This document shows, piece by piece, positions 1 to 64,000 of a stretch of 64,000 nt of DNA; the first letter of the stretch is position 1; every line of letters starts with the position of its first letter. This DNA is from Achromobacter sp. MYb9. GTDB taxonomy: Bacteria; Pseudomonadota; Gammaproteobacteria; Burkholderiales; Burkholderiaceae_B. The translations under genes were made by a program, and so were the position numbers. Under the pieces are notes generated by a model that saw nothing but the letters and a program-made list of their open reading frames with translations, was not told the DNA's origin and searched no databases. The stretch lies in assembly GCF_002975275.1 (NCBI RefSeq), contig NZ_PCOQ01000001.1:682001-746000 (forward strand). The letters are read 5' to 3'.

Positions 1-2
1 AC

Positions 3-1001
3 CGGATCGCGTTCGTGCGCGACCGGGTGGAGACGCCGGACACCGATTTCGTGGACTTCGACTGGACCGGCCCGGGCCTGTTCCCGCACAAGGCCGCCGA
101 CGGCGCGCCCGTCAGCGGACAAGGCCCGGTTGCCAATGGCAAGACCGCCGCGGCGCGGTGGATGACGGACGCCGATTGGAAATCGCTGCCGCAAACGCCC
201 GACACGCCGGCGCTGATCCTCTTCCACGGGCTGGAAGGCGGCAGCAACAGCCGCTACGCCCAATCCGTCGCGCACTATTTCCGCGCGCGTGGCTGGATCG
301 TCGTGATTGCGCACTTCCGCGGTTGCTCGGGCGTACCGAACCGCCTGGCGCGCGCCTATTATTCGGGCGATTCCGCTGAAGTGGGCTTCCTGCTGGAAAC
401 GGTGCGCAGCCGCATCCCGCATGCGCGCTGGCATGCCGTGGGCGTATCGCTGGGCGGCAACGCCCTGCTCAAGTATCTGGGCGAACACCAGGAAGACACC
501 GGCTGGCTGACGGCCGCAGCGGGCGTTTCCGTGCCGTTGGATCTGGTCGCCTGCGGCAAGACGCTATCCACCGGCGTGTTCAACCGACGCGTCTACTCGG
601 CCCATTTCCTGAAAACGCTCAAGCATAAAGTGCTGGAGAAGGCGCACCGCTTTCCCGGCGCCATCGACGTGATGCGCATTGCGCACGCGCACGACCTGCG
701 AGAGTTCGACGACACCTATACCGCGCCGATGCATGGCTTTCGCAATGCCCTGGATTATTGGACGCGCGCGTCCAGCAAGCCCTGGCTGCCGAAGATCTCG
801 GTACCGACGCTGGTGCTCAACGCGCGCAACGACCCGTTCATCCCGGCGTCGTCGCTGCCCAAGCCGGAAGATTGCGCGCCCGTCATCTTGCTGCACCAGC
901 CCAGCGACGGCGGGCATGCCGGCTTTCCCACCGGCACTTTCCCGGCGCACCTGAACTGGCTGCCGCAGCGCCTGGGCCGGTTTTTCGAAACCGGTCTGTA
1001 G
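3..1001 (+). CDS. YheT-family alpha/beta hydrolase, 5' end cut by window edge
   Basis: Predicted cytoplasmic alpha/beta-hydrolase of the YheT/ABHD1-3 family; the physiological substrate is unknown. The frame is open to the first base of the window. The family's N-terminal stretch before the VETPDTDFVDFDW segment is missing, so the true start lies to the left; a GTG at 15 is only an internal codon. Visible family marks are LILFHGLEGGSNS (oxyanion/HG region), HFRGCSG, the nucleophile elbow GVSLGG, the acid region ARNDPFIP, and the late His in GGHAGFP. These complete a Ser-Asp-His triad. The gene converges on the protease gene downstream with 43 bases between them. The family call is firm and the function is not. 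Confidence 0.85.
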   Translation, partial: RIAFVRDRVETPDTDFVDFDWTGPGLFPHKAADGAPVSGQGPVANGKTAAARWMTDADWKSLPQTPDTPALILFHGLEGGSNSRYAQSVAHYFRARGWIVVIAHFRGCSGVPNRLARAYYSGDSAEVGFLLETVRSRIPHARWHAVGVSLGGNALLKYLGEHQEDTGWLTAAAGVSVPLDLVACGKTLSTGVFNRRVYSAHFLKTLKHKVLEKAHRFPGAIDVMRIAHAHDLREFDDTYTAPMHGFRNALDYWTRASSKPWLPKISVPTLVLNARNDPFIPASSLPKPEDCAPVILLHQPSDGGHAGFPTGTFPAHLNWLPQRLGRFFETGL

Positions 1002-1044
1002 GACGTCCCCGGGGAACCCGCCCCGAGGCGCCGCGTCTGCCGCG

Positions 1045-2568
1045 TCAGCCCGACTTGAAGCGTTCCAGCAACTGCCGCTCTTCGGCAAGCTTGTCCTTCA
1101 CCTCCTTGATTTGCACGTCGATCTGCGACTGCTCGTAGAAGTCGGTGGACAGGCCTCGCGCCTGCTGCAACTGCGATTCCGCCGCCGCGAAGGCGCCGGT
1201 CATGAGGTAGAAGCGCGCCAGGTCGCGCCGCGCCTGCACCGGTTTGCCGTTGCGTTCCTCGCTTTGCGCCAGCATCTGATAGAGGCCGGGCTCGTCGCTA
1301 CCCCACTGCTTGATCTTGGCGCGCAGATAATCCTGCGCGTCGGCATGGCGGCCGTTACTTTGCAGCGCCTGCGCATAGGCGATGCCCAGCGCCCGCTGGT
1401 CAGGCCAGCGTTTGGTGCCCGCCTGCGCCAGTTCAAGCGCGCGCGGATATTCCTTGCGGGCCAGGGCGATATCCACGCTTAGCTTGGCCAGCTGCGCGGA
1501 ATTGCGCCCCCCCGCCGTGGCCAGATTCCACAAGCGGTCGGCTTCGGTCAGGTTATTGCGCTGAAAAGCCTGCAAGGCCAGCCCGTAATACGCGGCGGAC
1601 TGGCGCACACCGGACAGGGCCTGGGCCTCGTCCTGCAATTGCTGGCCAGCCGAGCGCAGGCTGACGGCGTCGCGCCCCTGCACCACGCGCATCTTGGCGC
1701 GCACGTACCAGAAGTCATCAGAGTCCACATGACGCGACGGTGGCGTCGAGCGCACGCGGTTCTGCACATCGGACATGCGCTCGATGGACAACGGGTGGGT
1801 GCTGGCCCATGACCCGCCGCCCGCCCCTTCGTTCAGGCGCGAGGCGTTCATCAGGCGCGAGAACATTTGCGACATGCCTTCGGCGTCGTAGCCGGCCTTG
1901 GTCAGCATCTGGAAGCCGGCACGGTCGGCTTCGCGTTCCGCGTCGCGGGAAAAACCCAGCTGGCGATTGATCGCCGCGGCCTGGCCGAAAGCCGCCACGC
2001 CCATCGCCAGGTTGCCGCCGCCGCCCGCCAGGGCCGCCAACAGCGCGCCGGCCAGGCTGGCCAGCATCAGCATGCCGTTCTGGCTTTGTTGCGTCATGCC
2101 GCGCGCGATGTGGCGCTGCACGACGTGGCCGATTTCGTGCGCCACCACCGCGGCCAGTTCGGACTCGCTGCCCGACGAGACGATCAGGCCGGTATTGATG
2201 CCAATAAAGCCGCCGGGCATGGCGAACGCATTGATTTCAGGGTCGCGCACGCCGAACATTTCCACTTCCGGCACCGCGCCGGGCGCAAAGGCCGCCAGCT
2301 TGCGGCCCATGGTGGTCAGGTACTGGCTGAGTTCAGGGTCGTCGACATACGTCGGATCGCGCCGGCCTTGCGACATGATGGCTTCGCCCAGGCTGCGTTC
2401 CAGCATGGGCGAAAGATCGGCCGCCGACGCGGCGCCCATCGTGGGCAGGCCTACCGGCTGCGCCCAGGCGGCGACGGGGATGGAGGGGGCGAGCAAGGCG
2501 GCGCATAGTCCGGCAATCGCGCCCCGTTTCGCAATAGAGCAAATGGATGGCATTTTCCTGCGGTTCAT
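1045..2568 (-). CDS. M48 metalloprotease with TPR tail, BepA-like (periplasmic)
   Basis: A 507-residue exported zinc protease of the BepA/YfgC type, which in related bacteria repairs or degrades outer-membrane assembly intermediates such as stalled LptD and BamA substrates. The N-terminus has basic residues followed by a hydrophobic run ending AAWAQ, a plausible signal peptide cut near residue 37. The zinc motif HEIGH is at residues 144-148, and the third ligand is expected in [12 protein letters not shown]. The half after about residue 290 is Ala/Leu-rich with repeated helical pairs ([24 protein letters not shown]), as in TPR repeats. It is divergent from galU, with only about 57 bases between the starts. 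A second in-frame Met at residue 6 is possible. The symbol bepA is likely but not assigned. Confidence 0.85.
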
Positions 2569-2625
2569 AAGCCTATGATAGCGATGAGCTTAAAATGTTT
2601 CACCGATACCCCAAACGAGGTCTCA

Positions 2626-3477
2626 ATGCGTCCCGTCCGTAAAGCCGTTTTCCCTGTCGCCGGCATGGGCACCCGCTTCCTGCCCGCCACCAAGGCGATG
2701 CCCAAGGAAATGCTGCCCGTGGTCGATAAGCCGTTGATTCAATATGCCGTTGAAGAGGCCGTGGCCGCCGGCATCACCGACCTTATTTTTGTGACCGGCC
2801 GCAACAAGCGCGCCATCGAAGACCACTTCGACTCCGCGCCGGAGCTTGAATCCGACCTTGAAAGCAAAGGCAAGCACGAGCTGCTGGCAATGGTGCGGGG
2901 CATTCTACCCGCGCACGTGAATTGCCTCTACATCCGGCAATCGGCTCCGCTGGGCCTGGGCCACGCCGTGCTGTCGGCCGCGCCAGCCGTGGGCGACGAG
3001 CCCTTCGCCGTGCTGCTGGCCGATGATCTGATCGACGCCGACACGCCCGCCATGAAGCAGTTGGTGGACATCGCCATCGCGCAGAACGCCAGCGTGCTGG
3101 GCGTGCAAGATGTGCCGCGCGCCGACACCCGCAAGTACGGCATCGTGGCCACGCGCGAGGGCGACACGCGGCTGGACGCCCGCACCGAGCGCGTCACGCA
3201 TATTGTTGAAAAGCCCGAACCCGACGCCGCGCCGTCCACCCTGGCCGTGGTGGGCCGTTACGTGCTGGAAGCCGCCATCTTCGATCACCTGCGTTCCACC
3301 AAGATGGGCGCCGGCAACGAAATCCAGCTGACCGACGGCATTGCCTCGATGATGCGCGAGCGCGCCGTGTTCGCGCACCGCTTCGACGGCGTGCGCTACG
3401 ACTGCGGCAACAAGGCAGGCATGTTCCAGGCCACCGTGGCGCTGGGCAAGAAGTACCACGGTTTGCTGCCGGAATAA
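2626..3477 (+). CDS. galU: UTP-glucose-1-phosphate uridylyltransferase
   Basis: Makes UDP-glucose from UTP and glucose-1-phosphate for envelope polysaccharide and LPS synthesis. The 283-residue protein opens with the nucleotidyltransferase signature [24 protein letters not shown]. It keeps [27 protein letters not shown], the DD pair in [14 protein letters not shown] and [10 protein letters not shown], all typical of GalU. I chose the ATG at 2626 rather than the in-frame ATG at 2575 because family members begin just before RKAVFPVAG and CGAGG-like purines sit about 9 bases upstream. The length matches the family (about 290). It converges on the CtaG-like gene, and a GC-rich inverted repeat without a T-run spans the junction. 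Confidence 0.95.
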
Positions 3478-3495
3478 CCCTGCGGCGGGTCCGCG

Positions 3496-4368
3496 CTAGG
3501 CGGACGCCGCCTCGCGGGCCTTGGCACGTGCGCGGGCGTCTCGGTCGGCTTTGCGCAAGCGCCCCCTGGCGGACAAGCGCATCAAGGTTCCCAGCGCCAC
3601 CATCAGGCCGATCACCTCGACCAGCGCCGCCGGTATCCACATGGTCAGGCCGCCGATGGTCTGGTCGGTCTGGGCGGACATCGCGATGGCGCGACCACAC
3701 AGCTCGAACAAGGGATAGATATCGCTTTCAGTGAAAGCGATGACGGCGCCCGCCACCATTTGCGGCAACATCGTCAGCACGGGTGAGATGACCCGGCCGC
3801 CCGGCGTCATGGCCGCGGGCGGCGCGGGGCGGCGGTCAAGGATCAGGTTCCAGTACATGAAGCCGCTGATCACGACCGACCAGTTCATCAGCCGATACAG
3901 GCGCCAATCCAGCATGGAATAGAACTGCACCGACGGGATCAGCCAGACCAGCACCAGGAAGACGAACAACGCCGGCACGAAGATCTTGTTGGTCAGCACC
4001 GCGACCGTGGCCCGGCCCGTGCCCGTGCGCAGGAAATCCCGCAGGCGGACGCGCCAGGTCATCGGCAGCCCGGCCCGCATGACCTGCCCCGGGAAAGCCG
4101 CCATCACCAGCAGCGGCCCCAGGTGATGCAGCACCAGATGCTGGATGCGGTGGATGAAGAACATGCGCTCGGCGTAATAGTCCACCCGCGTATGCATCGA
4201 CAGGTACAGCAGCACCAGGCCCGCCCAGAAGAAGACGCGCCGCGCGCCCGTCACATGGTGGACCCGCTGGCCGCGCACGAACAGCACGATCGCCACCACG
4301 AAGGAGGCGACCAGCGTGGGAGAGAACTCCCAGGGTATGAGCCATTCAAGACTATCCATGCGGGCCAT
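3496..4368 (-). CDS. CtaG-like (caa3_CtaG) cytochrome c oxidase assembly membrane protein
   Basis: A 290-residue polytopic membrane protein of the caa3-type CtaG family, linked to maturation of the copper centre of heme-copper oxidases. It has about seven hydrophobic segments, for example TLVASFVVAIVLFV, VFFWAGLVLLYLS, LGPLLVMAAF and FVPALFVFLVLVWL. Family features are the His-rich loop FFIHRIQHLVLHHLGPLL, with His residues that could bind copper, and MNWSVVISGFMYWNLILDRRP. The tail is basic (RLRKADRDARARAKAREA). No other oxidase gene is adjacent, so the partner oxidase is outside the window. The start is the first ATG of the frame; a downstream Met at residue 4 is equally possible. Confidence 0.85.
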   Translation of the reverse strand: MARMDSLEWLIPWEFSPTLVASFVVAIVLFVRGQRVHHVTGARRVFFWAGLVLLYLSMHTRVDYYAERMFFIHRIQHLVLHHLGPLLVMAAFPGQVMRAGLPMTWRVRLRDFLRTGTGRATVAVLTNKIFVPALFVFLVLVWLIPSVQFYSMLDWRLYRLMNWSVVISGFMYWNLILDRRPAPPAAMTPGGRVISPVLTMLPQMVAGAVIAFTESDIYPLFELCGRAIAMSAQTDQTIGGLTMWIPAALVEVIGLMVALGTLMRLSARGRLRKADRDARARAKAREAASA

Positions 4369-4461
4369 CCGGAAGACATCGGGGAAGACGGGCCGGCGCC
4401 ATGCGCCATCCCGCCGATTGTAGTAGACCGCGCCAGCCCTTGCTCCGATGCCCCGGCGGGA

Positions 4462-5565
4462 TCAGAAATGGTGCGAGACGCCCGCTCCGACACGCGTGGT
4501 GTGGGAATTGGCCGGGTCGAACTGGTTGTCCAGCGTGTAGTTCGACGCGTAGCCGGCGAAGCCGTATAGCGTCGTGCGCGCGGACAACCCATAGGTATAA
4601 CCCAACGTCACCAGCTGCGCCTTGCGCGCCGTCATGCCGTTATCCCAATGCCAGTCCGGCCGCGCCAGCGACCATTGCACCAGGACCGCGCCCGGGCCGG
4701 CGGGCACGCTGACGCCCGCGAGCCACGCGTCAACCGTGCCGCCCCGCACAAAAGGCGCGGGCCCCAGGCCCAGCCCCAGGCTGTCGGGATCGCCCCCGTC
4801 CAACCCCGCATAGCCGTTTTTCTGGCGTGACCACGCCAACGACACCTTGACCGCCTCGAAATCGTAAGAGGCCCCCAACTGCACCGCCCGGGGCCGGCCG
4901 GCGCTGCCGTCGGGCGCATGGGCCAGCCGCAGTTGGTCCCACGTGGCCACGGCCAGCAAGGGGCCATTTTCGGCTTTCACGCCCAGACTGAGCGCGCGCG
5001 GGTTCTGGCCGGTGCGGAATGCGCCCTGGTCACCGGTATCGAATGAATACCCGACGCCCGCCTGCAGGCCGTTCCAGACAGCCGAAGTGACGTTGACCAT
5101 ATCGCTCAATTGGAAGTTGTCGGACGCCTTGAAGGTGGCGCCCATGCCCATGTCCTTCCACGAGGCGATTTCCAATGCGCTGCCGTAGGCCTGGCCGATC
5201 GTGTGCTGGCGCCCCAGCCGCAATTCACCCACGCTGTCGTGGCCAATGGCGACCCACGCCGCATAGTTGAACAGGCGGCCATCATCCGCGGCGTTGCCGT
5301 TGGAAGGGTCAAACCCGCTTTCCAGCTGGAAGCGGCTGCGCCAGCCCGCCCCAAGGTTCTCGCCGCCCTGCAGTCCCCATAGGGAATCCGTCAGGCCGCC
5401 ATTGAGCGCGCCGCTTTGGCTGCCTTGGCCCGACACGCTTGTCACGGCCACGCCGGCATCCACGATGCCGTACATGTCCACGCCAACGCCCGCTTCGGCG
5501 GCCGGCGCCGTCAGCGGCGCGCCCAAGCCGCCCGCCACCGCCGCGGCACAGAATGCGAATCTCAT
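4462..5565 (-). CDS. Outer-membrane porin (Gram-negative porin family)
   Basis: A 367-residue trimeric-type diffusion porin. It has a signal peptide (MRFAFCAAAVAGGLGAPLTAPAAEA) followed by the family opening VDMYGIVDAGV. Mature-chain hallmarks are SLWGLQGGENLGAGWRSRFQLESGF, the WVAIGHDSVGELRLGRQ segment and alternating amphipathic strands. The end VGAGVSHHF carries the C-terminal Phe recognised by the BAM machinery. GGGAGA lies 5-10 bases before the ATG. It follows mgtA on the same strand after 48 bases, but a strong hairpin separates them, so co-transcription is uncertain. Confidence 0.92.
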   Translation of the reverse strand: MRFAFCAAAVAGGLGAPLTAPAAEAGVGVDMYGIVDAGVAVTSVSGQGSQSGALNGGLTDSLWGLQGGENLGAGWRSRFQLESGFDPSNGNAADDGRLFNYAAWVAIGHDSVGELRLGRQHTIGQAYGSALEIASWKDMGMGATFKASDNFQLSDMVNVTSAVWNGLQAGVGYSFDTGDQGAFRTGQNPRALSLGVKAENGPLLAVATWDQLRLAHAPDGSAGRPRAVQLGASYDFEAVKVSLAWSRQKNGYAGLDGGDPDSLGLGLGPAPFVRGGTVDAWLAGVSVPAGPGAVLVQWSLARPDWHWDNGMTARKAQLVTLGYTYGLSARTTLYGFAGYASNYTLDNQFDPANSHTTRVGAGVSHHF

Positions 5566-5580
5566 TGCGATCTCCCGATG

Positions 5581-5603
5581 GCGGCGGGCATTTCGCCCGC
5601 CGC
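5581..5603 (-). terminator. GC-rich stem-loop between mgtA and porin
   Basis: A perfect 9-bp stem (GCGGCGGGC / GCCCGCCGC) with a 5-base loop lies just after the mgtA stop. No T-run follows, so it may act as an mRNA 3'-end stabiliser, a Rho-independent pause, or part of the porin 5' leader rather than as a full terminator. Confidence 0.4.
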
Positions 5604-5613
5604 GTCTCCCGAC

Positions 5614-8421
5614 TTACTGCCAGCCGTAACGGCGGACCCAGATGCCCTTGAGCAATTGCGTCAACACGCAGTAGCCCAACAAGATGCCGACCAACCACGG
5701 GAAGTAGCTCCAAGGCAGGGCCTGCAACTGGAAGTACTCGGCCAACGGCGAAAACGGCAAGACCAGGCCCATGGCCACCACCATCATCGTCATCGCCATC
5801 AGCGGCCACGCCGCCCGGCTTTGCAGGAACGGAATCCGGCGCGTGCGGATCATGTGCACGATCAGCGTCTGCGACAACAGGCCTTCGACGAACCACCCGG
5901 ACTGGAACAGCGTCTGGTGCTCGGGTGCGTTGGCCTGGAACACGTACCACATGAGCGCATAAGTGGCGATGTCGAAGAGCGAGCTGATCGGACCGAAGAA
6001 CACCATGAAGCGGCCCAGGCCATCGGGGTCCCATTGCTGCGGCTGCTTCAGGAGTTCCTCATCGACATTGTCGAAAGGGATCGCCGTCTGGGAAATGTCG
6101 TACATCAAATTCTGCAGCAAGAGATGAATGGGCAGCATCGGCAGGAAAGGCAGGAAGGCACTGGCCACCAATACCGAAAACACATTGCCGAAATTCGAGC
6201 TGGCCGTCATCTTCAGGTACTTGAGCATGTTGCAGAAGGTCTTGCGGCCTTCGATCACCCCATCCTCCAGCACCATCAGGCTTTTTTCCAGCAGGATGAT
6301 GTCGGCAGCCTCCTTCGAGATATCCACCGCCGAATCCACCGAAATGCCCACGTCGGCGGCACGCAAGGCAGGCGCATCGTTGATGCCGTCCCCCATGAAT
6401 CCCACCGTGTTGCCCTGCGCGCGCAGGCTGCGCACGATGCGCTCCTTGTGCGCAGGCGTCAGCCGCGCGAATACATTGGCCTCGCGCACCGCGGTCGCCA
6501 GTTGGAGGTCGTCCATCGCCTCGATCTCGGCGCCAAGGTAGACACGGCGCACCTCGAAATCCACTTCACGGCAGACCTTCTGCGTCACCAGTTCGACGTC
6601 GCCCGTCAGCACTTTCACTTCGATGCCCGAGGCTTTCAGCGCCGCCAGCGCGGGACCGGTCGATTCCTTGGGAGGATCCAGGAAGGCGATATAGCCCACC
6701 AGCACGAGGTCGGATTCATCGGCCACGCCATACACCTGCTGCGTGGGTGGCATTTCCTTGACGCCCACCGCGATCACCCGCAGGCCGTCGCGGTTCAGTT
6801 CCGCCGTCACCCGGCGGATGTCCGCGCGGCGCGATTCGGTCAGCAGGTGCACCTCGCTGCCCACCCGCAGCCGCGTGCAAACGGACAGCATTTCCTCCAG
6901 CGCGCCCTTGCAGATCAGTTCATGGTGGTCGCGGCCGTTCTCGGTCTCGTTGACCACCACGGACATCCGGCGGCGCGAGAAGTCGAAGGGGATCTCGTCG
7001 ACCTTGCGGTAGCGCGACGCCAAGTTCAGCCGGCGCTGCACTTCGGCATGCTGCAACACGGCCACGTCCAGCAGGTTCTTCAAACCAGTCTGGTAGTAGC
7101 TGTTCAGATAGGCATAGGCCAGCACGTCGTCGCTGCTGGTGCCGTAGACGTCGGTGTGGCGCTCCAACACGATGCGGTCCTGCGTCAGCGTGCCGGTCTT
7201 GTCGGTGCACAACACGTTCATCGCGCCCAGGTTCTGGATGGCGTCCAGCCGTTTCACGACCACTTTGCGGCGCGACATGCGCAAGGCGCCCTTGGCCAGC
7301 GTGGCGGTGACGATCATCGGCAGCATTTCGGGGGTCAGCCCCACCGCGATGGCCAATGCGAATAGCAGCGCCTCGAGCCAGTCGCCCTTGGTGAAGCCGT
7401 TGATCAGCATGACGATCGGCGCCATCACCAACATGAACCGGATCAGCACCCAACTGACCCGATTGATGCCTTGCTGGAATTGCGTGGGCGCGCGGGTGGC
7501 TTGCGTGACGCGCCCGGCCAGCTGGCCGAAATAGGTGTTGCTGCCCGTGGCGACGACCATCGCGCTGCCCGAGCCGCTGACCACATTCGTCCCCATGAAG
7601 GCCATGTTTTCGAGTTCCAGCGAATTGCCGGTTTCGACGCGCTGGACAGCGTGCTTTTCGACCGGCAGCGATTCGCCGGTCAGCGCGGCCTGCGCGATGA
7701 AGAGGTCCTTGGCGTTCAGAATGCGGCAATCGGCGGGAATCATGTCGCCCGCGGACAGCAGCACCACGTCGCCCGGCACCAGTTCCGCCAGGGGCACTTC
7801 CCTCTGGCGCGAGCCGGATTCATGCAAGGGCGCTCCGTATGGGCGGCGCTGGCCGTCGTCCGCGGCAGGCGCTGCCGCGCCGCTGCGCAGCACCGTGGCG
7901 GTGTTCTGCACCATGGCCTTCAACGCCTCTGCCGCCCGGTTCGAACGGAGTTCCTGCGCAAAGCGCAGCAGCGTCGAAATGACGACCATGGATCCGATGA
8001 TCACGACCGCCGTCCACGACTGCTCGTCCGGTTCAGCCATCCACACATCGGTCAGCCCCGACAGGGCCGCCAGCGCGGTCAGCAGCAGATTGAACGGATT
8101 GCGGTACGACAGCCACAAATGCGCGGGCCAGGACAAGGGCTTTTCATGGTCCACCTCATTGGCGCCGTGGCGCTCGCGCGCCGTCTGCGCCTGGGCTTCA
8201 GACAGACCGCCGCGGCCGCTGCCCAGCAGCAGGAACAGGGCGTCCATGCCCATGCGGGACATATCAAGCATGCGGCGGTTGGCGCGTCGCGACGAGTCGG
8301 AAGCCGCCGATGCCGCCACGGCATCAACGCCTTGCTCCAGCATGGGAGAGCGACGGAAGTGGCGGCCGACGCGCCGCCGGCCCGCAGCGGACGAAAAAAA
8401 AGATTTCAGGAAGGTAAACAT
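5614..8421 (-). CDS. mgtA: Magnesium-translocating P-type ATPase
   Basis: An inner-membrane P3B-type ATPase importing Mg2+ (MgtA/MgtB family). It has 935 residues, slightly longer than the E. coli enzyme because of an N-terminal extension rich in Arg and Ser. Motifs in order are the TGES actuator loop (AALTGESLPVEK), the phosphorylation site CTDKTGTLTQD, the nucleotide-binding-domain motif KGALEEM, the hinge MGDGINDAPALRAADVGISVD, and about ten membrane helices, with SNFGNVFSVLVASAFLPFLPMLP in the ion-pathway region. A GGAG sequence lies 7 bases before the ATG at 8421. Upstream on the same strand are a leader peptide and a small ACT-like gene. That layout suggests control at the leader level by magnesium, as in enteric mgtA. 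Confidence 0.95.
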   Translation of the reverse strand: MFTFLKSFFSSAAGRRRVGRHFRRSPMLEQGVDAVAASAASDSSRRANRRMLDMSRMGMDALFLLLGSGRGGLSEAQAQTARERHGANEVDHEKPLSWPAHLWLSYRNPFNLLLTALAALSGLTDVWMAEPDEQSWTAVVIIGSMVVISTLLRFAQELRSNRAAEALKAMVQNTATVLRSGAAAPAADDGQRRPYGAPLHESGSRQREVPLAELVPGDVVLLSAGDMIPADCRILNAKDLFIAQAALTGESLPVEKHAVQRVETGNSLELENMAFMGTNVVSGSGSAMVVATGSNTYFGQLAGRVTQATRAPTQFQQGINRVSWVLIRFMLVMAPIVMLINGFTKGDWLEALLFALAIAVGLTPEMLPMIVTATLAKGALRMSRRKVVVKRLDAIQNLGAMNVLCTDKTGTLTQDRIVLERHTDVYGTSSDDVLAYAYLNSYYQTGLKNLLDVAVLQHAEVQRRLNLASRYRKVDEIPFDFSRRRMSVVVNETENGRDHHELICKGALEEMLSVCTRLRVGSEVHLLTESRRADIRRVTAELNRDGLRVIAVGVKEMPPTQQVYGVADESDLVLVGYIAFLDPPKESTGPALAALKASGIEVKVLTGDVELVTQKVCREVDFEVRRVYLGAEIEAMDDLQLATAVREANVFARLTPAHKERIVRSLRAQGNTVGFMGDGINDAPALRAADVGISVDSAVDISKEAADIILLEKSLMVLEDGVIEGRKTFCNMLKYLKMTASSNFGNVFSVLVASAFLPFLPMLPIHLLLQNLMYDISQTAIPFDNVDEELLKQPQQWDPDGLGRFMVFFGPISSLFDIATYALMWYVFQANAPEHQTLFQSGWFVEGLLSQTLIVHMIRTRRIPFLQSRAAWPLMAMTMMVVAMGLVLPFSPLAEYFQLQALPWSYFPWLVGILLGYCVLTQLLKGIWVRRYGWQ

Positions 8422-8742
8422 CGGAGTGCTCCGGTTTTTGGTGTTGTTGTCGGAGACACGGGCGAACCTGCCCTTTGGGCTGCGCGCGGGCAGCAGCGGG
8501 CCGCGGCCTTCGCGGGAAGGCCGTCAATCCGCCGCGTACAGGCGTGCGCAGGCACCGGGGCAATGTTGCCGGTGTCCGGATCGCGTCGAAGTCGCGCCGG
8601 GTGCGGAAAACGGAAAGAGGCTAGCTAGGGAATCGAGGCCGGCGCCATTGGCGTTTGAAGGCCAGGCCGGGGATTCTTTGCTGCGGAGTCCGTGGGAACC
8701 GGAATGACTGTCCGGCCGGTCGGCTCGCAGTGAGGAGACAGG
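8422..8742 (-). promoter_or_regulatory. Long untranslated leader between the leader peptide and mgtA
   Basis: These 321 bases separate the 21-codon leader ORF from mgtA and contain no gene. On the transcribed (minus) strand they hold a perfect 8-bp hairpin (CGGCCTTC, loop CCGC, GAAGGCCG; plus-strand 8504-8523). They also hold an 11-base copy of a segment of the leader ORF (8638-8648 repeats 8755-8765). The lack of a poly-U run after the hairpins would fit Rho-dependent control, as known for Salmonella mgtA; that is inference. CGGAGcactCCG just before the start could itself form a small hairpin over the ribosome-binding site. Confidence 0.5.
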
Positions 8743-8808
8743 TCAGACAGGCATGCCGGCGCCATGCACATGGCGCGATCGAGGGTCGGGGTCTAAGGCA
8801 CTAGGCAT
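8743..8808 (-). CDS. Putative MgtL-like leader peptide (21 aa) upstream of mgtA
   Basis: A short ORF translating to MPSALDPDPRSRHVHGAGMPV. Its ATG is preceded by AGGAGAG at 4-10 bases, the best Shine-Dalgarno of the whole mgtA locus. It lies 27 bases after the stop of the small ACT-like gene and 321 bases ahead of mgtA. In enteric bacteria the mgtA leader peptide MgtL carries an acidic/Pro run near its start (DPEP), and low Mg2+ destabilises ribosomes on such runs. Here Asp-Pro-Asp-Pro-Arg occupies residues 6-10. The codons after it form a GCGCCATG-TG-CATGGCGC hairpin. Function is inferred from position, ribosome site and the DPDP run only; no homology search was possible. Confidence 0.55.
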   Translation of the reverse strand: MPSALDPDPRSRHVHGAGMPV

Positions 8809-8835
8809 GATCTCTCCTGGGATGGGGCGCTGGCG

Positions 8836-9171
8836 TCAGGCCATCGACGCGGCTTGCGCGCCGAAATGCACGTGACGCACGGCGGGGTTGGCGCTCAGGC
8901 GGCGGGCTTGCGACATCAATTCCGCCCGCAGTTCCGGGGGGCAATTCACCGTGATGCAAGCCGACGCCATGCTCGGGTCGTGACCCTGGTCGACCTGCAC
9001 TTGCGACACATCCAGGCCGGCGGCGCTGAAGTCAAGGCAGATCTGCTTGCGCAAGGCGCCCAGTTCGTCGCGCGGACAGATGACCGTCAAGCGCGAGGTG
9101 CCGCGGCGGCGGCCCAGGGCGGTGGCGCGGTCCACGCCGGCGCGGCGTAGGAACAAGTCGAAGAAACGCAT
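8836..9171 (-). CDS. Small ACT-like protein of the mgtA operon, function unknown
   Basis: A 111-residue protein beginning MRFFDLFLRRAGVD. The start at 9171 is chosen over upstream in-frame Met codons because GGAGG lies 5 bases before it. It has a basic N-terminal segment and then an alternating strand/helix pattern (SRLTVICPRDELGALRKQICLDF, then ACITVNCPPELRAELMSQARRLSANPAVRHVHFG), reading as a beta-alpha-beta-beta-alpha-beta ACT-like fold. The C-terminal domain of MgtC proteins has a comparable fold, and mgtC accompanies mgtB/mgtA in other bacteria, but there are no membrane helices here. It is plausibly a cytosolic regulator or partner of MgtA. I do not recognise a named family. Confidence 0.65.
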   Translation of the reverse strand: MRFFDLFLRRAGVDRATALGRRRGTSRLTVICPRDELGALRKQICLDFSAAGLDVSQVQVDQGHDPSMASACITVNCPPELRAELMSQARRLSANPAVRHVHFGAQAASMA

Positions 9172-9500
9172 AACGACCTCCATTGCAAGAATGGGGAGCG
9201 TGATCGCGAGTACGCGTGCACACCCGCGCGGCGCATGACGGGCGGGCACAAGACGTGCACGAACGCAGGCGCTGCGACAAGCGGCGGTTCTGGCGGTTTA
9301 CGTTGGGGAGATTCCCGGCAAGCCGAAGGCCTGCGCTATTGCCTGGGTAGAGACCCAAGGCTTGGGATACGCCGCAACCTGCATGACAGGATGCGGCAGA
9401 TGGAGTTCTGCGTGTTTCCTGTCAGACAGCGAGGTCGATGCAAGATCGACTACTTTCGCCGGAATCGGTATTCACGAAGACTGCTCCTGGGATGGATAAC
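9172..9500 (-). promoter_or_regulatory. Structured 5' leader of the mgtA-locus transcript
   Basis: About 330 bases from the predicted start of transcription to the ACT-like gene, with no long ORF. On the minus strand it holds a hairpin CGCATCCTG-tcatg-CAGGTTGCG (plus 9380-9402, one mismatch), the palindrome CCCAAGCCTTGGG (plus 9354-9366), and a 17-codon ORF with its own ribosome site. This is far longer and more structured than other gaps in the window. No known riboswitch class is recognised. Confidence 0.4.
9422..9475 (-). CDS. Possible 17-codon leader ORF at the head of the mgtA-locus leader
   Basis: A GTG-initiated ORF reading (M)NTDSGESSRSCIDLAV, with CAGGAG 8-9 bases upstream. It starts about 25 bases after the predicted transcription start and stops just before a hairpin-rich stretch. 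Position and ribosome site resemble an attenuator leader ORF. The peptide has no proline or repeated-codon run, so what it could sense is unclear. Confidence 0.3.
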   Translation of the reverse strand: MNTDSGESSRSCIDLAV

Positions 9501-9506
9501 AGCGGA

Positions 9507-9535
9507 AGTTTACGCGGGTTTCCACTGATGGACAA
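9507..9535 (-). promoter_or_regulatory. Predicted sigma70 promoter for the ACT-like gene/mgtA locus
   Basis: On the minus strand TTGTCC (plus 9530-9535), a 17-base spacer and TAAACT (plus 9507-9512) form a good -35/-10 pair. It points at the leader and lies just past the terminator of the exchanger gene. Confidence 0.5.
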
Positions 9536-9569
9536 GGTTTATGCGGCGAAAAGGCGCGGATAACGGGCA

Positions 9570-9610
9570 AAAAAATGCAAAAGCGGCGCAAGCTTCGCAA
9601 AGCCTGCGCC
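9570..9610 (-). terminator. Rho-independent terminator of the cation exchanger gene
   Basis: The minus strand has a GGCGCAGGC...GCTTGCGCC stem (plus 9585-9610) followed by a T-rich run (CTTTTGCATTTTTTT), 22 bases after the exchanger stop codon. Confidence 0.75.
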
Positions 9611-9632
9611 GAGAGCGCCATCCCGCCCGGGA

Positions 9633-10637
9633 TCAGGCGTAGAAATGCCACCCCAGATACGCCGCGAACAGGGCATAGAAGCCGCCCACCGCCGACAGCG
9701 CCGGCACGCTCATCTCCGACCGGCGAAAGCGCAGCCACAGCAGCCCGATCGACAGCATCGTGAACAGCCCCGCGGCCAGCAAAGGGGCGTCCAGCAGCCA
9801 CGGCGTCATGAAGATGCCCAACGCGCTGGGGATGGTGGCCTGGATCATCATCGCGCCCGAAATGTTGGCCAGCGCCAGGCGTTCCTTGCCCTGGCGCACC
9901 CAGATCAGCGCGTTCATGATTTCAGGCAGTTCGGTGGCCACCGGGGCCAGCAGCAAGGCGGCCACATGGGGCGACGCGCCCATGAATATGCCCAGCGCTT
10001 CGATCTGGTTCACGAACACGTGCGAAGCGCCCGCGATGACCACCAGGGCCAGGATCGTCTGCGACGCCGCCCAGAACATGGTGGGGTCTTCGTCACGGGG
10101 GCGCAGCTTCAGCGGTTCCAGATCTTCGCTGTCGGTGCGTTCCTCGTCGTGGCTCAGTTCGCGCTTGATGTACAGGCCGTAAGTGGCCAGGAACAGGATG
10201 CCCAGCCAGGGCTTCCATGCGAAGGCCAGCAGGCCCAAGCCCACCTTGAAGAGGAAGATGCCCATGAACCAGGCCTGGTCGCGGGCCAGCCGGCGCTGGT
10301 CCGCGTTGATACAGTTGGCTTGCGCGGGCTGGCCCCGGCGCGCGCGCCACAGGGCAATGCCCACGACGGCGTACGCCAGCGTCGCCAGCACCAGCGGACC
10401 GCCCATGGCGGCGCCGACGCCGATGTCTTTCTGTTCCGGGGTGTCGCCAAACACCACCGCCATGAACGTGACCGCGCTTTCCGGCAGCGCCGTGCCGAAC
10501 GCGGCCAGCACGGTGCCGGTCGCGGTCGCGCCCAAATGGAAGCGATGTCCGACCCATTCGACGCCGTTGACGAAGAACTCGCAGGCGAAGTAGATCACTG
10601 CCGCGGACAGGAAAAACAGAAACAGGGTGAGCAACAT
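9633..10637 (-). CDS. CaCA-family cation/proton or cation/sodium exchanger, under an Mn riboswitch
   Basis: A 334-residue inner-membrane exchanger of the calcium/cation antiporter (CaCA) superfamily. The two inverted alpha repeats are visible: GATATGTVLAAFGTALPESAVT near residues 36-57 and the SPHVAALLLAPVATELPEIMNALIW region in the second half. Both keep the acidic residue in the LPE core that binds the ion. A hydrophilic acidic loop (SHDEERTDSEDLEPLKLRPRDED) separates the halves. There are about ten membrane segments. The ATG at 10637 has only a weak Shine-Dalgarno. The leader contains a yybP-ykoY element, so the transported ion may be Mn2+ (efflux) rather than Ca2+; that is inference from the regulation. 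Confidence 0.85.
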   Translation of the reverse strand: MLLTLFLFFLSAAVIYFACEFFVNGVEWVGHRFHLGATATGTVLAAFGTALPESAVTFMAVVFGDTPEQKDIGVGAAMGGPLVLATLAYAVVGIALWRARRGQPAQANCINADQRRLARDQAWFMGIFLFKVGLGLLAFAWKPWLGILFLATYGLYIKRELSHDEERTDSEDLEPLKLRPRDEDPTMFWAASQTILALVVIAGASHVFVNQIEALGIFMGASPHVAALLLAPVATELPEIMNALIWVRQGKERLALANISGAMMIQATIPSALGIFMTPWLLDAPLLAAGLFTMLSIGLLWLRFRRSEMSVPALSAVGGFYALFAAYLGWHFYA

Positions 10638-10710
10638 ATGAACGCAGCCGGACGAGCAGAAACCAATGGCGCGACGCAGCGGCTCGCCCGGCTAGGGTGA
10701 ACGCAACGCG

Positions 10711-10866
10711 GCCAAAGGTCTCGCCTGGCTGATCCATGCGGCGGGCGGGCCGCTTGCATGGAAACCGTTAGCGCCATGGGGTTCCAGCAACCGCTACGCG
10801 GCCCTGAACCACCAAGTCTGTTGACGCTAACTCCTTTGGGGGCAAAGGATGGCTACTCCCCAATGA
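10711..10866 (-). ncRNA. yybP-ykoY (manganese) riboswitch
   Basis: The minus strand shows the class hallmarks in order. The L1 sequence GGGGAGTAGCC is at plus 10851-10861, GCGTCAACAGAC at 10816-10827, a central variable hairpin follows (GGCCGCGTAGCGGTTGC region), and the 3' segment GGCGAGACCTTTGGC is at 10711-10725. In known members the L1 and L3 loops dock to bind Mn2+ and switch on exporters such as MntP or Alx. It lies about 75 bases ahead of the CaCA exchanger start. The ends of the P1 stem are approximate. Confidence 0.85.
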
Positions 10867-11015
10867 CAGAGCGGCGATTGTAGCAGCGTGCTCCTGACGG
10901 TCCAGCGAATCCCGCGCGGGCGCCGCGGGAACCGCATGCGCTGTTGTTTGCACGCGATAGCGGGGTAAAGTAAGCCGCATTCCCACCTTTCGCGGGGTTC
11001 GCGCCCCTGCCTGCC

Positions 11016-12359
11016 ATGAGCCTGCCTCCCGCCGACATCGCCCCCTTCGCCGCTCGGCGCCAACGCCTGATGGAGCAGATGCGCGCCGACGGCGGCGGCA
11101 TCGCCATCCTGGCGACCGCGCCCGAAGCGATCCGCAACCGGGACGCCGAATACCCCTATCGCCACGACAGCGATTTCTTCTACCTCACCGGGTTCACCGA
11201 ACCCGGGGCGTGGCTGGTACTGATCGCGGGGGCCACCGACCGCGCCGTGCTGTTTTGCCGCCCGCGACATGTCGAACACGAGATCTGGGAAGGCAAGCGC
11301 TTCGGCCCCGAAGCCGCCGCGGCCTATTTCGGCTTCGATGACGCCCACGAACTCGACGCACTGGACGAGCTGGTACCCAAGCTGATGCTGGACCATCCCA
11401 CCCTTTACGCGCCGCTGGCCGGCGACAAGCGCGGTGACGGGCGCCTGCACCGCTGGCTGGCCGCGGCCCGCGAGGCCAGCCGCGCCGGCCATGCGCCGCC
11501 TTCGCGCCAGCAGGACATCCGCCCGCTGCTCGCCGACATGCGGTTGATCAAGGACCCGGCCGAAATCGCCGCGATGCGGCGCGCGGCCAAGATCTCGGCC
11601 GGCGCCCATGCGCGCGCCATGCGGGCCGCGCGCGCCGGCATGCGCGAGTACGAACTGGAAGCCGAACTGCTGTATGAATTCCGCCGCCACGGCGCCCAGG
11701 CCGTCGCCTACAACAGCATCGTCGCCGCCGGCGCCAACGCCTGCGTGCTGCATTACCCGGCGGGTGAAGCCGTATTGCGCGACGGCGACCTGGTGCTGAT
11801 CGACGCGGGCTGCGAGGTCGACAGCTACGCCAGCGACATCACCCGCACCTTTCCGGTAAACGGCCGCTATAGCGGCCCGCAGCGCGCGCTGTACGACCTG
11901 ACCGTGGCGGCGCAGGAAGCCGCGGCCCAGGCCACTGCCCCCGGCCGTACCTTCAACGACGGCCATGACGCCGCGTTGCGTGTGCTGGCGCAGGGCATGC
12001 TGGACCTGAAGCTATTGAAGGGTTCGCTGGATGGCGTGCTGGAATCCGGCGACTACAGCCGTTTCTACATGCACCGCACCGGCCACTGGCTGGGCCTGGA
12101 CGTCCATGACGTGGGCGACTACCGCCAACCCGGCCCGGCCCAGGGCGCTGACCGGCCCTGGCGCAAACTCGAGCGCGGCATGATGCTGACCATCGAGCCG
12201 GGCATCTACGTGCGGCCGGCCGACGACGTGCCGGAAAGTTACTGGAATATCGGCATCCGCACGGAGGACGATGCGCTGGTCACGGACGAAGGCTGCGAAC
12301 TGATCACGCGCGGCGTACCGGTACAGGCCAGCGAGATCGAAGCGTTGATGCGCGAATAG
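11016..12359 (+). CDS. pepP: Xaa-Pro aminopeptidase
   Basis: A cytosolic aminopeptidase P that removes the N-terminal residue before proline, important for recycling of Pro-peptides. It has 447 residues. The N-terminal domain contains the family block YPYRHDSDFFYLTGF (residues about 47-61). The C-terminal pita-bread domain has the metal ligands in LIDAGCEVDSYASDITRTFPVNG (two Asp), MHRTGHWLGLDVHDVG (His), MLTIEPGIY (Glu) and GIRTEDDALVT (Glu). This is a dinuclear Mn site. The start has the family's usual short lead-in. It converges on the TM2-like gene 6 bases downstream. Confidence 0.93.
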   Translation: MSLPPADIAPFAARRQRLMEQMRADGGGIAILATAPEAIRNRDAEYPYRHDSDFFYLTGFTEPGAWLVLIAGATDRAVLFCRPRHVEHEIWEGKRFGPEAAAAYFGFDDAHELDALDELVPKLMLDHPTLYAPLAGDKRGDGRLHRWLAAAREASRAGHAPPSRQQDIRPLLADMRLIKDPAEIAAMRRAAKISAGAHARAMRAARAGMREYELEAELLYEFRRHGAQAVAYNSIVAAGANACVLHYPAGEAVLRDGDLVLIDAGCEVDSYASDITRTFPVNGRYSGPQRALYDLTVAAQEAAAQATAPGRTFNDGHDAALRVLAQGMLDLKLLKGSLDGVLESGDYSRFYMHRTGHWLGLDVHDVGDYRQPGPAQGADRPWRKLERGMMLTIEPGIYVRPADDVPESYWNIGIRTEDDALVTDEGCELITRGVPVQASEIEALMRE

Positions 12360-12365
12360 CCGGCC

Positions 12366-12830
12366 CTACAGGACCAGCCCGTCCAGCCAGCCCATCGCCA
12401 CCCAGACGTAGACCACCACCATGGCGATGGCGAACATCGAGACGATGGCGCCCACCAGACACGCCAGGATGGCGACCAGCACGGGCCCCCATCCGGTTGA
12501 CGAGAGGCGGCCCAGCCCCGGGTTATAGAGACGGTCGAATTTTTCGTCCGGCATCAGCGAGAACACCGCGCTTTCAATAAACCCGTCAATCATCGGGATG
12601 AAGACCAGGAAGAACGCGGGGTTGTCGTACCAGACGGGATAGAAGCGGAACGCGCAGAACAGGCAGACCAGCGACAGCGTGGTGACCAGCCAGGCGTGGC
12701 GCCGGCCCAGATACCACCAATGGGCGCCAAACGCCCCGAACAGGCAGGCCAGCAGCCCCACGGCGACTTTGCCGCGCGGGCGGCGCGAGGATACGGCGGA
12801 CAGCGGAGGGGAAACCTGAACCTGCGTCAT
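12366..12830 (-). CDS. TM2-like small membrane protein, unknown function
   Basis: A 154-residue protein with a polar N-terminus (RRPRGK) and then a glycine-rich pair of membrane segments (KVAVGLLACLFGAFGAHWWYLGR). This resembles the TM2 domain layout, where a hairpin is joined by a GxxGxHxFYLG-like turn. Further hydrophobic segments are HAWLVTTLSLVCLFCAF, NPAFFLVFIPMIDGFIESAVF and GPVLVAILACLVGAIVSMFAIAMVVVYVWVAMGWL. The ATG at 12830 is preferred to the TTG at 12839. It is divergent from the UbiH-type gene. No enzymatic motif is seen. Confidence 0.7.
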   Translation of the reverse strand: MTQVQVSPPLSAVSSRRPRGKVAVGLLACLFGAFGAHWWYLGRRHAWLVTTLSLVCLFCAFRFYPVWYDNPAFFLVFIPMIDGFIESAVFSLMPDEKFDRLYNPGLGRLSSTGWGPVLVAILACLVGAIVSMFAIAMVVVYVWVAMGWLDGLVL

Positions 12831-12909
12831 ATCGATCAACCGGGAAGGTGGGCCGCGCGACCCGCCGCGTCGGCTGTCCCGGATTGTAGTGGACGGTTAA
12901 AATCGGGAC

Positions 12910-14079
12910 ATGACTGCATCTGCCTTCGACATAGCGATTCTTGGCGCCGGCCCCGTGGGCCGCGTGCTGGCCCTGATGCTCGCGCGCGTGGCGCCGGACC
13001 CGGCCCGCATCGCCCTGCTTGCGGGCGCGGCGCCCGCGCCGGCCATGCCCGCCGCGGCCGTGCCCGCCGCCGACCCCCGCGTGCTGGCCATGAACCATGG
13101 CAGCCGCGTGCTGCTGGAATCGCTGCATGCGTGGCCCGAGCGGTCGGCCGACATCCGCAACATCCATGTCTCGCAGCGCGGGCGGCTAGGCCGCACCGTG
13201 ATCCAGAACACCGACTTCGGCGTGCCGCAGCTGGGCAGCGTGGTCGCCTATTCCGGGCTGCATGCCAAGCTGGACGAGTGCGTGGCCGCCAGCGGCGTCA
13301 CCGTCCTGACCGGCCCCGCCGCGCAGGTGGGCAGCCAGGACGCGGACGGGGTGCGCATCATGCAAGGCGGCGAGACGCTGCGATGCCAGGTGGCCGTGCA
13401 GTCCGATGGCGCGGGCGCGACCGACCTGCGCCGCGACTACGGCCAACACGCCGTGCTGACGACCGCGCACGCCACCTTGCCGCGTCGCGGCTGGGCCTGG
13501 GAACGCTTCACCGCCGAAGGGCCGTTGGCGCTGCTGCCTCACCCGCAGACGCCGGACGCGTACTCCGTCGTGTGGTGCAGCGCCCCGGACCGCGCCGCCG
13601 AACTGGCCGCGCTGGACAATGCGGCGTTCTCGAAAGCGCTGTCGGCGGCTTTTGGCGATCGCCTGGGCCGGCTGTCCAGCCAGGCCCCGCGCCATGTCTT
13701 TCCCCTGGCGCTGGCTGCCCGGCGGGCGCAAGTGCAAGGCCGCGTGGCCGCCATCGGCAATGCCGCGCAGACGCTGCACCCCGTCGCGGGTCAGGGCCTG
13801 AACCTGGGGCTGCGCGACGCCGCCCGGCTGGCCCAGGCGCTGGCCGGGTGGCTCGCTCGCCCCGAGGCCAGCCCCACCGCCCTGCTGGCCGAATTCGCGC
13901 AGGCACGCCAGGTCGACCGCGTCATCACCGCCGGCCTGACCGACCTGATGCCCCGGGTGTTCGCCACCGGCCTGGCGCCGGTCGAACACGCCTGCGGCCT
14001 GGCCTTGCTGGGGATGGACCTTGCTTCGCCGCTGCGCGCGCCGCTGGCCCAACACCTGCTGCAGGGTTTCCGCGCCTGA
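12910..14079 (+). CDS. UbiH/UbiF-family FAD-dependent ubiquinone-ring hydroxylase
   Basis: A 389-residue flavoprotein monooxygenase of the Ubi hydroxylase family, probably hydroxylating a polyprenyl-phenol intermediate of ubiquinone synthesis at the inner face of the membrane. The dinucleotide motif is FDIAILGAGPVGRVLALMLAR. The second family motif HPVAGQGLNLGLRDAARLAQAL sits at about residues 293-315, and VQSDGAGATDLRR fills the DG-type region, here as SDGAG. The last 60 residues have the Ubi-type helical tail. Which ring position (UbiH, UbiF or UbiI role) cannot be told from sequence, so no symbol is given. Its neighbour downstream is dusB, with about 116 bases between. Confidence 0.85.
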   Translation: MTASAFDIAILGAGPVGRVLALMLARVAPDPARIALLAGAAPAPAMPAAAVPAADPRVLAMNHGSRVLLESLHAWPERSADIRNIHVSQRGRLGRTVIQNTDFGVPQLGSVVAYSGLHAKLDECVAASGVTVLTGPAAQVGSQDADGVRIMQGGETLRCQVAVQSDGAGATDLRRDYGQHAVLTTAHATLPRRGWAWERFTAEGPLALLPHPQTPDAYSVVWCSAPDRAAELAALDNAAFSKALSAAFGDRLGRLSSQAPRHVFPLALAARRAQVQGRVAAIGNAAQTLHPVAGQGLNLGLRDAARLAQALAGWLARPEASPTALLAEFAQARQVDRVITAGLTDLMPRVFATGLAPVEHACGLALLGMDLASPLRAPLAQHLLQGFRA

Positions 14080-14195
14080 TTCCGCGGCGTTCCGTCCCCA
14101 CCGTGGGGACGGAATCGCGGGCTTTCGCCTTCGTTTGTTACCAAGCTGTTGCCAGCCGAAAACGGGGGTTCGATCGAGCCGGTTAAAATGTGACC

Positions 14196-15221
14196 ATGCG
14201 CATAGGCCAATGGACCCTTCCCAACAATGTTCTTGTCGCGCCCATGGCGGGCGTGACGGACCGCCCTTTCCGGCAACTTTGCAAGAAGTTGGGCGCGGGC
14301 TATGCCGTGTCGGAAATGGCTGCCAGCAACCCCAAGCTGTGGGATAGCGTCAAAACGTCCCGCCGTCTGAACCACGACGGCGAGATCGCCCCCATTTCCG
14401 TGCAGATCGCCGGCGCCGACCCGGCCATGATGGCCGAAGCGGCGGTGTTCAACGCCGGCAAGGGCGCCCGGATCATCGACATCAACATGGGATGCCCGGT
14501 GAAAAAGGTCTGCAACGTGGCCTCGGGATCCGCGCTGCTGCGCCATGAAGACCTGATCGCCCGCATCCTGGACGCCGTCGTGTCCGCCTGCGCGCCACTG
14601 GGCGTGCCGGTCACGCTGAAGACCCGCACCGGCTGGGACCGCGATAGCCGCAACGCCTTGCGCGTGGCCAAACTGGCTGAAAATGCCGGCATCTCGGCCT
14701 TGACCCTGCACGGCCGCACGCGCGCCGACCTCTATACGGGCGAGGCGGAATATGACACTATCCGCGCCGTCAAGGCCGAGCTGACCATTCCCGTGATCGC
14801 AAACGGGGATATCGACTCACCTGAAAAAGCCAGGCGCGTCCTGGATTACACTGGCGCCGACGCGGTCATGATTGGTCGGGCGGCACAAGGCCGTCCCTGG
14901 ATCTTCCGCGAAATCGATCACTATTTGCGCACGGGCGAAACACTGGCCCCTCCCTCCTATGGGGAAATGCGCGAGCTGCTGCTCGAACATCTCGACGACC
15001 ATTACCGGTTCTATGGCGAGCACACCGGCGTACGCACGGCGCGCAAGCATATCGGCTGGTATCTGGACGGCCTGCCGGGCGCGGATTCGTTCTGTGCCCG
15101 CATGAACCTGATCGACAACACCCGCGACCAGTGGCGGGCGGTGTCTGATTGGTTCGACATCATCTCGCGCGACGGCGAGCCCCACCCGGCGCCGGTCGCA
15201 GAAGCCCTGCTGGCGGCATGA
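14196..15221 (+). CDS. dusB: tRNA-dihydrouridine synthase B
   Basis: An FMN enzyme reducing uridines in the tRNA D-loop using NADPH. It has 341 residues. Motifs are LVAPMAGVTDRPFR (FMN phosphate and start of the TIM barrel), INMGCPVKKVCNVASGSALLR with the catalytic Cys, TLKTRTGWD, LTLHGRTRADLYTGEAEYD, IPVIANGDIDSPEKA and MIGRAAQGRPWIFREI. The ATG at 14196 (MRIGQWTLPNN) fits the family; a GTG two codons earlier is possible. It starts the conserved dusB-fis pair, with fis 36 bases downstream. Confidence 0.94.
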   Translation: MRIGQWTLPNNVLVAPMAGVTDRPFRQLCKKLGAGYAVSEMAASNPKLWDSVKTSRRLNHDGEIAPISVQIAGADPAMMAEAAVFNAGKGARIIDINMGCPVKKVCNVASGSALLRHEDLIARILDAVVSACAPLGVPVTLKTRTGWDRDSRNALRVAKLAENAGISALTLHGRTRADLYTGEAEYDTIRAVKAELTIPVIANGDIDSPEKARRVLDYTGADAVMIGRAAQGRPWIFREIDHYLRTGETLAPPSYGEMRELLLEHLDDHYRFYGEHTGVRTARKHIGWYLDGLPGADSFCARMNLIDNTRDQWRAVSDWFDIISRDGEPHPAPVAEALLAA

Positions 15222-15257
15222 CCGCCTCAACACCAACATAAAAATATCTGTACTCAA

Positions 15258-15497
15258 ATGAGCAAGAAAGATGTCCTGGAAGAATGCGTGCGCGCCAGCC
15301 TTGAGCGCTATTTCGAAGACTTGGGTGAATCCGAGCCCCACGATATGTGGGACATGGTGATGCGCTGCGTCGAGCGCCCGGTGCTTGAAGTGGCGCTGGA
15401 GCGTTCGGGCGGCAACCAGTCGCGGGCATCCGAAATGCTGGGCATCACCCGCAACACCTTGCGCAAGAAGTTGCTGGCGCACAATATCCAGGTATAG
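15258..15497 (+). CDS. fis: Fis-family nucleoid/transcription factor
   Basis: A 79-residue DNA-bending protein. The C-terminal helix-turn-helix VLEVALERSGGNQSRASEMLGITRNTLRKKL is the Fis/NtrC C-terminal signature; the N-terminal part forms the dimer helices. It is probably co-transcribed with dusB, as in many proteobacteria, where dusB-fis is expressed in early growth. It is shorter than E. coli Fis (98 residues), as usual in betaproteobacteria. Confidence 0.92.
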   Translation: MSKKDVLEECVRASLERYFEDLGESEPHDMWDMVMRCVERPVLEVALERSGGNQSRASEMLGITRNTLRKKLLAHNIQV

Positions 15498-15600
15498 CTT
15501 TTCCGCGTGGGCGGCCCCTGTCGGGCGCCGTCCTCCCCTTCGCAGATTTCCCATCCCGACCTGAACGAGAAAGGCGCCCCGCCCGACTCCCGTCCCCACC

Positions 15601-17189
<1,589 letters not shown>

Positions 17190-17190
<1 letters not shown>

Positions 17191-17738
17191 TGCGCGTCCT
17201 CGGCATCGATCCCGGCTTGCGCCGCACCGGTTTCGGTGTGATCGATGCCGAAGGCTCGCGGCTGCGTTACGTGGCCAGCGGGACCATCGTGGTCCCGCCG
17301 GCGCTGACGCTGTCCGAACGCCTGAAAGTCATCCTGGACAATCTGCGCCAGGTGGCGCGCGACACGCAACCCGACGTGGCCGCGCTTGAAATCGTCTTCA
17401 TGAATACCAATCCGGCGTCCACCCTGCTGCTGGGCCAGGCCCGGGGCGCCGCGCTGTGCGCGCTGGCCGACAGTTCGCTGGCCGTGCACGAGTACACCGC
17501 GCTGCAGATCAAGAAAGCCGTGGTGGGCACCGGGCGCGCCGCCAAGGAGCAGGTGCAGATGATGGTGCAGCACCTGCTGGCACTGGACGGCACGCCCGCG
17601 CCCGACTCCGCCGACGCGCTGGCCTGCGCCATTTGCCACGCCCACGTCGGCCCGTTGCAGGACAAGCTGGAACGCCTGGGCACGTCGCTGCGCATGAGCG
17701 GCAAGACACGCATCCGCAACGGCCGGCTGATCGGCTGA
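17190..17738 (+). CDS. ruvC: Holliday junction resolvase RuvC
   Basis: A dimeric endonuclease cutting Holliday junctions with RuvAB. It has 182 residues. The acidic catalytic residues are visible: Asp7 in [14 protein letters not shown], Glu in ALEIVFMN, and two Asp in [16 protein letters not shown]. The basic tail [15 protein letters not shown] is ordinary. Its start overlaps the purH stop by one base. ruvA follows after 86 bases, but ruvB is displaced about 2 kb downstream on the other strand. Confidence 0.96.
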
Positions 17739-17824
17739 ACGTGCCTTGGCGCGTATAGAATGCCCGCATTCGCCGCGCATTCCGCGCGCCTCTTCTGCCC
17801 TTCCCTTACCAGGCCATCATCACC

Positions 17825-18397
17825 ATGATCGGACGCATCACCGGAACCCTGATCGAAAAACTGCCCCCGACCATCTGCGTGGACGTGGGCGGACTGGGCT
17901 ATGACATCGACGTATCCATGAGCACGCTGTACGCGTTGCCGGAGACCGGCGCGCGCGTCACGCTGTACACGCACCTGACGGTGCGCGAGGATGCGCACAT
18001 CCTGTATGGCTTTGGCACGGCCAGCGAGCGCAGCGCTTTTCGCGAACTGATCAAGGTCAGCGGCATTGGCGCGCGCACCGCGCTGTCGGTGCTGTCGGGC
18101 ATGTCGGTGGCGGATCTGGCCCAGGCGATCACCTTGCAGGAATCGGGCCGCCTGACGCGTGTGCCCGGCATCGGCAAGAAGACGGCTGAACGCCTGTTGC
18201 TGGAAATGCGCGGCAAGCTGGGCGCGGACATCGGCGCGACTTCGCATGCCACGCCCGACAACCAATCGGACATCCTCAACGCGCTGCTGGCGCTGGGATA
18301 TTCGGAAAAGGAATCGCTGTCGGCGTTGAAGACGTTGCCGGAGGGGGTCGGCGTGTCGGATGGGATCAAGCAGGCGCTGAAGGCCCTGGCCCGCTGA
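17825..18397 (+). CDS. ruvA: Holliday junction branch-migration subunit RuvA
   Basis: A tetrameric DNA-binding partner of the RuvB motor. It has 190 residues. The N-terminal OB domain is [31 protein letters not shown]. The helix-hairpin-helix repeats are in the [19 protein letters not shown] and [19 protein letters not shown] segments. The C-terminal UBA-like domain is [24 protein letters not shown]. The stop abuts the stop of the convergent epimerase gene. Confidence 0.96.
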
Positions 18398-19306
18398 TCA
18401 CAGGTAGCGGGGCGCGACGGCCTCCAGGCCGGTCGGCACGACGTGCAGTTCCGGCGCGATGGGGCCCGTACAGATGTTGTCGCGGCGCAGGGAATCCAGG
18501 TTGTCGCGCGACATCAGGGGCTTGCCCGACAGGCATTCGAACAACCGGGCCTGCAGGCGGCCCAGCCCCATCGGCACGCTGATCACCGGCCGCGGATGGC
18601 CGCTCCAGGCGGCGCACAACCGCGCGATTTCGCCCAACGTATAGATTTGCGGCCCGCCTAATTCATACGTCTTGCCGCAGGTGTGCGTATCGCCCAAGGC
18701 GGACACCATCGCTTCGACCACATCGCCCACATACACCGGTTGCATGCGCACATGCGCACCCGCCAGCGGCAGCACGGGCAGCCAGCGCGCCAGCTGGGCG
18801 AACATATTGGTGAACTGGTCGTCCGGGCCGAATAGGACCGACGGACGGAAGATGGTCCAGCCGCCTTCCGACGCGGCCTGGAACTCGTGCTTGATGGCGG
18901 CTTCGCCGTCGCCCTTGGAGCGCTGATACATGCTGTCGCCCTGGGAATCGGCGCCCAGCGCGCTGACGTGCAGCAGGCGATGGACGCCCTGGCGCCGGCA
19001 AGCCTGCGCAATACGCTGCGGCAACAGGACGTGAGCCCGCGCGAAATCAGACCCGTACGGCTGGCCGGAATTGCCGTGCAGGATGCCCACCAGGTTCACG
19101 ACGGCATCGCATCCGCGCACCAGGCCATCCAGCGAGGCGTCATCGTGTATGTCGGTCTGGACGAGCGTGACGGTGGGAAAGACTTGCAGTTCGCTGCCCC
19201 GCGCCAGCAAACGCGTGGGCACAATCATCTGATGCAGGCTGCCGGACAGCCTGGCAATCAGGTGACGGCCGATGAAACCGGTGCCGCCGATGACAAGGAT
19301 ACGCAT
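18398..19306 (-). CDS. Complex I NDUFA9-like NAD(P)-binding epimerase-family protein
   Basis: A 302-residue extended (atypical) SDR. The dinucleotide motif MRILVIGGTGFIGRHLIARL is at the N-terminus. The active-site region reads LLHVSALGADSQGDSMYQRSKGDGE, giving Ser, a Tyr (MYQRSK, YxxxK) and Lys. FRPSVLFGPDDQFTNMFAQL and PVYVGDVVEAMVSAL are typical of NDUFA9/YcfH-type members (complex I subunit family). The role in bacteria is not defined; it may be quinone- or membrane-associated. It may share a transcript with the dehydratase gene upstream. Confidence 0.8.
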   Translation of the reverse strand: MRILVIGGTGFIGRHLIARLSGSLHQMIVPTRLLARGSELQVFPTVTLVQTDIHDDASLDGLVRGCDAVVNLVGILHGNSGQPYGSDFARAHVLLPQRIAQACRRQGVHRLLHVSALGADSQGDSMYQRSKGDGEAAIKHEFQAASEGGWTIFRPSVLFGPDDQFTNMFAQLARWLPVLPLAGAHVRMQPVYVGDVVEAMVSALGDTHTCGKTYELGGPQIYTLGEIARLCAAWSGHPRPVISVPMGLGRLQARLFECLSGKPLMSRDNLDSLRRDNICTGPIAPELHVVPTGLEAVAPRYL

Positions 19307-19409
19307 GCCGCAGCCTCCTGTTCGTCAGGATCGAGTCCCGATTCTGCCCTGCGCAGGCTGCAACCGCAAGCACGCATCGGCGGTCCGGCGCCCGGACCGC
19401 CCGCGAAGA

Positions 19410-20375
19410 TCAGGCAGCCAGCAACCTGGCGTAGGCCGGAAGGTCGACGTTGCCGCCGCTGATGATGACGCCAACCCGCGCGCCGCGCACCGGCACGACG
19501 TTCTGCATGACCGCGGCCGCGCCCAGGCAGCCGGTGGGTTCCACCACCATCTTCATGCGTTCGGCGAAGAACTTCATGGTGGTGACCAGCTGCGCATCCG
19601 TCACCGTGACGATGTCGCGCACATGCTTCTGGATGAGCGGGAATGTCAGGTTGCCCAGGTGGGTCGTGGCGGCGCCGTCAGCCAGGGTCTTGGGGGCGGG
19701 AATGCGGACGATTTCACCCTTGCGCAAGGACTGCTGGCCATCGTTGCCGGCTTCCGGCTCGACGCCATAGACCAGGCAGCCCGGGCTTAGCGCGAACGCG
19801 GACAGGGCAGATCCCGACAGCAGGCCGCCGCCGCCCAGGCAGACAAACAGGTAGTCCAGTTCGCCGACTTCCTCGAACAGTTCCTTGGCCGCGGTGCCCT
19901 GCCCCGTGATCACGTCTTCGTGGTCGTAGGGCGGAATCAGCGTGGCGCCGGTTTCCGCCTGGATGCGCAGAGCGATTTGTTCGCGGTCTTCGGTGTAGCG
20001 GTCATAGGTGACGATCTTGCCGCCGTAGCCTTCGGTGGCCGCGCGCTTGGCCGCGGGGGCGTCCAGCGGCATGATGATCGTGGCGGACACGCCCTGCAAT
20101 TTGGACGCCAGCGCGATGGCCTGCGCATGATTGCCCGACGAGAAGGTCACCACCCCGGCGGCCCGCTGTTCCGGCGTCAGGCGTGCGATGGCGTTGTAGC
20201 CGCCGCGGAACTTGAACGCGCCCATGCGCTGGAAGTTCTCGCACTTGAAGAAGACCGATGCGCCGCTGATGGCGTCGGCGGTTGCCGAGGTCAAGACGGG
20301 CGTGCGGTGTGCGTTGCCGGCCAGGCGCTCGCTGGCGCGCACGACATCATCATAGGTAGGCAATTCGGGCAGCAT
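19410..20375 (-). CDS. PLP-dependent threonine/serine dehydratase-family enzyme (serine racemase/hydroxyaspartate lyase-like)
   Basis: A 321-residue fold-type II PLP enzyme. The PLP lysine lies in GAFKFRGGYNAIARL (residues about 51-65), the substrate loop is FSSGNHAQAIALAS, and the phosphate-binding glycine loop is VCLGGGGLLSG. FFKCENFQRMGAFKFRG and the late ISGGNVDL match the serine racemase/threo-3-hydroxyaspartate ammonia-lyase branch rather than biosynthetic IlvA, and no C-terminal ACT regulatory domain is present. The likely reaction is dehydration of L-serine, L-threonine or hydroxyaspartate; which one is not clear. Confidence 0.85.
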   Translation of the reverse strand: MLPELPTYDDVVRASERLAGNAHRTPVLTSATADAISGASVFFKCENFQRMGAFKFRGGYNAIARLTPEQRAAGVVTFSSGNHAQAIALASKLQGVSATIIMPLDAPAAKRAATEGYGGKIVTYDRYTEDREQIALRIQAETGATLIPPYDHEDVITGQGTAAKELFEEVGELDYLFVCLGGGGLLSGSALSAFALSPGCLVYGVEPEAGNDGQQSLRKGEIVRIPAPKTLADGAATTHLGNLTFPLIQKHVRDIVTVTDAQLVTTMKFFAERMKMVVEPTGCLGAAAVMQNVVPVRGARVGVIISGGNVDLPAYARLLAA

Positions 20376-20453
20376 GGGAATCCGGTCCTTTGATCGCAGG
20401 AATGTCGAAACCCCAGGATCATAAACCCGTCGCGCGGTTTGCGCGCCCCGCGC

Positions 20454-21524
20454 CTACTTGCCGAACAGATCGCCGCCCGTGGCGACGCCGGTGGGCGGGG
20501 TCAAGCCCAAGTGGCGCCAGGTGGTCAGCGTGGCAGTGCGCCCCCGCGGTGTGCGTTGCAGGTAGCCGTGCTGGATCAGGTAGGGCTCGATCACGTCTTC
20601 GATGGTGTCGCGCTCTTCGCCGATGGCGGCCGCCAGGCTGTCCACGCCCACGGGCCCGCCGTCGAACTTGTGGATGATGGCTTCCAGCAGCTTGCGGTCC
20701 ATCAGGTCCAGGCCCTGGGGGTCCACTTCCAGCATGGCCAGCGCGCGGCCGGCGACGTCGGCGTCGATGGTGCCGCTGGCCTTGACTTCGGCGTAGTCGC
20801 GCACGCGGCGCAGCAGCCGGTTGGCGATCCGGGGCGTGCCGCGGGCGCGCCGCGCCACTTCCGCCGCGCCGTCCGGCGTGATGGCGGCGTTGAGCAGGCC
20901 GGCGCTGCGCGTCACGATGTGGCCCAGGTCGGCCGCGTTATAGAACTCCAGCCGCGAGACGATGCCGAAGCGGTCGCGCAGCGGGTTGGTCAACATGCCC
21001 GCCCGCGTGGTGGCGCCCACCAGCGTGAACGGTTGCAGGTCCAGCTTGACGCTGCGCGCAGCGGGGCCTTCGCCGATCAGGATGTCGATCTGGAAATCTT
21101 CCAGCGCCGGATAGAGGATTTCCTCGACCACGGGCGACAAGCGGTGGATTTCGTCGATGAACAGCACATCGTTCTTTTCCAGGTTGGTCAGCAGCGCGGC
21201 CAGATCGCCGGGGCGCTCCAGCACGGGGCCCGACGTCTGGCGCAGCTGCACGCCCATTTCGTGCGCGATGATGTGGGCCAGCGTGGTCTTGCCCAGGCCG
21301 GGCGGGCCGAACAGCAGGACGTGGTCCAGCGCCTCGCCGCGCTTGCGGGCGGCAGCGATGAAGATCTCGAGCTGCTCTCGGGCGCGCTGCTGGCCGACGT
21401 ATTCCTGCAACGCCTTGGGCCGCAAGGCGCGTTCGATCGATTCCTCGTTGGGCGACACCGGCTGCGGCGCCACGATACGGGGGGCGTCGGGACGGGAAGA
21501 AAGGGAATCGGACTGAATGGCCAT
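20454..21524 (-). CDS. ruvB: Holliday junction branch-migration motor RuvB
   Basis: A hexameric AAA+ helicase that moves Holliday junctions with RuvA. It has 356 residues from the ATG at 21524; the longer open frame to 21635 lacks family similarity and was discarded. Motifs are [11 protein letters not shown], Walker [17 protein letters not shown], Walker [17 protein letters not shown], sensor [22 protein letters not shown], and the C-terminal winged helix [16 protein letters not shown]. It is separated from ruvCA by two unrelated genes and lies on the other strand. Confidence 0.96.
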
Positions 21525-21569
21525 GGTGCGGATACGACAAGGGACGAAGCAGGATGCATCGTACCGTAT

Positions 21570-21591
21570 GCGGGGCCCCGGAGGGCCCCGC
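21570..21591 (-). terminator. Strong stem-loop at the 3' end of risS
   Basis: A perfect 9-bp stem GCGGGGCCC / GGGCCCCGC with a 4-base loop lies between the risS stop and the ruvB start. There is no T-run, so it may be an mRNA-stabilising or weakly terminating structure. Confidence 0.4.
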
Positions 21592-21595
21592 CGCC

Positions 21596-23176
21596 CTATG
21601 CGGTTTCGGACAGCGGCAGCTTCACCCGCACGCACAGTCCGCCGGATTCCGCCTGGCGCAATTCCAGCGAGCCGCCGTGGGCGCGGGCAATGGCCTCGGC
21701 CAGCGCCAAGCCCAGGCCCACGCTGCCGGTACGCGTGCGTGCGTCGTCCAGCCGGCTGAAGGGGCGCAGCGCCTCCTGGCGGCGTTCGGGCACGATACCG
21801 GTGCCATGGTCGGCCACATCCAGCACCGCATGACGCTCTTCCCGGCTCAGATTCACCTCAACCGGCGGCGCGCCATGGTTCAACGCATTGCCGATCAGAT
21901 TGTCCAGCAGCCGGCCCAACGCCACGGCGTCCGCCTGCACCACCAGCGGCGCGTCGTCGTCGTCGGCCTTCAGGTGGATGTCCGTGCCCGCGCCATGCCA
22001 GGCGCCAACGCGTTCGGTCAGCCAGTCTGACAGCACGATGGGCGCATAGCGGTACGCGGCGGGATCGGTGCCGCGCACGAAACCGATGAACTGGTCGACC
22101 ATGTGCTGCATGTCTTGCAGATCGGTGCGCAAGCCTTCCTTCAGCTTGGAATCGTCGGCCATTTCGATCCGCAGCCACATCCGCGACAGAGGTCCTTTCA
22201 GGTCGTGCGGCAAGCCGGACAACAGCGTCCGGCGCACCGAATCGGATTCGGCCAGCGCATCCAGCATGGCGTTGAAGCGCACGCCCAGCGCCCGGGTTTC
22301 ATGCGGCCCCGAGGGCTCCACGCGTTGCGGCTGCCCCGCAGCCAGCCGGTCGGCGGCATCGGCCAGCCGGGTGATGGGCCGCGTGATGTGCCACGAGAAG
22401 CCCACCGCCAGCAGCAGCAACAGGCCCAGGCCGCCAAGCCAGGCCGCGATGAAGGGCGTGGCTACCGGCGGGTCCAGGCGGTCCAGCGGGATGACCAGCC
22501 ATTCACGCAAGCGCGGCGCGTCTTCGCTGGCGGAGTTGGGCGCCAGCGAAATGAAGATTTCCGGCGCCGGCCCATGCGATAACGCCACGCGAGTGCCATC
22601 GTTCAGGCGTTCGTTCAGCAATTGCACCAGCACGCGCAGATCGCGGCGGATATCGTCCGGCTCGGGCTTGTAACGGCGCATGTGCTCTTCGCGGGCACGC
22701 TCGTGCTCGGCGGCGTCGCGCGGTTCCGCCCGGCGCCCGTCGCCACGGTTGCCACTGGCATCACGGTCGTCGCCACCGACGTCGGGCGGCGGCGGCGGGG
22801 CGTCCCCGGGCTGGGCGGCAGGTGGCGGCGGCGGAGGGGGAGGACGTGGCGCCACGCGAGGCGGCGGGCGGCGGCCGTTGAACCGTTGCAGCTTGGCCTC
22901 GGCCGGCAGCACGCGCGACCATAGCCGCCATTGGTTCTGCGACGCCGTGCGCACGAATTCGGCGCGGTCTTCGGCGGGAACCTCGGACACGGCGGCGCGC
23001 AGGGTACGGATCGTGGTGACGATGTAGCCTATCGCCACGTCTTCCATGAACTTGTGCCGGAAGTACGACACCGTCACCAGCGTGGCCGCCTGCGTCAGCA
23101 GCACGGAACCCAGGATCAGCAGGATCAGGCGCGCCCGCAGCGAACGCGGCACCAGGAAACCGAGGGAAAAGCGCAT
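21596..23176 (-). CDS. risS: EnvZ-like sensor histidine kinase RisS
   Basis: An inner-membrane sensor kinase paired with RisA (regulator of intracellular survival in Bordetella). It has 526 residues: a first membrane helix [18 protein letters not shown], a periplasmic domain of about 200 residues with a proline-rich stretch (residues 104-131), a second helix [18 protein letters not shown], then a HAMP segment. The H-box is [20 protein letters not shown], the N-box [10 protein letters not shown], the G-boxes DHGTGIV and [19 protein letters not shown]. Its ATG overlaps the risA stop by one base. The gene is known to be frameshifted in B. pertussis; here the frame is intact. Confidence 0.85.
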
Positions 23177-23877
23177 CAGGGCGAAAACCGGTAGCCAATG
23201 CCCCAGACGGTCTGGATCCAGCGCGGCTGCTTGGGATCGTCTTCGATGACGCGGCGCAGACGCAGGATGGCGATGTCGATGGCGCGGTCGTTGCGTTCGC
23301 CGGCGTCGTCGTCGCGGGCCAGCGCCAGAAGGCGCTCGCGCGACAGCGGCTTGCCGGCGTTGCGCACCAGGGCTTCAAGCAGGTTGATTTCGCCCCCGGT
23401 CAACTTCACCACGGTGCCTTCGCGCGACAACTGGCGCGAGGACGGATCGAACAGGAAGGGGCCGAACGTGACCGGCGCGTCCTTGGTCAGCGCCGATGGG
23501 CCGCGCTTGCGGCGCAGCACGGCCTCGATGCGGGCCAGCAGTTCGCGCGGATCGAACGGTTTGCCGACATAGTCGTCGGCGCCGGCTTCCAGGCCGATGA
23601 TGCGGTCCACGGCTTCGTCGCGGGCGGTCAGGAGAATGACGGGGATGTCCTCGCCTTGTTCGCGCAAGCGGCGGCAAGCGTCGGCGCCGTCGCCGCCGGG
23701 CAACATGCGGTCCAGCACGAGCAGATCGGGCGCGTAGCGGGTGATGCGGGACGACAGATCGGTCGCGTCCGGCGCCAGCAATGTGTCGTAGCCGTGGCGA
23801 TTCAGGTAGTCGGCCAGCAGTTGCCGTAACGCCGGATCGTCGTCGACGACCAGCAGCTTGGTGTGAGGATTGTCCAT
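23176..23877 (-). CDS. risA: OmpR-family response regulator RisA
   Basis: A DNA-binding response regulator of 233 residues. The receiver domain is KLLVVDDDPALRQLLADYLNRHGYDTLL with phospho-acceptor Asp in LLVLDRMLPGGDG, Thr in VILLTARDE and Lys in VGKPFDPREL. The C-terminal winged helix ends in the RAIDIAILRLRRVIEDDPKQPRWIQTVWGIGYRF segment. I place the start at the ATG at 23877 (MDNPHTK); the ATG three codons earlier at 23886 is equally possible. No clear ribosome-binding site precedes either. It is divergent from the outer-membrane barrel gene, which is a natural candidate target. Confidence 0.88.
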   Translation of the reverse strand: MDNPHTKLLVVDDDPALRQLLADYLNRHGYDTLLAPDATDLSSRITRYAPDLLVLDRMLPGGDGADACRRLREQGEDIPVILLTARDEAVDRIIGLEAGADDYVGKPFDPRELLARIEAVLRRKRGPSALTKDAPVTFGPFLFDPSSRQLSREGTVVKLTGGEINLLEALVRNAGKPLSRERLLALARDDDAGERNDRAIDIAILRLRRVIEDDPKQPRWIQTVWGIGYRFSP

Positions 23878-24096
23878 GGATGCCATAGTGAGGCGCGCCG
23901 CGTCTGGCCGCAAGAGGGAAGAAATCAACTGAAATACACCTGTTGCACGATGTACGCCGTGTTTGCCGGCGCGTTGTCGGAAACACGCGAGGCGTCATGG
24001 AGTGGCCCTAAAATAGGCGCACTGGCCTTGCCGCTCGTCCGGTTTCCTAAAAATCGTTTACAGCTACGGCGGCATCCCCTCTCTACACTGGTCCGT

Positions 24097-25422
24097 ATGG
24101 TTGCCCCTTCCCTCTGGCGCAGACGGCTGTTGCACGCGGCGCTGGCCGCAGGTTTATCCTGCCCGTTGGCTTCCGCGTTTGGCGACACTCCCATTGCGTC
24201 CCCTGATTTTGCATCGCCGCCCTCGCAGAGGGCGCCGGTACGCATGGCGCGCGGCATCGGGGTTCTGTCCCCGGTTCAGCCCATCCCCGTGCGGCCTGCG
24301 CCTTCGATGGAAGCCCGCGCGGTGCCGCTGGATCCGTCCCCGTGCGACCTGCAAGTGGCGGAGCCGGCCATGGACACCAGCGTGCAGGGTGGAGGCGACA
24401 ACGATGACGAACTGATTCCCGGGATCGGCGCCTCGCTGTCGGGCGCGGTCGACGCGTCGCCCCTGGGCTGCGAACAGGCCGCCGCCCCGGCCGAGGAAAC
24501 CACGCCCGACTACGCCTTCGGGCTGGAAGACGGGGATCTGCCCCGTGTGCCGGTCGTGGTGATCTCGGGCGTTTCACGTCCCAGCCGTCCGTGGTTCGCC
24601 TCGGTCAGCGGCCAGGACGGCCTGCGTTACGGCGGCGACCGCAATTGGGTGTACCGCAACACCGCCGGGCCGTCCGTCACCGTGGGCAATATCAACGCCA
24701 ATGCCCCCGCCTGGGGCAGCAGCGCGCCGGTGGGCGGCTTGCAAATCGCAAACTGGGCCGGCGCTTCCGCGACCGTGCCCGAGGGCAGCTTCGGCTATTC
24801 CTCGTCGCTGGGAAAACTGAACCGCATGGACCCCACCGCCAGTTCGGGCGCCGTGGACTATGGCGCGTCGGTTGGCAGCGGCAGTGTGCGCTATGGGCTG
24901 ACGCCCGCCCTGACGCTGGAAGGCCAGATGCAAAGCGCGCCGTCGCTGACGACCCGCGGCATGGGCACCACCTACGCCGCAGGCGAATACGGCACCTTCC
25001 AGGCCGGCGCCACGCAAAGCTCGTTCGACGCTGCCAACGCCTGGCGCTACCGCTTCGGCTATAGCGTGGACGTGGCCGATGCCGTCAACCTGGGCTACAC
25101 GAACGAACAGACCGGGGCCGGATTCGGCGACCTGTCCAACTATTCCGGCGGCGTGGCGTCGTCCCCGCAGTCGCGCAATACCTTCACGGCGGGCGTGCCC
25201 ATCACGGGCTGGGGCACGCTCAGCGGCACGTATTCCGGGCTGCATGAAGGGTCGACGCTGGCCGAGCAGCGCGTGGGGCTGACGCACAGCATGTTCGTCG
25301 CCCCTAAAGTGAAGCTGGCAGTGGGGGCCGACCGCGACATCATTTCAGGCAACTACGAATGGCGCGCGAACCTGAGCATGCCGGTGGACACCTTCATGCG
25401 TGGCACCTGGTTCAGTTGGTAG
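24097..25422 (+). CDS. Usher-like outer-membrane beta-barrel protein, unknown function
   Basis: A 441-residue exported protein. The start at 24097 gives a signal peptide (RRRLLHAALAAGLSCPLASAFG). Residues about 30-165 are a proline-rich, low-complexity, acidic stretch with no recognised domain. From about residue 165 the chain alternates short Gly/Ser turns and amphipathic strands: YGLTPALTLEGQMQSAPSLTTRG, TTYAAGEYGTFQAGATQSSFD, WRYRFGYSVDVADAVNLGYTNEQ. These recall the second half of the FimD-type usher barrel, without the usher plug or chaperone-docking domains. It ends TWFSW, an aromatic C-terminus fitting BAM insertion. A surface or secretion role under RisA control is conjecture. Confidence 0.6.
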   Translation: MVAPSLWRRRLLHAALAAGLSCPLASAFGDTPIASPDFASPPSQRAPVRMARGIGVLSPVQPIPVRPAPSMEARAVPLDPSPCDLQVAEPAMDTSVQGGGDNDDELIPGIGASLSGAVDASPLGCEQAAAPAEETTPDYAFGLEDGDLPRVPVVVISGVSRPSRPWFASVSGQDGLRYGGDRNWVYRNTAGPSVTVGNINANAPAWGSSAPVGGLQIANWAGASATVPEGSFGYSSSLGKLNRMDPTASSGAVDYGASVGSGSVRYGLTPALTLEGQMQSAPSLTTRGMGTTYAAGEYGTFQAGATQSSFDAANAWRYRFGYSVDVADAVNLGYTNEQTGAGFGDLSNYSGGVASSPQSRNTFTAGVPITGWGTLSGTYSGLHEGSTLAEQRVGLTHSMFVAPKVKLAVGADRDIISGNYEWRANLSMPVDTFMRGTWFSW

Positions 25423-25515
25423 CCGGCCCGCCGGACGGACGGAAATATCCCCTTAAAGGGGGCGGTCCGAAATTGCGGCTTAAAATCCCTGCCATGATGC
25501 TCCCGGCCTACCCCC

Positions 25516-27345
<1,830 letters not shown>

Positions 27346-27366
27346 TGCCGCGGCCCGTTGCCGCCG

Positions 27367-28422
27367 TCAATACGACGGCGGCGGCAAGAGCGGCACCGGC
27401 GCGCGCTCTTTTCCAAAGACCGACCGGTACGCCAGGATGTTGAACACCAGCACCACCGGGATCCCCACGACCGCGCCGGCCATGACCAGGCGCATCGAAC
27501 CCAGCGCGCCCGCGCCGTCCCACAAGGTCATGTCGTCCAGGATGAGGTAGGGGAACAGGCTGTACGCCAAGCCGCTCAGCATCAGCAGGAACAACGCGAC
27601 GCAGAGCACAAACGGCAACCAGCTGAAACGGTCGGCACGGCCGGGCAAGCGAGCCAGCAGCATCTCGGCCGCCACATACGCCGCCAGCATCAGTACCCAT
27701 ACCGTGGCGGCCAGGCTCAGGTGCGCAATGTTGCTCCATTTATAGAAGATGCCCGCGTTGGCCAGCCCCAGCGTCACCGCGATGGCGACCATGCCCACGG
27801 CCGTCCAGCGGATGGCGTGGCGCGCCCACGCGGCGGCGCGGCGCTGCAGATCGCCATCCACCCGCATGACCAGCCAGGAGGCGCCCAGCAGCACGTAAGC
27901 CGCCACGGCGCACAGGCCCACGAACATCGCGAACCAGCCGTAGCCGGCGTCGGACTGATAGCCCGTGGCGATCCGGCCCAGTAGCATGCCCTGGCCGAAG
28001 GCCGTGATGATCGAGCCCGCCCAGAAGCCGAATATCCAGCGCGGCTTCATCTCGTTGCGCGCACGGATGCGGAATTCGAACGACACGCTGCGCAGCATCA
28101 CCCCCAGCACCATGCAGGTAAGCGGGCCATAGAGTTTGCCCAGCACCGCCCCCCATGCGAACGGGAACGCCGACGCGAACAAGCCCATGCCCAACAGCAG
28201 CCAGAATTCGTTGGCGTCGCGCCAGGGGCTCAAGAGCGACATCATGCGGCCGCGCTCATGTTCGGGCGCCAATTGCAGCAGGATGCCCACGCCCAGATCG
28301 AAGCCGTCCAGAACCATGCCCGCGGCAATCACCACGAACAGCAGCCCCATGAAGGCAAGCGGCATCCAGAAGGAGGGGTCTTCAGGGCTGAGGCCCTGCG
28401 AAGCGGCCAGCATGGCGATCAT
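27367..28422 (-). CDS. Cytochrome bd-type oxidase subunit II (CydB/CioB-like)
   Basis: A 351-residue membrane protein of the CydB family with about nine helices. The N-terminal block GMVLDGFDLGVGILLQL, the ANEFWLLLGMGLFASAFP region and LRSVSFEFRIRAR match family landmarks. It lacks any obvious defect. Its start overlaps the stop of the subunit I gene by four bases (ATGA), so the two are translationally coupled and probably form a complex. No CydX-type small subunit ORF is seen after it, and no cydDC. Because subunit I lacks heme ligands, a quinol oxidase role is doubtful for this pair. Confidence 0.85.
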   Translation of the reverse strand: MIAMLAASQGLSPEDPSFWMPLAFMGLLFVVIAAGMVLDGFDLGVGILLQLAPEHERGRMMSLLSPWRDANEFWLLLGMGLFASAFPFAWGAVLGKLYGPLTCMVLGVMLRSVSFEFRIRARNEMKPRWIFGFWAGSIITAFGQGMLLGRIATGYQSDAGYGWFAMFVGLCAVAAYVLLGASWLVMRVDGDLQRRAAAWARHAIRWTAVGMVAIAVTLGLANAGIFYKWSNIAHLSLAATVWVLMLAAYVAAEMLLARLPGRADRFSWLPFVLCVALFLLMLSGLAYSLFPYLILDDMTLWDGAGALGSMRLVMAGAVVGIPVVLVFNILAYRSVFGKERAPVPLLPPPSY

Positions 28423-29762
28423 GGCGAGCCTCCGCCCAGTTTGCGCACGGGCACGACGCCGTAGCGTGCCGCGTGGAACAGCATGGCGGCGAACGCGGCC
28501 AGCAGCAAGGCATAGAGCAGGCCATAGCCCACCAGCCCGTAGAGGACGGTGCTGGAGGCCGTCTGGCCCAACACTTCAGATTGCGTGATGGTGCCATTGA
28601 CGGCAAAGGGCTGCATGCCAATGATGGACACCCACCAGCCGGCCACCACCGCGATGCCGCCCGAGAACATCATGCCGCACAGCACGCGCTGCCACCAGAC
28701 CGGCAACGTGGACGGGTCCAGCCCGCGGCGGAACGTCCACAGGAACGTCACGCAGGCCACGGCGAGCATCAGCAAGCCCAGGCCCACCGCCACCCGCAGC
28801 GACCAGAAGGTCAGCGCGACCGGCGGCAACATGCCGGAATACTTGTCCAGGCCTTGATAGGTGCCGTCCGCATTGCGGTGCAGCCACATGCCGCCAGCGT
28901 TGCGGAGGGTCACGTCCGACAGGTTGGCATGCGTGCGCGCGTCCGGCCATCCGAAAATCACCAGTTGGGGCTCGGCGCCGCTTTCCCAGAAGCCGGCGGC
29001 GGCAGCCGCCTTGGCGGGCTGCAGCTTGGCCACCATCTGGCCGGCGCCCGTGGCCACCGGCACCTGCAGGAAGGCCGCGACCACTGCGATCACCAGCCCG
29101 GTCTTGAACGTGTTGCGTTCACCATCGCCCAGCGGCCGGCGCAGCGCCTGCAAAGCGGAGACACCCATCATCAGGAACGAGGCGGCCAACGCCGCGCCCA
29201 CGACCACGACGGCCATGCGCCAGCCGACCGAGGGATTCAGCACCACGGCCGCCCAGTCGTAGACCTGGTAGCGGCCATCGACCAGGATGGCGCCGTCTGG
29301 CGTCTGCATCCAGGACTGCAAGGCCAGCACCCAGAACACCGCCACCAGCTGGCCCACGGCCACCATCAGCACCGCCAGCGTATGCGCGCCATCGGACACC
29401 CGGCGCTGGCCGAACAACATGACGCCCAGGAAGCACGACTTCAGTATGAAGACGGACAGGATGCCGTAGCCCAACAAGGGGCCGGCGACATTGCCGATCT
29501 TGTCCATCAGGCCGGCCCACAGGCCGCCGATCTGGATCAGCACGGGCACGCTGGCGGCAAGCGTCAGCACGAAGGCCAGCGCGAATATGCGTACCCAGAA
29601 GCGGTAAGCGGCGGTCCAGCCGCCCCGGCCAGACCAGCGGGCGCGCACTTTGAAAAACAGCAGGACCCAGGCAAGCGCCAGCGAAACCGCCAGGAATAGC
29701 GCCAGAAAGCTCAGGCTGGCCACGAACTGCGCACGGGCCAGGGAAAGGGTGGATATATCCAT
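28419..29762 (-). CDS. CydA-like subunit I lacking all recognised heme ligands
   Basis: A 447-residue homologue of cytochrome bd subunit I. The frame can be matched to CydA/CioA landmarks (LARAQF, LLGYGILSVFILKS, LQSWMQTP, VLNPSVGWRMA, FWSLRVAVGLG, GWWVSIIGMQPF), but every cofactor residue I can place is changed. By E. coli numbering His19 is Leu20 here, Glu99 is Gly100, Glu107 is Lys108, His186 is Val185, Met393 is Ala325, and Glu445 is Ile380. Spacing within each block is preserved, so this is not misalignment or a frameshift. The ATG at 29762 is chosen because family similarity begins there; the open frame to 30062 is spurious. It is likely a membrane protein of another function, perhaps structural, regulatory or quinone-binding. 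Confidence 0.8.
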   Translation of the reverse strand: MDISTLSLARAQFVASLSFLALFLAVSLALAWVLLFFKVRARWSGRGGWTAAYRFWVRIFALAFVLTLAASVPVLIQIGGLWAGLMDKIGNVAGPLLGYGILSVFILKSCFLGVMLFGQRRVSDGAHTLAVLMVAVGQLVAVFWVLALQSWMQTPDGAILVDGRYQVYDWAAVVLNPSVGWRMAVVVVGAALAASFLMMGVSALQALRRPLGDGERNTFKTGLVIAVVAAFLQVPVATGAGQMVAKLQPAKAAAAAGFWESGAEPQLVIFGWPDARTHANLSDVTLRNAGGMWLHRNADGTYQGLDKYSGMLPPVALTFWSLRVAVGLGLLMLAVACVTFLWTFRRGLDPSTLPVWWQRVLCGMMFSGGIAVVAGWWVSIIGMQPFAVNGTITQSEVLGQTASSTVLYGLVGYGLLYALLLAAFAAMLFHAARYGVVPVRKLGGGSP

Positions 29763-29805
29763 GATGGCCCGTAGTGTAGAGCCAGTTACATGACTGTGGG
29801 GACAG

Positions 29806-29832
29806 TTTGAAACCGGTTGCACAGGGTTCAAA
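29806..29832. promoter_or_regulatory. Inverted repeat in the cydA-like/glnS divergent region
   Basis: TTTGAAACC and GGGTTCAAA form a 9-base inverted repeat (one mismatch) with a 9-base spacer, between the divergent starts of the cydA-like gene and glnS. It is a possible operator; the factor is unknown and it does not match an Anr/FNR box. Confidence 0.3.
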
Positions 29833-29898
29833 AAGGCCCCTCGCGCGGAACGTGGCAAAATTGACGCTTTGTCGCCGCTTTTTCCTATTCTTTCAAGA

Positions 29899-31668
29899 AT
29901 GACCTCCGCCACGACGCCGACCCCAGCTGCATCCAATTTCCTGCTCAACATCGTCCAGGACGACCTCGAAGCCAATCGCTTCCAGGGCAAACGTTGGGCG
30001 GGCAAGCCTGGCCCGGCCGCCGTGCAGCAACAGGGGGCCCCGGATCCGGCCCGCATCCGCACGCGCTTCCCGCCGGAGCCGAATGGCTACCTGCACATCG
30101 GCCACGCCAAGAGCATCTGCGTGAACTTCGGCCTGGCGCGCGATTTCGGCGGCGTCTGCCACCTGCGCTTCGACGACACCAATCCCGAAAAGGAAGACCA
30201 GGAATACGTCGACGCCATCATCGAGGCCGTTCGCTGGCTGGGCTTTGACTGGAAGGCCGACAACGGCCAGGAAAACCTGTACTTCGCCAGTGACTACTTC
30301 GGCTACATGTACGAATTCGCCGAGGCGCTGGTCGAAGCCGGCCACGCCTACGTCGACGAGCAAAGCCCCGAAGCCATCCGCGCCAACCGCGGCACGCTGA
30401 CCGAACCCGGCATCGACTCGCCCTGGCGCAACCGCCCGGCCGCCGAGTCCGTCACGCTGCTGCGCGAAATGCGCGACGGCAAGCATCCCGACGGCAGCCT
30501 GGTGCTGCGCGCCAAGATCAACATGGCGTCGCCCAACATCAACCTGCGCGACCCGGTGATGTATCGCGTGCGCCATGCCACCCACCACCGCACGGGCAAC
30601 CAATGGTGCATCTACCCGATGTACAGCTGGGCCCACCCGGTGGAAGACGCGCTGGAAGGCATCACGCACAGTGTCTGCACGCTGGAATTCGAAGACCAGC
30701 GCCCGTTCTACGACTGGATCCTGGCGCGCCTGGCCGAACTGGGCAAGCTGGCCCAGCCGTTGCCGCACCAATATGAATTCGCCCGCCTGAACCTGAGCTA
30801 CGTCGTCACCAGCAAGCGCAAGCTGCTGCAACTGGTGCGCGAAGGCCACGTGGACGGCTGGGACGACCCCCGCATGCCGACCCTCTTCGGCCTGCGCCGC
30901 CGCGGCTACACGCCGGCCTCGATCCGCCTGTTCTGCGATCGCACGGCGGTATCCAAGTCCGATTCGCGCATCGACTACAGCCTGCTTGAGCAAGCCGTGC
31001 GCGACGACCTCGACCCCATCGCCGCGCGCTCGGTGGCCGTGCTGGACCCGATCAAGCTGGTCATCACGAACTACCCGGAAGGCCAGACCGAAATCTGCAC
31101 CGCGCCCCGCAACCCGCACGATCCGGAAGCCGGCTTGCGCGAGTTCCCGCTGTCGCGCGAGCTCTGGATCGAACGCGACGACTTCCGCGAAGAAGCGCCG
31201 AAGAAGTACTTCCGCCTGTTCCCCGGCAACACCGTGCGCCTGAAGTACGGCTACGTCGTGCGTTGCACCGGCTTCACCAAGAACGAAGCCGGCGACGTCG
31301 TTGAAGTGCAGGCCGAGTACCTGCCGGAGACCCGTAGCGGCACGCCGGGCGCCGACAGCGTCAAGGTCAAGGGCAACATCACCTGGGTCAGCGCGGCCCA
31401 TGCGGTGTCCGCGCAGATCCACCTGTACGACCGCCTGTTCGCCGACGCCCGCCCCGATGGCGGCGACAAGGACTTCCTGGCCTGCCTGAACCCGAACTCC
31501 AAGCAGACCGTCACGGCCTGGCTGGAACCCGGCACCGTTGCCACGCCGGGCGCCACCTGGCAGTTCGAACGCCTGGGCTACTTCACGGCCGACCTGAAGG
31601 AATCCTCCGAAGCCGCGCCGGTGCTCAACCGCATCGTGACGCTGCGCGATTCGTGGGCGCAAGGCTGA
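29899..31668 (+). CDS. glnS: Glutamine-tRNA ligase
   Basis: A class I aminoacyl-tRNA synthetase charging tRNA-Gln, 589 residues. The HIGH motif is in [19 protein letters not shown] and the KMSKS-like loop in [29 protein letters not shown] and [30 protein letters not shown] are GlnRS-specific (the latter contacts the acceptor end). The C-terminal anticodon-binding beta barrels are present ([14 protein letters not shown]). I use the ATG at 29899 rather than the TTG at 29869. A strong terminator follows. Confidence 0.96.
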
Positions 31669-31692
31669 CCCGCCCGCGCGCATATCACGGGA

Positions 31693-31720
31693 AAAGGCGC
31701 CTTCGGGCGCCTTTTTCTTT
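31693..31720 (+). terminator. Rho-independent terminator of glnS
   Basis: AAGGCGCC-TTCG-GGCGCCTTTTTCTTT: an 8-bp stem closed by a UUCG tetraloop and followed by a T-run, about 25 bases after the glnS stop. Confidence 0.92.
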
Positions 31721-31828
31721 CGTCTTCTCAACTGCGCACCCCGCCGCCCGGCGGGTTATCATCCCCGACATCCCGCAGCCGGTCGTGCGCGCCGTTTCCT
31801 GGCGCCCGGACCGCCAGCCACCATCAAG

Positions 31829-32725
31829 ATGAATACTGAATCCCTAGCCCTGGACTTCAAAAGCGCCACCCTGTATGCCATCCGGGTGGTTCTGCACAGC
31901 GCAGACCCCGAACGCCTCGTTGCCGCGCTGGCCAAGCGCATGGCCGACGCCGGCAGCTTCTTCGAGAACGAACCCGTCGTCATCGACGCCAGCCGCGTCG
32001 ACGAGAAGATCGATTGGAAGGCCCTGGTGGCCGCGCTGCGCAGCCATAACCTGCCCCCGATCGGCGTCGTGGCCGAAGGCGCCAACCTGAAAGCCGCGCG
32101 CGAGGCCGGCCTGACGCCGGTGGAACTGTCCACCCCTGCCGCCCGTCCCGCCCCCATGGTGGACACCGCGCCGCCTAACGACGTGTCCACGCCCGTGCCC
32201 TCGGTGCCGGCCGCCGCCGTCGAGACCGCGCCCGCGCCGACGGACACGTCCGCCACCGATGCGCCCGCTGCGGAAGCGGCCGACGCCACGGACAAACCCG
32301 CCGCGGCCACCTCCGGCGACCCCATGCCGGCGCGCGAAGCCAGCAGCACCACATCGGCGCCCGCCCCCACGCAAGCCGCGCCGCATTCGTCGTCGGCCCT
32401 GGTCATTACCAAGCCGCTGCGCTCGGGCCAACGCGTCTATGCGCGGCACACGGACCTGGTCGTGATCGGCATGGTCAGCCAGGGCGCGGAAGTCATCGCC
32501 GATGGCAACGTGCACGTCTACGGCCCCTTGCGCGGCAAAGCCATGGCCGGCGCACGCGGCGACACGTCGGCGCGCATCTTCACGACGCATCTGGATGCGG
32601 AGCTGCTTGCCGTGGCCGGCGTGTACCGCGTGGTGGAAGACAAGCTGGACCGGACGCTGCAAAACCAACCGGCGTTGATCCGCCTGGACGGCGATACGTT
32701 ACGCATCGAAGCGCTGAAAGCCTGA
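31829..32725 (+). CDS. minC: Septum-site inhibitor MinC
   Basis: An inhibitor of FtsZ ring assembly away from midcell, 298 residues. The N-terminal domain ([36 protein letters not shown]) blocks FtsZ. A long Ala/Pro/Thr-rich linker (about residues 105-190) is longer than in E. coli (231 residues). The C-terminal beta-helix domain [45 protein letters not shown] binds MinD. It is first of minCDE. Confidence 0.96.
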
Positions 32726-32835
32726 ATGGTTTTTGCGCCGCGAAGCGAACGTCTCAACACATTCTGTAAGAAGCCTTACATGGGCTTTTTGCTTTACGAT
32801 AACGCGATTTATTCGAACATAAGGGTTTGATCGTC

Positions 32836-33651
32836 ATGACACGCATTGTTGTGGTGACTTCCGGCAAAGGCGGCGTGGGTAAAACCACGACGAGCGCCAG
32901 TTTTTCCGCGGGCCTCGCGATGCGGGGCCACAAGACCGCTGTCATCGACTTCGATGTCGGCCTGCGCAATCTCGACCTCATCATGGGCTGCGAGCGTCGC
33001 GTGGTGTACGACTTCGTCAATGTGATCCAGGGCGAAGCCACCCTCAACCAGGCGCTGATCAAGGACAAGCAGCTTGAAAACCTGTTCATCCTGCCCGCCT
33101 CGCAAACGCGCGACAAAGACGCGCTGACGCAGGAAGGCGTGGAGAAGGTCATCAATGACCTGAAGGAAATGGGCTTCGAGTACATCGTCTGCGATTCGCC
33201 CGCCGGCATCGAGACGGGCGCGCTGATGGCCGCCTACTTCGCCGACGACGCGCTGGTCGTGACCAACCCGGAAGTCTCGTCGGTGCGCGACTCCGACCGC
33301 ATCCTGGGCATCCTGGCAGCCAAGTCCAAGCGCGCAGTGGACGGCGGCGAGCCGGTCAAGGAATTCCTGCTGCTCACGCGCTACAACCCGAAGCGCGTCG
33401 TCGACGGCGAAATGCTGTCGCTGGGCGACATCGAAGACATCCTGCGCATCAAGCTGATCGGCGTCATCCCCGAATCGGAAGCGGTGCTGCAAGCGTCGAA
33501 CCAGGGCCTGCCGGCCATTCACCTGAAAGAAACCGACGTCTCCGAGGCCTACAAGGACGTCGTGGCCCGTTATCTTGGCGAAGACAAGGCCCTGCGCTTT
33601 ACCGACTACGAAAAGCCCGGTCTTCTGAAACGTCTGTTCGGAGGCAAGTAA
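32836..33651 (+). CDS. minD: Septum-site determining ATPase MinD
   Basis: A membrane-cycling ParA-type ATPase recruiting MinC and MinE, 271 residues. The deviant Walker A is VVTSGKGGVGKTTTSASF, switch I DFDVGLRNLDLIMGCE, Walker B YIVCDSPAGIETGALMAAY. The C-terminal amphipathic membrane-targeting helix is KPGLLKRLFGGK. The ATG at 32836 fits the family; an in-frame TTG lies three codons upstream. It lies 110 bases after minC and 3 bases before minE. Confidence 0.97.
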   Translation: MTRIVVVTSGKGGVGKTTTSASFSAGLAMRGHKTAVIDFDVGLRNLDLIMGCERRVVYDFVNVIQGEATLNQALIKDKQLENLFILPASQTRDKDALTQEGVEKVINDLKEMGFEYIVCDSPAGIETGALMAAYFADDALVVTNPEVSSVRDSDRILGILAAKSKRAVDGGEPVKEFLLLTRYNPKRVVDGEMLSLGDIEDILRIKLIGVIPESEAVLQASNQGLPAIHLKETDVSEAYKDVVARYLGEDKALRFTDYEKPGLLKRLFGGK

Positions 33652-33654
33652 GCA

Positions 33655-33915
33655 ATGTCCTTCCTGTCGTTTCTGCTTGGTCAAAAGAAATCTTCCGCCT
33701 CCGTCGCCAAGGAAAGGTTGCAGATCATCCTGGCCCACGAGCGGGGCCGCGGCGACTCGCCCGATTACCTGCCGCAGCTGCAGCAGGAGCTTATCGCCGT
33801 GATTTCAAAATACGTGAAGATCAATCCTGAAGACATCAAGGTGCACCTGGAACGCCAGGACACGCTGGAGGTGTTGGAAGTGAAGATCGAGATGCCGCAA
33901 AACGAAGCGCCCTGA
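33655..33915 (+). CDS. minE: Cell division topological specificity factor MinE
   Basis: An 86-residue activator of MinD ATPase that sets up pole-to-pole oscillation. The N-terminal membrane/MinD-binding segment is [30 protein letters not shown]. The C-terminal dimer domain includes [29 protein letters not shown]. Last gene of minCDE, followed by a strong terminator. Confidence 0.97.
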
Positions 33916-33963
33916 TGCGGCAATGCGCGCCTGACCATCCGGCGCGCATGCTTCGCAGTAAAA

Positions 33964-33990
33964 AAAACGCCTGGCGATGCCAGGCGTTTT
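33964..33990. terminator. Bidirectional terminator between minE and the lipoprotein gene
   Basis: A perfect 12-bp stem (AAAACGCCTGGC / GCCAGGCGTTTT) with a 3-base loop, an A-run on the left and T-rich sequence on the right. It can end both minCDE (rightward) and the convergent lipoprotein gene (leftward). Confidence 0.9.
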
Positions 33991-34007
33991 GCTTTGGGCG
34001 CAGGGGC

Positions 34008-34232
34008 TTAGTGTTTGCCGACCTGATCGCCGATCACGCCACCGATCGCCGCTCCGCCCACCGTCCCGAGGACGCCGCCATTGGTGATCACGGCGCCTGC
34101 GACACCGCCCAATGCGGCGCCGCCAACCGTGCTCTTCTGACGATGGCTCATGCCGTCCCACGACGAACAGCCCGCCATGGTGGCAGTCATTGCCAGTGCG
34201 ACACAGATTTTGGAAAGAGATGCGATTTTCAT
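34008..34232 (-). CDS. OsmB-like glycine-zipper lipoprotein
   Basis: A 74-residue lipoprotein. The signal peptide MKIASLSKICVALAMTATMAGC ends in a lipobox (MAGC). The mature part is a glycine-zipper 2TM segment (STVGGAALGGVAGAVITNGGVLGTVGGAAIGGVIGDQVG), as in OsmB/SlyB-like envelope stress lipoproteins. A cell-envelope role is inferred from the family. AGGAGTCTCAT-like purines precede the ATG. Confidence 0.85.
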   Translation of the reverse strand: MKIASLSKICVALAMTATMAGCSSWDGMSHRQKSTVGGAALGGVAGAVITNGGVLGTVGGAAIGGVIGDQVGKH

Positions 34233-34422
34233 GATGAGACTCCTATTCTTGTACCCCGGGGCCGCACCATGGACCTGACGCGAGCGCGCGGTCCCCTTAT
34301 GGGTTTAGAAGTTTCAGGATCTCAAAATAACGGCCCGGGCGGTGTGAGGTTTGCCCAGGAATTGTGTCAAACGGCGAGTGAATCTTTGCACGCCCCAGGG
34401 GCAGTGTTGCAGCCCGCTCCGG

Positions 34423-34956
34423 CTATTTGACCAGACGTAACACGTCGCGGAAGCGCGGATGCTCGCACGTCTCCATCCACTCAAAAATCGCCATTTCTGA
34501 CGTGACGATATCGGCGCCATGCGCGCGTGCGCGGCGCAGCGCCGCGTGATGGTCGGCAGGCTTGCGCGACCCTGCCGCGTCCGACACCAGCACGGCCCTA
34601 TAGCCCATGTCAGCCAGACCGATCACGGTTTGCAGCACGCAGATATGCGCCTCGCAGCCCGCCACCAGGATCGTCTTGCGCGCCGCCGGCAGCCACGCTT
34701 CGAAACCTTGCTCGCGCGCCGAAGAGAAGTGCATCTTCTGAAACGTGGCCTGCACGATCTCGCGCAGCGGGTCCACCGTGACGCCCAGCATCTTGCTGTG
34801 ATGCTCGGTGGCGATCACCGGCACGTCCAGCAGGCGCGCGGCCTGCGCAAGCTTGTGCGCCGAGTGCAGCACGGCGTCGCCGTCGTGGATGACTGGCATC
34901 AGCCGGCCCTGCATGTCGACGATAAGCAAGGTGGAATCGGAAGCTTGCAGCAGCAT
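34423..34956 (-). CDS. Isochorismatase-fold hydrolase (YcaC-like)
   Basis: A 177-residue cysteine hydrolase. The catalytic triad is visible as Asp in LLIVDMQGRLMP, Lys in ATFQKMHFS and Cys in VAGCEAHICVLQT. It is closest in outline to the YcaC/YecD type of unknown substrate rather than true isochorismatase. It stands alone between an intergenic stretch and the inverted repeat element. Confidence 0.85.
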   Translation of the reverse strand: MLLQASDSTLLIVDMQGRLMPVIHDGDAVLHSAHKLAQAARLLDVPVIATEHHSKMLGVTVDPLREIVQATFQKMHFSSAREQGFEAWLPAARKTILVAGCEAHICVLQTVIGLADMGYRAVLVSDAAGSRKPADHHAALRRARAHGADIVTSEMAIFEWMETCEHPRFRDVLRLVK

Positions 34957-35022
34957 GGTCGTGGGCTCCAGTTGAGTGCTTAGGATACCCCGTTCGAAGG
35001 TTCTCGATGTTGGGAGAGGGGG

Positions 35023-35204
35023 CGTAGGATGGGTGGAGCGCGAGGCCCTTCACATCGATGAACAAATGCCGAATGCGCGCAACCCACCAAGCGGCACAGG
35101 AGAGCTAATCGGCTTCGGCTATAACGCAGCCGCTGCTTGATGGGTTGCGCGCGCTTGGCGATTGCGTTGTTGTGAGGTCGTTCTCGCGCTTCACCCATCC
35201 TACG
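35023..35204. repeat. 182-bp inverted repeat element (REP/MITE-like)
   Basis: Two 70-base units face each other across a 42-base centre. The outer ends CGTAGGATGGGTGGAGCGCGAG (35023-35044, split here as two motifs GTAGGATGGGTG and AGCGCGAG) and the complement of 35183-35204 agree at 21 of 22 bases. The inner ends (35075-35092 and 35135-35152, core GCGCGCAACCCA) agree at 17 of 18. No ORF fits it. GTAGGATGGGT...AACCCATC sequences recur as dispersed repeats in many proteobacteria; that is from memory. It fills most of the 316-base gap before ettA. Confidence 0.75.
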
Positions 35205-35272
35205 ATCGCTGCCCAAAAAAATCCCGACGCATCGGCCGGGATTTTTTCTCAGGCTGCTTGGCGGACCAAGGC

Positions 35273-36946
<1,674 letters not shown>

Positions 36947-37031
36947 GGGCTCGTATAGGGAAAGAAAGCTGATGAACCATCGATTGTAGGCCGGAACCCT
37001 GACAGGCGTGCGTCAGGCGGCCACGCAACCC

Positions 37032-37955
37032 TCAACCCGCCGCTTTGCCCGGGCGCAGCCCCAGGCGCGGGGTCCGCATTTGCGCCAGCATCACGCCGGC
37101 CAACGCCATCGCGCCGCCCACGATATGAAAGACGTGAGGCTGTTCGTCCAGGAATACGGAGGCGATCGCCACGGTGCCCACCGGCATCAGGTTCAGGAAG
37201 ATACTGGCGCGGTTGGGGCCCAGGTGTTTCACGCCCTGCATCCACAGGAAAGGCGCAAACAGGGACGGGAAGATCGCGGCATACAGCACCAGCGGCACGT
37301 TATCGGCATTCAGCGGCGACGGCGCGGCCATCAGGAAGGCCGGCAACTGGAACAGCACGCCGAACGCCACCTGCACATAGAGCGACTGCCACGGCCCCAC
37401 CGGCAGGCCCCAACGGCGCAACAGGACGCCGTACAGCGCATAGGCCAGCGCAGCCAGTCCCATCAGCAGGTCGCCCGGATTCGCGCCCACCGAGAGCAGG
37501 CGGGCCGGGTCGCCTTCGCCAATCAGCAGCGCCAGCCCCGCCAGCGACACCAGGCCGCCCACCATCGCCATCAACGTGGGGCGCTGACGCAGCACCACTG
37601 TCCCCACCGCGATGGTCAGCAGCGGAATCATGGCCGTGATGATGCCCATGTTGGTCGCCGTGGTGCTGGACGCCGCCACATAGGCCAGCCCCTGGTACAG
37701 CGCCATTCCGAGTCCGCCCAGCACCGCGAACTTGGGCAGGTACGGCACGATCAGGCGGCGCTGCGCCCACACTCCCGGCAAGGCAAAAGGCGTCAGCACC
37801 GCGCCGGCGATCGCCCAGCGGTAGAAGCCGATGACGGCCGGCGAAATCACGCCAGCGGCCATCTTGGTCACGATCATGTTGACCGACCAGATCAAGGCCG
37901 CCAGCAACGGGAACAGCAGATAGCGGGCGGGAATGTGGGGGGTGTCGCGCGTCAT
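37032..37955 (-). CDS. EamA-family (DMT) membrane exporter
   Basis: A 307-residue transporter with ten predicted helices in two EamA halves: LLFPLLAALIWSVNMIVTKMAAGVISP and LLMGLAALAYALYGVLLRRWG open the repeats. The substrate is unknown; relatives export amino acids, purines or drugs. The start is placed at the ATG 37955, as the longer frame to 38111 runs into the divergent regulator. The divergent AraC gene and a shared palindrome suggest local control, as for NimT/NimR. Confidence 0.85.
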   Translation of the reverse strand: MTRDTPHIPARYLLFPLLAALIWSVNMIVTKMAAGVISPAVIGFYRWAIAGAVLTPFALPGVWAQRRLIVPYLPKFAVLGGLGMALYQGLAYVAASSTTATNMGIITAMIPLLTIAVGTVVLRQRPTLMAMVGGLVSLAGLALLIGEGDPARLLSVGANPGDLLMGLAALAYALYGVLLRRWGLPVGPWQSLYVQVAFGVLFQLPAFLMAAPSPLNADNVPLVLYAAIFPSLFAPFLWMQGVKHLGPNRASIFLNLMPVGTVAIASVFLDEQPHVFHIVGGAMALAGVMLAQMRTPRLGLRPGKAAG

Positions 37956-37999
37956 GGACGAGTCTTGCAAGCTAAGAAACAGGCGGCCAGTGTAGGCCC

Positions 38000-38033
38000 T
38001 GTCCGATACGACGTATATAATGAATATCAGACA
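38000..38033. promoter_or_regulatory. Inverted repeat and promoter in the EamA/AraC divergent region
   Basis: TGTCCGATA and TATCAGACA form a 9-base inverted repeat (one mismatch) spaced by 16 bases. A TATAAT (38016-38021, plus strand) sits between the arms without a good -35. A regulator bound here would overlap the promoter, fitting control by the AraC-family protein. Confidence 0.5.
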
Positions 38034-38053
38034 AATCCGCACGAACTTCCGAC

Positions 38054-38845
38054 ATGGAACTTGCCGATACCGCGCCCATCCTGGCCGGCCACTTGCCGTA
38101 TCCGCTGGCATGCCGCATCTTGCACTTCACGCCGCATTCCAGCATGCAGCGCCATCGATCACCGTGGGCCGAAATGAATTTCGCGCTGTCGGGCATCATG
38201 GAAATCGGGATCAACGGCGTCACCTACCTGTCGCCCCCGCAGTACGCCATCTGGATACCGCCGCAGGTAGAGCACTGCTGCCAGAACGAAGGCGAAGTGC
38301 ATTACGCCTGCATCGACATCCCCGCCGAAGCCTGCGCCGGCCTGCCCGATACGCCCTGCACACTGGAAATCAGCGCCGTCACGCGCGCCATCCTGGCCGA
38401 CTTCGAACGGCGCGACATCCGCTATCCGGCGACGCCGGAAGACCGGCGCCTGGCGCAGGTGGTCATCGACCAGCTCCGCCAGGCGCGCGCCTACGCCAGC
38501 TACCTGCCCTCAAGCACCAATCCGGTGCTTGCACCCATTCTGTCCGCCCTGCAGCGCAGTCCGGGCGACAAGCGTGGCGCCTCGCACTGGGCCGCCAGCG
38601 CCGGCATCACCGAGCGCACGCTGCTACGCCATTGCCAGCAGCACCTGGGCATGTCTTTCAACGAATGGCGCCAGCGTCTGCGCGTGGTCTCGGCGCTGGG
38701 CATGCTGGGCGCAGGCCGCCCGGTGCAAGCCGTGGCGCGCGACCTGGGATACAGCACGCCGTCCGCCTTCATCGCGATGTTCCAGCGCCTGACCGGCGAA
38801 TCCCCGGACAGCGCCCGCAAACGGAGCGCCCCGCCCCCCGTCTAA
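38054..38845 (+). CDS. AraC-family regulator with cupin sensor domain
   Basis: A 263-residue transcription factor. The N-terminal cupin-like half (MNFALSGIMEIGINGVTYLSPPQYAIWIPPQVEHCC) probably senses a ligand. The C-terminal double helix-turn-helix is HWAASAGITERTLLRHCQQHLGMSFNEWRQRLRV and AVARDLGYSTPSAFIAMFQRLTGESP. It resembles NimR-type regulators that sit divergent to an exporter. The start is 98 bases from that of the EamA gene. Confidence 0.88.
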   Translation: MELADTAPILAGHLPYPLACRILHFTPHSSMQRHRSPWAEMNFALSGIMEIGINGVTYLSPPQYAIWIPPQVEHCCQNEGEVHYACIDIPAEACAGLPDTPCTLEISAVTRAILADFERRDIRYPATPEDRRLAQVVIDQLRQARAYASYLPSSTNPVLAPILSALQRSPGDKRGASHWAASAGITERTLLRHCQQHLGMSFNEWRQRLRVVSALGMLGAGRPVQAVARDLGYSTPSAFIAMFQRLTGESPDSARKRSAPPPV

Positions 38846-38969
38846 CCGGGCAGCCACCGTCGTCATCCAAGCGTCCGATGCACGGCAACGCCGATCGCGC
38901 GACAATAACGCCTGACCTTATGTATCTTGCCGTGCCGTCGCGGCTTCATCGCGCCCAGGAATCTCCTTC

Positions 38970-39482
38970 ATGTCCGCCTCTGCTACCCCTCCCCCCTCCG
39001 TGACCCACTTCAGCGCATCCGAGCTGGACATGCTGGCCAAGACCGCCGACGCGCTCAGCGCCTATCTGGGCAAGGCCGTGCTGGCCGAAGTGATCCTGGG
39101 CGATGAAGGCACCGAATGGGTCACCTACGGTGTCCCGATGGACGAGAACGCCAAAGTCGAAGAAGACCAGACCCACGTGCAGCTCGGCGGCCCCGGCGCC
39201 CGCATCCTGGGCAACCGCGGCGGCCTGCCCCATGCCGACGACGACACCTACGATTGCCTGTATCTCTGGGCCGTCCAGATTTCCATGAATGAGGGCGAAC
39301 GCTTCATCAAGCTGGACCACGACGGCGAAGAATCCGCCTGGTCCGACAACCTGGAAGACGTCCTGCCCTTCGCCCTGACGGAAGAACCGCAACCGGACCC
39401 GGTCGAGGACGAAGAGGAAGACGACGAAGATGACGAAGACGACGACACGCCGTACGAGCGCGTGGAAGAGCCGCGTCATTGA
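38970..39482 (+). CDS. Acidic-tail protein of unknown function
   Basis: A 170-residue cytosolic protein. The globular part (about residues 14-138) has no motif I recognise. The tail PVEDEEEDDEDDEDDDTPYERVEEP is strongly acidic. Codon use and GC match the neighbours. It is not linked to the AraC gene (124-base gap) and converges on dppF-like DNA. The start is not certain; the first ATG is used. Confidence 0.7.
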   Translation: MSASATPPPSVTHFSASELDMLAKTADALSAYLGKAVLAEVILGDEGTEWVTYGVPMDENAKVEEDQTHVQLGGPGARILGNRGGLPHADDDTYDCLYLWAVQISMNEGERFIKLDHDGEESAWSDNLEDVLPFALTEEPQPDPVEDEEEDDEDDEDDDTPYERVEEPRH

Positions 39483-39519
39483 TTTGAATACCGCCCCTGA
39501 CGCCTAAAGTACCGACGGA

Positions 39520-40515
39520 TCAACCCGAGATCCGCCCCTCCTCCACCGCATGGCAAGCCACCACGGCCCCCCCCGTCAACCGGGCCAACGGCGCCTCGGC
39601 CCGGCACCGCTCATTCGCATGCGGGCAACGGGGATGGAACGTGCACCCTGATGGCGGATTCAATGGATTCGGCACTTCCCCGGCGACCGCGGTGCGCGGC
39701 TTGCCCGCCCCGTTGATATCCGGAATTGCCTCCAGCAGCATCCGCGTATAAGGATGCCGCGGCCGCGCGAACAACTCGTCCCGCGGCGCCACTTCCACCA
39801 TGCGCCCCAGATACATCACCCCCACCCGGTCGGCCACGTGATGCACCACCGCCAGATTGTGGGAAATGAACAAATACGTCAGCCCAAGCTTGCGCTGCAG
39901 ATCCTTCATCAGGTTCAGCACCTGCGCCTGCACCGACACGTCCAACGCCGACGTCGGCTCATCGCAAACCAGGAATTCCGGATTCACCGCCAACGCCCTT
40001 GCGATCGAAATGCGTTGACGCTGGCCGCCCGAAAACTGATGCGGATAGCGCCCCTGATCCGCCGGATCCAGGCCCACCTGCTTGAGCAATTCGCTGACCC
40101 GCGCCACGCGCTCGTCCGGCGTCATCTGCGTATGCGTCAGCATCGGCTCGGCAATGATGCGGCCCACGCGCCAGCGCGGATTCAAGCTGGCATAAGGATC
40201 CTGGAAGATCATCTGCAAGCGCTTGCGCAAGTTGCGCCCGCCTTTCTCAGACATCCGCGACAGCGGCTGGCCATCGAAACGGATATCGCCGCGCGTCAGC
40301 CCGTACAGGCCTACCAGCATGCGCGCGACTGTGGATTTTCCACAGCCCGATTCGCCCACCAGCGCCAGCGTTTCGCCGCGCGCGATGTCAAACGACACGC
40401 CGTCCACCGCGCGCAGCATCACGCGCGGCTTGCCGGCCAGCTTGCGTTCCAGCCAGGGCGGCGACACATCGAACCAGCGCGCCGCGTCTTTAACTTCCAC
40501 CAAGGGCGTGCTCAT
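39520..40515 (-). CDS. Oligopeptide/dipeptide ABC importer ATPase (DppF-type)
   Basis: A 331-residue cytosolic ATPase, last gene of a dppABCDF-type operon. Walker A is [16 protein letters not shown], signature [15 protein letters not shown], Walker [13 protein letters not shown]. The C-terminal oligopeptide-binding extension has the expected Cys cluster ([14 protein letters not shown]), which binds an iron-sulfur cluster in some members. Its ATG overlaps the end of the DppD-type gene by four bases. Confidence 0.92.
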
Positions 40516-41492
40516 GCGGCCACCATCGTTTTATCGTCATGCAACCAACAGGCCGCGCGGGACGTGCCCGCCGGCATCAGTTCGGGGCGCTCGGTCGCGC
40601 AGCGCGGCAAGCGCTGGCCGCAACGCGGGTTGAACGCACAGCCCGGCGGAATGGCATTTAGCCGAGGCATGCTGCCGTCGATCTGCACCAGCCGTTCGGT
40701 ATGCCCGTCCAGCGACGGAATCGACCCCATCAGCCCGGACGTGTAGGGATGGCGCGGCTTGTGGATCACGTCCGCCACCGGACCGATCTCGGCCACGCGA
40801 CCCGCGTACATCACCGCCACGCGGTCGGCGGTTTCGGCAATCACGCCCATATCGTGCGTGATCAGCATCACCGCCGTGCCGTGCTCGCGGCACAGGCGTT
40901 TAAGCAGTTCGATGATCTGCGCCTGGATGGACACGTCCAGCGCGGTGGTCGGCTCATCGGCCACCACCAGTTTAGGCTCGGCCGCCAGCGCCAGCGCGAT
41001 CACCACGCGCTGCCGCATGCCACCCGAGAACTGGTGCGGATAGTGGTCGATACGCTCGCGCGCCGCCGGAATGCCCGTGGACGCCAGCAGCTCGACGGCG
41101 CGGTTGCGCGCCTGCGACCACGTCATGTCCAGATGGGTGACGATGGTTTCGGCCAACTGCCGCCCCACCGTGTACAGCGGATTCAAGGAGGTCAGCGGGT
41201 CCTGGAACACCGCGCCGATCTCGCGGCCGCGCACACGGCGCATCTGCTCGTCGGGCAGGTTGTCGATGCGGCGGCCGGCCAGCAGGATCTCGCCCGCGGC
41301 AATGCGCCCGGGCGGTTCCAGCAAGCCGATGATGGATGCGCCGGTCAGCGATTTACCGGCGCCCGATTCCCCCACCACGCCCAGGACTTCGCCCGCCTGG
41401 ATGGAAAAGGACACATCGTCCAGGGCGCGTAGCGTGCCGCGGCGCGTGGGAAACTCCACGCGCAGATTGCGGACTTCTAGAAGTGCGCTCAT
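40512..41492 (-). CDS. Oligopeptide/dipeptide ABC importer ATPase (DppD-type)
   Basis: A 326-residue ATPase with Walker [17 protein letters not shown], signature [15 protein letters not shown], Walker [17 protein letters not shown]. The C-terminal cluster is [14 protein letters not shown]. It lies 7 bases after the permease gene and pairs with the DppF-type ATPase. Confidence 0.92.
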
Positions 41493-41499
41493 GGTTGCC

Positions 41500-42414
41500 T
41501 CAATTCAGCCGCGGGTTGAGCGCATCGCGCAGCCAGTCACCCAGAAGGTTGACCGACAGCACCAGCAGCACCAGCGCCGCGCCCGGGAAAATGGTGATCC
41601 ACCATTCGCCGGAAAACAGGAAATCGTTGCCGATACGGATCAGCGTGCCCAGCGACGGCGCCGTCGGCGGCACCCCCACACCCAGGAACGACAGCGTCGC
41701 CTCGGTAATGATCGCGGTGGCCAAATGCACCGTGGCCAACACCAGCACCGGCCCCAACACGTTGGGCAGCACATGGCGGAACATGATCACGGGAGACGCC
41801 ACGCCGATCACGCGGGCGGCCTGCACGTACTCGCGGTTCTTCTCCACCAGCGTCGACCCGCGCACCGTGCGCGCATACTGCGGCCAGCCGGCCAGCGCGA
41901 TGGCGCCGATCAGCACCGGGAACGCGATCAGCTCGTGCATCTCGCGCGGGACCGCGGCGCGCGCCACGCCGTCGATCAGCAACGCGATCAGGATGGCGGG
42001 AAACGACAGCTGCACATCCGCGACCCGCATGATGAACGCATCGATGCGCCCGCCCGCGTAACCGGAAATCAGCCCCAGCACGATGCCGATCAACATGGAC
42101 AGCACCACCGACGCCAGACCGATCAGCAGCGACACGCGGGTGCCGTACAGGATGGCCGAATACAAGTCCCGGCCCTGGCTGTCGGTGCCCAGCAGATAGG
42201 TCTGTTGCCCGTTGGCCTCCCAGGCGGGCGGCAGCAAGGCGTCCAGCAATTCCACCGTCGTCAGGTCGAACGGGTTGTGCGGCGCGACCCAGCCGGCCCC
42301 GAACGAGCCGATCAGCAGCGTCGCCAGCATCACGGTCGCCACGATGGCCACGGGCGCCCGGCGCCAGGCCCAGGCAAGGTCGCTATCCCACCAGCGTTTG
42401 AGTATGGCGCGCAT
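41500..42414 (-). CDS. Dipeptide-type ABC permease (DppC-type)
   Basis: A 304-residue inner-membrane permease starting MRAILKRWWDSDLAW. The N-terminal OppC-like helix is PVAIVATVMLATLLIGSF, the periplasmic LLGTDSQGRDLYSAILYGTRVSL is the DppC landmark, and the EAA loop is REYVQAARVIGVASPVIMFRHVLPN. Its ATG overlaps the DppB-type stop by one base; the longer open frame to 42885 is a shadow of that gene. Confidence 0.92.
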   Translation of the reverse strand: MRAILKRWWDSDLAWAWRRAPVAIVATVMLATLLIGSFGAGWVAPHNPFDLTTVELLDALLPPAWEANGQQTYLLGTDSQGRDLYSAILYGTRVSLLIGLASVVLSMLIGIVLGLISGYAGGRIDAFIMRVADVQLSFPAILIALLIDGVARAAVPREMHELIAFPVLIGAIALAGWPQYARTVRGSTLVEKNREYVQAARVIGVASPVIMFRHVLPNVLGPVLVLATVHLATAIITEATLSFLGVGVPPTAPSLGTLIRIGNDFLFSGEWWITIFPGAALVLLVLSVNLLGDWLRDALNPRLN

Positions 42415-43403
42415 CAGTGAGCCCCCACGCCGCGGGTCAGTCCCGAACGCAAGCGCGGGTCCACGACGAAATACAGAAGATCGACCACCAGGTTGATCAC
42501 CACGAACACCAGCGCGATCAGGCACAGGTACGCGGCCATCACCGGCACGTCGGCGAATTGGACCGCCTGGATGAACAGCAGGCCCATGCCCGGCCACTGG
42601 AACACGGTCTCGGTGACGATGGCGAAGGCAATGATGCCGCCCAGCTGCAAACCGGTGATCGTGATGACCGGCACCATCGTGTTCTTCAGCGCATGGCCAA
42701 AGTGGATGGCGCGGCGCTTCAGGCCGCGCGCACGCGCGAACTTGATGTAGTCCGAGCGCAGCACTTCCAGCATTTCGGATCGCACCAGACGCAGCACCAG
42801 CGTCATCTGGAAGAGCGACAAGGTGATGGACGGCAGGATCAGGTGCTTCCAGCCCGTGGCGGTGAACAGGCCGGACGTCCACCAACCTACGCTGACGGTA
42901 TCGCCGCGCCCGTAACTGGGCAGCCAGCCCAGCTGCACCGAAAACACCAGGATCAACAGGATGCCGATCAGGAACGTGGGCAGCGACACGCCCAGCAAGG
43001 AGCCCGCCAGCAACATCTGTGACACCAGGCTATTGCGCTTGAGCGCCGTATACACGCCCAGCGGCACGCCGACGACCAACGCCAGCAAGGCCGCCACCAT
43101 GGAAAGCTCCAGCGTGGCCGGCAGGCGGGACTTCAGCAAGGTCGAGACGGGTTCGCTTTGGCGCAGGGAAATGCCGAAATTGCCCTGCGCGGCGTTGGCC
43201 ACGAAATGGCCGAATTGAACAATGGCGGGCTCGTTCAGGCCCAGCCGTTCACGCAATTCGATGCGCTCGGCATCGGTGGCGTCCTGCCCCAGCATGATGG
43301 TGACAGGGTCGCCGACGTATTGAAAAAGCACAAAGGCCAGTAGCGCGACGGTGAGCATCACCGCTACGGCCTGCAACAGGCGACGCAGTATGAAAGCAAA
43401 CAT
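42414..43403 (-). CDS. Dipeptide-type ABC permease (DppB-type)
   Basis: A 329-residue permease with the N-terminal helix FILRRLLQAVAVMLTVALLAFVLF, the GDPVTIMLGQDATDAERIELRERLGL periplasmic segment, the EAA loop DYIKFARARGLKRRAIHFGHALKN, and the C-terminal VFQWPGMGLLFIQAVQFADVPVMAAYL. Typical DppB length. It follows the binding-protein gene after a terminator-like hairpin. Confidence 0.92.
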   Translation of the reverse strand: MFAFILRRLLQAVAVMLTVALLAFVLFQYVGDPVTIMLGQDATDAERIELRERLGLNEPAIVQFGHFVANAAQGNFGISLRQSEPVSTLLKSRLPATLELSMVAALLALVVGVPLGVYTALKRNSLVSQMLLAGSLLGVSLPTFLIGILLILVFSVQLGWLPSYGRGDTVSVGWWTSGLFTATGWKHLILPSITLSLFQMTLVLRLVRSEMLEVLRSDYIKFARARGLKRRAIHFGHALKNTMVPVITITGLQLGGIIAFAIVTETVFQWPGMGLLFIQAVQFADVPVMAAYLCLIALVFVVINLVVDLLYFVVDPRLRSGLTRGVGAH

Positions 43404-43413
43404 AGGCGGGGAA

Positions 43414-43457
43414 CAACCAAAAGCAAAACGGCGGGAGCCGGGTAGGCTCCACGCCGT
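43414..43457 (-). terminator. Attenuating stem-loop between binding-protein and permease genes
   Basis: On the minus strand ACGGCGTGGAGCC-tacc-GGCTCCCGCCGT (one bulge; plus 43428-43457) is followed by TTTTGCTTTTGG. As in many ABC operons, a leaky terminator here would make more binding protein than permease. Confidence 0.65.
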
Positions 43458-43471
43458 CTGGTTAGCCGGGA

Positions 43472-45043
43472 TCAGTCAACCTTGACCCAATCGGCAACAA
43501 GGCGATTGTCGGCACGGTGGATGACCGTGACGTTCTTGCGCATCGCCCAGGGGATGACCTGGTCATGCAGCGGGATATGCCCGAAGTCCTTGGCGTGCCC
43601 TTGCAGCACGGTGATGATGTCGGCGTCGCGCTTGGCGGGATCGGTCTCGGTCTTGATGCGATCGATGATGACGTCAAGTTCCTTGTTGCTGTAGCCGCCC
43701 AGGTTGTACATGCCGTCCGCGCCTTCGCCCTTGGTGCGGATCAGGTTCTGCAACGAGTACATGGCGTCGAACGTGGGCACGCCCCAGCCGAACAGGTAGG
43801 CGCTGGTGTCGAACGACTGCACCTTGGGGAAGTACGTGGAACGCGGCATCGCGTTCATCGTGGCCTTCACGCCCACCTTGGCCCACATGCCGACCACGGC
43901 CTGACAGATGGCTTCGTCGTTGATGTAGCGGTTGTTCGGGCAGTCCAGCGTGAAGTTCAGGGTGCCGTCGTAGCCGGCTTCCTTTAACAGCGCGCGCGAC
44001 TTTTCGGGGTCATAGGGCACGCGCTTGTGCACCGATTCCGCCCAGCCATGCACCTGCGGCGCGATCATCGTGCCGGTGGGCGCTGACAGCCCGCGCATCA
44101 CGGCGCGCTTGATGGCGTCCACATCGATGGCGCGGTACAGCGCTTCACGCACGCGGATGTCCTGGAACGGGTTCTTGCCCTTGATGTTCGAGTACTGCAA
44201 TTCCGGACGCTTCTGGTCCAGGCCCAGGTAGATGGTGCGGTATTCGTTGCCTTCGACCACCTTCTGCGCCTGGCGCAGACGCTCCAGATCCTGCGCGGCG
44301 GGGTCCAGGACGAAGTCGATTTCGCCGGACAGCAACGCGGCGGTGCGCGTGGCGTTCTGCTTGATCGGCGTGAACACCACTTCGGTCACGTTGCCGACCT
44401 TGCCGGCCTTGTTCCACCAGTCCTTGTTTTCTTCAAAGACGGTGCGCACGTCCACTTCGCGCGTCTTCAGCTTGTAGGGGCCGGTGCCGTTGGTGTTGCG
44501 CGCGCCGTAGGTCTCTTCTTTGTTGACGTAGTCCTGCGGCTTGGCGATGTTGTTCTTTTCGGACCACGCCTTGTTCATGATGAACACGTTGGTCAGTTGG
44601 CGCAGCAGCACGGGGTTGGGCGCCGACGTTTCGATCTCGATCGTCAGGTCGTCGACCTTGCGCGCTTCCTTGATGCCCGTCGTGTAGGCCTTGTAATTCG
44701 ACGTGGGCGCCATGGCGCGGTGGATCGAGAAGACCGCGTCGTCCGCCGTGAAGGCGGCGCCGTCATGGAATTTCACCCCCGGGCGCAGCTTGAAGCGGTA
44801 CAGCGTGGGCGACAGTTGTTCCCATTCCGTCGCCAGGCGCGGCACCACCTTGAACGTCTTGTCGTAGTCCACCAGCGGTTCGTAGATATAGCTGTTGGCG
44901 GCGATCGTCATGCCTTCGTTCTGCGAATGCGGATCGAAAGTAAGGATGTCGCCCTGGGCGGCCCAACGGAAAGTCTTGGCCTGCCCGATCGAGGGCACGG
45001 CCACGGCGGCGGCGATCGCGATAGCAATCAAAGTGCGGCGCAT
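43472..45043 (-). CDS. Periplasmic peptide-binding protein (SBP family 5, DppA-type)
   Basis: A 523-residue solute-binding protein with signal peptide MRRTLIAIAIAAAVAVPSIGQAK. SBP_bac_5 landmarks are QGDILTFDPHSQNEGMTIAANSYIYEPLVDYD and YRFKLRPGVKFHDGAAFTADDAVFSIHR. The ligand (peptide, nickel-chelate or opine) cannot be read off. AGGAG lies 9 bases before the ATG. First gene of the dpp-type operon. Confidence 0.92.
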   Translation of the reverse strand: MRRTLIAIAIAAAVAVPSIGQAKTFRWAAQGDILTFDPHSQNEGMTIAANSYIYEPLVDYDKTFKVVPRLATEWEQLSPTLYRFKLRPGVKFHDGAAFTADDAVFSIHRAMAPTSNYKAYTTGIKEARKVDDLTIEIETSAPNPVLLRQLTNVFIMNKAWSEKNNIAKPQDYVNKEETYGARNTNGTGPYKLKTREVDVRTVFEENKDWWNKAGKVGNVTEVVFTPIKQNATRTAALLSGEIDFVLDPAAQDLERLRQAQKVVEGNEYRTIYLGLDQKRPELQYSNIKGKNPFQDIRVREALYRAIDVDAIKRAVMRGLSAPTGTMIAPQVHGWAESVHKRVPYDPEKSRALLKEAGYDGTLNFTLDCPNNRYINDEAICQAVVGMWAKVGVKATMNAMPRSTYFPKVQSFDTSAYLFGWGVPTFDAMYSLQNLIRTKGEGADGMYNLGGYSNKELDVIIDRIKTETDPAKRDADIITVLQGHAKDFGHIPLHDQVIPWAMRKNVTVIHRADNRLVADWVKVD

Positions 45044-45082
45044 AGGGGTTAACTCCTGACATTAGTCTGAATACCGGCGCCG

Positions 45083-45111
45083 AGTGTGCCTACGCGTATG
45101 ACCCCAGTCAA
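45083..45111 (-). promoter_or_regulatory. Possible promoter of the dpp-type operon
   Basis: On the minus strand TTGACT (plus 45106-45111), a 17-base spacer and CACACT (plus 45083-45088). The -35 is good and the -10 weak (three of six). Confidence 0.35.
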
Positions 45112-45227
45112 TTCAGGGTTTATGCGTACCGGAGACGGTTTTTATAGAGGAGGAACAATGAGGGACACATATGCTTGTAACAAAATAATTGAAGCGAACA
45201 GTGTTCGAGTGCGCGCGCGCAACGGAC

Positions 45228-45734
45228 TTACTCGTCCACGTCGATCGGCAGTTCCAGCGGCACGTGTTCGGTCATCAGTACGCCCAGCATCTCGATCAGC
45301 GCCGCCGCCCGCTCTTCGCCGAAGGGCGCCAGCACCGCTTTCTGGTGCTGCAACGCCTGTACGCACAAGCCGGCGATCAGGTGCGTGCCTTTGGTCGTGA
45401 TGCAGACCCGCGTCTGACGGCGATCCGCCCGCACGCCGGTGCGCGCCACCAGCCCTTCGGCCTCCATGCGCTGCACCACCTTGCTCAACGTTGGCTGCTT
45501 GGTGATGGCCAGCACCGCCAGCGTGCCGATGGTTTCGCCGGGGCTGCCTTCAAGGCTGGCCAGCACGCGCCATTCGGTCACCGACAGGCCGGCGGCCTTC
45601 ACTTGCAAATGGAATTCGGCCGAAATGCGCTGGCTGGCCTGCGCCAGCAGATAAGCCAGGTAGCCATCGACGAAACGCGGCCCCGCCGCGCCCCGACCTG
45701 TCAGAAGCGTTTCCCGCTGCTTGTCCAACCGCAT
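45228..45734 (-). CDS. MarR-family regulator, divergent from the aromatic catabolic island
   Basis: A 168-residue winged-helix regulator. The recognition region is GETIGTLAVLAITKQPTLSKVVQRMEAEGLVARTGVRADRRQTRVCITTKG, with the Asp-Arg wing typical of MarR. The ATG at 45734 (MRLDKQRE) has GGGAG about 10 bases upstream; the in-frame ATG at 45764 would add ten residues. Divergent placement suggests it represses the iorA operon and is relieved by a pathway aromatic acid. MarR-type auxin-responsive repressors control iad loci of plant-associated bacteria (known, from memory), which fits the proposed role. Confidence 0.85.
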   Translation of the reverse strand: MRLDKQRETLLTGRGAAGPRFVDGYLAYLLAQASQRISAEFHLQVKAAGLSVTEWRVLASLEGSPGETIGTLAVLAITKQPTLSKVVQRMEAEGLVARTGVRADRRQTRVCITTKGTHLIAGLCVQALQHQKAVLAPFGEERAAALIEMLGVLMTEHVPLELPIDVDE

Positions 45735-45938
45735 GTTGCTTTGCTCCCACGCACCGGAATTCATGTTTGGCCGACGGCCGAAAAGCGCATTGCACCACGA
45801 CGGCGCAACGACGCGCCATGATGTGCCGCAATGCTGTTGCGCAGCACAGGGTATACCCGGAATCGCAACCCGTTTTTGCACCATGACGGCGCTGAAATGC
45901 CACCATGGAGCTAGAGAACAACCAGTATATACACCCTT

Positions 45939-45999
45939 GTTTTAGCGTGATATTTTTTGATTTCCATGAAATTTCATCTTTTTTGTTGACAGCTAAAAC
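45939..45999. promoter_or_regulatory. Operator-like repeats between MarR gene and iorA
   Basis: A perfect 12-bp palindrome ATGAAATTTCAT (45966-45977) is flanked symmetrically by GTTTTAGC (45939-45946) and its complement GCTAAAAC (45992-45999). The block is unusually AT-rich for this DNA. The right-hand repeat lies in the spacer of the iorA promoter, so binding there would block RNA polymerase. Confidence 0.5.
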
Positions 46000-46014
46000 G
46001 TTGACTCCTAAAGT
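45986..46014 (+). promoter_or_regulatory. Sigma70 promoter of the iorA operon
   Basis: A consensus TTGACA (45986-45991), a 17-base spacer and TAAAGT (46009-46014); transcription would start near 46021, giving an 80-base leader to iorA. It is the clearest promoter in the window. Confidence 0.7.
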
Positions 46015-46102
46015 ATTTTTCAGGCGACAATTTCGTGGCACGACGATGCTGCACGGCAGCAAGGCTTGAGGACCGGTCATCCGGCCCAACCAGGAGTTCG
46101 AG

Positions 46103-48325
46103 ATGGCTGAAAGGTCTTTCAAGAAAGAAGTCCAGCAGTTGCGCATCGGCGCCGGCGAAGAGTTTCGCGGCGAGGGCATTCTTGCCGTCACCAAAGCGTT
46201 GCTGCAATCGGGCGTAGGCTACGTGGCGGGTTACCAGGGGTCGCCCATTTCGCATTTGATGGATGTGCTGGCCGATGCCAACGACATCCTCCAGGAACTG
46301 GGCGTGCATTTCGAGGCCAGCGCCTCGGAAGCCACCGCCGCCGCCACCTTGGCGGCATCCGTCATGTACCCGATACGCGGCGCGGTCACGTGGAAGTCCA
46401 CGGTGGGCACCAACGTTGCTTCGGACGCGCTGGCCAACCTGGCCTCCGGCGGCGTGACGGGCGGCGCGCTGGTCATCGTGGGCGAAGACTACGGCGAAGG
46501 CTCGTCCATCATGCAGGAACGTTCGCACGCGTTCGCCATGAAGTCGCAGATCTGGCTGCTGGACCCGCGCCCCAACCTGGAAAGCATGGTCAAGGCCGTG
46601 GAAGACGGCTTTGAATTGTCGGAAGCCAGCAAGACGCCGGTGATGCTGCAACTGCGCATTCGCGGTTGCCACGTGCATGGCCGCTTCATCGCCAAGGAAA
46701 ACAAGCGGCCCGCGTTCTCGCTGGCCCAGGCGCTGGAAAGCCCGGCGCGCGACACCAGCCGCATCGTGCTGCCGCCCGCGTCGTTCCTGCACGAGCAGGA
46801 GAAGATCAAGGACCGCTGGCCCGCCGCCATCCGCTACATCAAAGAACACAAGCTGAACGAGCACTTCGACGGCGACCAGAACGACATCGGCCTGATCCTG
46901 CAAGGCGGCCTGTACAACGGCGTGATCCGTTCACTGCAACTGTTGGGCCTGGCCGACAACTTCGGCAACAGCCGCATTCCGCTGTACGTCATGAACGTGA
47001 CCTACCCCGTCATCGAAGACGAGGTCACCGAGTTCTGCCGTGGCAAGCGCGCGGTGCTGCTGCTGGAAGAAGGCCAGCCCGACTACATCGAACAGAACCT
47101 GCACGCCGTGCTGCGCAAAGCCGGCATCGACACGCATCTGTCCGGCAAGGACGTGCTGCCGATGGCGGGCGAATACACCACGCAGGTGATGCGTGACGGC
47201 GTGCGCGAATTCCTGAAGCGCCATCGCCCCGAATCGCTACAGACGCACCCCGCAGTGGCGGCAGACGCCGAAGCCGGCGCGCGCCAACTGGAAATCACCG
47301 AGGTCTCGCGCCCCAAGCCCGCCAAACCCGTCGAACAGCCCATCACCTTCCACAAGCAGGTAGAGGGCCTGGCGTCGGTGGTGCCCCCACGGCCCGCCGG
47401 CTTCTGTACGGGCTGCCCCGAACGTCCCATCTTTTCCGCGCTGACGCTGGCGCAGGAAAAACTGGGCCAGCACCATATCTCCTGTGATATCGGCTGCCAC
47501 CTGTTTTCCATCCTGCCGCCCTTCAATCTTGGCGCCACGACCATGGGCTACGGGCTGGGCGCGTCCAGCGCGGCGGCCTTCAACGTGCCCGCCGCCAAGC
47601 GCCCCATTTCCATCATGGGCGACGGCGGCTTCTGGCATAACGGTTTGTCGTCCGGCATCGGCAACGCGGTATTCAACAAGTACGACGGCGTCATCGTCAT
47701 CGTCGACAACTTCTATGCGTCGGCCACCGGCGGGCAGGACATTTTGTCGTCACGCGCCGACAACCCCGACCGGTCCACCAACAACCCCATCGATCACGCC
47801 GTGCGCGGCGTGGGCGTGAAGTGGGTGCGCACGCTGGACCGCACCTACGACGTGGCCAAGGTGCGCGCCACCATCGAAGAAGCGCTGACCACCGACATCA
47901 AGGGTCCGAAAGTCATCATCGCGCAGTCCGAATGCATGTTGAACAAGCAGCGCCGCATCAAGCCGCTGTTCAACAAGGCCGTCAAGGAAGGCCGCCGCGT
48001 GGTCAAGGAACGCTTTGGCGTGGACCCCGACGTGTGCACCGGCGACCACGCCTGTATCCGGCTGTCGGGCTGCCCGTCGCTGTCCATCAAGGACAGCGGC
48101 GACCCCTTGAAGGAAGACCCGGTGGCGCACGTGGAAAGCAGCTGCGTGGGCTGCGGCAACTGCGGCGAAGTGGCGCATGCCGCCGTGCTGTGCCCGTCTT
48201 TCTACCGCGCCGACATCGTGCACAACCCCACCGGCGCCGACCGCTTCCTGGCGCGCATGCGCGGTGCGGTCATCGGTTTCCTGCAACGCCGCCGCGCCGC
48301 GCGGCTGGCTCAATACGCCCTGTAA
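46103..48325 (+). CDS. iorA: Indolepyruvate ferredoxin oxidoreductase alpha subunit (IorA-type)
   Basis: A 740-residue TPP- and iron-sulfur-dependent 2-oxoacid:ferredoxin oxidoreductase subunit, oxidatively decarboxylating an aryl 2-oxoacid to the acyl-CoA. The pyrimidine-binding half has VGYVAGYQGSPISHLMD and HFEASASEATAAATLAASV. The TPP motif is MGDGGFWHNGLSSGIGNAVFNKYDGVIVIVDNFYASATGGQD. The C-terminal ferredoxin-like part has DVCTGDHACIRLSGC and SSCVGCGNCGEVAHAAVLC for two clusters. It is longer than archaeal IorA (about 630). The substrate here may be an aryl-glyoxylate rather than indolepyruvate (inference). First gene of the island. Confidence 0.9.
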   Translation: MAERSFKKEVQQLRIGAGEEFRGEGILAVTKALLQSGVGYVAGYQGSPISHLMDVLADANDILQELGVHFEASASEATAAATLAASVMYPIRGAVTWKSTVGTNVASDALANLASGGVTGGALVIVGEDYGEGSSIMQERSHAFAMKSQIWLLDPRPNLESMVKAVEDGFELSEASKTPVMLQLRIRGCHVHGRFIAKENKRPAFSLAQALESPARDTSRIVLPPASFLHEQEKIKDRWPAAIRYIKEHKLNEHFDGDQNDIGLILQGGLYNGVIRSLQLLGLADNFGNSRIPLYVMNVTYPVIEDEVTEFCRGKRAVLLLEEGQPDYIEQNLHAVLRKAGIDTHLSGKDVLPMAGEYTTQVMRDGVREFLKRHRPESLQTHPAVAADAEAGARQLEITEVSRPKPAKPVEQPITFHKQVEGLASVVPPRPAGFCTGCPERPIFSALTLAQEKLGQHHISCDIGCHLFSILPPFNLGATTMGYGLGASSAAAFNVPAAKRPISIMGDGGFWHNGLSSGIGNAVFNKYDGVIVIVDNFYASATGGQDILSSRADNPDRSTNNPIDHAVRGVGVKWVRTLDRTYDVAKVRATIEEALTTDIKGPKVIIAQSECMLNKQRRIKPLFNKAVKEGRRVVKERFGVDPDVCTGDHACIRLSGCPSLSIKDSGDPLKEDPVAHVESSCVGCGNCGEVAHAAVLCPSFYRADIVHNPTGADRFLARMRGAVIGFLQRRRAARLAQYAL

Positions 48326-48338
48326 GGACAAGCCTTTC

Positions 48339-49883
48339 ATGAACCCGCCGGCAATGCAGCAAGGCAACCCCATCAAGATCGCCATCCTGGCCATGGGCGG
48401 CCAGGGCGGCGGCGTCCTGGCCGACTGGATCGTCGACATGGCCGAGCACGCCGGCTGGTGGGCGCAGACCACGTCGGTGCCCGGCGTGGCGCAGCGCACC
48501 GGCGCCACCATCTACTACCTGGAACTGCTGCCCGAAGCAGACGTGGCGCGGGCCGGACGCCCGCCCGCGCTGGCGTTGATGCCCACCCCCGGCGACGTGG
48601 ACCTGGTCGTGGCCGCCGAACTGATGGAAGGCGGCCGTGCCATCCAGCGTGGCCTGGTCACGCCCGAACGCACCGTGCTGTTGTCCTCGTCGCACCGCAG
48701 CTACGCCGTCAGCGAGAAATCCGCGCCCGGCAACGGCATTGCCGACCCCAACAAAGTGCTGGAAGCCGGCCGCGCCGCCGCCAAGCGCTTCCTGTGCTTT
48801 GACCTGCAAGACCTGGCCGACCGCGCCGGCAGCGTCATCAGCGCCAGCCTGTTCGGCGCGGTGGCCGGCAGCGGCGCCCTGCCCTTCACGCGCGAAGACT
48901 ACGAGGCCACCGTGCGCCGCGCGGGCCTGGGCGTGGAGGCCAGCCTGCGCGCCTTTGCGCTGGGCTTTGACGCCGCCCATGCCGCGCCCGTCCAACCCGC
49001 CGCCATCGACCTGACGCGCCCCGTGGCCGACGTGCCCGAACGCGCCGCCAGCCCGCGCACGCAAGCGCTGCTGGACACCATCAAGCGCGACTTCCCCGCC
49101 TGTGCGCAGCCCATGCTGACGGCCGGCGTGCGCCGCCAGCTTGAATTCCAGGACGCCGCCTACGCCGCCGACTACCTGCGCCACATGAAAGCGCTCCGCG
49201 ACCTGGATGCGCAGCACGGCGGCGACGCCCAAGGCTGGGCCCTGACCTGTGCCGCCGCGCGCTACGTAGCCACGGCCATGGCCTACGACGACGTGATCCG
49301 CGTGGCCGACCTGAAAACGCGCGGCACCCGCTTTGAACGCGTCCGCCGTGAAGTGGGCGCGCGCCCCGAACAGCTGGTCATGACGACCGACTACATGCAC
49401 CCGCGCCTGGAAGAAATCTGCGGCACGATGCCCACGCGCATGGGCCGCTGGCTGGAAGGGTCCAAGGCCTTCGGCGGCTTTGTGGAACGCCGCCTGGGCA
49501 AAGGCCGCTTGATGCAAAGCGGCACGCTGGGCGGCTTCCTGATGCTGTATTCGCTGGCCGGCATGCGCCGCTTTCGCCGCCGTACGTTGCGGCATCAGAT
49601 CGAATCGGAAGGCTTGCAGCAATGGCTGGACCTGATTGCCCGGCTGGTGCCGCAGGACTATGCGCTGGCCGTTGAAACCGTTAACTGCCGGCGCCTGGTC
49701 AAGGGCTATAGCGATACGCACGTGCGTGGCGGCGGCAAATACCGGCAGCTGATCGCGGCGGCGGCGCAGTTGGTCGGCCGGCCCGATGCGGCCGAGACGC
49801 TGCGTACGCTGCGCGAGACCGCGCTGGCCAATGAAAGCTGCGCCCCGATGGAACGCCAGATGGCTGAAAAGCTGGCGGCCTGA
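48339..49883 (+). CDS. iorB: Indolepyruvate oxidoreductase beta-family subunit with long C-terminal domain
   Basis: A 514-residue partner of IorA. The N-terminal gamma-type domain IKIAILAMGGQGGGVLADWIVDMAEHAGWWAQTTSVPGVAQRTGATIYYLEL matches IorB, which is about 200 residues in archaea. The extra 300 residues (from about 210) are the DUF6537-like domain of proteobacterial enzymes, helical and ending RLVKGYSDTHVRGGGKY. The ATG at 48339 is 13 bases after the iorA stop; the longer frame to 48177 overlaps iorA and was rejected. Confidence 0.88.
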   Translation: MNPPAMQQGNPIKIAILAMGGQGGGVLADWIVDMAEHAGWWAQTTSVPGVAQRTGATIYYLELLPEADVARAGRPPALALMPTPGDVDLVVAAELMEGGRAIQRGLVTPERTVLLSSSHRSYAVSEKSAPGNGIADPNKVLEAGRAAAKRFLCFDLQDLADRAGSVISASLFGAVAGSGALPFTREDYEATVRRAGLGVEASLRAFALGFDAAHAAPVQPAAIDLTRPVADVPERAASPRTQALLDTIKRDFPACAQPMLTAGVRRQLEFQDAAYAADYLRHMKALRDLDAQHGGDAQGWALTCAAARYVATAMAYDDVIRVADLKTRGTRFERVRREVGARPEQLVMTTDYMHPRLEEICGTMPTRMGRWLEGSKAFGGFVERRLGKGRLMQSGTLGGFLMLYSLAGMRRFRRRTLRHQIESEGLQQWLDLIARLVPQDYALAVETVNCRRLVKGYSDTHVRGGGKYRQLIAAAAQLVGRPDAAETLRTLRETALANESCAPMERQMAEKLAA

Positions 49884-49917
49884 TCCAGATACCCGAATAC
49901 CGAAAGAGACAAACGCC

Positions 49918-50895
49918 GTGCAGACACTGAAACTGATCGTCCGGGAAGTCCGGCAAGAATCGCCGTTGATCCGTTCCTTTCGGCTGGCGCGCGAAGATGC
50001 CGGGCCGCTGCCCGCCTTCGGCCCGGGCGCGCACCTGAAGGTCACCGTGCCCGGCCTGCGCGAACCGCGCTGCTATTCGCTGGTGCAACTGACGCCCGAC
50101 GCCGGCCAGTTCGCGCAGCCCATGGAATACCGGTTGGGCGTGCGGCTGGAGGAAACCAGCCAGGGCGGATCGCGGCACATGCATGCGCTGGCCGAAGGCG
50201 ACACGCTTAGCGTCGAAGGCCCCAAGAACGATTTTCCGCTGCATGAATCTCCGGCGGGCGACGAACCCGTGGTGCTGATCGCGGGCGGCATCGGCATCAC
50301 GCCGGTGGCCTCCATGGCTGCCGCATTGAAAGCCGCCGGCCGCGCCTTCCACCTGCACTACTGTGGCCGCAGCAAGGACCAACTGGCCTTCCTGGGCGAA
50401 CTTGAAGCGCTGGCGGGCGGCAACCTGACCGTACACGCGGATGACGATCCGTCCTGCCGCTTTGACCTGCAAGCGCTGCTGGCCGCCTCGAACCCGCGCC
50501 AACATTTGTACGTGTGCGGCCCCAAGGGTCTGATCGATGCCGTCATCGCAGGCGCCAAGGCCCGCCACTGGCCGGATGCCCACATCCACTTCGAACTCTT
50601 CGTCACCGCCGCCGCGCAAGCCGGCGACCAGGCCTTTGAAGTCGAGCTGCGCCAGTCCGGCCGCACGCTGACCATTCCCGCCGACAAGACCATCGTCGAC
50701 GTCATGGAAGAAGAAGGCTGCGACCCGATGTACGACTGCAAGCGCGGCGAATGCGGCGTGTGCCAGGCGACCGTGCTGGAAGGCGAGCCCGACCATCGCG
50801 ACTACTACCTCTCGGACACCGAGAAGGCCAGCGGCAAGATCATCCAGATCTGTATCTCGCGCGCGAAATCCGCCCGCCTGGTGCTGGACCTGTAA
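49918..50895 (+). CDS. Ferredoxin/flavin reductase of the Rieske oxygenase (phthalate dioxygenase reductase type)
   Basis: A 325-residue electron-transfer protein from NAD(P)H to the oxygenase. The flavin-binding part is GPGAHLKVTVPGLREPRCYSLVQL, the nicotinamide part VLIAGGIGITPVASMAAAL, and the plant-type 2Fe-2S domain is C-terminal (CDPMYDCKRGECGVCQATVLEG with a last Cys in IIQICISRAK). This order (flavin-NAD-2Fe2S) is that of vanillate/phthalate dioxygenase reductases. The start is GTG at 49918, preceded by GAAAGAGA. Confidence 0.9.
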   Translation: MQTLKLIVREVRQESPLIRSFRLAREDAGPLPAFGPGAHLKVTVPGLREPRCYSLVQLTPDAGQFAQPMEYRLGVRLEETSQGGSRHMHALAEGDTLSVEGPKNDFPLHESPAGDEPVVLIAGGIGITPVASMAAALKAAGRAFHLHYCGRSKDQLAFLGELEALAGGNLTVHADDDPSCRFDLQALLAASNPRQHLYVCGPKGLIDAVIAGAKARHWPDAHIHFELFVTAAAQAGDQAFEVELRQSGRTLTIPADKTIVDVMEEEGCDPMYDCKRGECGVCQATVLEGEPDHRDYYLSDTEKASGKIIQICISRAKSARLVLDL

Positions 50896-50925
50896 CGCCG
50901 CGGCCCCGAAGACAAGGAAGCGACC

Positions 50926-52245
50926 ATGGCTAAATACCGCGACAATCCCGACGCCATCCGCGCCCTGGTGCGCGACACGGAAGTGCACAAGGACCTGTTC
51001 ATCGACCAGGAACTGTTCGACCTGGAAATGGAACGCCTGTACGCCAACACCTGGGTCTACGTCGGCCACGACAGCCAGGTGCCGAACAATGGCGACTACA
51101 TCACCACCACCGTCGGCAACCAGCCCGTGGTGATGGTGCGCCACAGCGACAAGACCGTGCGCGTGCTGCACAACCGCTGCCCGCACAAGGGCACGATGGT
51201 GGCCGGCGACGCCTGCGGCAACACCGGCAAGTTCTTTCGTTGCCCCTACCACGCCTGGACGTTCAAGACCGATGGCAGCCTGCTGTCTATCCCGCTGAAA
51301 AAAGGCTACGAGAACACCGGCCTGGAAAGCTGCGAAGCCAGCCAGGGCATGGCCGCCGTCAAGGACGTAAAGAACCACCGCGGCTTTGTCTTCTGCCGCC
51401 TGAATCCGGAAGGCCAGTCGTTCGAGGAGTTCTTCGGCGACTCGCTGTCCACGCTGGACAACATGGTGGACCGCTCGCCCGAGGGCCGGCTGGAAGTGGC
51501 CGGCGGCGTGCTGCGCTACATGCATCGCTGCAACTGGAAGATGCTGGTCGATAACCAGACCGACACCTGCCACCCGATGGTGGCGCACGAATCGTCGGCC
51601 GGCACGGCCGTGAAGGTGTGGGAGCAGGCGCCCGAAGGCACGCCCAAGCCGATGGCGGTGGAACTGTTCGCGCCCTTTATCTCGCCGTACGAGTTCTTCG
51701 AGAACATGGGCATTCGCGTCTGGGAAAACGGCCACGGCCATACCGGCGTGTCGGACTCGATTCACGCGTCGTACTCCGGCGTGCCGGGCTACTGGGAATC
51801 CATGGTGGCCGCCTACGGCGAGGAACGCGCCAAACAGATTCTGGGCGACGTGCGCCACAACACCGTGTACTTCCCCAACATCATGGTGAAGGGCCCGATC
51901 CAGACGCTGCGCATCTTCAAGCCCATTGCCGCCGACCGCACGCTGGTCGAGTCCTGGACGTTCCGCCTGGTCGGCGCGCCCGACCTGCTGCTGGAACGCA
52001 CGCTGATGTACAACCGGCTGATCAACGCGCCCACGTCCGTTGTCGGCCATGACGACCTGGAAATGTACGAACGCGCGCAAGACGGCCTGAATTCCCGCGC
52101 GCGCGACTGGGTCAATGTGGGCCGGCTGTATACGCCCGACGAAGTTGCCCAGAAGAACGTCACCACCAACGGCACCAACGAATGGCAGATGCGCAACCAA
52201 TATCGCGCATGGGGCCGCTACATGACCGGATCGGAGTCGGTATGA
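50926..52245 (+). CDS. Rieske ring-hydroxylating dioxygenase alpha subunit
   Basis: A 439-residue catalytic subunit. The Rieske cluster ligands are Cys85-His87 (RCPHKG) and Cys106-His109 (CPYHAW). The mononuclear iron ligands are probably His216 and His221, with the bridging Asp213 in MLVDNQTDTCHPMVAHES. It belongs to the large-alpha/small-beta dioxygenase class. In iad-type loci such an oxygenase attacks the indole ring of indole-3-acetate; benzoate- or anthranilate-type substrates are alternatives. Its stop overlaps the beta start (ATGA). Confidence 0.92.
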   Translation: MAKYRDNPDAIRALVRDTEVHKDLFIDQELFDLEMERLYANTWVYVGHDSQVPNNGDYITTTVGNQPVVMVRHSDKTVRVLHNRCPHKGTMVAGDACGNTGKFFRCPYHAWTFKTDGSLLSIPLKKGYENTGLESCEASQGMAAVKDVKNHRGFVFCRLNPEGQSFEEFFGDSLSTLDNMVDRSPEGRLEVAGGVLRYMHRCNWKMLVDNQTDTCHPMVAHESSAGTAVKVWEQAPEGTPKPMAVELFAPFISPYEFFENMGIRVWENGHGHTGVSDSIHASYSGVPGYWESMVAAYGEERAKQILGDVRHNTVYFPNIMVKGPIQTLRIFKPIAADRTLVESWTFRLVGAPDLLLERTLMYNRLINAPTSVVGHDDLEMYERAQDGLNSRARDWVNVGRLYTPDEVAQKNVTTNGTNEWQMRNQYRAWGRYMTGSESV

Positions 52246-52733
52246 GCGCAAGCGACCGCGAGTTGATCGATTTTGTCTACGCCGAAGCGCGCCTGCTGGA
52301 CGAGCTGCGTTTTGAAGACTGGCTGAACCTGTACGCCGAAGACGGCTATTACTGGATGCCGCTGGCGCATGGCCAGACAGACGCCAAGCTGCACGCGTCC
52401 CTGATGTACGAAGACAAGCTGCTGCTGCGCGTGCGCGTGGAACGGCTGGCGGGCCAACGCACGTTTTCGCAGCAGCCCAAGAGCCGCTGCCATCATCTGC
52501 TGCAAGCGCCCACCGTCGAACACGGCCACCCCGATGCCGCGCCCGAAGAAGGCCGCCATGTGGTGCGCACCGCCTTTCACTATGTTGAAACGCGCCAGGA
52601 CATGCAGACGCTGTACGCCGGCTGGGCCACGCACCACCTGGTGGAACAGGACGGCGCACTGCGCATCCGTTTGAAGCGCGTTGACCTGGTCAACTGCGAC
52701 GCCGCCTTCGGCAACATCCAATTGTTCATGTAG
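52242..52733 (+). CDS. Ring-hydroxylating dioxygenase beta subunit
   Basis: A 163-residue structural subunit with the SnoaL-like cone fold. Family landmarks are LIDFVYAEARLLDELRFEDWLNLYAEDGYYWMPL and RLAGQRTFSQQPKSRCHHLLQ. It is translationally coupled to the alpha subunit by a four-base overlap; the longer frame to 52182 was rejected. Confidence 0.92.
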   Translation: MSASDRELIDFVYAEARLLDELRFEDWLNLYAEDGYYWMPLAHGQTDAKLHASLMYEDKLLLRVRVERLAGQRTFSQQPKSRCHHLLQAPTVEHGHPDAAPEEGRHVVRTAFHYVETRQDMQTLYAGWATHHLVEQDGALRIRLKRVDLVNCDAAFGNIQLFM

Positions 52734-52742
52734 GAGCGGCTT

Positions 52743-54377
52743 GTGAGCACCACTGTCCACCAGGCATTTTGCGACACCGCGTCGCGCTACGGCGCCCAGC
52801 CCTTCCTGTGCATCCTGCCGGAAACGGCCGACGCCTATGCCATAGCCGCTGGCGAACTGTCGTATGCCCGCGCGGCCGACGCCATTGAAACGCTGCGCGC
52901 CGCCTATGCGGCAGCGGGCTACGGCCACGGCCATCGCGTCGGGCTGTTGCTGGAGAACCGCCCCGCCTTCTTCCTGCATTGGTTTGCGCTGAACGCGCTA
53001 GGCGTTTCCGTCGTGCCGATCAACCCGGACCTGCGCGCGGCCGAGCTGGAATACCTGACCGGCCATTCCGAAATCGCCCTGGCCGTCGCCCTGCCCAACC
53101 GTCACGCCGACCTGCTGGCCGCCGCCGAACGTGCGGGCCGACCCTTGCGCGTGATGGGGCCTGACGATGCACCGCCGCCCGCGCCCTTCGCCGCGCCGCT
53201 GGCTGATACCGCGCCCAACGCGCTGACCGAATGCGCCTTGCTGTACACGTCCGGCACCACGGGCCGGCCCAAGGGTTGCATCCTGCCCAACCGTTATTTC
53301 CTGCACGCGGGCGGCTGGTATGCGCGCATCGGCGGGCTGGCGGCCCTGCGCCCCGGCCAGGAACGCATGCTGACCCCGCTGCCGCTGGTGCACATGAACG
53401 CCATGGCGTATTCCGCCATGGCCATGGTGCTGACCGGCGGCTGCCTGATTCCGCTTGACCGCTTCCACCCCAAGACGTGGTGGGACAGCGTGCGCGACTC
53501 CGGCGCCACGGTGCTGCATTACCTGGGCGTGATGCCCGCCATTCTGATGAAGGCGCCGTCGTCCGACCGCGACCTGCAACCGGCCATCCGCTTCGGCTTC
53601 GGCGCGGGCGTGGACCGCAAGCTGCATGCGCCGTTTGAAGCGCGCTTCGGCTTCCCCTTGCTGGAAGCCTGGGCCATGACCGAAACCGGCGCGGGCGCCG
53701 TCATCATCGCCAACCAGGAACCGCGCCACGTCGGCACCAGCAGCTTTGGCCGCGAAGAAGACGACGTGCAGGTACGCATCGTGACCGACGCCGGCCAGCC
53801 CGCCGCCGTGGGCGAACACGGCGAATTGCTGGTGCGGCACGCCGGCGACGACCCGCGCTACGGCTTTTTTGCCGGCTACCTGAAAGACGAAGCCGCCACC
53901 GACGAGGCCTGGCAGGACGGCTGGTTCCATACGGGCGACATCGTGCGCCGCGAAGCCGACGGCGCGCTGCGCTTCGTGGACCGCAAGAAAAACGTGATCC
54001 GCCGCAGCGGCGAAAACATCTCGGCCGTGGAAGTGGAAAGCGTGCTGATGCAGCACCCGCTGGTCAAGGCCGTGGCCGTGGCCGCCGTGCCCGACCCGGT
54101 GCGCGGCGACGAAGTGCTGGCCTGCGTCGTGGCCGACACCCTGCCGGCCGATGACGCCGCCATGGCCGATGCCGCGCGCGATATCGTGCAGTGGTGCCTG
54201 CAACAGCTGGCCTATTACAAGGCGCCCGGCTATGTGGCCTTTGTGGACAGCCTGCCGCTGACCACCACCAACAAGATCCAGCGCGGCGAAATGAAAGCGC
54301 TGGCGCCGACCTTGCCCGGCACGACGCGCTGCATTGACACCAATGCCATGAAAAAGCGCCAGGAGCCTACCCGATGA
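52743..54377 (+). CDS. AMP-forming acyl-CoA synthetase
   Basis: A 544-residue adenylate-forming CoA ligase. The P-loop LLYTSGTTGRPKG is at residues 167-178, the A5 region EAWAMTETGAGAVI, A7-A8 GWFHTGDIVRREADGALRFVDRKKNVIRRSGENIS, and the catalytic Lys lies in LTTTNKIQRGEMK. It probably activates the ring-oxidised aromatic acid to its CoA thioester. The start is GTG at 52743 with GGAG 8 bases upstream. Its end overlaps the next gene by four bases. Confidence 0.9.
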   Translation: MSTTVHQAFCDTASRYGAQPFLCILPETADAYAIAAGELSYARAADAIETLRAAYAAAGYGHGHRVGLLLENRPAFFLHWFALNALGVSVVPINPDLRAAELEYLTGHSEIALAVALPNRHADLLAAAERAGRPLRVMGPDDAPPPAPFAAPLADTAPNALTECALLYTSGTTGRPKGCILPNRYFLHAGGWYARIGGLAALRPGQERMLTPLPLVHMNAMAYSAMAMVLTGGCLIPLDRFHPKTWWDSVRDSGATVLHYLGVMPAILMKAPSSDRDLQPAIRFGFGAGVDRKLHAPFEARFGFPLLEAWAMTETGAGAVIIANQEPRHVGTSSFGREEDDVQVRIVTDAGQPAAVGEHGELLVRHAGDDPRYGFFAGYLKDEAATDEAWQDGWFHTGDIVRREADGALRFVDRKKNVIRRSGENISAVEVESVLMQHPLVKAVAVAAVPDPVRGDEVLACVVADTLPADDAAMADAARDIVQWCLQQLAYYKAPGYVAFVDSLPLTTTNKIQRGEMKALAPTLPGTTRCIDTNAMKKRQEPTR

Positions 54378-55543
54378 GCCGCCTGGGGTATGACGGCATC
54401 GTGGCGGCCCTGCCCGTCACCATCCCGTACGAACGCTATTCCACGCACGCCGCCCACTGGTGGCTGGGCCGCGCGCTGGGCGCGCTGATCCGGCAGTCGG
54501 GCGTGGCCAAGCAGGATGTGGACGGCCTGTGCGTATCCAGTTTCACGCTGGCGCCGGACACCGCCGTCGGCCTGGTCCAGCACCTGGGCATGACCCCGCG
54601 CTGGCTCGACCACATTCCCATGGGTGGCGCCAGCGGCGTGGCCGCCCTGCGCCGCGCGGCCCGCGCCGTGCAGGCGGGCGACGCGAACATCGTGGCCTGC
54701 ATCGCGGGCGACACCAACCACGTGGACTCGTTTCGCAACACGGTCAGCCAGTTCTCGCGCTTTGCGCAAGACGCCGTCTACCCCTACGGCGCGGGCGGCC
54801 CCAACGCCAGCTTCGCGCTGCTGACCGCGAACTATATGCGCGCCACAGGCGCCACGCGCGAGGATTTCGGCAAGCTGTGCGTGGCCCAGCGCGACAACGC
54901 GCTGCGCTATCCCCACGCGCTGATGAAAAAGCCGCTGAGCTTGCGGCAATACCTGGACGCGCGCGTCATTACCGACCCCATCCATCTGTTCGACTGCGTG
55001 ATGCCCTGCGCCGGCGCCGATGCCTTCCTGGTCATGCGTGAAGACCAGGCCCGCGCCTTGAACCTGCCCTTTGCCCGCATCCTGTCCACCATCGAACGGC
55101 ACAACGCCTGGATCGAAGACCCCATCCAGACGCGCGGCGGCTGGACCATGGATGTGGACGAACTCTATGGCCAGGCCGGCGCAGCGCCGGCTGACATGGA
55201 CTTCCTGCAAGCCTATGACGACTATCCCGTCATCAACCTGATGCAGATCGAAGACCTGGGCTTTTGCGACAAGGGCGCCGCGCCGGAATTCGTACGCGGC
55301 AACACCTTCACCGTGGACGGCAGCTTCCCCTTCAACACCAACGGCGGACAGCTATCGGTGGGTCAGGCCGGCGCGGCCGGCGGCTATCTGGGCCTGATCG
55401 AAGCGCTGCGCCAATTGACCGGCACGGCGGGCGGCACGCAGGTGGCCGACGCGCGCATCGGCATGGTCAGCGGCTTCGGCATGATCAATTACGACCGCGG
55501 GCTTTGCACCGCCGCGGCCATCCTGGCAAGGAGCGATGCATGA
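54374..55543 (+). CDS. Thiolase-fold protein without thiolase residues (Ltp-like retro-aldolase candidate)
   Basis: A 389-residue member of the thiolase/lipid-transfer (Ltp) family. The nucleophile-Cys position is Gly85 in IPMGGASGVAAL. The His of the GHP motif is Gln331 (NGGQLSVGQAG). The last Cys motif is SGFGM. True thiolase chemistry is therefore unlikely. Ltp2-type aldolases, which act with a DUF35 partner to split tertiary beta-hydroxyacyl-CoA in steroid degradation, share such losses and keep Tyr residues near YDDYPVINLMQIEDLGFC (281-298 here). The next gene supplies a DUF35 domain. Confidence 0.8.
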   Translation: MSRLGYDGIVAALPVTIPYERYSTHAAHWWLGRALGALIRQSGVAKQDVDGLCVSSFTLAPDTAVGLVQHLGMTPRWLDHIPMGGASGVAALRRAARAVQAGDANIVACIAGDTNHVDSFRNTVSQFSRFAQDAVYPYGAGGPNASFALLTANYMRATGATREDFGKLCVAQRDNALRYPHALMKKPLSLRQYLDARVITDPIHLFDCVMPCAGADAFLVMREDQARALNLPFARILSTIERHNAWIEDPIQTRGGWTMDVDELYGQAGAAPADMDFLQAYDDYPVINLMQIEDLGFCDKGAAPEFVRGNTFTVDGSFPFNTNGGQLSVGQAGAAGGYLGLIEALRQLTGTAGGTQVADARIGMVSGFGMINYDRGLCTAAAILARSDA

Positions 55544-56781
55544 CCGAGCCGCTAGCCAAGCCGCCCCGGAAGAATCCGGTTGCGCGCACCCGCCAGCCCA
55601 CGCTGCCGCCCGGCTGGCGCAGCCGCAGCGCGCTGGGGCTGACGGCCGCCGCTGCCGAGGGCCGCTTCGACCTGCAAACCTGCGCCGACTGCGGCGCGGT
55701 GCAGTACCCGCCTCGCGAGGTGTGCGGCCATTGCCTGTCCGAACACCTGCCATGGCGCCCGGCCGATCCCAACGGCGTGCTGCTGGTCAGCACCGTCCTG
55801 CACCACAGCAACGACCTGTACTTCCGCGAACGCCTGCCGTGGCGCGTCGGCACGGTACGCATGGACGCCGGCCCCTCCGTCGTGGCGCACGTGCACCAGG
55901 ATTGCGCCGACGGCGAACGCGTGCGGCTGACCCTGAAACTGGACCGCGGCGGCCAGGCCGTGATGATCGCCCTGCCAGAAAGGAATACCCCGAACATGGA
56001 AGACGACAAGACCCTGCGCGAGACCTCGTGCGATCCGAAGTTCCGCCGCGCGCTGGTCACGGACGGCAAGTCCGCCGTCGGCCTGGCGGTGGCGCGCGCC
56101 CTGCTGGATGCCGGCTGCCCCGCCGTGTTCCTGGGCGATCCGCAGGCCTGGAAACGAGACGACGCCTTCGACGCCCTGGCCGCCGACCCGCGCGTGCAGA
56201 CCGTCACGCTGGATGTCACCGACACCGATTCCGTCGAACGCGTGGCGGCCTCGATCGGCGGCAAGGTCGAGATCCTGGTGAACACGGCCGACCTGGAACG
56301 CGAAGGCGGGCTGCTCGGCCGCAAGGACGTCAACACGGCGCGCGATGCCATGGACGTGAACGTGCTGGGCCTGATGCGGTTGGCGCAGTGCTTCGGCCCG
56401 GCGCTGTGCGGCCGCGCCGCCGACGGCGTGAACAGCGCGACCGCCTGGGTCAACGTGCTGTCCATTTACGCGCACATGAACCTGCCGTCCCGCGGCATGT
56501 GGTCGGCGTCCAAGGCCGCTGCCTTGTCGCTGGCCCAATGCCTGCGCGCCGAAATGCGCGGCGCGGGGGTACGGGTGGTCAACGTGTTCCCGGGCCCGGT
56601 GGACCACGAATGGGAGCAACGCACGCCCCCGCCGCGCGTGGCGCCCGCCGCGATCGCGGCCGCCATCGTGCGGGCGCTGAAGGACGGCATCGAAGACGTG
56701 TACGTCGGCGACGTTGCGCAGGAGTTCCGCGCCCGGCTGGCCGAGAGCCCCAAGGGACTGGAACGGGAACTGGGCGCCTGA
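55540..56781 (+). CDS. DUF35 zinc-ribbon/OB-fold domain fused to a degenerate SDR
   Basis: A 413-residue fusion. Residues about 25-145 are a DUF35 domain: zinc ribbon Cys48, Cys51, Cys62, Cys65 (CADCGAVQYPPREVCGHC), then an OB fold. Residues about 165-395 are an SDR fold (RRALVTDGKSAVGLAVARALLDAG, VNVLGLMRLAQCF, VVNVFPGPV). The SDR catalytic Tyr is Trp321 (MWSASKAA) with Ser308 and Lys325 kept, and the glycine motif is altered. So the SDR part is probably not an ordinary dehydrogenase. DUF35 would partner the Ltp-like protein. The start overlaps that gene (ATGA). Confidence 0.82.
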   Translation: MTEPLAKPPRKNPVARTRQPTLPPGWRSRSALGLTAAAAEGRFDLQTCADCGAVQYPPREVCGHCLSEHLPWRPADPNGVLLVSTVLHHSNDLYFRERLPWRVGTVRMDAGPSVVAHVHQDCADGERVRLTLKLDRGGQAVMIALPERNTPNMEDDKTLRETSCDPKFRRALVTDGKSAVGLAVARALLDAGCPAVFLGDPQAWKRDDAFDALAADPRVQTVTLDVTDTDSVERVAASIGGKVEILVNTADLEREGGLLGRKDVNTARDAMDVNVLGLMRLAQCFGPALCGRAADGVNSATAWVNVLSIYAHMNLPSRGMWSASKAAALSLAQCLRAEMRGAGVRVVNVFPGPVDHEWEQRTPPPRVAPAAIAAAIVRALKDGIEDVYVGDVAQEFRARLAESPKGLERELGA

Positions 56782-56824
56782 CGCCCCGCCTTCCGATAAC
56801 GCACGAACCAAGAGGAGCAGCAGC

Positions 56825-57610
56825 ATGAGCCAGAACATTCTTGCCCAATTCATGTCGGAACTCGTGTCGGGCCGCATCGGCCTGGTGGACCTGACCGAAA
56901 CCCTGACGCCGGAATTCCCCACTATCGTGCTGCCGCCGGAATTCGGCCAGGCGTGGCCGTTCCGCATGGAAGAAATCTCGCGCTACGACGAACGCGGCCC
57001 GGCCTGGTACTGGAACAACTTCTCGTGTTCGGAACATACGGGCACGCACTTCGACGCCCCCGCCCATTGGGTCACGGGCAAGGACCAGCCCGACAACACG
57101 GTGGACACGATCCCGATCGAGTCATTCATTGCCAGCGCCTGCGTCATCGACTGTTCCGCCGAAGCTCGCGACAATCCGGACTTCCTGCTGACCATCGACT
57201 TCGTGAAGACCTGGGAAGAAAAGCACGGCCGCATCCCGGCACGTTCCTGGGTGCTGATGCGGACCGACTGGTCCAAGCGCGCCAAGCCCGCCGAATATCT
57301 GAACATGCAGGCCGACGGCGCGCACTCGCCCGGCCCCGACGCGGACGTGGTGCCCTGGCTGATCAAGGAACGCGACGTGCACGGTTTCGGCACCGAATCC
57401 GTCGGCACCGATGCGGGCCAGGCCCATCACCTGAACCCGCCCTACCCCTGCCACTACTACATGCACGGCAACAACCGCTACGGCTTGCAGTGCTTGACCA
57501 ACCTGGATCAGCTGCCGCCCACCGGCGCGGTGATTTTCTCGGCCCCGCTCAAGATCCGCAGCGGCTCGGGCAGCCCCCTGCGCGTGCTGGCGCTGGCGCC
57601 CAAGGCCTGA
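56825..57610 (+). CDS. Cyclase-family metal hydrolase, isatin hydrolase-like
   Basis: A 261-residue enzyme of the kynurenine formamidase/cyclase superfamily. The metal motif HTGTHFDAPAHW gives His71, His75, Asp77 and His81. Isatin hydrolases of this family (Mn-dependent) open isatin to isatinate. The PAWYWNNFSCSEHTGTH context and gene company favour that over formylkynurenine. AGGAG lies 10-14 bases upstream of the ATG. Alternatives are arylformamidase or another cyclic-amide hydrolase. Confidence 0.75.
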   Translation: MSQNILAQFMSELVSGRIGLVDLTETLTPEFPTIVLPPEFGQAWPFRMEEISRYDERGPAWYWNNFSCSEHTGTHFDAPAHWVTGKDQPDNTVDTIPIESFIASACVIDCSAEARDNPDFLLTIDFVKTWEEKHGRIPARSWVLMRTDWSKRAKPAEYLNMQADGAHSPGPDADVVPWLIKERDVHGFGTESVGTDAGQAHHLNPPYPCHYYMHGNNRYGLQCLTNLDQLPPTGAVIFSAPLKIRSGSGSPLRVLALAPKA

Positions 57611-57642
57611 TCCGACACGGCCATCACCAACAAAGGGATTCC

Positions 57643-58371
57643 ATGACACACGCGAATGTCGCTCTCGTCACCGGCGGCAGCGCCGGCATCGGCGCGGAAA
57701 TCTGCCGCAACATGCTGGACGCGGGCTATGAAGTGATTTCGATGGCACGCCGCGCGGCCGACTTCAGCCACCCGCGCCTGCACAACATGCAGGTGGACCT
57801 GCTGGACGCGGAAGCCACGGCGCAGGCCGGCCGTGAAGCTGCCGCGAAATTCCCCATCAGCCACGTGATCCACAACGCGGGCGTCATCTGGCCCAACCTG
57901 CTGCCGCAGGTCACCCAGGAAGAACTGCACGGCCTGACGCAGATCCACCTGGGCGCGGCGATCAGCCTGGTGCAAGCGGCGCTGCCCGGCATGCAGGAAC
58001 GCCATTTCGGCCGCATCGTGATGATGTCGTCCCGCGGCGCGCTGGGCCTGCCCACCCGCACCGCCTATTCGGCCACCAAGGCCGGCATGGTCGGCATGGC
58101 GCGCACCTGGTCGCTGGAGCTGGCGCCCTACGGCATCACGGTCAACGTGGTGGCGCCCGGCCCGATCCAGACGGACATGTTCTACGAAGTGATCGAACCC
58201 GGCAGCGAACGCGAAAAGCAGCTGGCCAACGGTATTCCGGTCAAGCGCCTGGGCCGGTCCGACGACGTGGCGCGCGCCGTGATGTTCTTCGCGGACCCCG
58301 CCAACAGCTTCGTGACCGGCCAGACGCTGTTCGTCTGCGGCGGCGCCAGCGTCAGCTCCATCACCATCTAG
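57643..58371 (+). CDS. Classical short-chain dehydrogenase/reductase
   Basis: A 242-residue NAD(P)-dependent oxidoreductase with TGGSAGIGAEI, NAG, and the intact catalytic Ser-Tyr-Lys (VMMSSRGALGLPTRTAYSATKAGM). The tail VTGQTLFVCGG is typical of FabG-like SDRs. In the proposed pathway it might oxidise or reduce a hydroxylated intermediate; the substrate is not known. Confidence 0.85.
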   Translation: MTHANVALVTGGSAGIGAEICRNMLDAGYEVISMARRAADFSHPRLHNMQVDLLDAEATAQAGREAAAKFPISHVIHNAGVIWPNLLPQVTQEELHGLTQIHLGAAISLVQAALPGMQERHFGRIVMMSSRGALGLPTRTAYSATKAGMVGMARTWSLELAPYGITVNVVAPGPIQTDMFYEVIEPGSEREKQLANGIPVKRLGRSDDVARAVMFFADPANSFVTGQTLFVCGGASVSSITI

Positions 58372-58545
58372 CGGACGTTCGCGATGCATGCTTCGGGTTT
58401 TGACGGATAGGTAAGCACCAAGAGCCCGTCTACAGTGCTCATCCTTGCAGGTTAGAAATTTTAAGCAACAAGTAATTCCCGCTGTTCCTGTTTTCTCCGC
58501 TTTTCAGCTGCACCCCCACTCTGCTCCCTATCCGGAGGTTTTGCC

Positions 58546-59697
58546 ATGCTGTCGAAGAAACTCCCCCTGGCCGCGGCCGCCGCCGTCGCCGCCCTGTTCG
58601 CCCTGCCCGCGTTGGCGCAAATGAAAGTCGGCGTCGTCACGTCTTCCACCGGTCCGACCGCGCTGGTCGGTATTCCGCAGAAGAACACCGTGCCGCTGTT
58701 GCCCAAGAAAATCGGCGACCTGACGGTGGAATACGTCTCGCTGGACGACGCCAGCGATTCCACCAACTCGGTCACGGCGTTCAAGAAGCTGATTTCGGAA
58801 CAGAACGTGGACGCGCTGATCGGGCCGTCGGGCTCGCCCAACGCCATGGGCGTGATCCAGTTTGCCGCCGAGGCCGGCGTGCCGATGCTGGCGCCGGTGG
58901 GCACGGCGGCCGTGGTGCTGCCCATGAACGAGCAGAAGAAGTGGGTGTTCAAGACCACGCAGAACGACGACATCATCGCCCGCGCGCTGGTCGACCACAT
59001 GGCCAAGACCGGCATCAAGACGGTGGGTTTCATCGGCCTGAACGATCCGTATGGCGAGAATTGGTACAAGGTCTTCTCGGGCCTGGCCACCGAGAAAGGC
59101 ATCAAGATCATCGCCAACGAACGTTACCTGCGCTTTGACAGCTCGGTGACGGGCCAGGCGCTGAAGATCCTGGCCGCCAAGCCGGACGCCGTGCTGGTGG
59201 CCGCCCCGGGCGCCGCCAGCGTGCTGCCGCAGACGACGCTGTTCGATCAGGGCTACAAAGGCAAGTTCTATCAAACCCACGGCGCCGCACTGCCCGACTT
59301 CCTGAAACTGGGCGGCAAGAAGGTCGAAGGCACGGTGCTGGCCGCCAGCCTGATGCTGGTGTTGCCGGAAATGCCCGACAGCAACCCGTCCAAGAAAGTC
59401 GCCACCGACTACATCGCCGCGTACGAAAAGCTGAACGGTTCCAAGCCCGCCACCTTCGGCGCCAACGTCTACGACGCCGGCCTGCTGCTGGAAAAGGCCG
59501 TGCCGATTGCCGAGAAGGCCGGCAAGCCGGGCACCAAGGAATTCCGCAGCGCCCTGCGCGACGCGCTGGAACAGACCAAGGAGCTGGTGGGCACGCAAGG
59601 CGTCTACAACATGAGCGCCGCCGACCACAGCGGTTTCGATGACCGCGGCCGCGAGCTCATCACCGTCAAGGACGGCAACTGGACGCTGGTGAAGTAA
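58546..59697 (+). CDS. Branched-chain-amino-acid-type ABC binding protein (LivJ-like)
   Basis: A 383-residue periplasmic binding protein with signal peptide LPLAAAAAVAALFALPALAQ and mature start MKVGVVTSSTGPTALVGIP, the type I binding fold of the LivJ family. In catabolic islands such proteins often bind aromatic acids. GGAGG lies 8 bases before the ATG. First gene of the transporter set, 174 bases after the SDR. Confidence 0.9.
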   Translation: MLSKKLPLAAAAAVAALFALPALAQMKVGVVTSSTGPTALVGIPQKNTVPLLPKKIGDLTVEYVSLDDASDSTNSVTAFKKLISEQNVDALIGPSGSPNAMGVIQFAAEAGVPMLAPVGTAAVVLPMNEQKKWVFKTTQNDDIIARALVDHMAKTGIKTVGFIGLNDPYGENWYKVFSGLATEKGIKIIANERYLRFDSSVTGQALKILAAKPDAVLVAAPGAASVLPQTTLFDQGYKGKFYQTHGAALPDFLKLGGKKVEGTVLAASLMLVLPEMPDSNPSKKVATDYIAAYEKLNGSKPATFGANVYDAGLLLEKAVPIAEKAGKPGTKEFRSALRDALEQTKELVGTQGVYNMSAADHSGFDDRGRELITVKDGNWTLVK

Positions 59698-59715
59698 CGG
59701 CCTGGACCTTTTCGC

Positions 59716-60756
59716 ATGAATGCTCAGATCGCCTTGATACTCGGGCAGGACGGCATCACCAACGGCGCGATCTATGCGTTGTTGGCGTTGTCGATCCTGC
59801 TGGTCTTTACCGTTACCCGCGTGCTGTTCATCCCCCAGGGCGAGTTCGTCGCCTTCGGCGCGCTGACCATGGCGGCCATCCAGGCCGGCAAGCCCGTGCT
59901 GCTGGTGTGGCTGCTGCTGGCGTTCGCGCTGGCCGAAGCCGTGGCCGACCTGATGGCGCGGGCCAAGCGCCCGGGCCGGTCCCGGGGGCTTTGGCGCATC
60001 GCGGCCAAGGCGATCTACCCGCTGATCCTGGCGGGGCTGTTGTACCAACTGCCACTGGCGCAGCTGCCGATGGCCGTGCAGGCGCTATTGACGCTGCTGC
60101 TGGTGGTGCCGATGGGGCCGCAGTTGTACCGGCTGTTCTATCAGCCGATTGCCTCGGCGTCCACGCTGGTGCTGCTGATCGTGTCCATTGCCGTGCACCT
60201 GGCGCTGGTGGGCCTGGGCCTGCTGGCGTTCGGCGCCGAGGGTGCGCGCACCGCGCCCTTTTCCGACGCCAGCCTGGCATTGGGTCCCATCAACATCAAC
60301 AGCCAGGCACTGTGGGTGGTGGCGGTGTCGGCGGTGCTGATCATCGTGCTGTATCAGTTCTTTGAACGCTCGATGTACGGCAAAGCGCTGCGCGCCGCCG
60401 CGTTCAACCGGCTGGGCGCGCGGCTGATGGGCATTTCGCCCATCTTCGCCGGCCGCGCCACGTTCTTTCTTGCCGCGCTGATCGGCACGGTGTCGGGCAT
60501 TCTCATCGCCCCCATCACCACCATGTACTTCGATTCGGGCTTCATGGTCAGTCTGAAGGGCTTCGTGGGCGCCATCATCGGCGGCCTGGTCAGCTATCCC
60601 TTGGCGGCGGCCGGCGCGGTGCTGGTCGGACTGATCGAAGCGTTCTCGTCGTTCTGGGCCAGCGCGTACAAGGAAATCATCGTGTTCACGCTGATCATTC
60701 CCGTGCTGCTCTGGCGCTCGTTGAAAAGCCATCACGTCGAGGAAGAAGACGAATGA
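59716..60756 (+). CDS. Branched-chain-type ABC permease (LivH-like)
   Basis: A 346-residue permease with [20 protein letters not shown] at the N-terminus and the EAA-like [20 protein letters not shown]. It is longer than typical LivH (about 290-310) because of an insertion near residues 75-130 rich in Leu and Arg. Four-base overlap with the next gene. Confidence 0.9.
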
Positions 60757-62546
60757 ACCCCCGCATCATCCTCGTCGCGTTCCTGGCGCTGCTGGCGTTG
60801 GGGCCGCTGGCCCTGCCGCCGTTCTATGTCACGCTGCTGAACTACATCGGCCTGTACGCGCTGGTGGCGCTGGGCCTGGTGCTGCTGACCGGCGTGGGCG
60901 GTTTGACCAGCTTCGGCCAGGCCGCCTTCGTGGGCGTGGGCGCCTACACCACGGCGCTGCTGACCACCCGCGCCGACACGCTGCCGTCGTGGCTGGCCTG
61001 GCTGGGCGCGTCGCCCTGGCTGACGCTGCTGGCCGGCCTGTTGCTGACGCTGGTCATCGCCTACCTGCTGGGCGCGATCACGCTGAAGCTGTCGGGCCAC
61101 TTCCTGCCGCTGGGCACCATCGCCTGGGGCCTGTCGCTGTACTTTGCGTTCGGTTCCGTGGAAGGATTGGGCGGCCACACCGGCATTCCGGACATCCCGG
61201 CCATCAACCTGTTCGGCTGGACGCTGAACCAGGGCGGCAGCATCTACTACCTGATCTGGGCGTTCCTGATGGTGGCCGTCTGGTCCACGCAGAACCTGCT
61301 GGATTCGCGCGAAGGCCGCGCCATCCGCGCGCTCAAGGGCGGCCGCGTGATGGCCGAATCCATGGGCGTGAACACGGCGCGGTCGCGCATGGTGATCTTC
61401 ATCATCGCGGCGTTGCAGGCTTGCGCGTCGGGCTGGTTGTATGCCCACATGCAGCGCTTCGTGAACCCCAACCCGTTCGGCCTGCAGATGGGCATCGAAT
61501 ACCTGTTCATGACCGTCATCGGCGGCGCGGGACAGGTCTGGGGCGCGCTCGTGGGTGCTGGCGTATTCACGATCCTCAAGCAATGGTTGCAAGACTGGAT
61601 GCCCAGGCTGCTGGGCCAGACCGGCAACTTCGAGGTCATCGTGTTCGGCTTCGGCATGGTGCTGCTGCTGCACCGCGCCCGTAGCGGCCTGTGGCCGGTG
61701 CTGACGCGCTGGATCCGCGTGAAGAAGGCGGTGCGCCGCGTGGACATGAGCGCCGAGCCCTTGCCACGCAAGCCGATGCCGGCGCGCGGCGAGGTAGTGC
61801 TTAAAGCGGTGGACGTGACGCGCAAGTTTGGCGGCCTGGTCGCCAACAACGCCATGAACCTGGAAATCCGCGCTGGCGAAATCCTGGCGCTGATCGGCCC
61901 CAACGGCGCGGGCAAGAGCACGATGTTCAACCAGATTTCGGGCGTGGACACGCCCACGTCGGGCCAGGTCACGCTGCTGGGGCAGTCCGTGGCGGGCGCG
62001 GGCGCGCGCAAGATCGCGCGCCTGGGCTTGTCGCGCACGTTCCAGCACGTGCGCCTGTTGGGCCGCATGAGCGTGCTGGAAAACGTGGCCATTGGCGCGC
62101 ATCTGCGCGGCCACCGTGGGGTACTGCCGGCCGCGTGGCGCCTGGACCGAGCCGAAGAAGCGCGCCTGTTGGCCGAGGCCGCGCGGCAAGTCGAACGCGT
62201 GGGGCTGGGCAAGCACCTGCACGACGAAGCCGGTTCGCTGGCCTTGGGGCAGCAGCGCATTCTTGAAATTGCGCGGGCGCTGGCCTCGGACCCCTGCATC
62301 CTGCTGCTGGACGAGCCGGCCGCCGGGCTGCGCTATCAGGAAAAGTGCGAACTGGCCGAATTGCTGAAGAAGCTGCGCTCGGAAGGCATGGCCATCTTGC
62401 TGGTCGAGCACGACATGGACTTCGTGATGGGGCTGGTGGATCGCGTGGTGGTCATGGACTTCGGCGAGAAGATCGCCGAGGGCTTGCCCGCCGAAATCCA
62501 GCACAACCCCGCGGTGCTTGAAGCCTATCTGGGCGGAGTGGAATGA
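60753..62546 (+). CDS. Fused LivM-type permease and LivG-type ATPase
   Basis: A 597-residue fusion. Residues 1-320 are a LivM permease ([37 protein letters not shown]). Residues about 345-597 are a LivG ATPase with Walker [19 protein letters not shown], signature [15 protein letters not shown] and Walker [12 protein letters not shown]. The joint is a short basic-Pro linker ([11 protein letters not shown]). Fusions of this kind occur in several proteobacteria. Confidence 0.9.
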
Positions 62547-63295
62547 TGAGCGCGAATCTGCTGGAAGTGCGCGACCTGCGCGTGGCGTATGACAAGGTCG
62601 AAGCGGTGTCGGGCGTCAGCCTGACGGTAGGCGAAGGCCAGATCGTGACCGTGATCGGCCCCAACGGCGCGGGCAAGACCACCCTGCTGTCGGCCATCAT
62701 GGGCGTGCTTCCCTCAACCGGCCAGATCGTGTTCGGCGGCAAGCCGCAGGAACATGCCGAGATCGAGGAAATGGTGGCGGCCGGCATGAACCTGGTGCCC
62801 GAAAAGCGCGAACTGTTCGCTGAAATGACGGTGCACGACAACCTGATGCTGGGCGGCTTCCATCGTTTTCGCACCGGCCTGCGCGACCAGGACAAGACGC
62901 TGGCCGAGGTCTACGAGCTGTTCCCGCGCTTGAAGGAACGCCATGCGCAGCTGGCCGGCACGCTATCCGGCGGCGAACGCCAGATGCTGGCCGTGGGGCG
63001 CGCGTTGATGGCCAAGCCGCGCCTGCTGATGCTGGACGAACCCAGCCTGGGGCTGGCGCCGCGCATCGTGCGCGAAGTGTTCAAGATTGTTGCGCGGCTG
63101 CGCGAGATGGGCGTGTCGATCTTGCTGATTGAACAGAACGCGCGCGCGGCGCTGCAAGTGGCCGACTACGCCTATGTGCTGGAAACCGGAACGGTCACGC
63201 TGGAAGGTCCGGCAGCGGAAGTCGCGGTGGACCCGCGCGTGGTCGAGGTGTATCTGGGGCTGGGCCACGGCGCGCCAGCGGCGACGCCCGCCTGA
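62543..63295 (+). CDS. Branched-chain-type ABC ATPase (LivF-like)
   Basis: A 250-residue ATPase with Walker [19 protein letters not shown], signature [16 protein letters not shown], Walker [14 protein letters not shown]. Two ATG codons (62543, 62546) abut the preceding stop. It completes the importer and is the last gene of the island. Confidence 0.92.
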
Positions 63296-63297
63296 GC

Positions 63298-63999
63298 TCA
63301 GGCCACGCCGCGCCGGCGATCGCGGCGGTATAGCGCGTAGCCCACCGGCCACATCGCCGCCACCATGAACGTCGCGGCCGGGTTCGTCAGCCGGTAGGCC
63401 TGCACCGCAGTGGGCACGCCGGAGTGCTTCAGGTGCAGGCGGAAGCGCGTGTAGCGCGCGGCCGCCATGATGAATTCGCGCGGCCGGAAGCGGAAGAACT
63501 CCAGGTGGTGCTGCAGCATGTCCCAGGCCAGCAGGTACAGGCCCTGCGCATTGTTGGCCACCGACACGGGGCCCTGGCTCAGGCCGCCCGGGGTGTCGTG
63601 ATAGGTGCGCACCACGCGGTTGATGAAGCGGCTGAGATAGCCCGCGCGCGCCACCGCCCACCACACCAGGCTTTCCGGCACGAATCCCGCCACGTCTTCG
63701 GGAAAGGGGTACTTCCGGAGGATGTCGGTGCGCATACAGCCGAATTTCTCGCCCTTGATGCGATAGCGGAAATACACGTCCACCGCCGTGCTGTCGAATA
63801 CGTCCTGCGGATAGCGGTCGCCGACGATGCTGCCGTCGGGCCGCGCGCACAGGCCGGTCACGGCCACATAGGAATCGCGCCGCGCGGGCGGAATGCTGTC
63901 CCAGGCGTCCTTGAACGTGGCTAGCGCGTCCGGCGGCATTTCGTCGTCGCTGTCCAGGCCCACGACCATTTGGCCACGCGCTTCGCGTACGCCACGGTT
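63298..63999 (-). CDS. Family-2 glycosyltransferase, 5' end cut by window edge
   Basis: The C-terminal part of a GT-A glycosyltransferase: NRGVREARGQMVVGLDSDDEMP carries the DxD-type metal motif, then EKFGCMRTDILRKYPFPEDVAGFVPESLVWW fits the acceptor-site region. The frame is open to the window edge, so the N-terminal nucleotide-binding half lies to the right. Probably polysaccharide or LPS synthesis. It converges on the LivF-like gene with 2 bases between stops. Confidence 0.8.
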   Translation of the reverse strand, partial: NRGVREARGQMVVGLDSDDEMPPDALATFKDAWDSIPPARRDSYVAVTGLCARPDGSIVGDRYPQDVFDSTAVDVYFRYRIKGEKFGCMRTDILRKYPFPEDVAGFVPESLVWWAVARAGYLSRFINRVVRTYHDTPGGLSQGPVSVANNAQGLYLLAWDMLQHHLEFFRFRPREFIMAAARYTRFRLHLKHSGVPTAVQAYRLTNPAATFMVAAMWPVGYALYRRDRRRGVA

Positions 64000-64000
64000 G

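Follow-up and report, generated by a model that had tools for sequence, protein, structure and literature searches.

The cydAB-like gene pair described here lies within a window of 64,000 nucleotides (the whole stretch of Achromobacter DNA that was analysed). Judging by its sequence, it probably encodes a complex that is heme-free, is not an oxidase, is under selection, and has been derived from a short-Q-loop bd oxidase. Taken part by part, the complex is predicted with high confidence not to work as an oxidase, and the window protein very likely binds no heme.

The gene pair and its residues

Both genes are on the minus strand, between recQ and glnS, and the features of the region are as follows.

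25516..27345, plus strand: recQ, convergent neighbour, downstream of the cydB-like gene
27367..28422, minus strand: cydB-like gene, 351 amino acids, with W57R and D105E in E. coli numbering (open reading frame, Pfam, alignment)
28419..28422, minus strand: ATGA overlap (4 nt) of the cydA-like and cydB-like genes
28419..29762, minus strand: cydA-like gene, 447 amino acids, without heme-ligand residues (open reading frame, Pfam, alignment)
29773..29778, minus strand: -10-like TACACT, ending 10 nt before the ATG of the cydA-like gene
29899..31668, plus strand: glnS, divergent neighbour, upstream of the cydA-like gene

These coordinates, the uninterrupted cydA-like frame and the four-nucleotide overlap had been given correctly in an earlier, sequence-only reading of the window. 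That reading also called the CydB intact; its frame is indeed open, but the protein is not unaltered, since it carries W57R, as do all 69 CydB representatives of its type. The gap of 21 bases between the cydB-like gene and recQ leaves no room for a cydX-like gene. The window CydA scores 351 bits against PF01654 and the window CydB 203 bits against PF02322, both above the Pfam gathering scores, while NCBIfam's cyd models have curated cut-offs that both proteins fail to reach. The expectation that annotation would still call the pair cytochrome bd is therefore borne out for Pfam, and by the Bordetella literature discussed below, but not for NCBIfam.

With canonical cytochrome bd (E. coli CydAB, and the short-Q-loop CioAB type) the pair shares the PF01654/PF02322 homology, the order cydA-cydB, nine hydrophobic segments per subunit (found in both window proteins by a simple hydropathy scan), and the CydB residues D26, D58 and R100. 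It differs in having a CydA without heme ligands and with E107K, and a CydB with W57R and D105E. Two more CydA proteins (L001, L002) are carried by the window genome; they have all six ligand and donor residues and served, besides E. coli CydA, as the canonical comparison.

Alignment of the window CydA with E. coli CydA (NC_000913.3) gives the changes H19 to L20, E99 to G100, E107 to K108, H186 to V185, M393 to A325 and E445 to I380, and a phmmer comparison with the solved bd oxidases aligns the same blocks. All six replacements are as they had been claimed beforehand from the letters. The protein is thus without the b558 ligands H186 and M393 (V185, A325), without E445, H19 and E99 of the b595/d site (I380, L20, G100), and without the proton donor E107 (K108). 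The Q-loop is present, with K at 252 and with E257 replaced by A. The conserved His that ligates heme d is presumably H19. For the other positions, the accessible text of the published accounts gives H186 and M393 as the ligands of b558, E445 as the ligand of b595 and E99 as lying at heme d (PMC6853902), a conserved His as the ligand of heme d (PMC8951039), and E107 as the proposed last proton donor (PMC13189123).

Distribution, descent and genomic context

A collection of 208 loci contains 209 CydA-like reading frames, of which 171 have K or R in place of E107, 36 have all six residues, and 2 are fragments. The K/R class is represented by 72 CydA proteins less than 85% identical to one another. 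None of these keeps E99 or H186, while H19 is kept in 7, M393 in 5 and E445 in 4, and in 60 of the 72 none of the six residues is left. Position 107 (K in 70, R in 2) is not an independent count, because the class was picked by K or R there, but the other columns are independent. With copies included, the 171 K/R loci keep E99 and H186 in no case, H19 in 12, M393 in 12 and E445 in 8. The statement that every ligand has been replaced is accordingly true of the window protein but not of every member of the clade, some of which (L039, L155, L156 and others) retain some of them.

When 121 relatives were searched with the protein, 99 had some CydA match, canonical ones included. A two-motif scan of one genome per species returned 245 stretches, 202 of which encode relatives; the best 80 kept are titled Alcaligenaceae (78) or Burkholderiaceae (2). 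A match at E 1e-138 or better was counted by hand in 148 of the 268 genomes of the window's family, with a cut that misses fragmented, split and shortened copies, and several genera show canonical-level scores only. A search with the CydB alignment, scoring at most five candidates per genome and drawing no other genome of the window's family, gave 547.6 bits for the window genome and at most 291.6 bits for the other genomes listed among 369 of the class; among 398 genomes of the phylum, the others listed reached at most 301.2 bits. All 17 non-family loci taken from these tables keep HEEHME and CydB W57. Within the samples examined, the ligandless type is confined to the Alcaligenaceae-level family.

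A tree of 110 rows unites all 76 that carry K or R at 107 in a single clade (SH-aLRT 100), inside which L072 and L177 fall. A tree of 74 rows, built with the ligand columns omitted, again places the K/R rows (51) in one clade, at 100/100, with L185, the canonical row nearest to it, attached at 100/99; this second tree leaves out L072 and L177 for their long branches, L204-L208 for being second copies or long, and rows at least 72% alike. The shortened forms L248-L251, treated below, stand outside the trees under those names, L177 being the G121 one. Whether the losses are clade-wide was a check named at the outset, and the single clade in both trees answers it in the affirmative. The closest canonical relative of the clade (L185/L252) belongs to a genome with a ligandless pair as well; R already stands at its CydA K57, and no GlnS is found within the 16 kb around it.

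Irrespective of direction, the 74-row tree requires a minimum of 4 changes for H19, 5 for M393 and 4 for E445. Three loci attach near the base of the clade, at an unresolved fork, and all have K at 107 and neither E99 nor H186: L039 keeps H19, M393 and E445, while L155 and L156 (genus g26) keep H19 and E445. They are possible evolutionary intermediates. In the order that we infer, E107K and the loss of E99 and H186 came in a single step on the stem, and the other ligands were lost repeatedly afterwards; the one ligand kept by L194 and by L126 inside derived groups could also be a reversal. As a separate observation, the CydA frame of L053, L190, L198 and L199 runs for about 1,070-1,100 codons between stops, far past the gene, which is possibly an effect of high G+C.

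GlnS is present in every one of the 106 ligandless loci whose flanks reach 2.0 kb or more upstream and 2.6 kb or more downstream (a count that includes some genomes twice), and in none of the 33 canonical loci for which 1.2 kb of upstream sequence is available. The glnS gene is divergent in all 127 non-identical ligandless loci with the start in view, at a distance of 24-277 nt. The motif CT[AC][CAT]ACTA occurs in 106 of 128 upstream regions, compared with a mean of 0.8 in mononucleotide shuffles, and in 101 of the 106 its distance from the aligned start is the same, 9 nt; L039, L041 and L054 are among the loci without the box at that distance. Since TACACT is so near the ATG, the sequence suggests that the cydA-like mRNA may be leaderless or near-leaderless. 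An FNR/ANR-like box (TTGAY-N4-RTCAA) matches in 0 of the 128 upstream regions, and oxygen control through such a box is rejected.

Selection, the altered channel and alternative readings

Omega shows purifying selection on the ligandless pair. In 20 Achromobacter genomes, compared as 190 pairs, the median omega is 0.113 for the ligandless CydA (5-95%: 0.059-0.155) and 0.056 for its CydB (5-95%: 0.018-0.094). In those 20 genomes the canonical short-loop pair, which we take to be CioA/CioB, has medians of 0.065 for CydA and 0.115 for CydB, the 190 genome pairs being non-independent and the canonical B subunit being cut to 318 codons. Likeness between loci was counted where CydA has at least 380 and CydB at least 280 residues (126 non-identical ligandless loci and 34 canonical loci). 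CydB is the subunit with the greater likeness in all 60 disjoint ligandless pairs (sign test 1.7e-18) as against 1 of 16 canonical pairs, and the all-pair mean likeness is 0.522 for A and 0.619 for B in the ligandless class (7,875 pairs, 126 loci) and 0.553 for A and 0.490 for B in the canonical class (561 pairs, 34 loci). By omega and likeness alike, the usual order, in which the heme subunit is the most constrained, is reversed: in the ligandless pair CydB, not CydA, is the more conserved, and constraint has moved to it. The earlier impression that the pair is selected and not decayed is upheld by these omega values, by the fixed gene order and by the conserved -10-like box.

The proton channel of canonical bd consists of CydA K53, K57, E107 and E74 with CydB D105 and D58, according to the accessible text of a 2026 cryo-EM study (PMC13189123), where CydB W57, K109 and R100 are absent from the channel list. 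In the ligandless class K57 is R in all 72 CydA representatives, K53 is R in 71, and E74 is Leu in 64. Among the 69 CydB representatives, D105E and K109R, like W57R, are found in every one, R100 is kept in all 69, and D58 in 67. The CydB proteins of the clade have also gained the invariant residues R205, N222 and W242, and have in common a conserved N-terminal extension of about 20 residues. Channel residues that are fixed in altered form, next to ligands lost piecemeal, point to an old channel that persists as a network of charges, with the heme pocket free to drift.

The loss of the residues that hold the hemes, in a pair kept by a whole family, probably means a function other than respiring oxygen. 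In the mechanism that we consider the most likely one, the old cytoplasmic proton channel would have become a fixed network of charges (CydA R54, R58 and K108; CydB R68, D69, R111, E116 and R120), and the interface site would bind or pass, with no redox chemistry, either a proton or a small solute that is probably an anion. That the work of the complex is located in CydB and the CydA/CydB interface is somewhat probable; transport or binding of an ion or ligand at this interface is possible, though we would not call it probable.

A complex that still binds or senses quinone, with electron transfer lost and the Q-loop kept, has to be weighed against this. Most clade members keep the Q-loop, R391, and K or R at 252, and so might still bind quinone; P249, A253 and A254 of the loop, along with R391, are conserved in both classes, and canonical CydB carries a structural quinone, according to the accessible text of PMC13189123. 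Such a role is nevertheless unlikely, given that E257 is lost, that the loop-bearing CydA is the less constrained subunit, and that in four shortened positional orthologues CydA is cut across the Q-loop. These four (L248-L251, genera g80 and g81) occupy the glnS-linked place and have CydA frames of 378-402 residues, in which position 107 is still K or R and position 57 still R; their CydB has R57, R100 and E105. Place and signature suggest that they are orthologues of the ligandless pair. If they are, the quinol loop is dispensable, and CydB and the interface are the core. CydB D58 is kept in one of the four and is N, S or G in the other three, which weakens the case for a channel requiring that Asp. 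L250 has two overlapping CydB frames.

Across the 72 CydA representatives, H127 alone among the His residues reaches 85% conservation, and canonical proteins conserve it equally; of the Met residues, the start and M115 are conserved, M115 being canonical as well, and there is no conserved Cys. No His reaches 85% conservation in the 69 CydB representatives. Replacement ligands elsewhere are rejected, as neither subunit has a conserved His, Met or Cys able to substitute, and continued heme binding by the complex, with a reduced or unusual set of hemes attached through different residues, is quite improbable. The basal members speak for that reading, as they keep H19 with E or D at 445, and L039 also M393; because L039, L155 and L156 keep iron ligands, some relatives might still hold a heme. 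It would also find a parallel in archaeal CydAA', which reportedly works with b hemes only. There the ligand-poor paralogue has a CydA as its partner in an active enzyme. Set against that description, the window pair likewise has a CydA paralogue with its heme ligands lost, but the second subunit of CydAA' is a CydA paralogue while that of the window is CydB (PF02322), and the window operon has no ligand-bearing subunit.

The two canonical CydA proteins of the window genome could invite the view that the pair is a pseudo-enzyme partner, assembling or regulating the canonical bd oxidases of the same cell, and dead paralogues do often regulate live ones. This too seems improbable: of 9 genomes searched, 4 (G047, G186, G194 and G259, each 99% complete) have no PF01654 protein besides the ligandless CydA, the ligand state being read for G047 and G186 and inferred from the score for G194 and G259. 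On the same count, an obligate helper of canonical bd is disfavoured. Decay to a remnant without function might be argued from an in-frame TAG in G235, from split or partial matches in other genomes, and from the Bordetella cydB3 discussed below, little transcribed in the laboratory and frameshifted in 7 of 14 B. pertussis strains (18323 and 6 of 13 others; accessible text of PMC11257404), but it is rejected as extremely improbable on omega (0.056-0.113), gene order with its fixed neighbour, the conserved -10-like box and the invariant new residues.

Bordetella cydAB3 and the meaning of the pair

The window-type pair is very probably the cydAB3 of Bordetella (BB4012-4011; BP3225-3224). One locus, L201, encodes a CydA of the ligandless type in an open frame, with cydB in two overlapping frames; we take it to be, probably, B. 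pertussis 18323. The identification follows from this locus, the two-frame cydB being as reported for 18323, from the arithmetic of the published cydAB3 deletion, which implies about 1,338 bases between the starts (1,340 in the window), and from elimination.

Bordetella Cyd3, very probably of the same pair type, differs in print in being a predicted high-affinity bd oxidase, and cydAB3 (BB4012-4011) is listed as such by McKay 2024 (PMC11257404). In the accessible text of that paper, B. bronchiseptica without cydAB3 shows no phenotype in growth or in mice, the transcript level of cydAB3 in laboratory culture is close to that of flaA, no oxygen response is reported, and the ligand residues are not discussed. 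The five-locus deletion strain of that study grew worse in 5% CO2, a condition for which the accessible text gives no result on cyd3 alone. Strains with cyd3 only could not be made, nor could strains with only cco, cio, ctaD2 or cyo2, and for cyd3 the authors offer low transcription as a reason. As far as the accessible portions of other sources go, a 2007 survey gives a C/G tract of 9 in BP3224 versus 6 in BB4011 (PMC1891110), a 2026 paper describes bp3224-3225 as a second cytochrome bd that is not expressed under laboratory conditions (PMC12914433), and a 2026 review has the Bordetella oxidases annotated computationally (PMC13367067). A literature search aimed at ligandless CydA proteins, covering mainly openly accessible papers, listed no description of a bacterial CydA-CydB pair without ligands.

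The heme-free, non-oxidase reading can be extended to a fuller scenario, held tentatively and at close to an even chance. The pair would be the first heme-free branch of the bd superfamily, arising by duplication, with E107K and the loss of E99 and H186 on its stem; heme binding would then have become unimportant, the channel would have been turned into a non-redox device (an ion or anion carrier, or a ligand sensor), and the result would have been kept across the Alcaligenaceae, Bordetella included. If this is true, a respiratory oxidase has been turned into a heme-free machine with its intermediates still visible (L039 and genus g26). The ligandless pair would be a natural test of the role of CydB without hemes, and a warning that a Pfam match alone does not make an oxidase. 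For Bordetella, the count of oxidases would have one entry fewer, and a Cyd3 that is not an oxidase may help to explain the failure of the Cyd3-only strains (accessible text of PMC11257404), although cco, cio, ctaD2 and cyo2 alone failed too.
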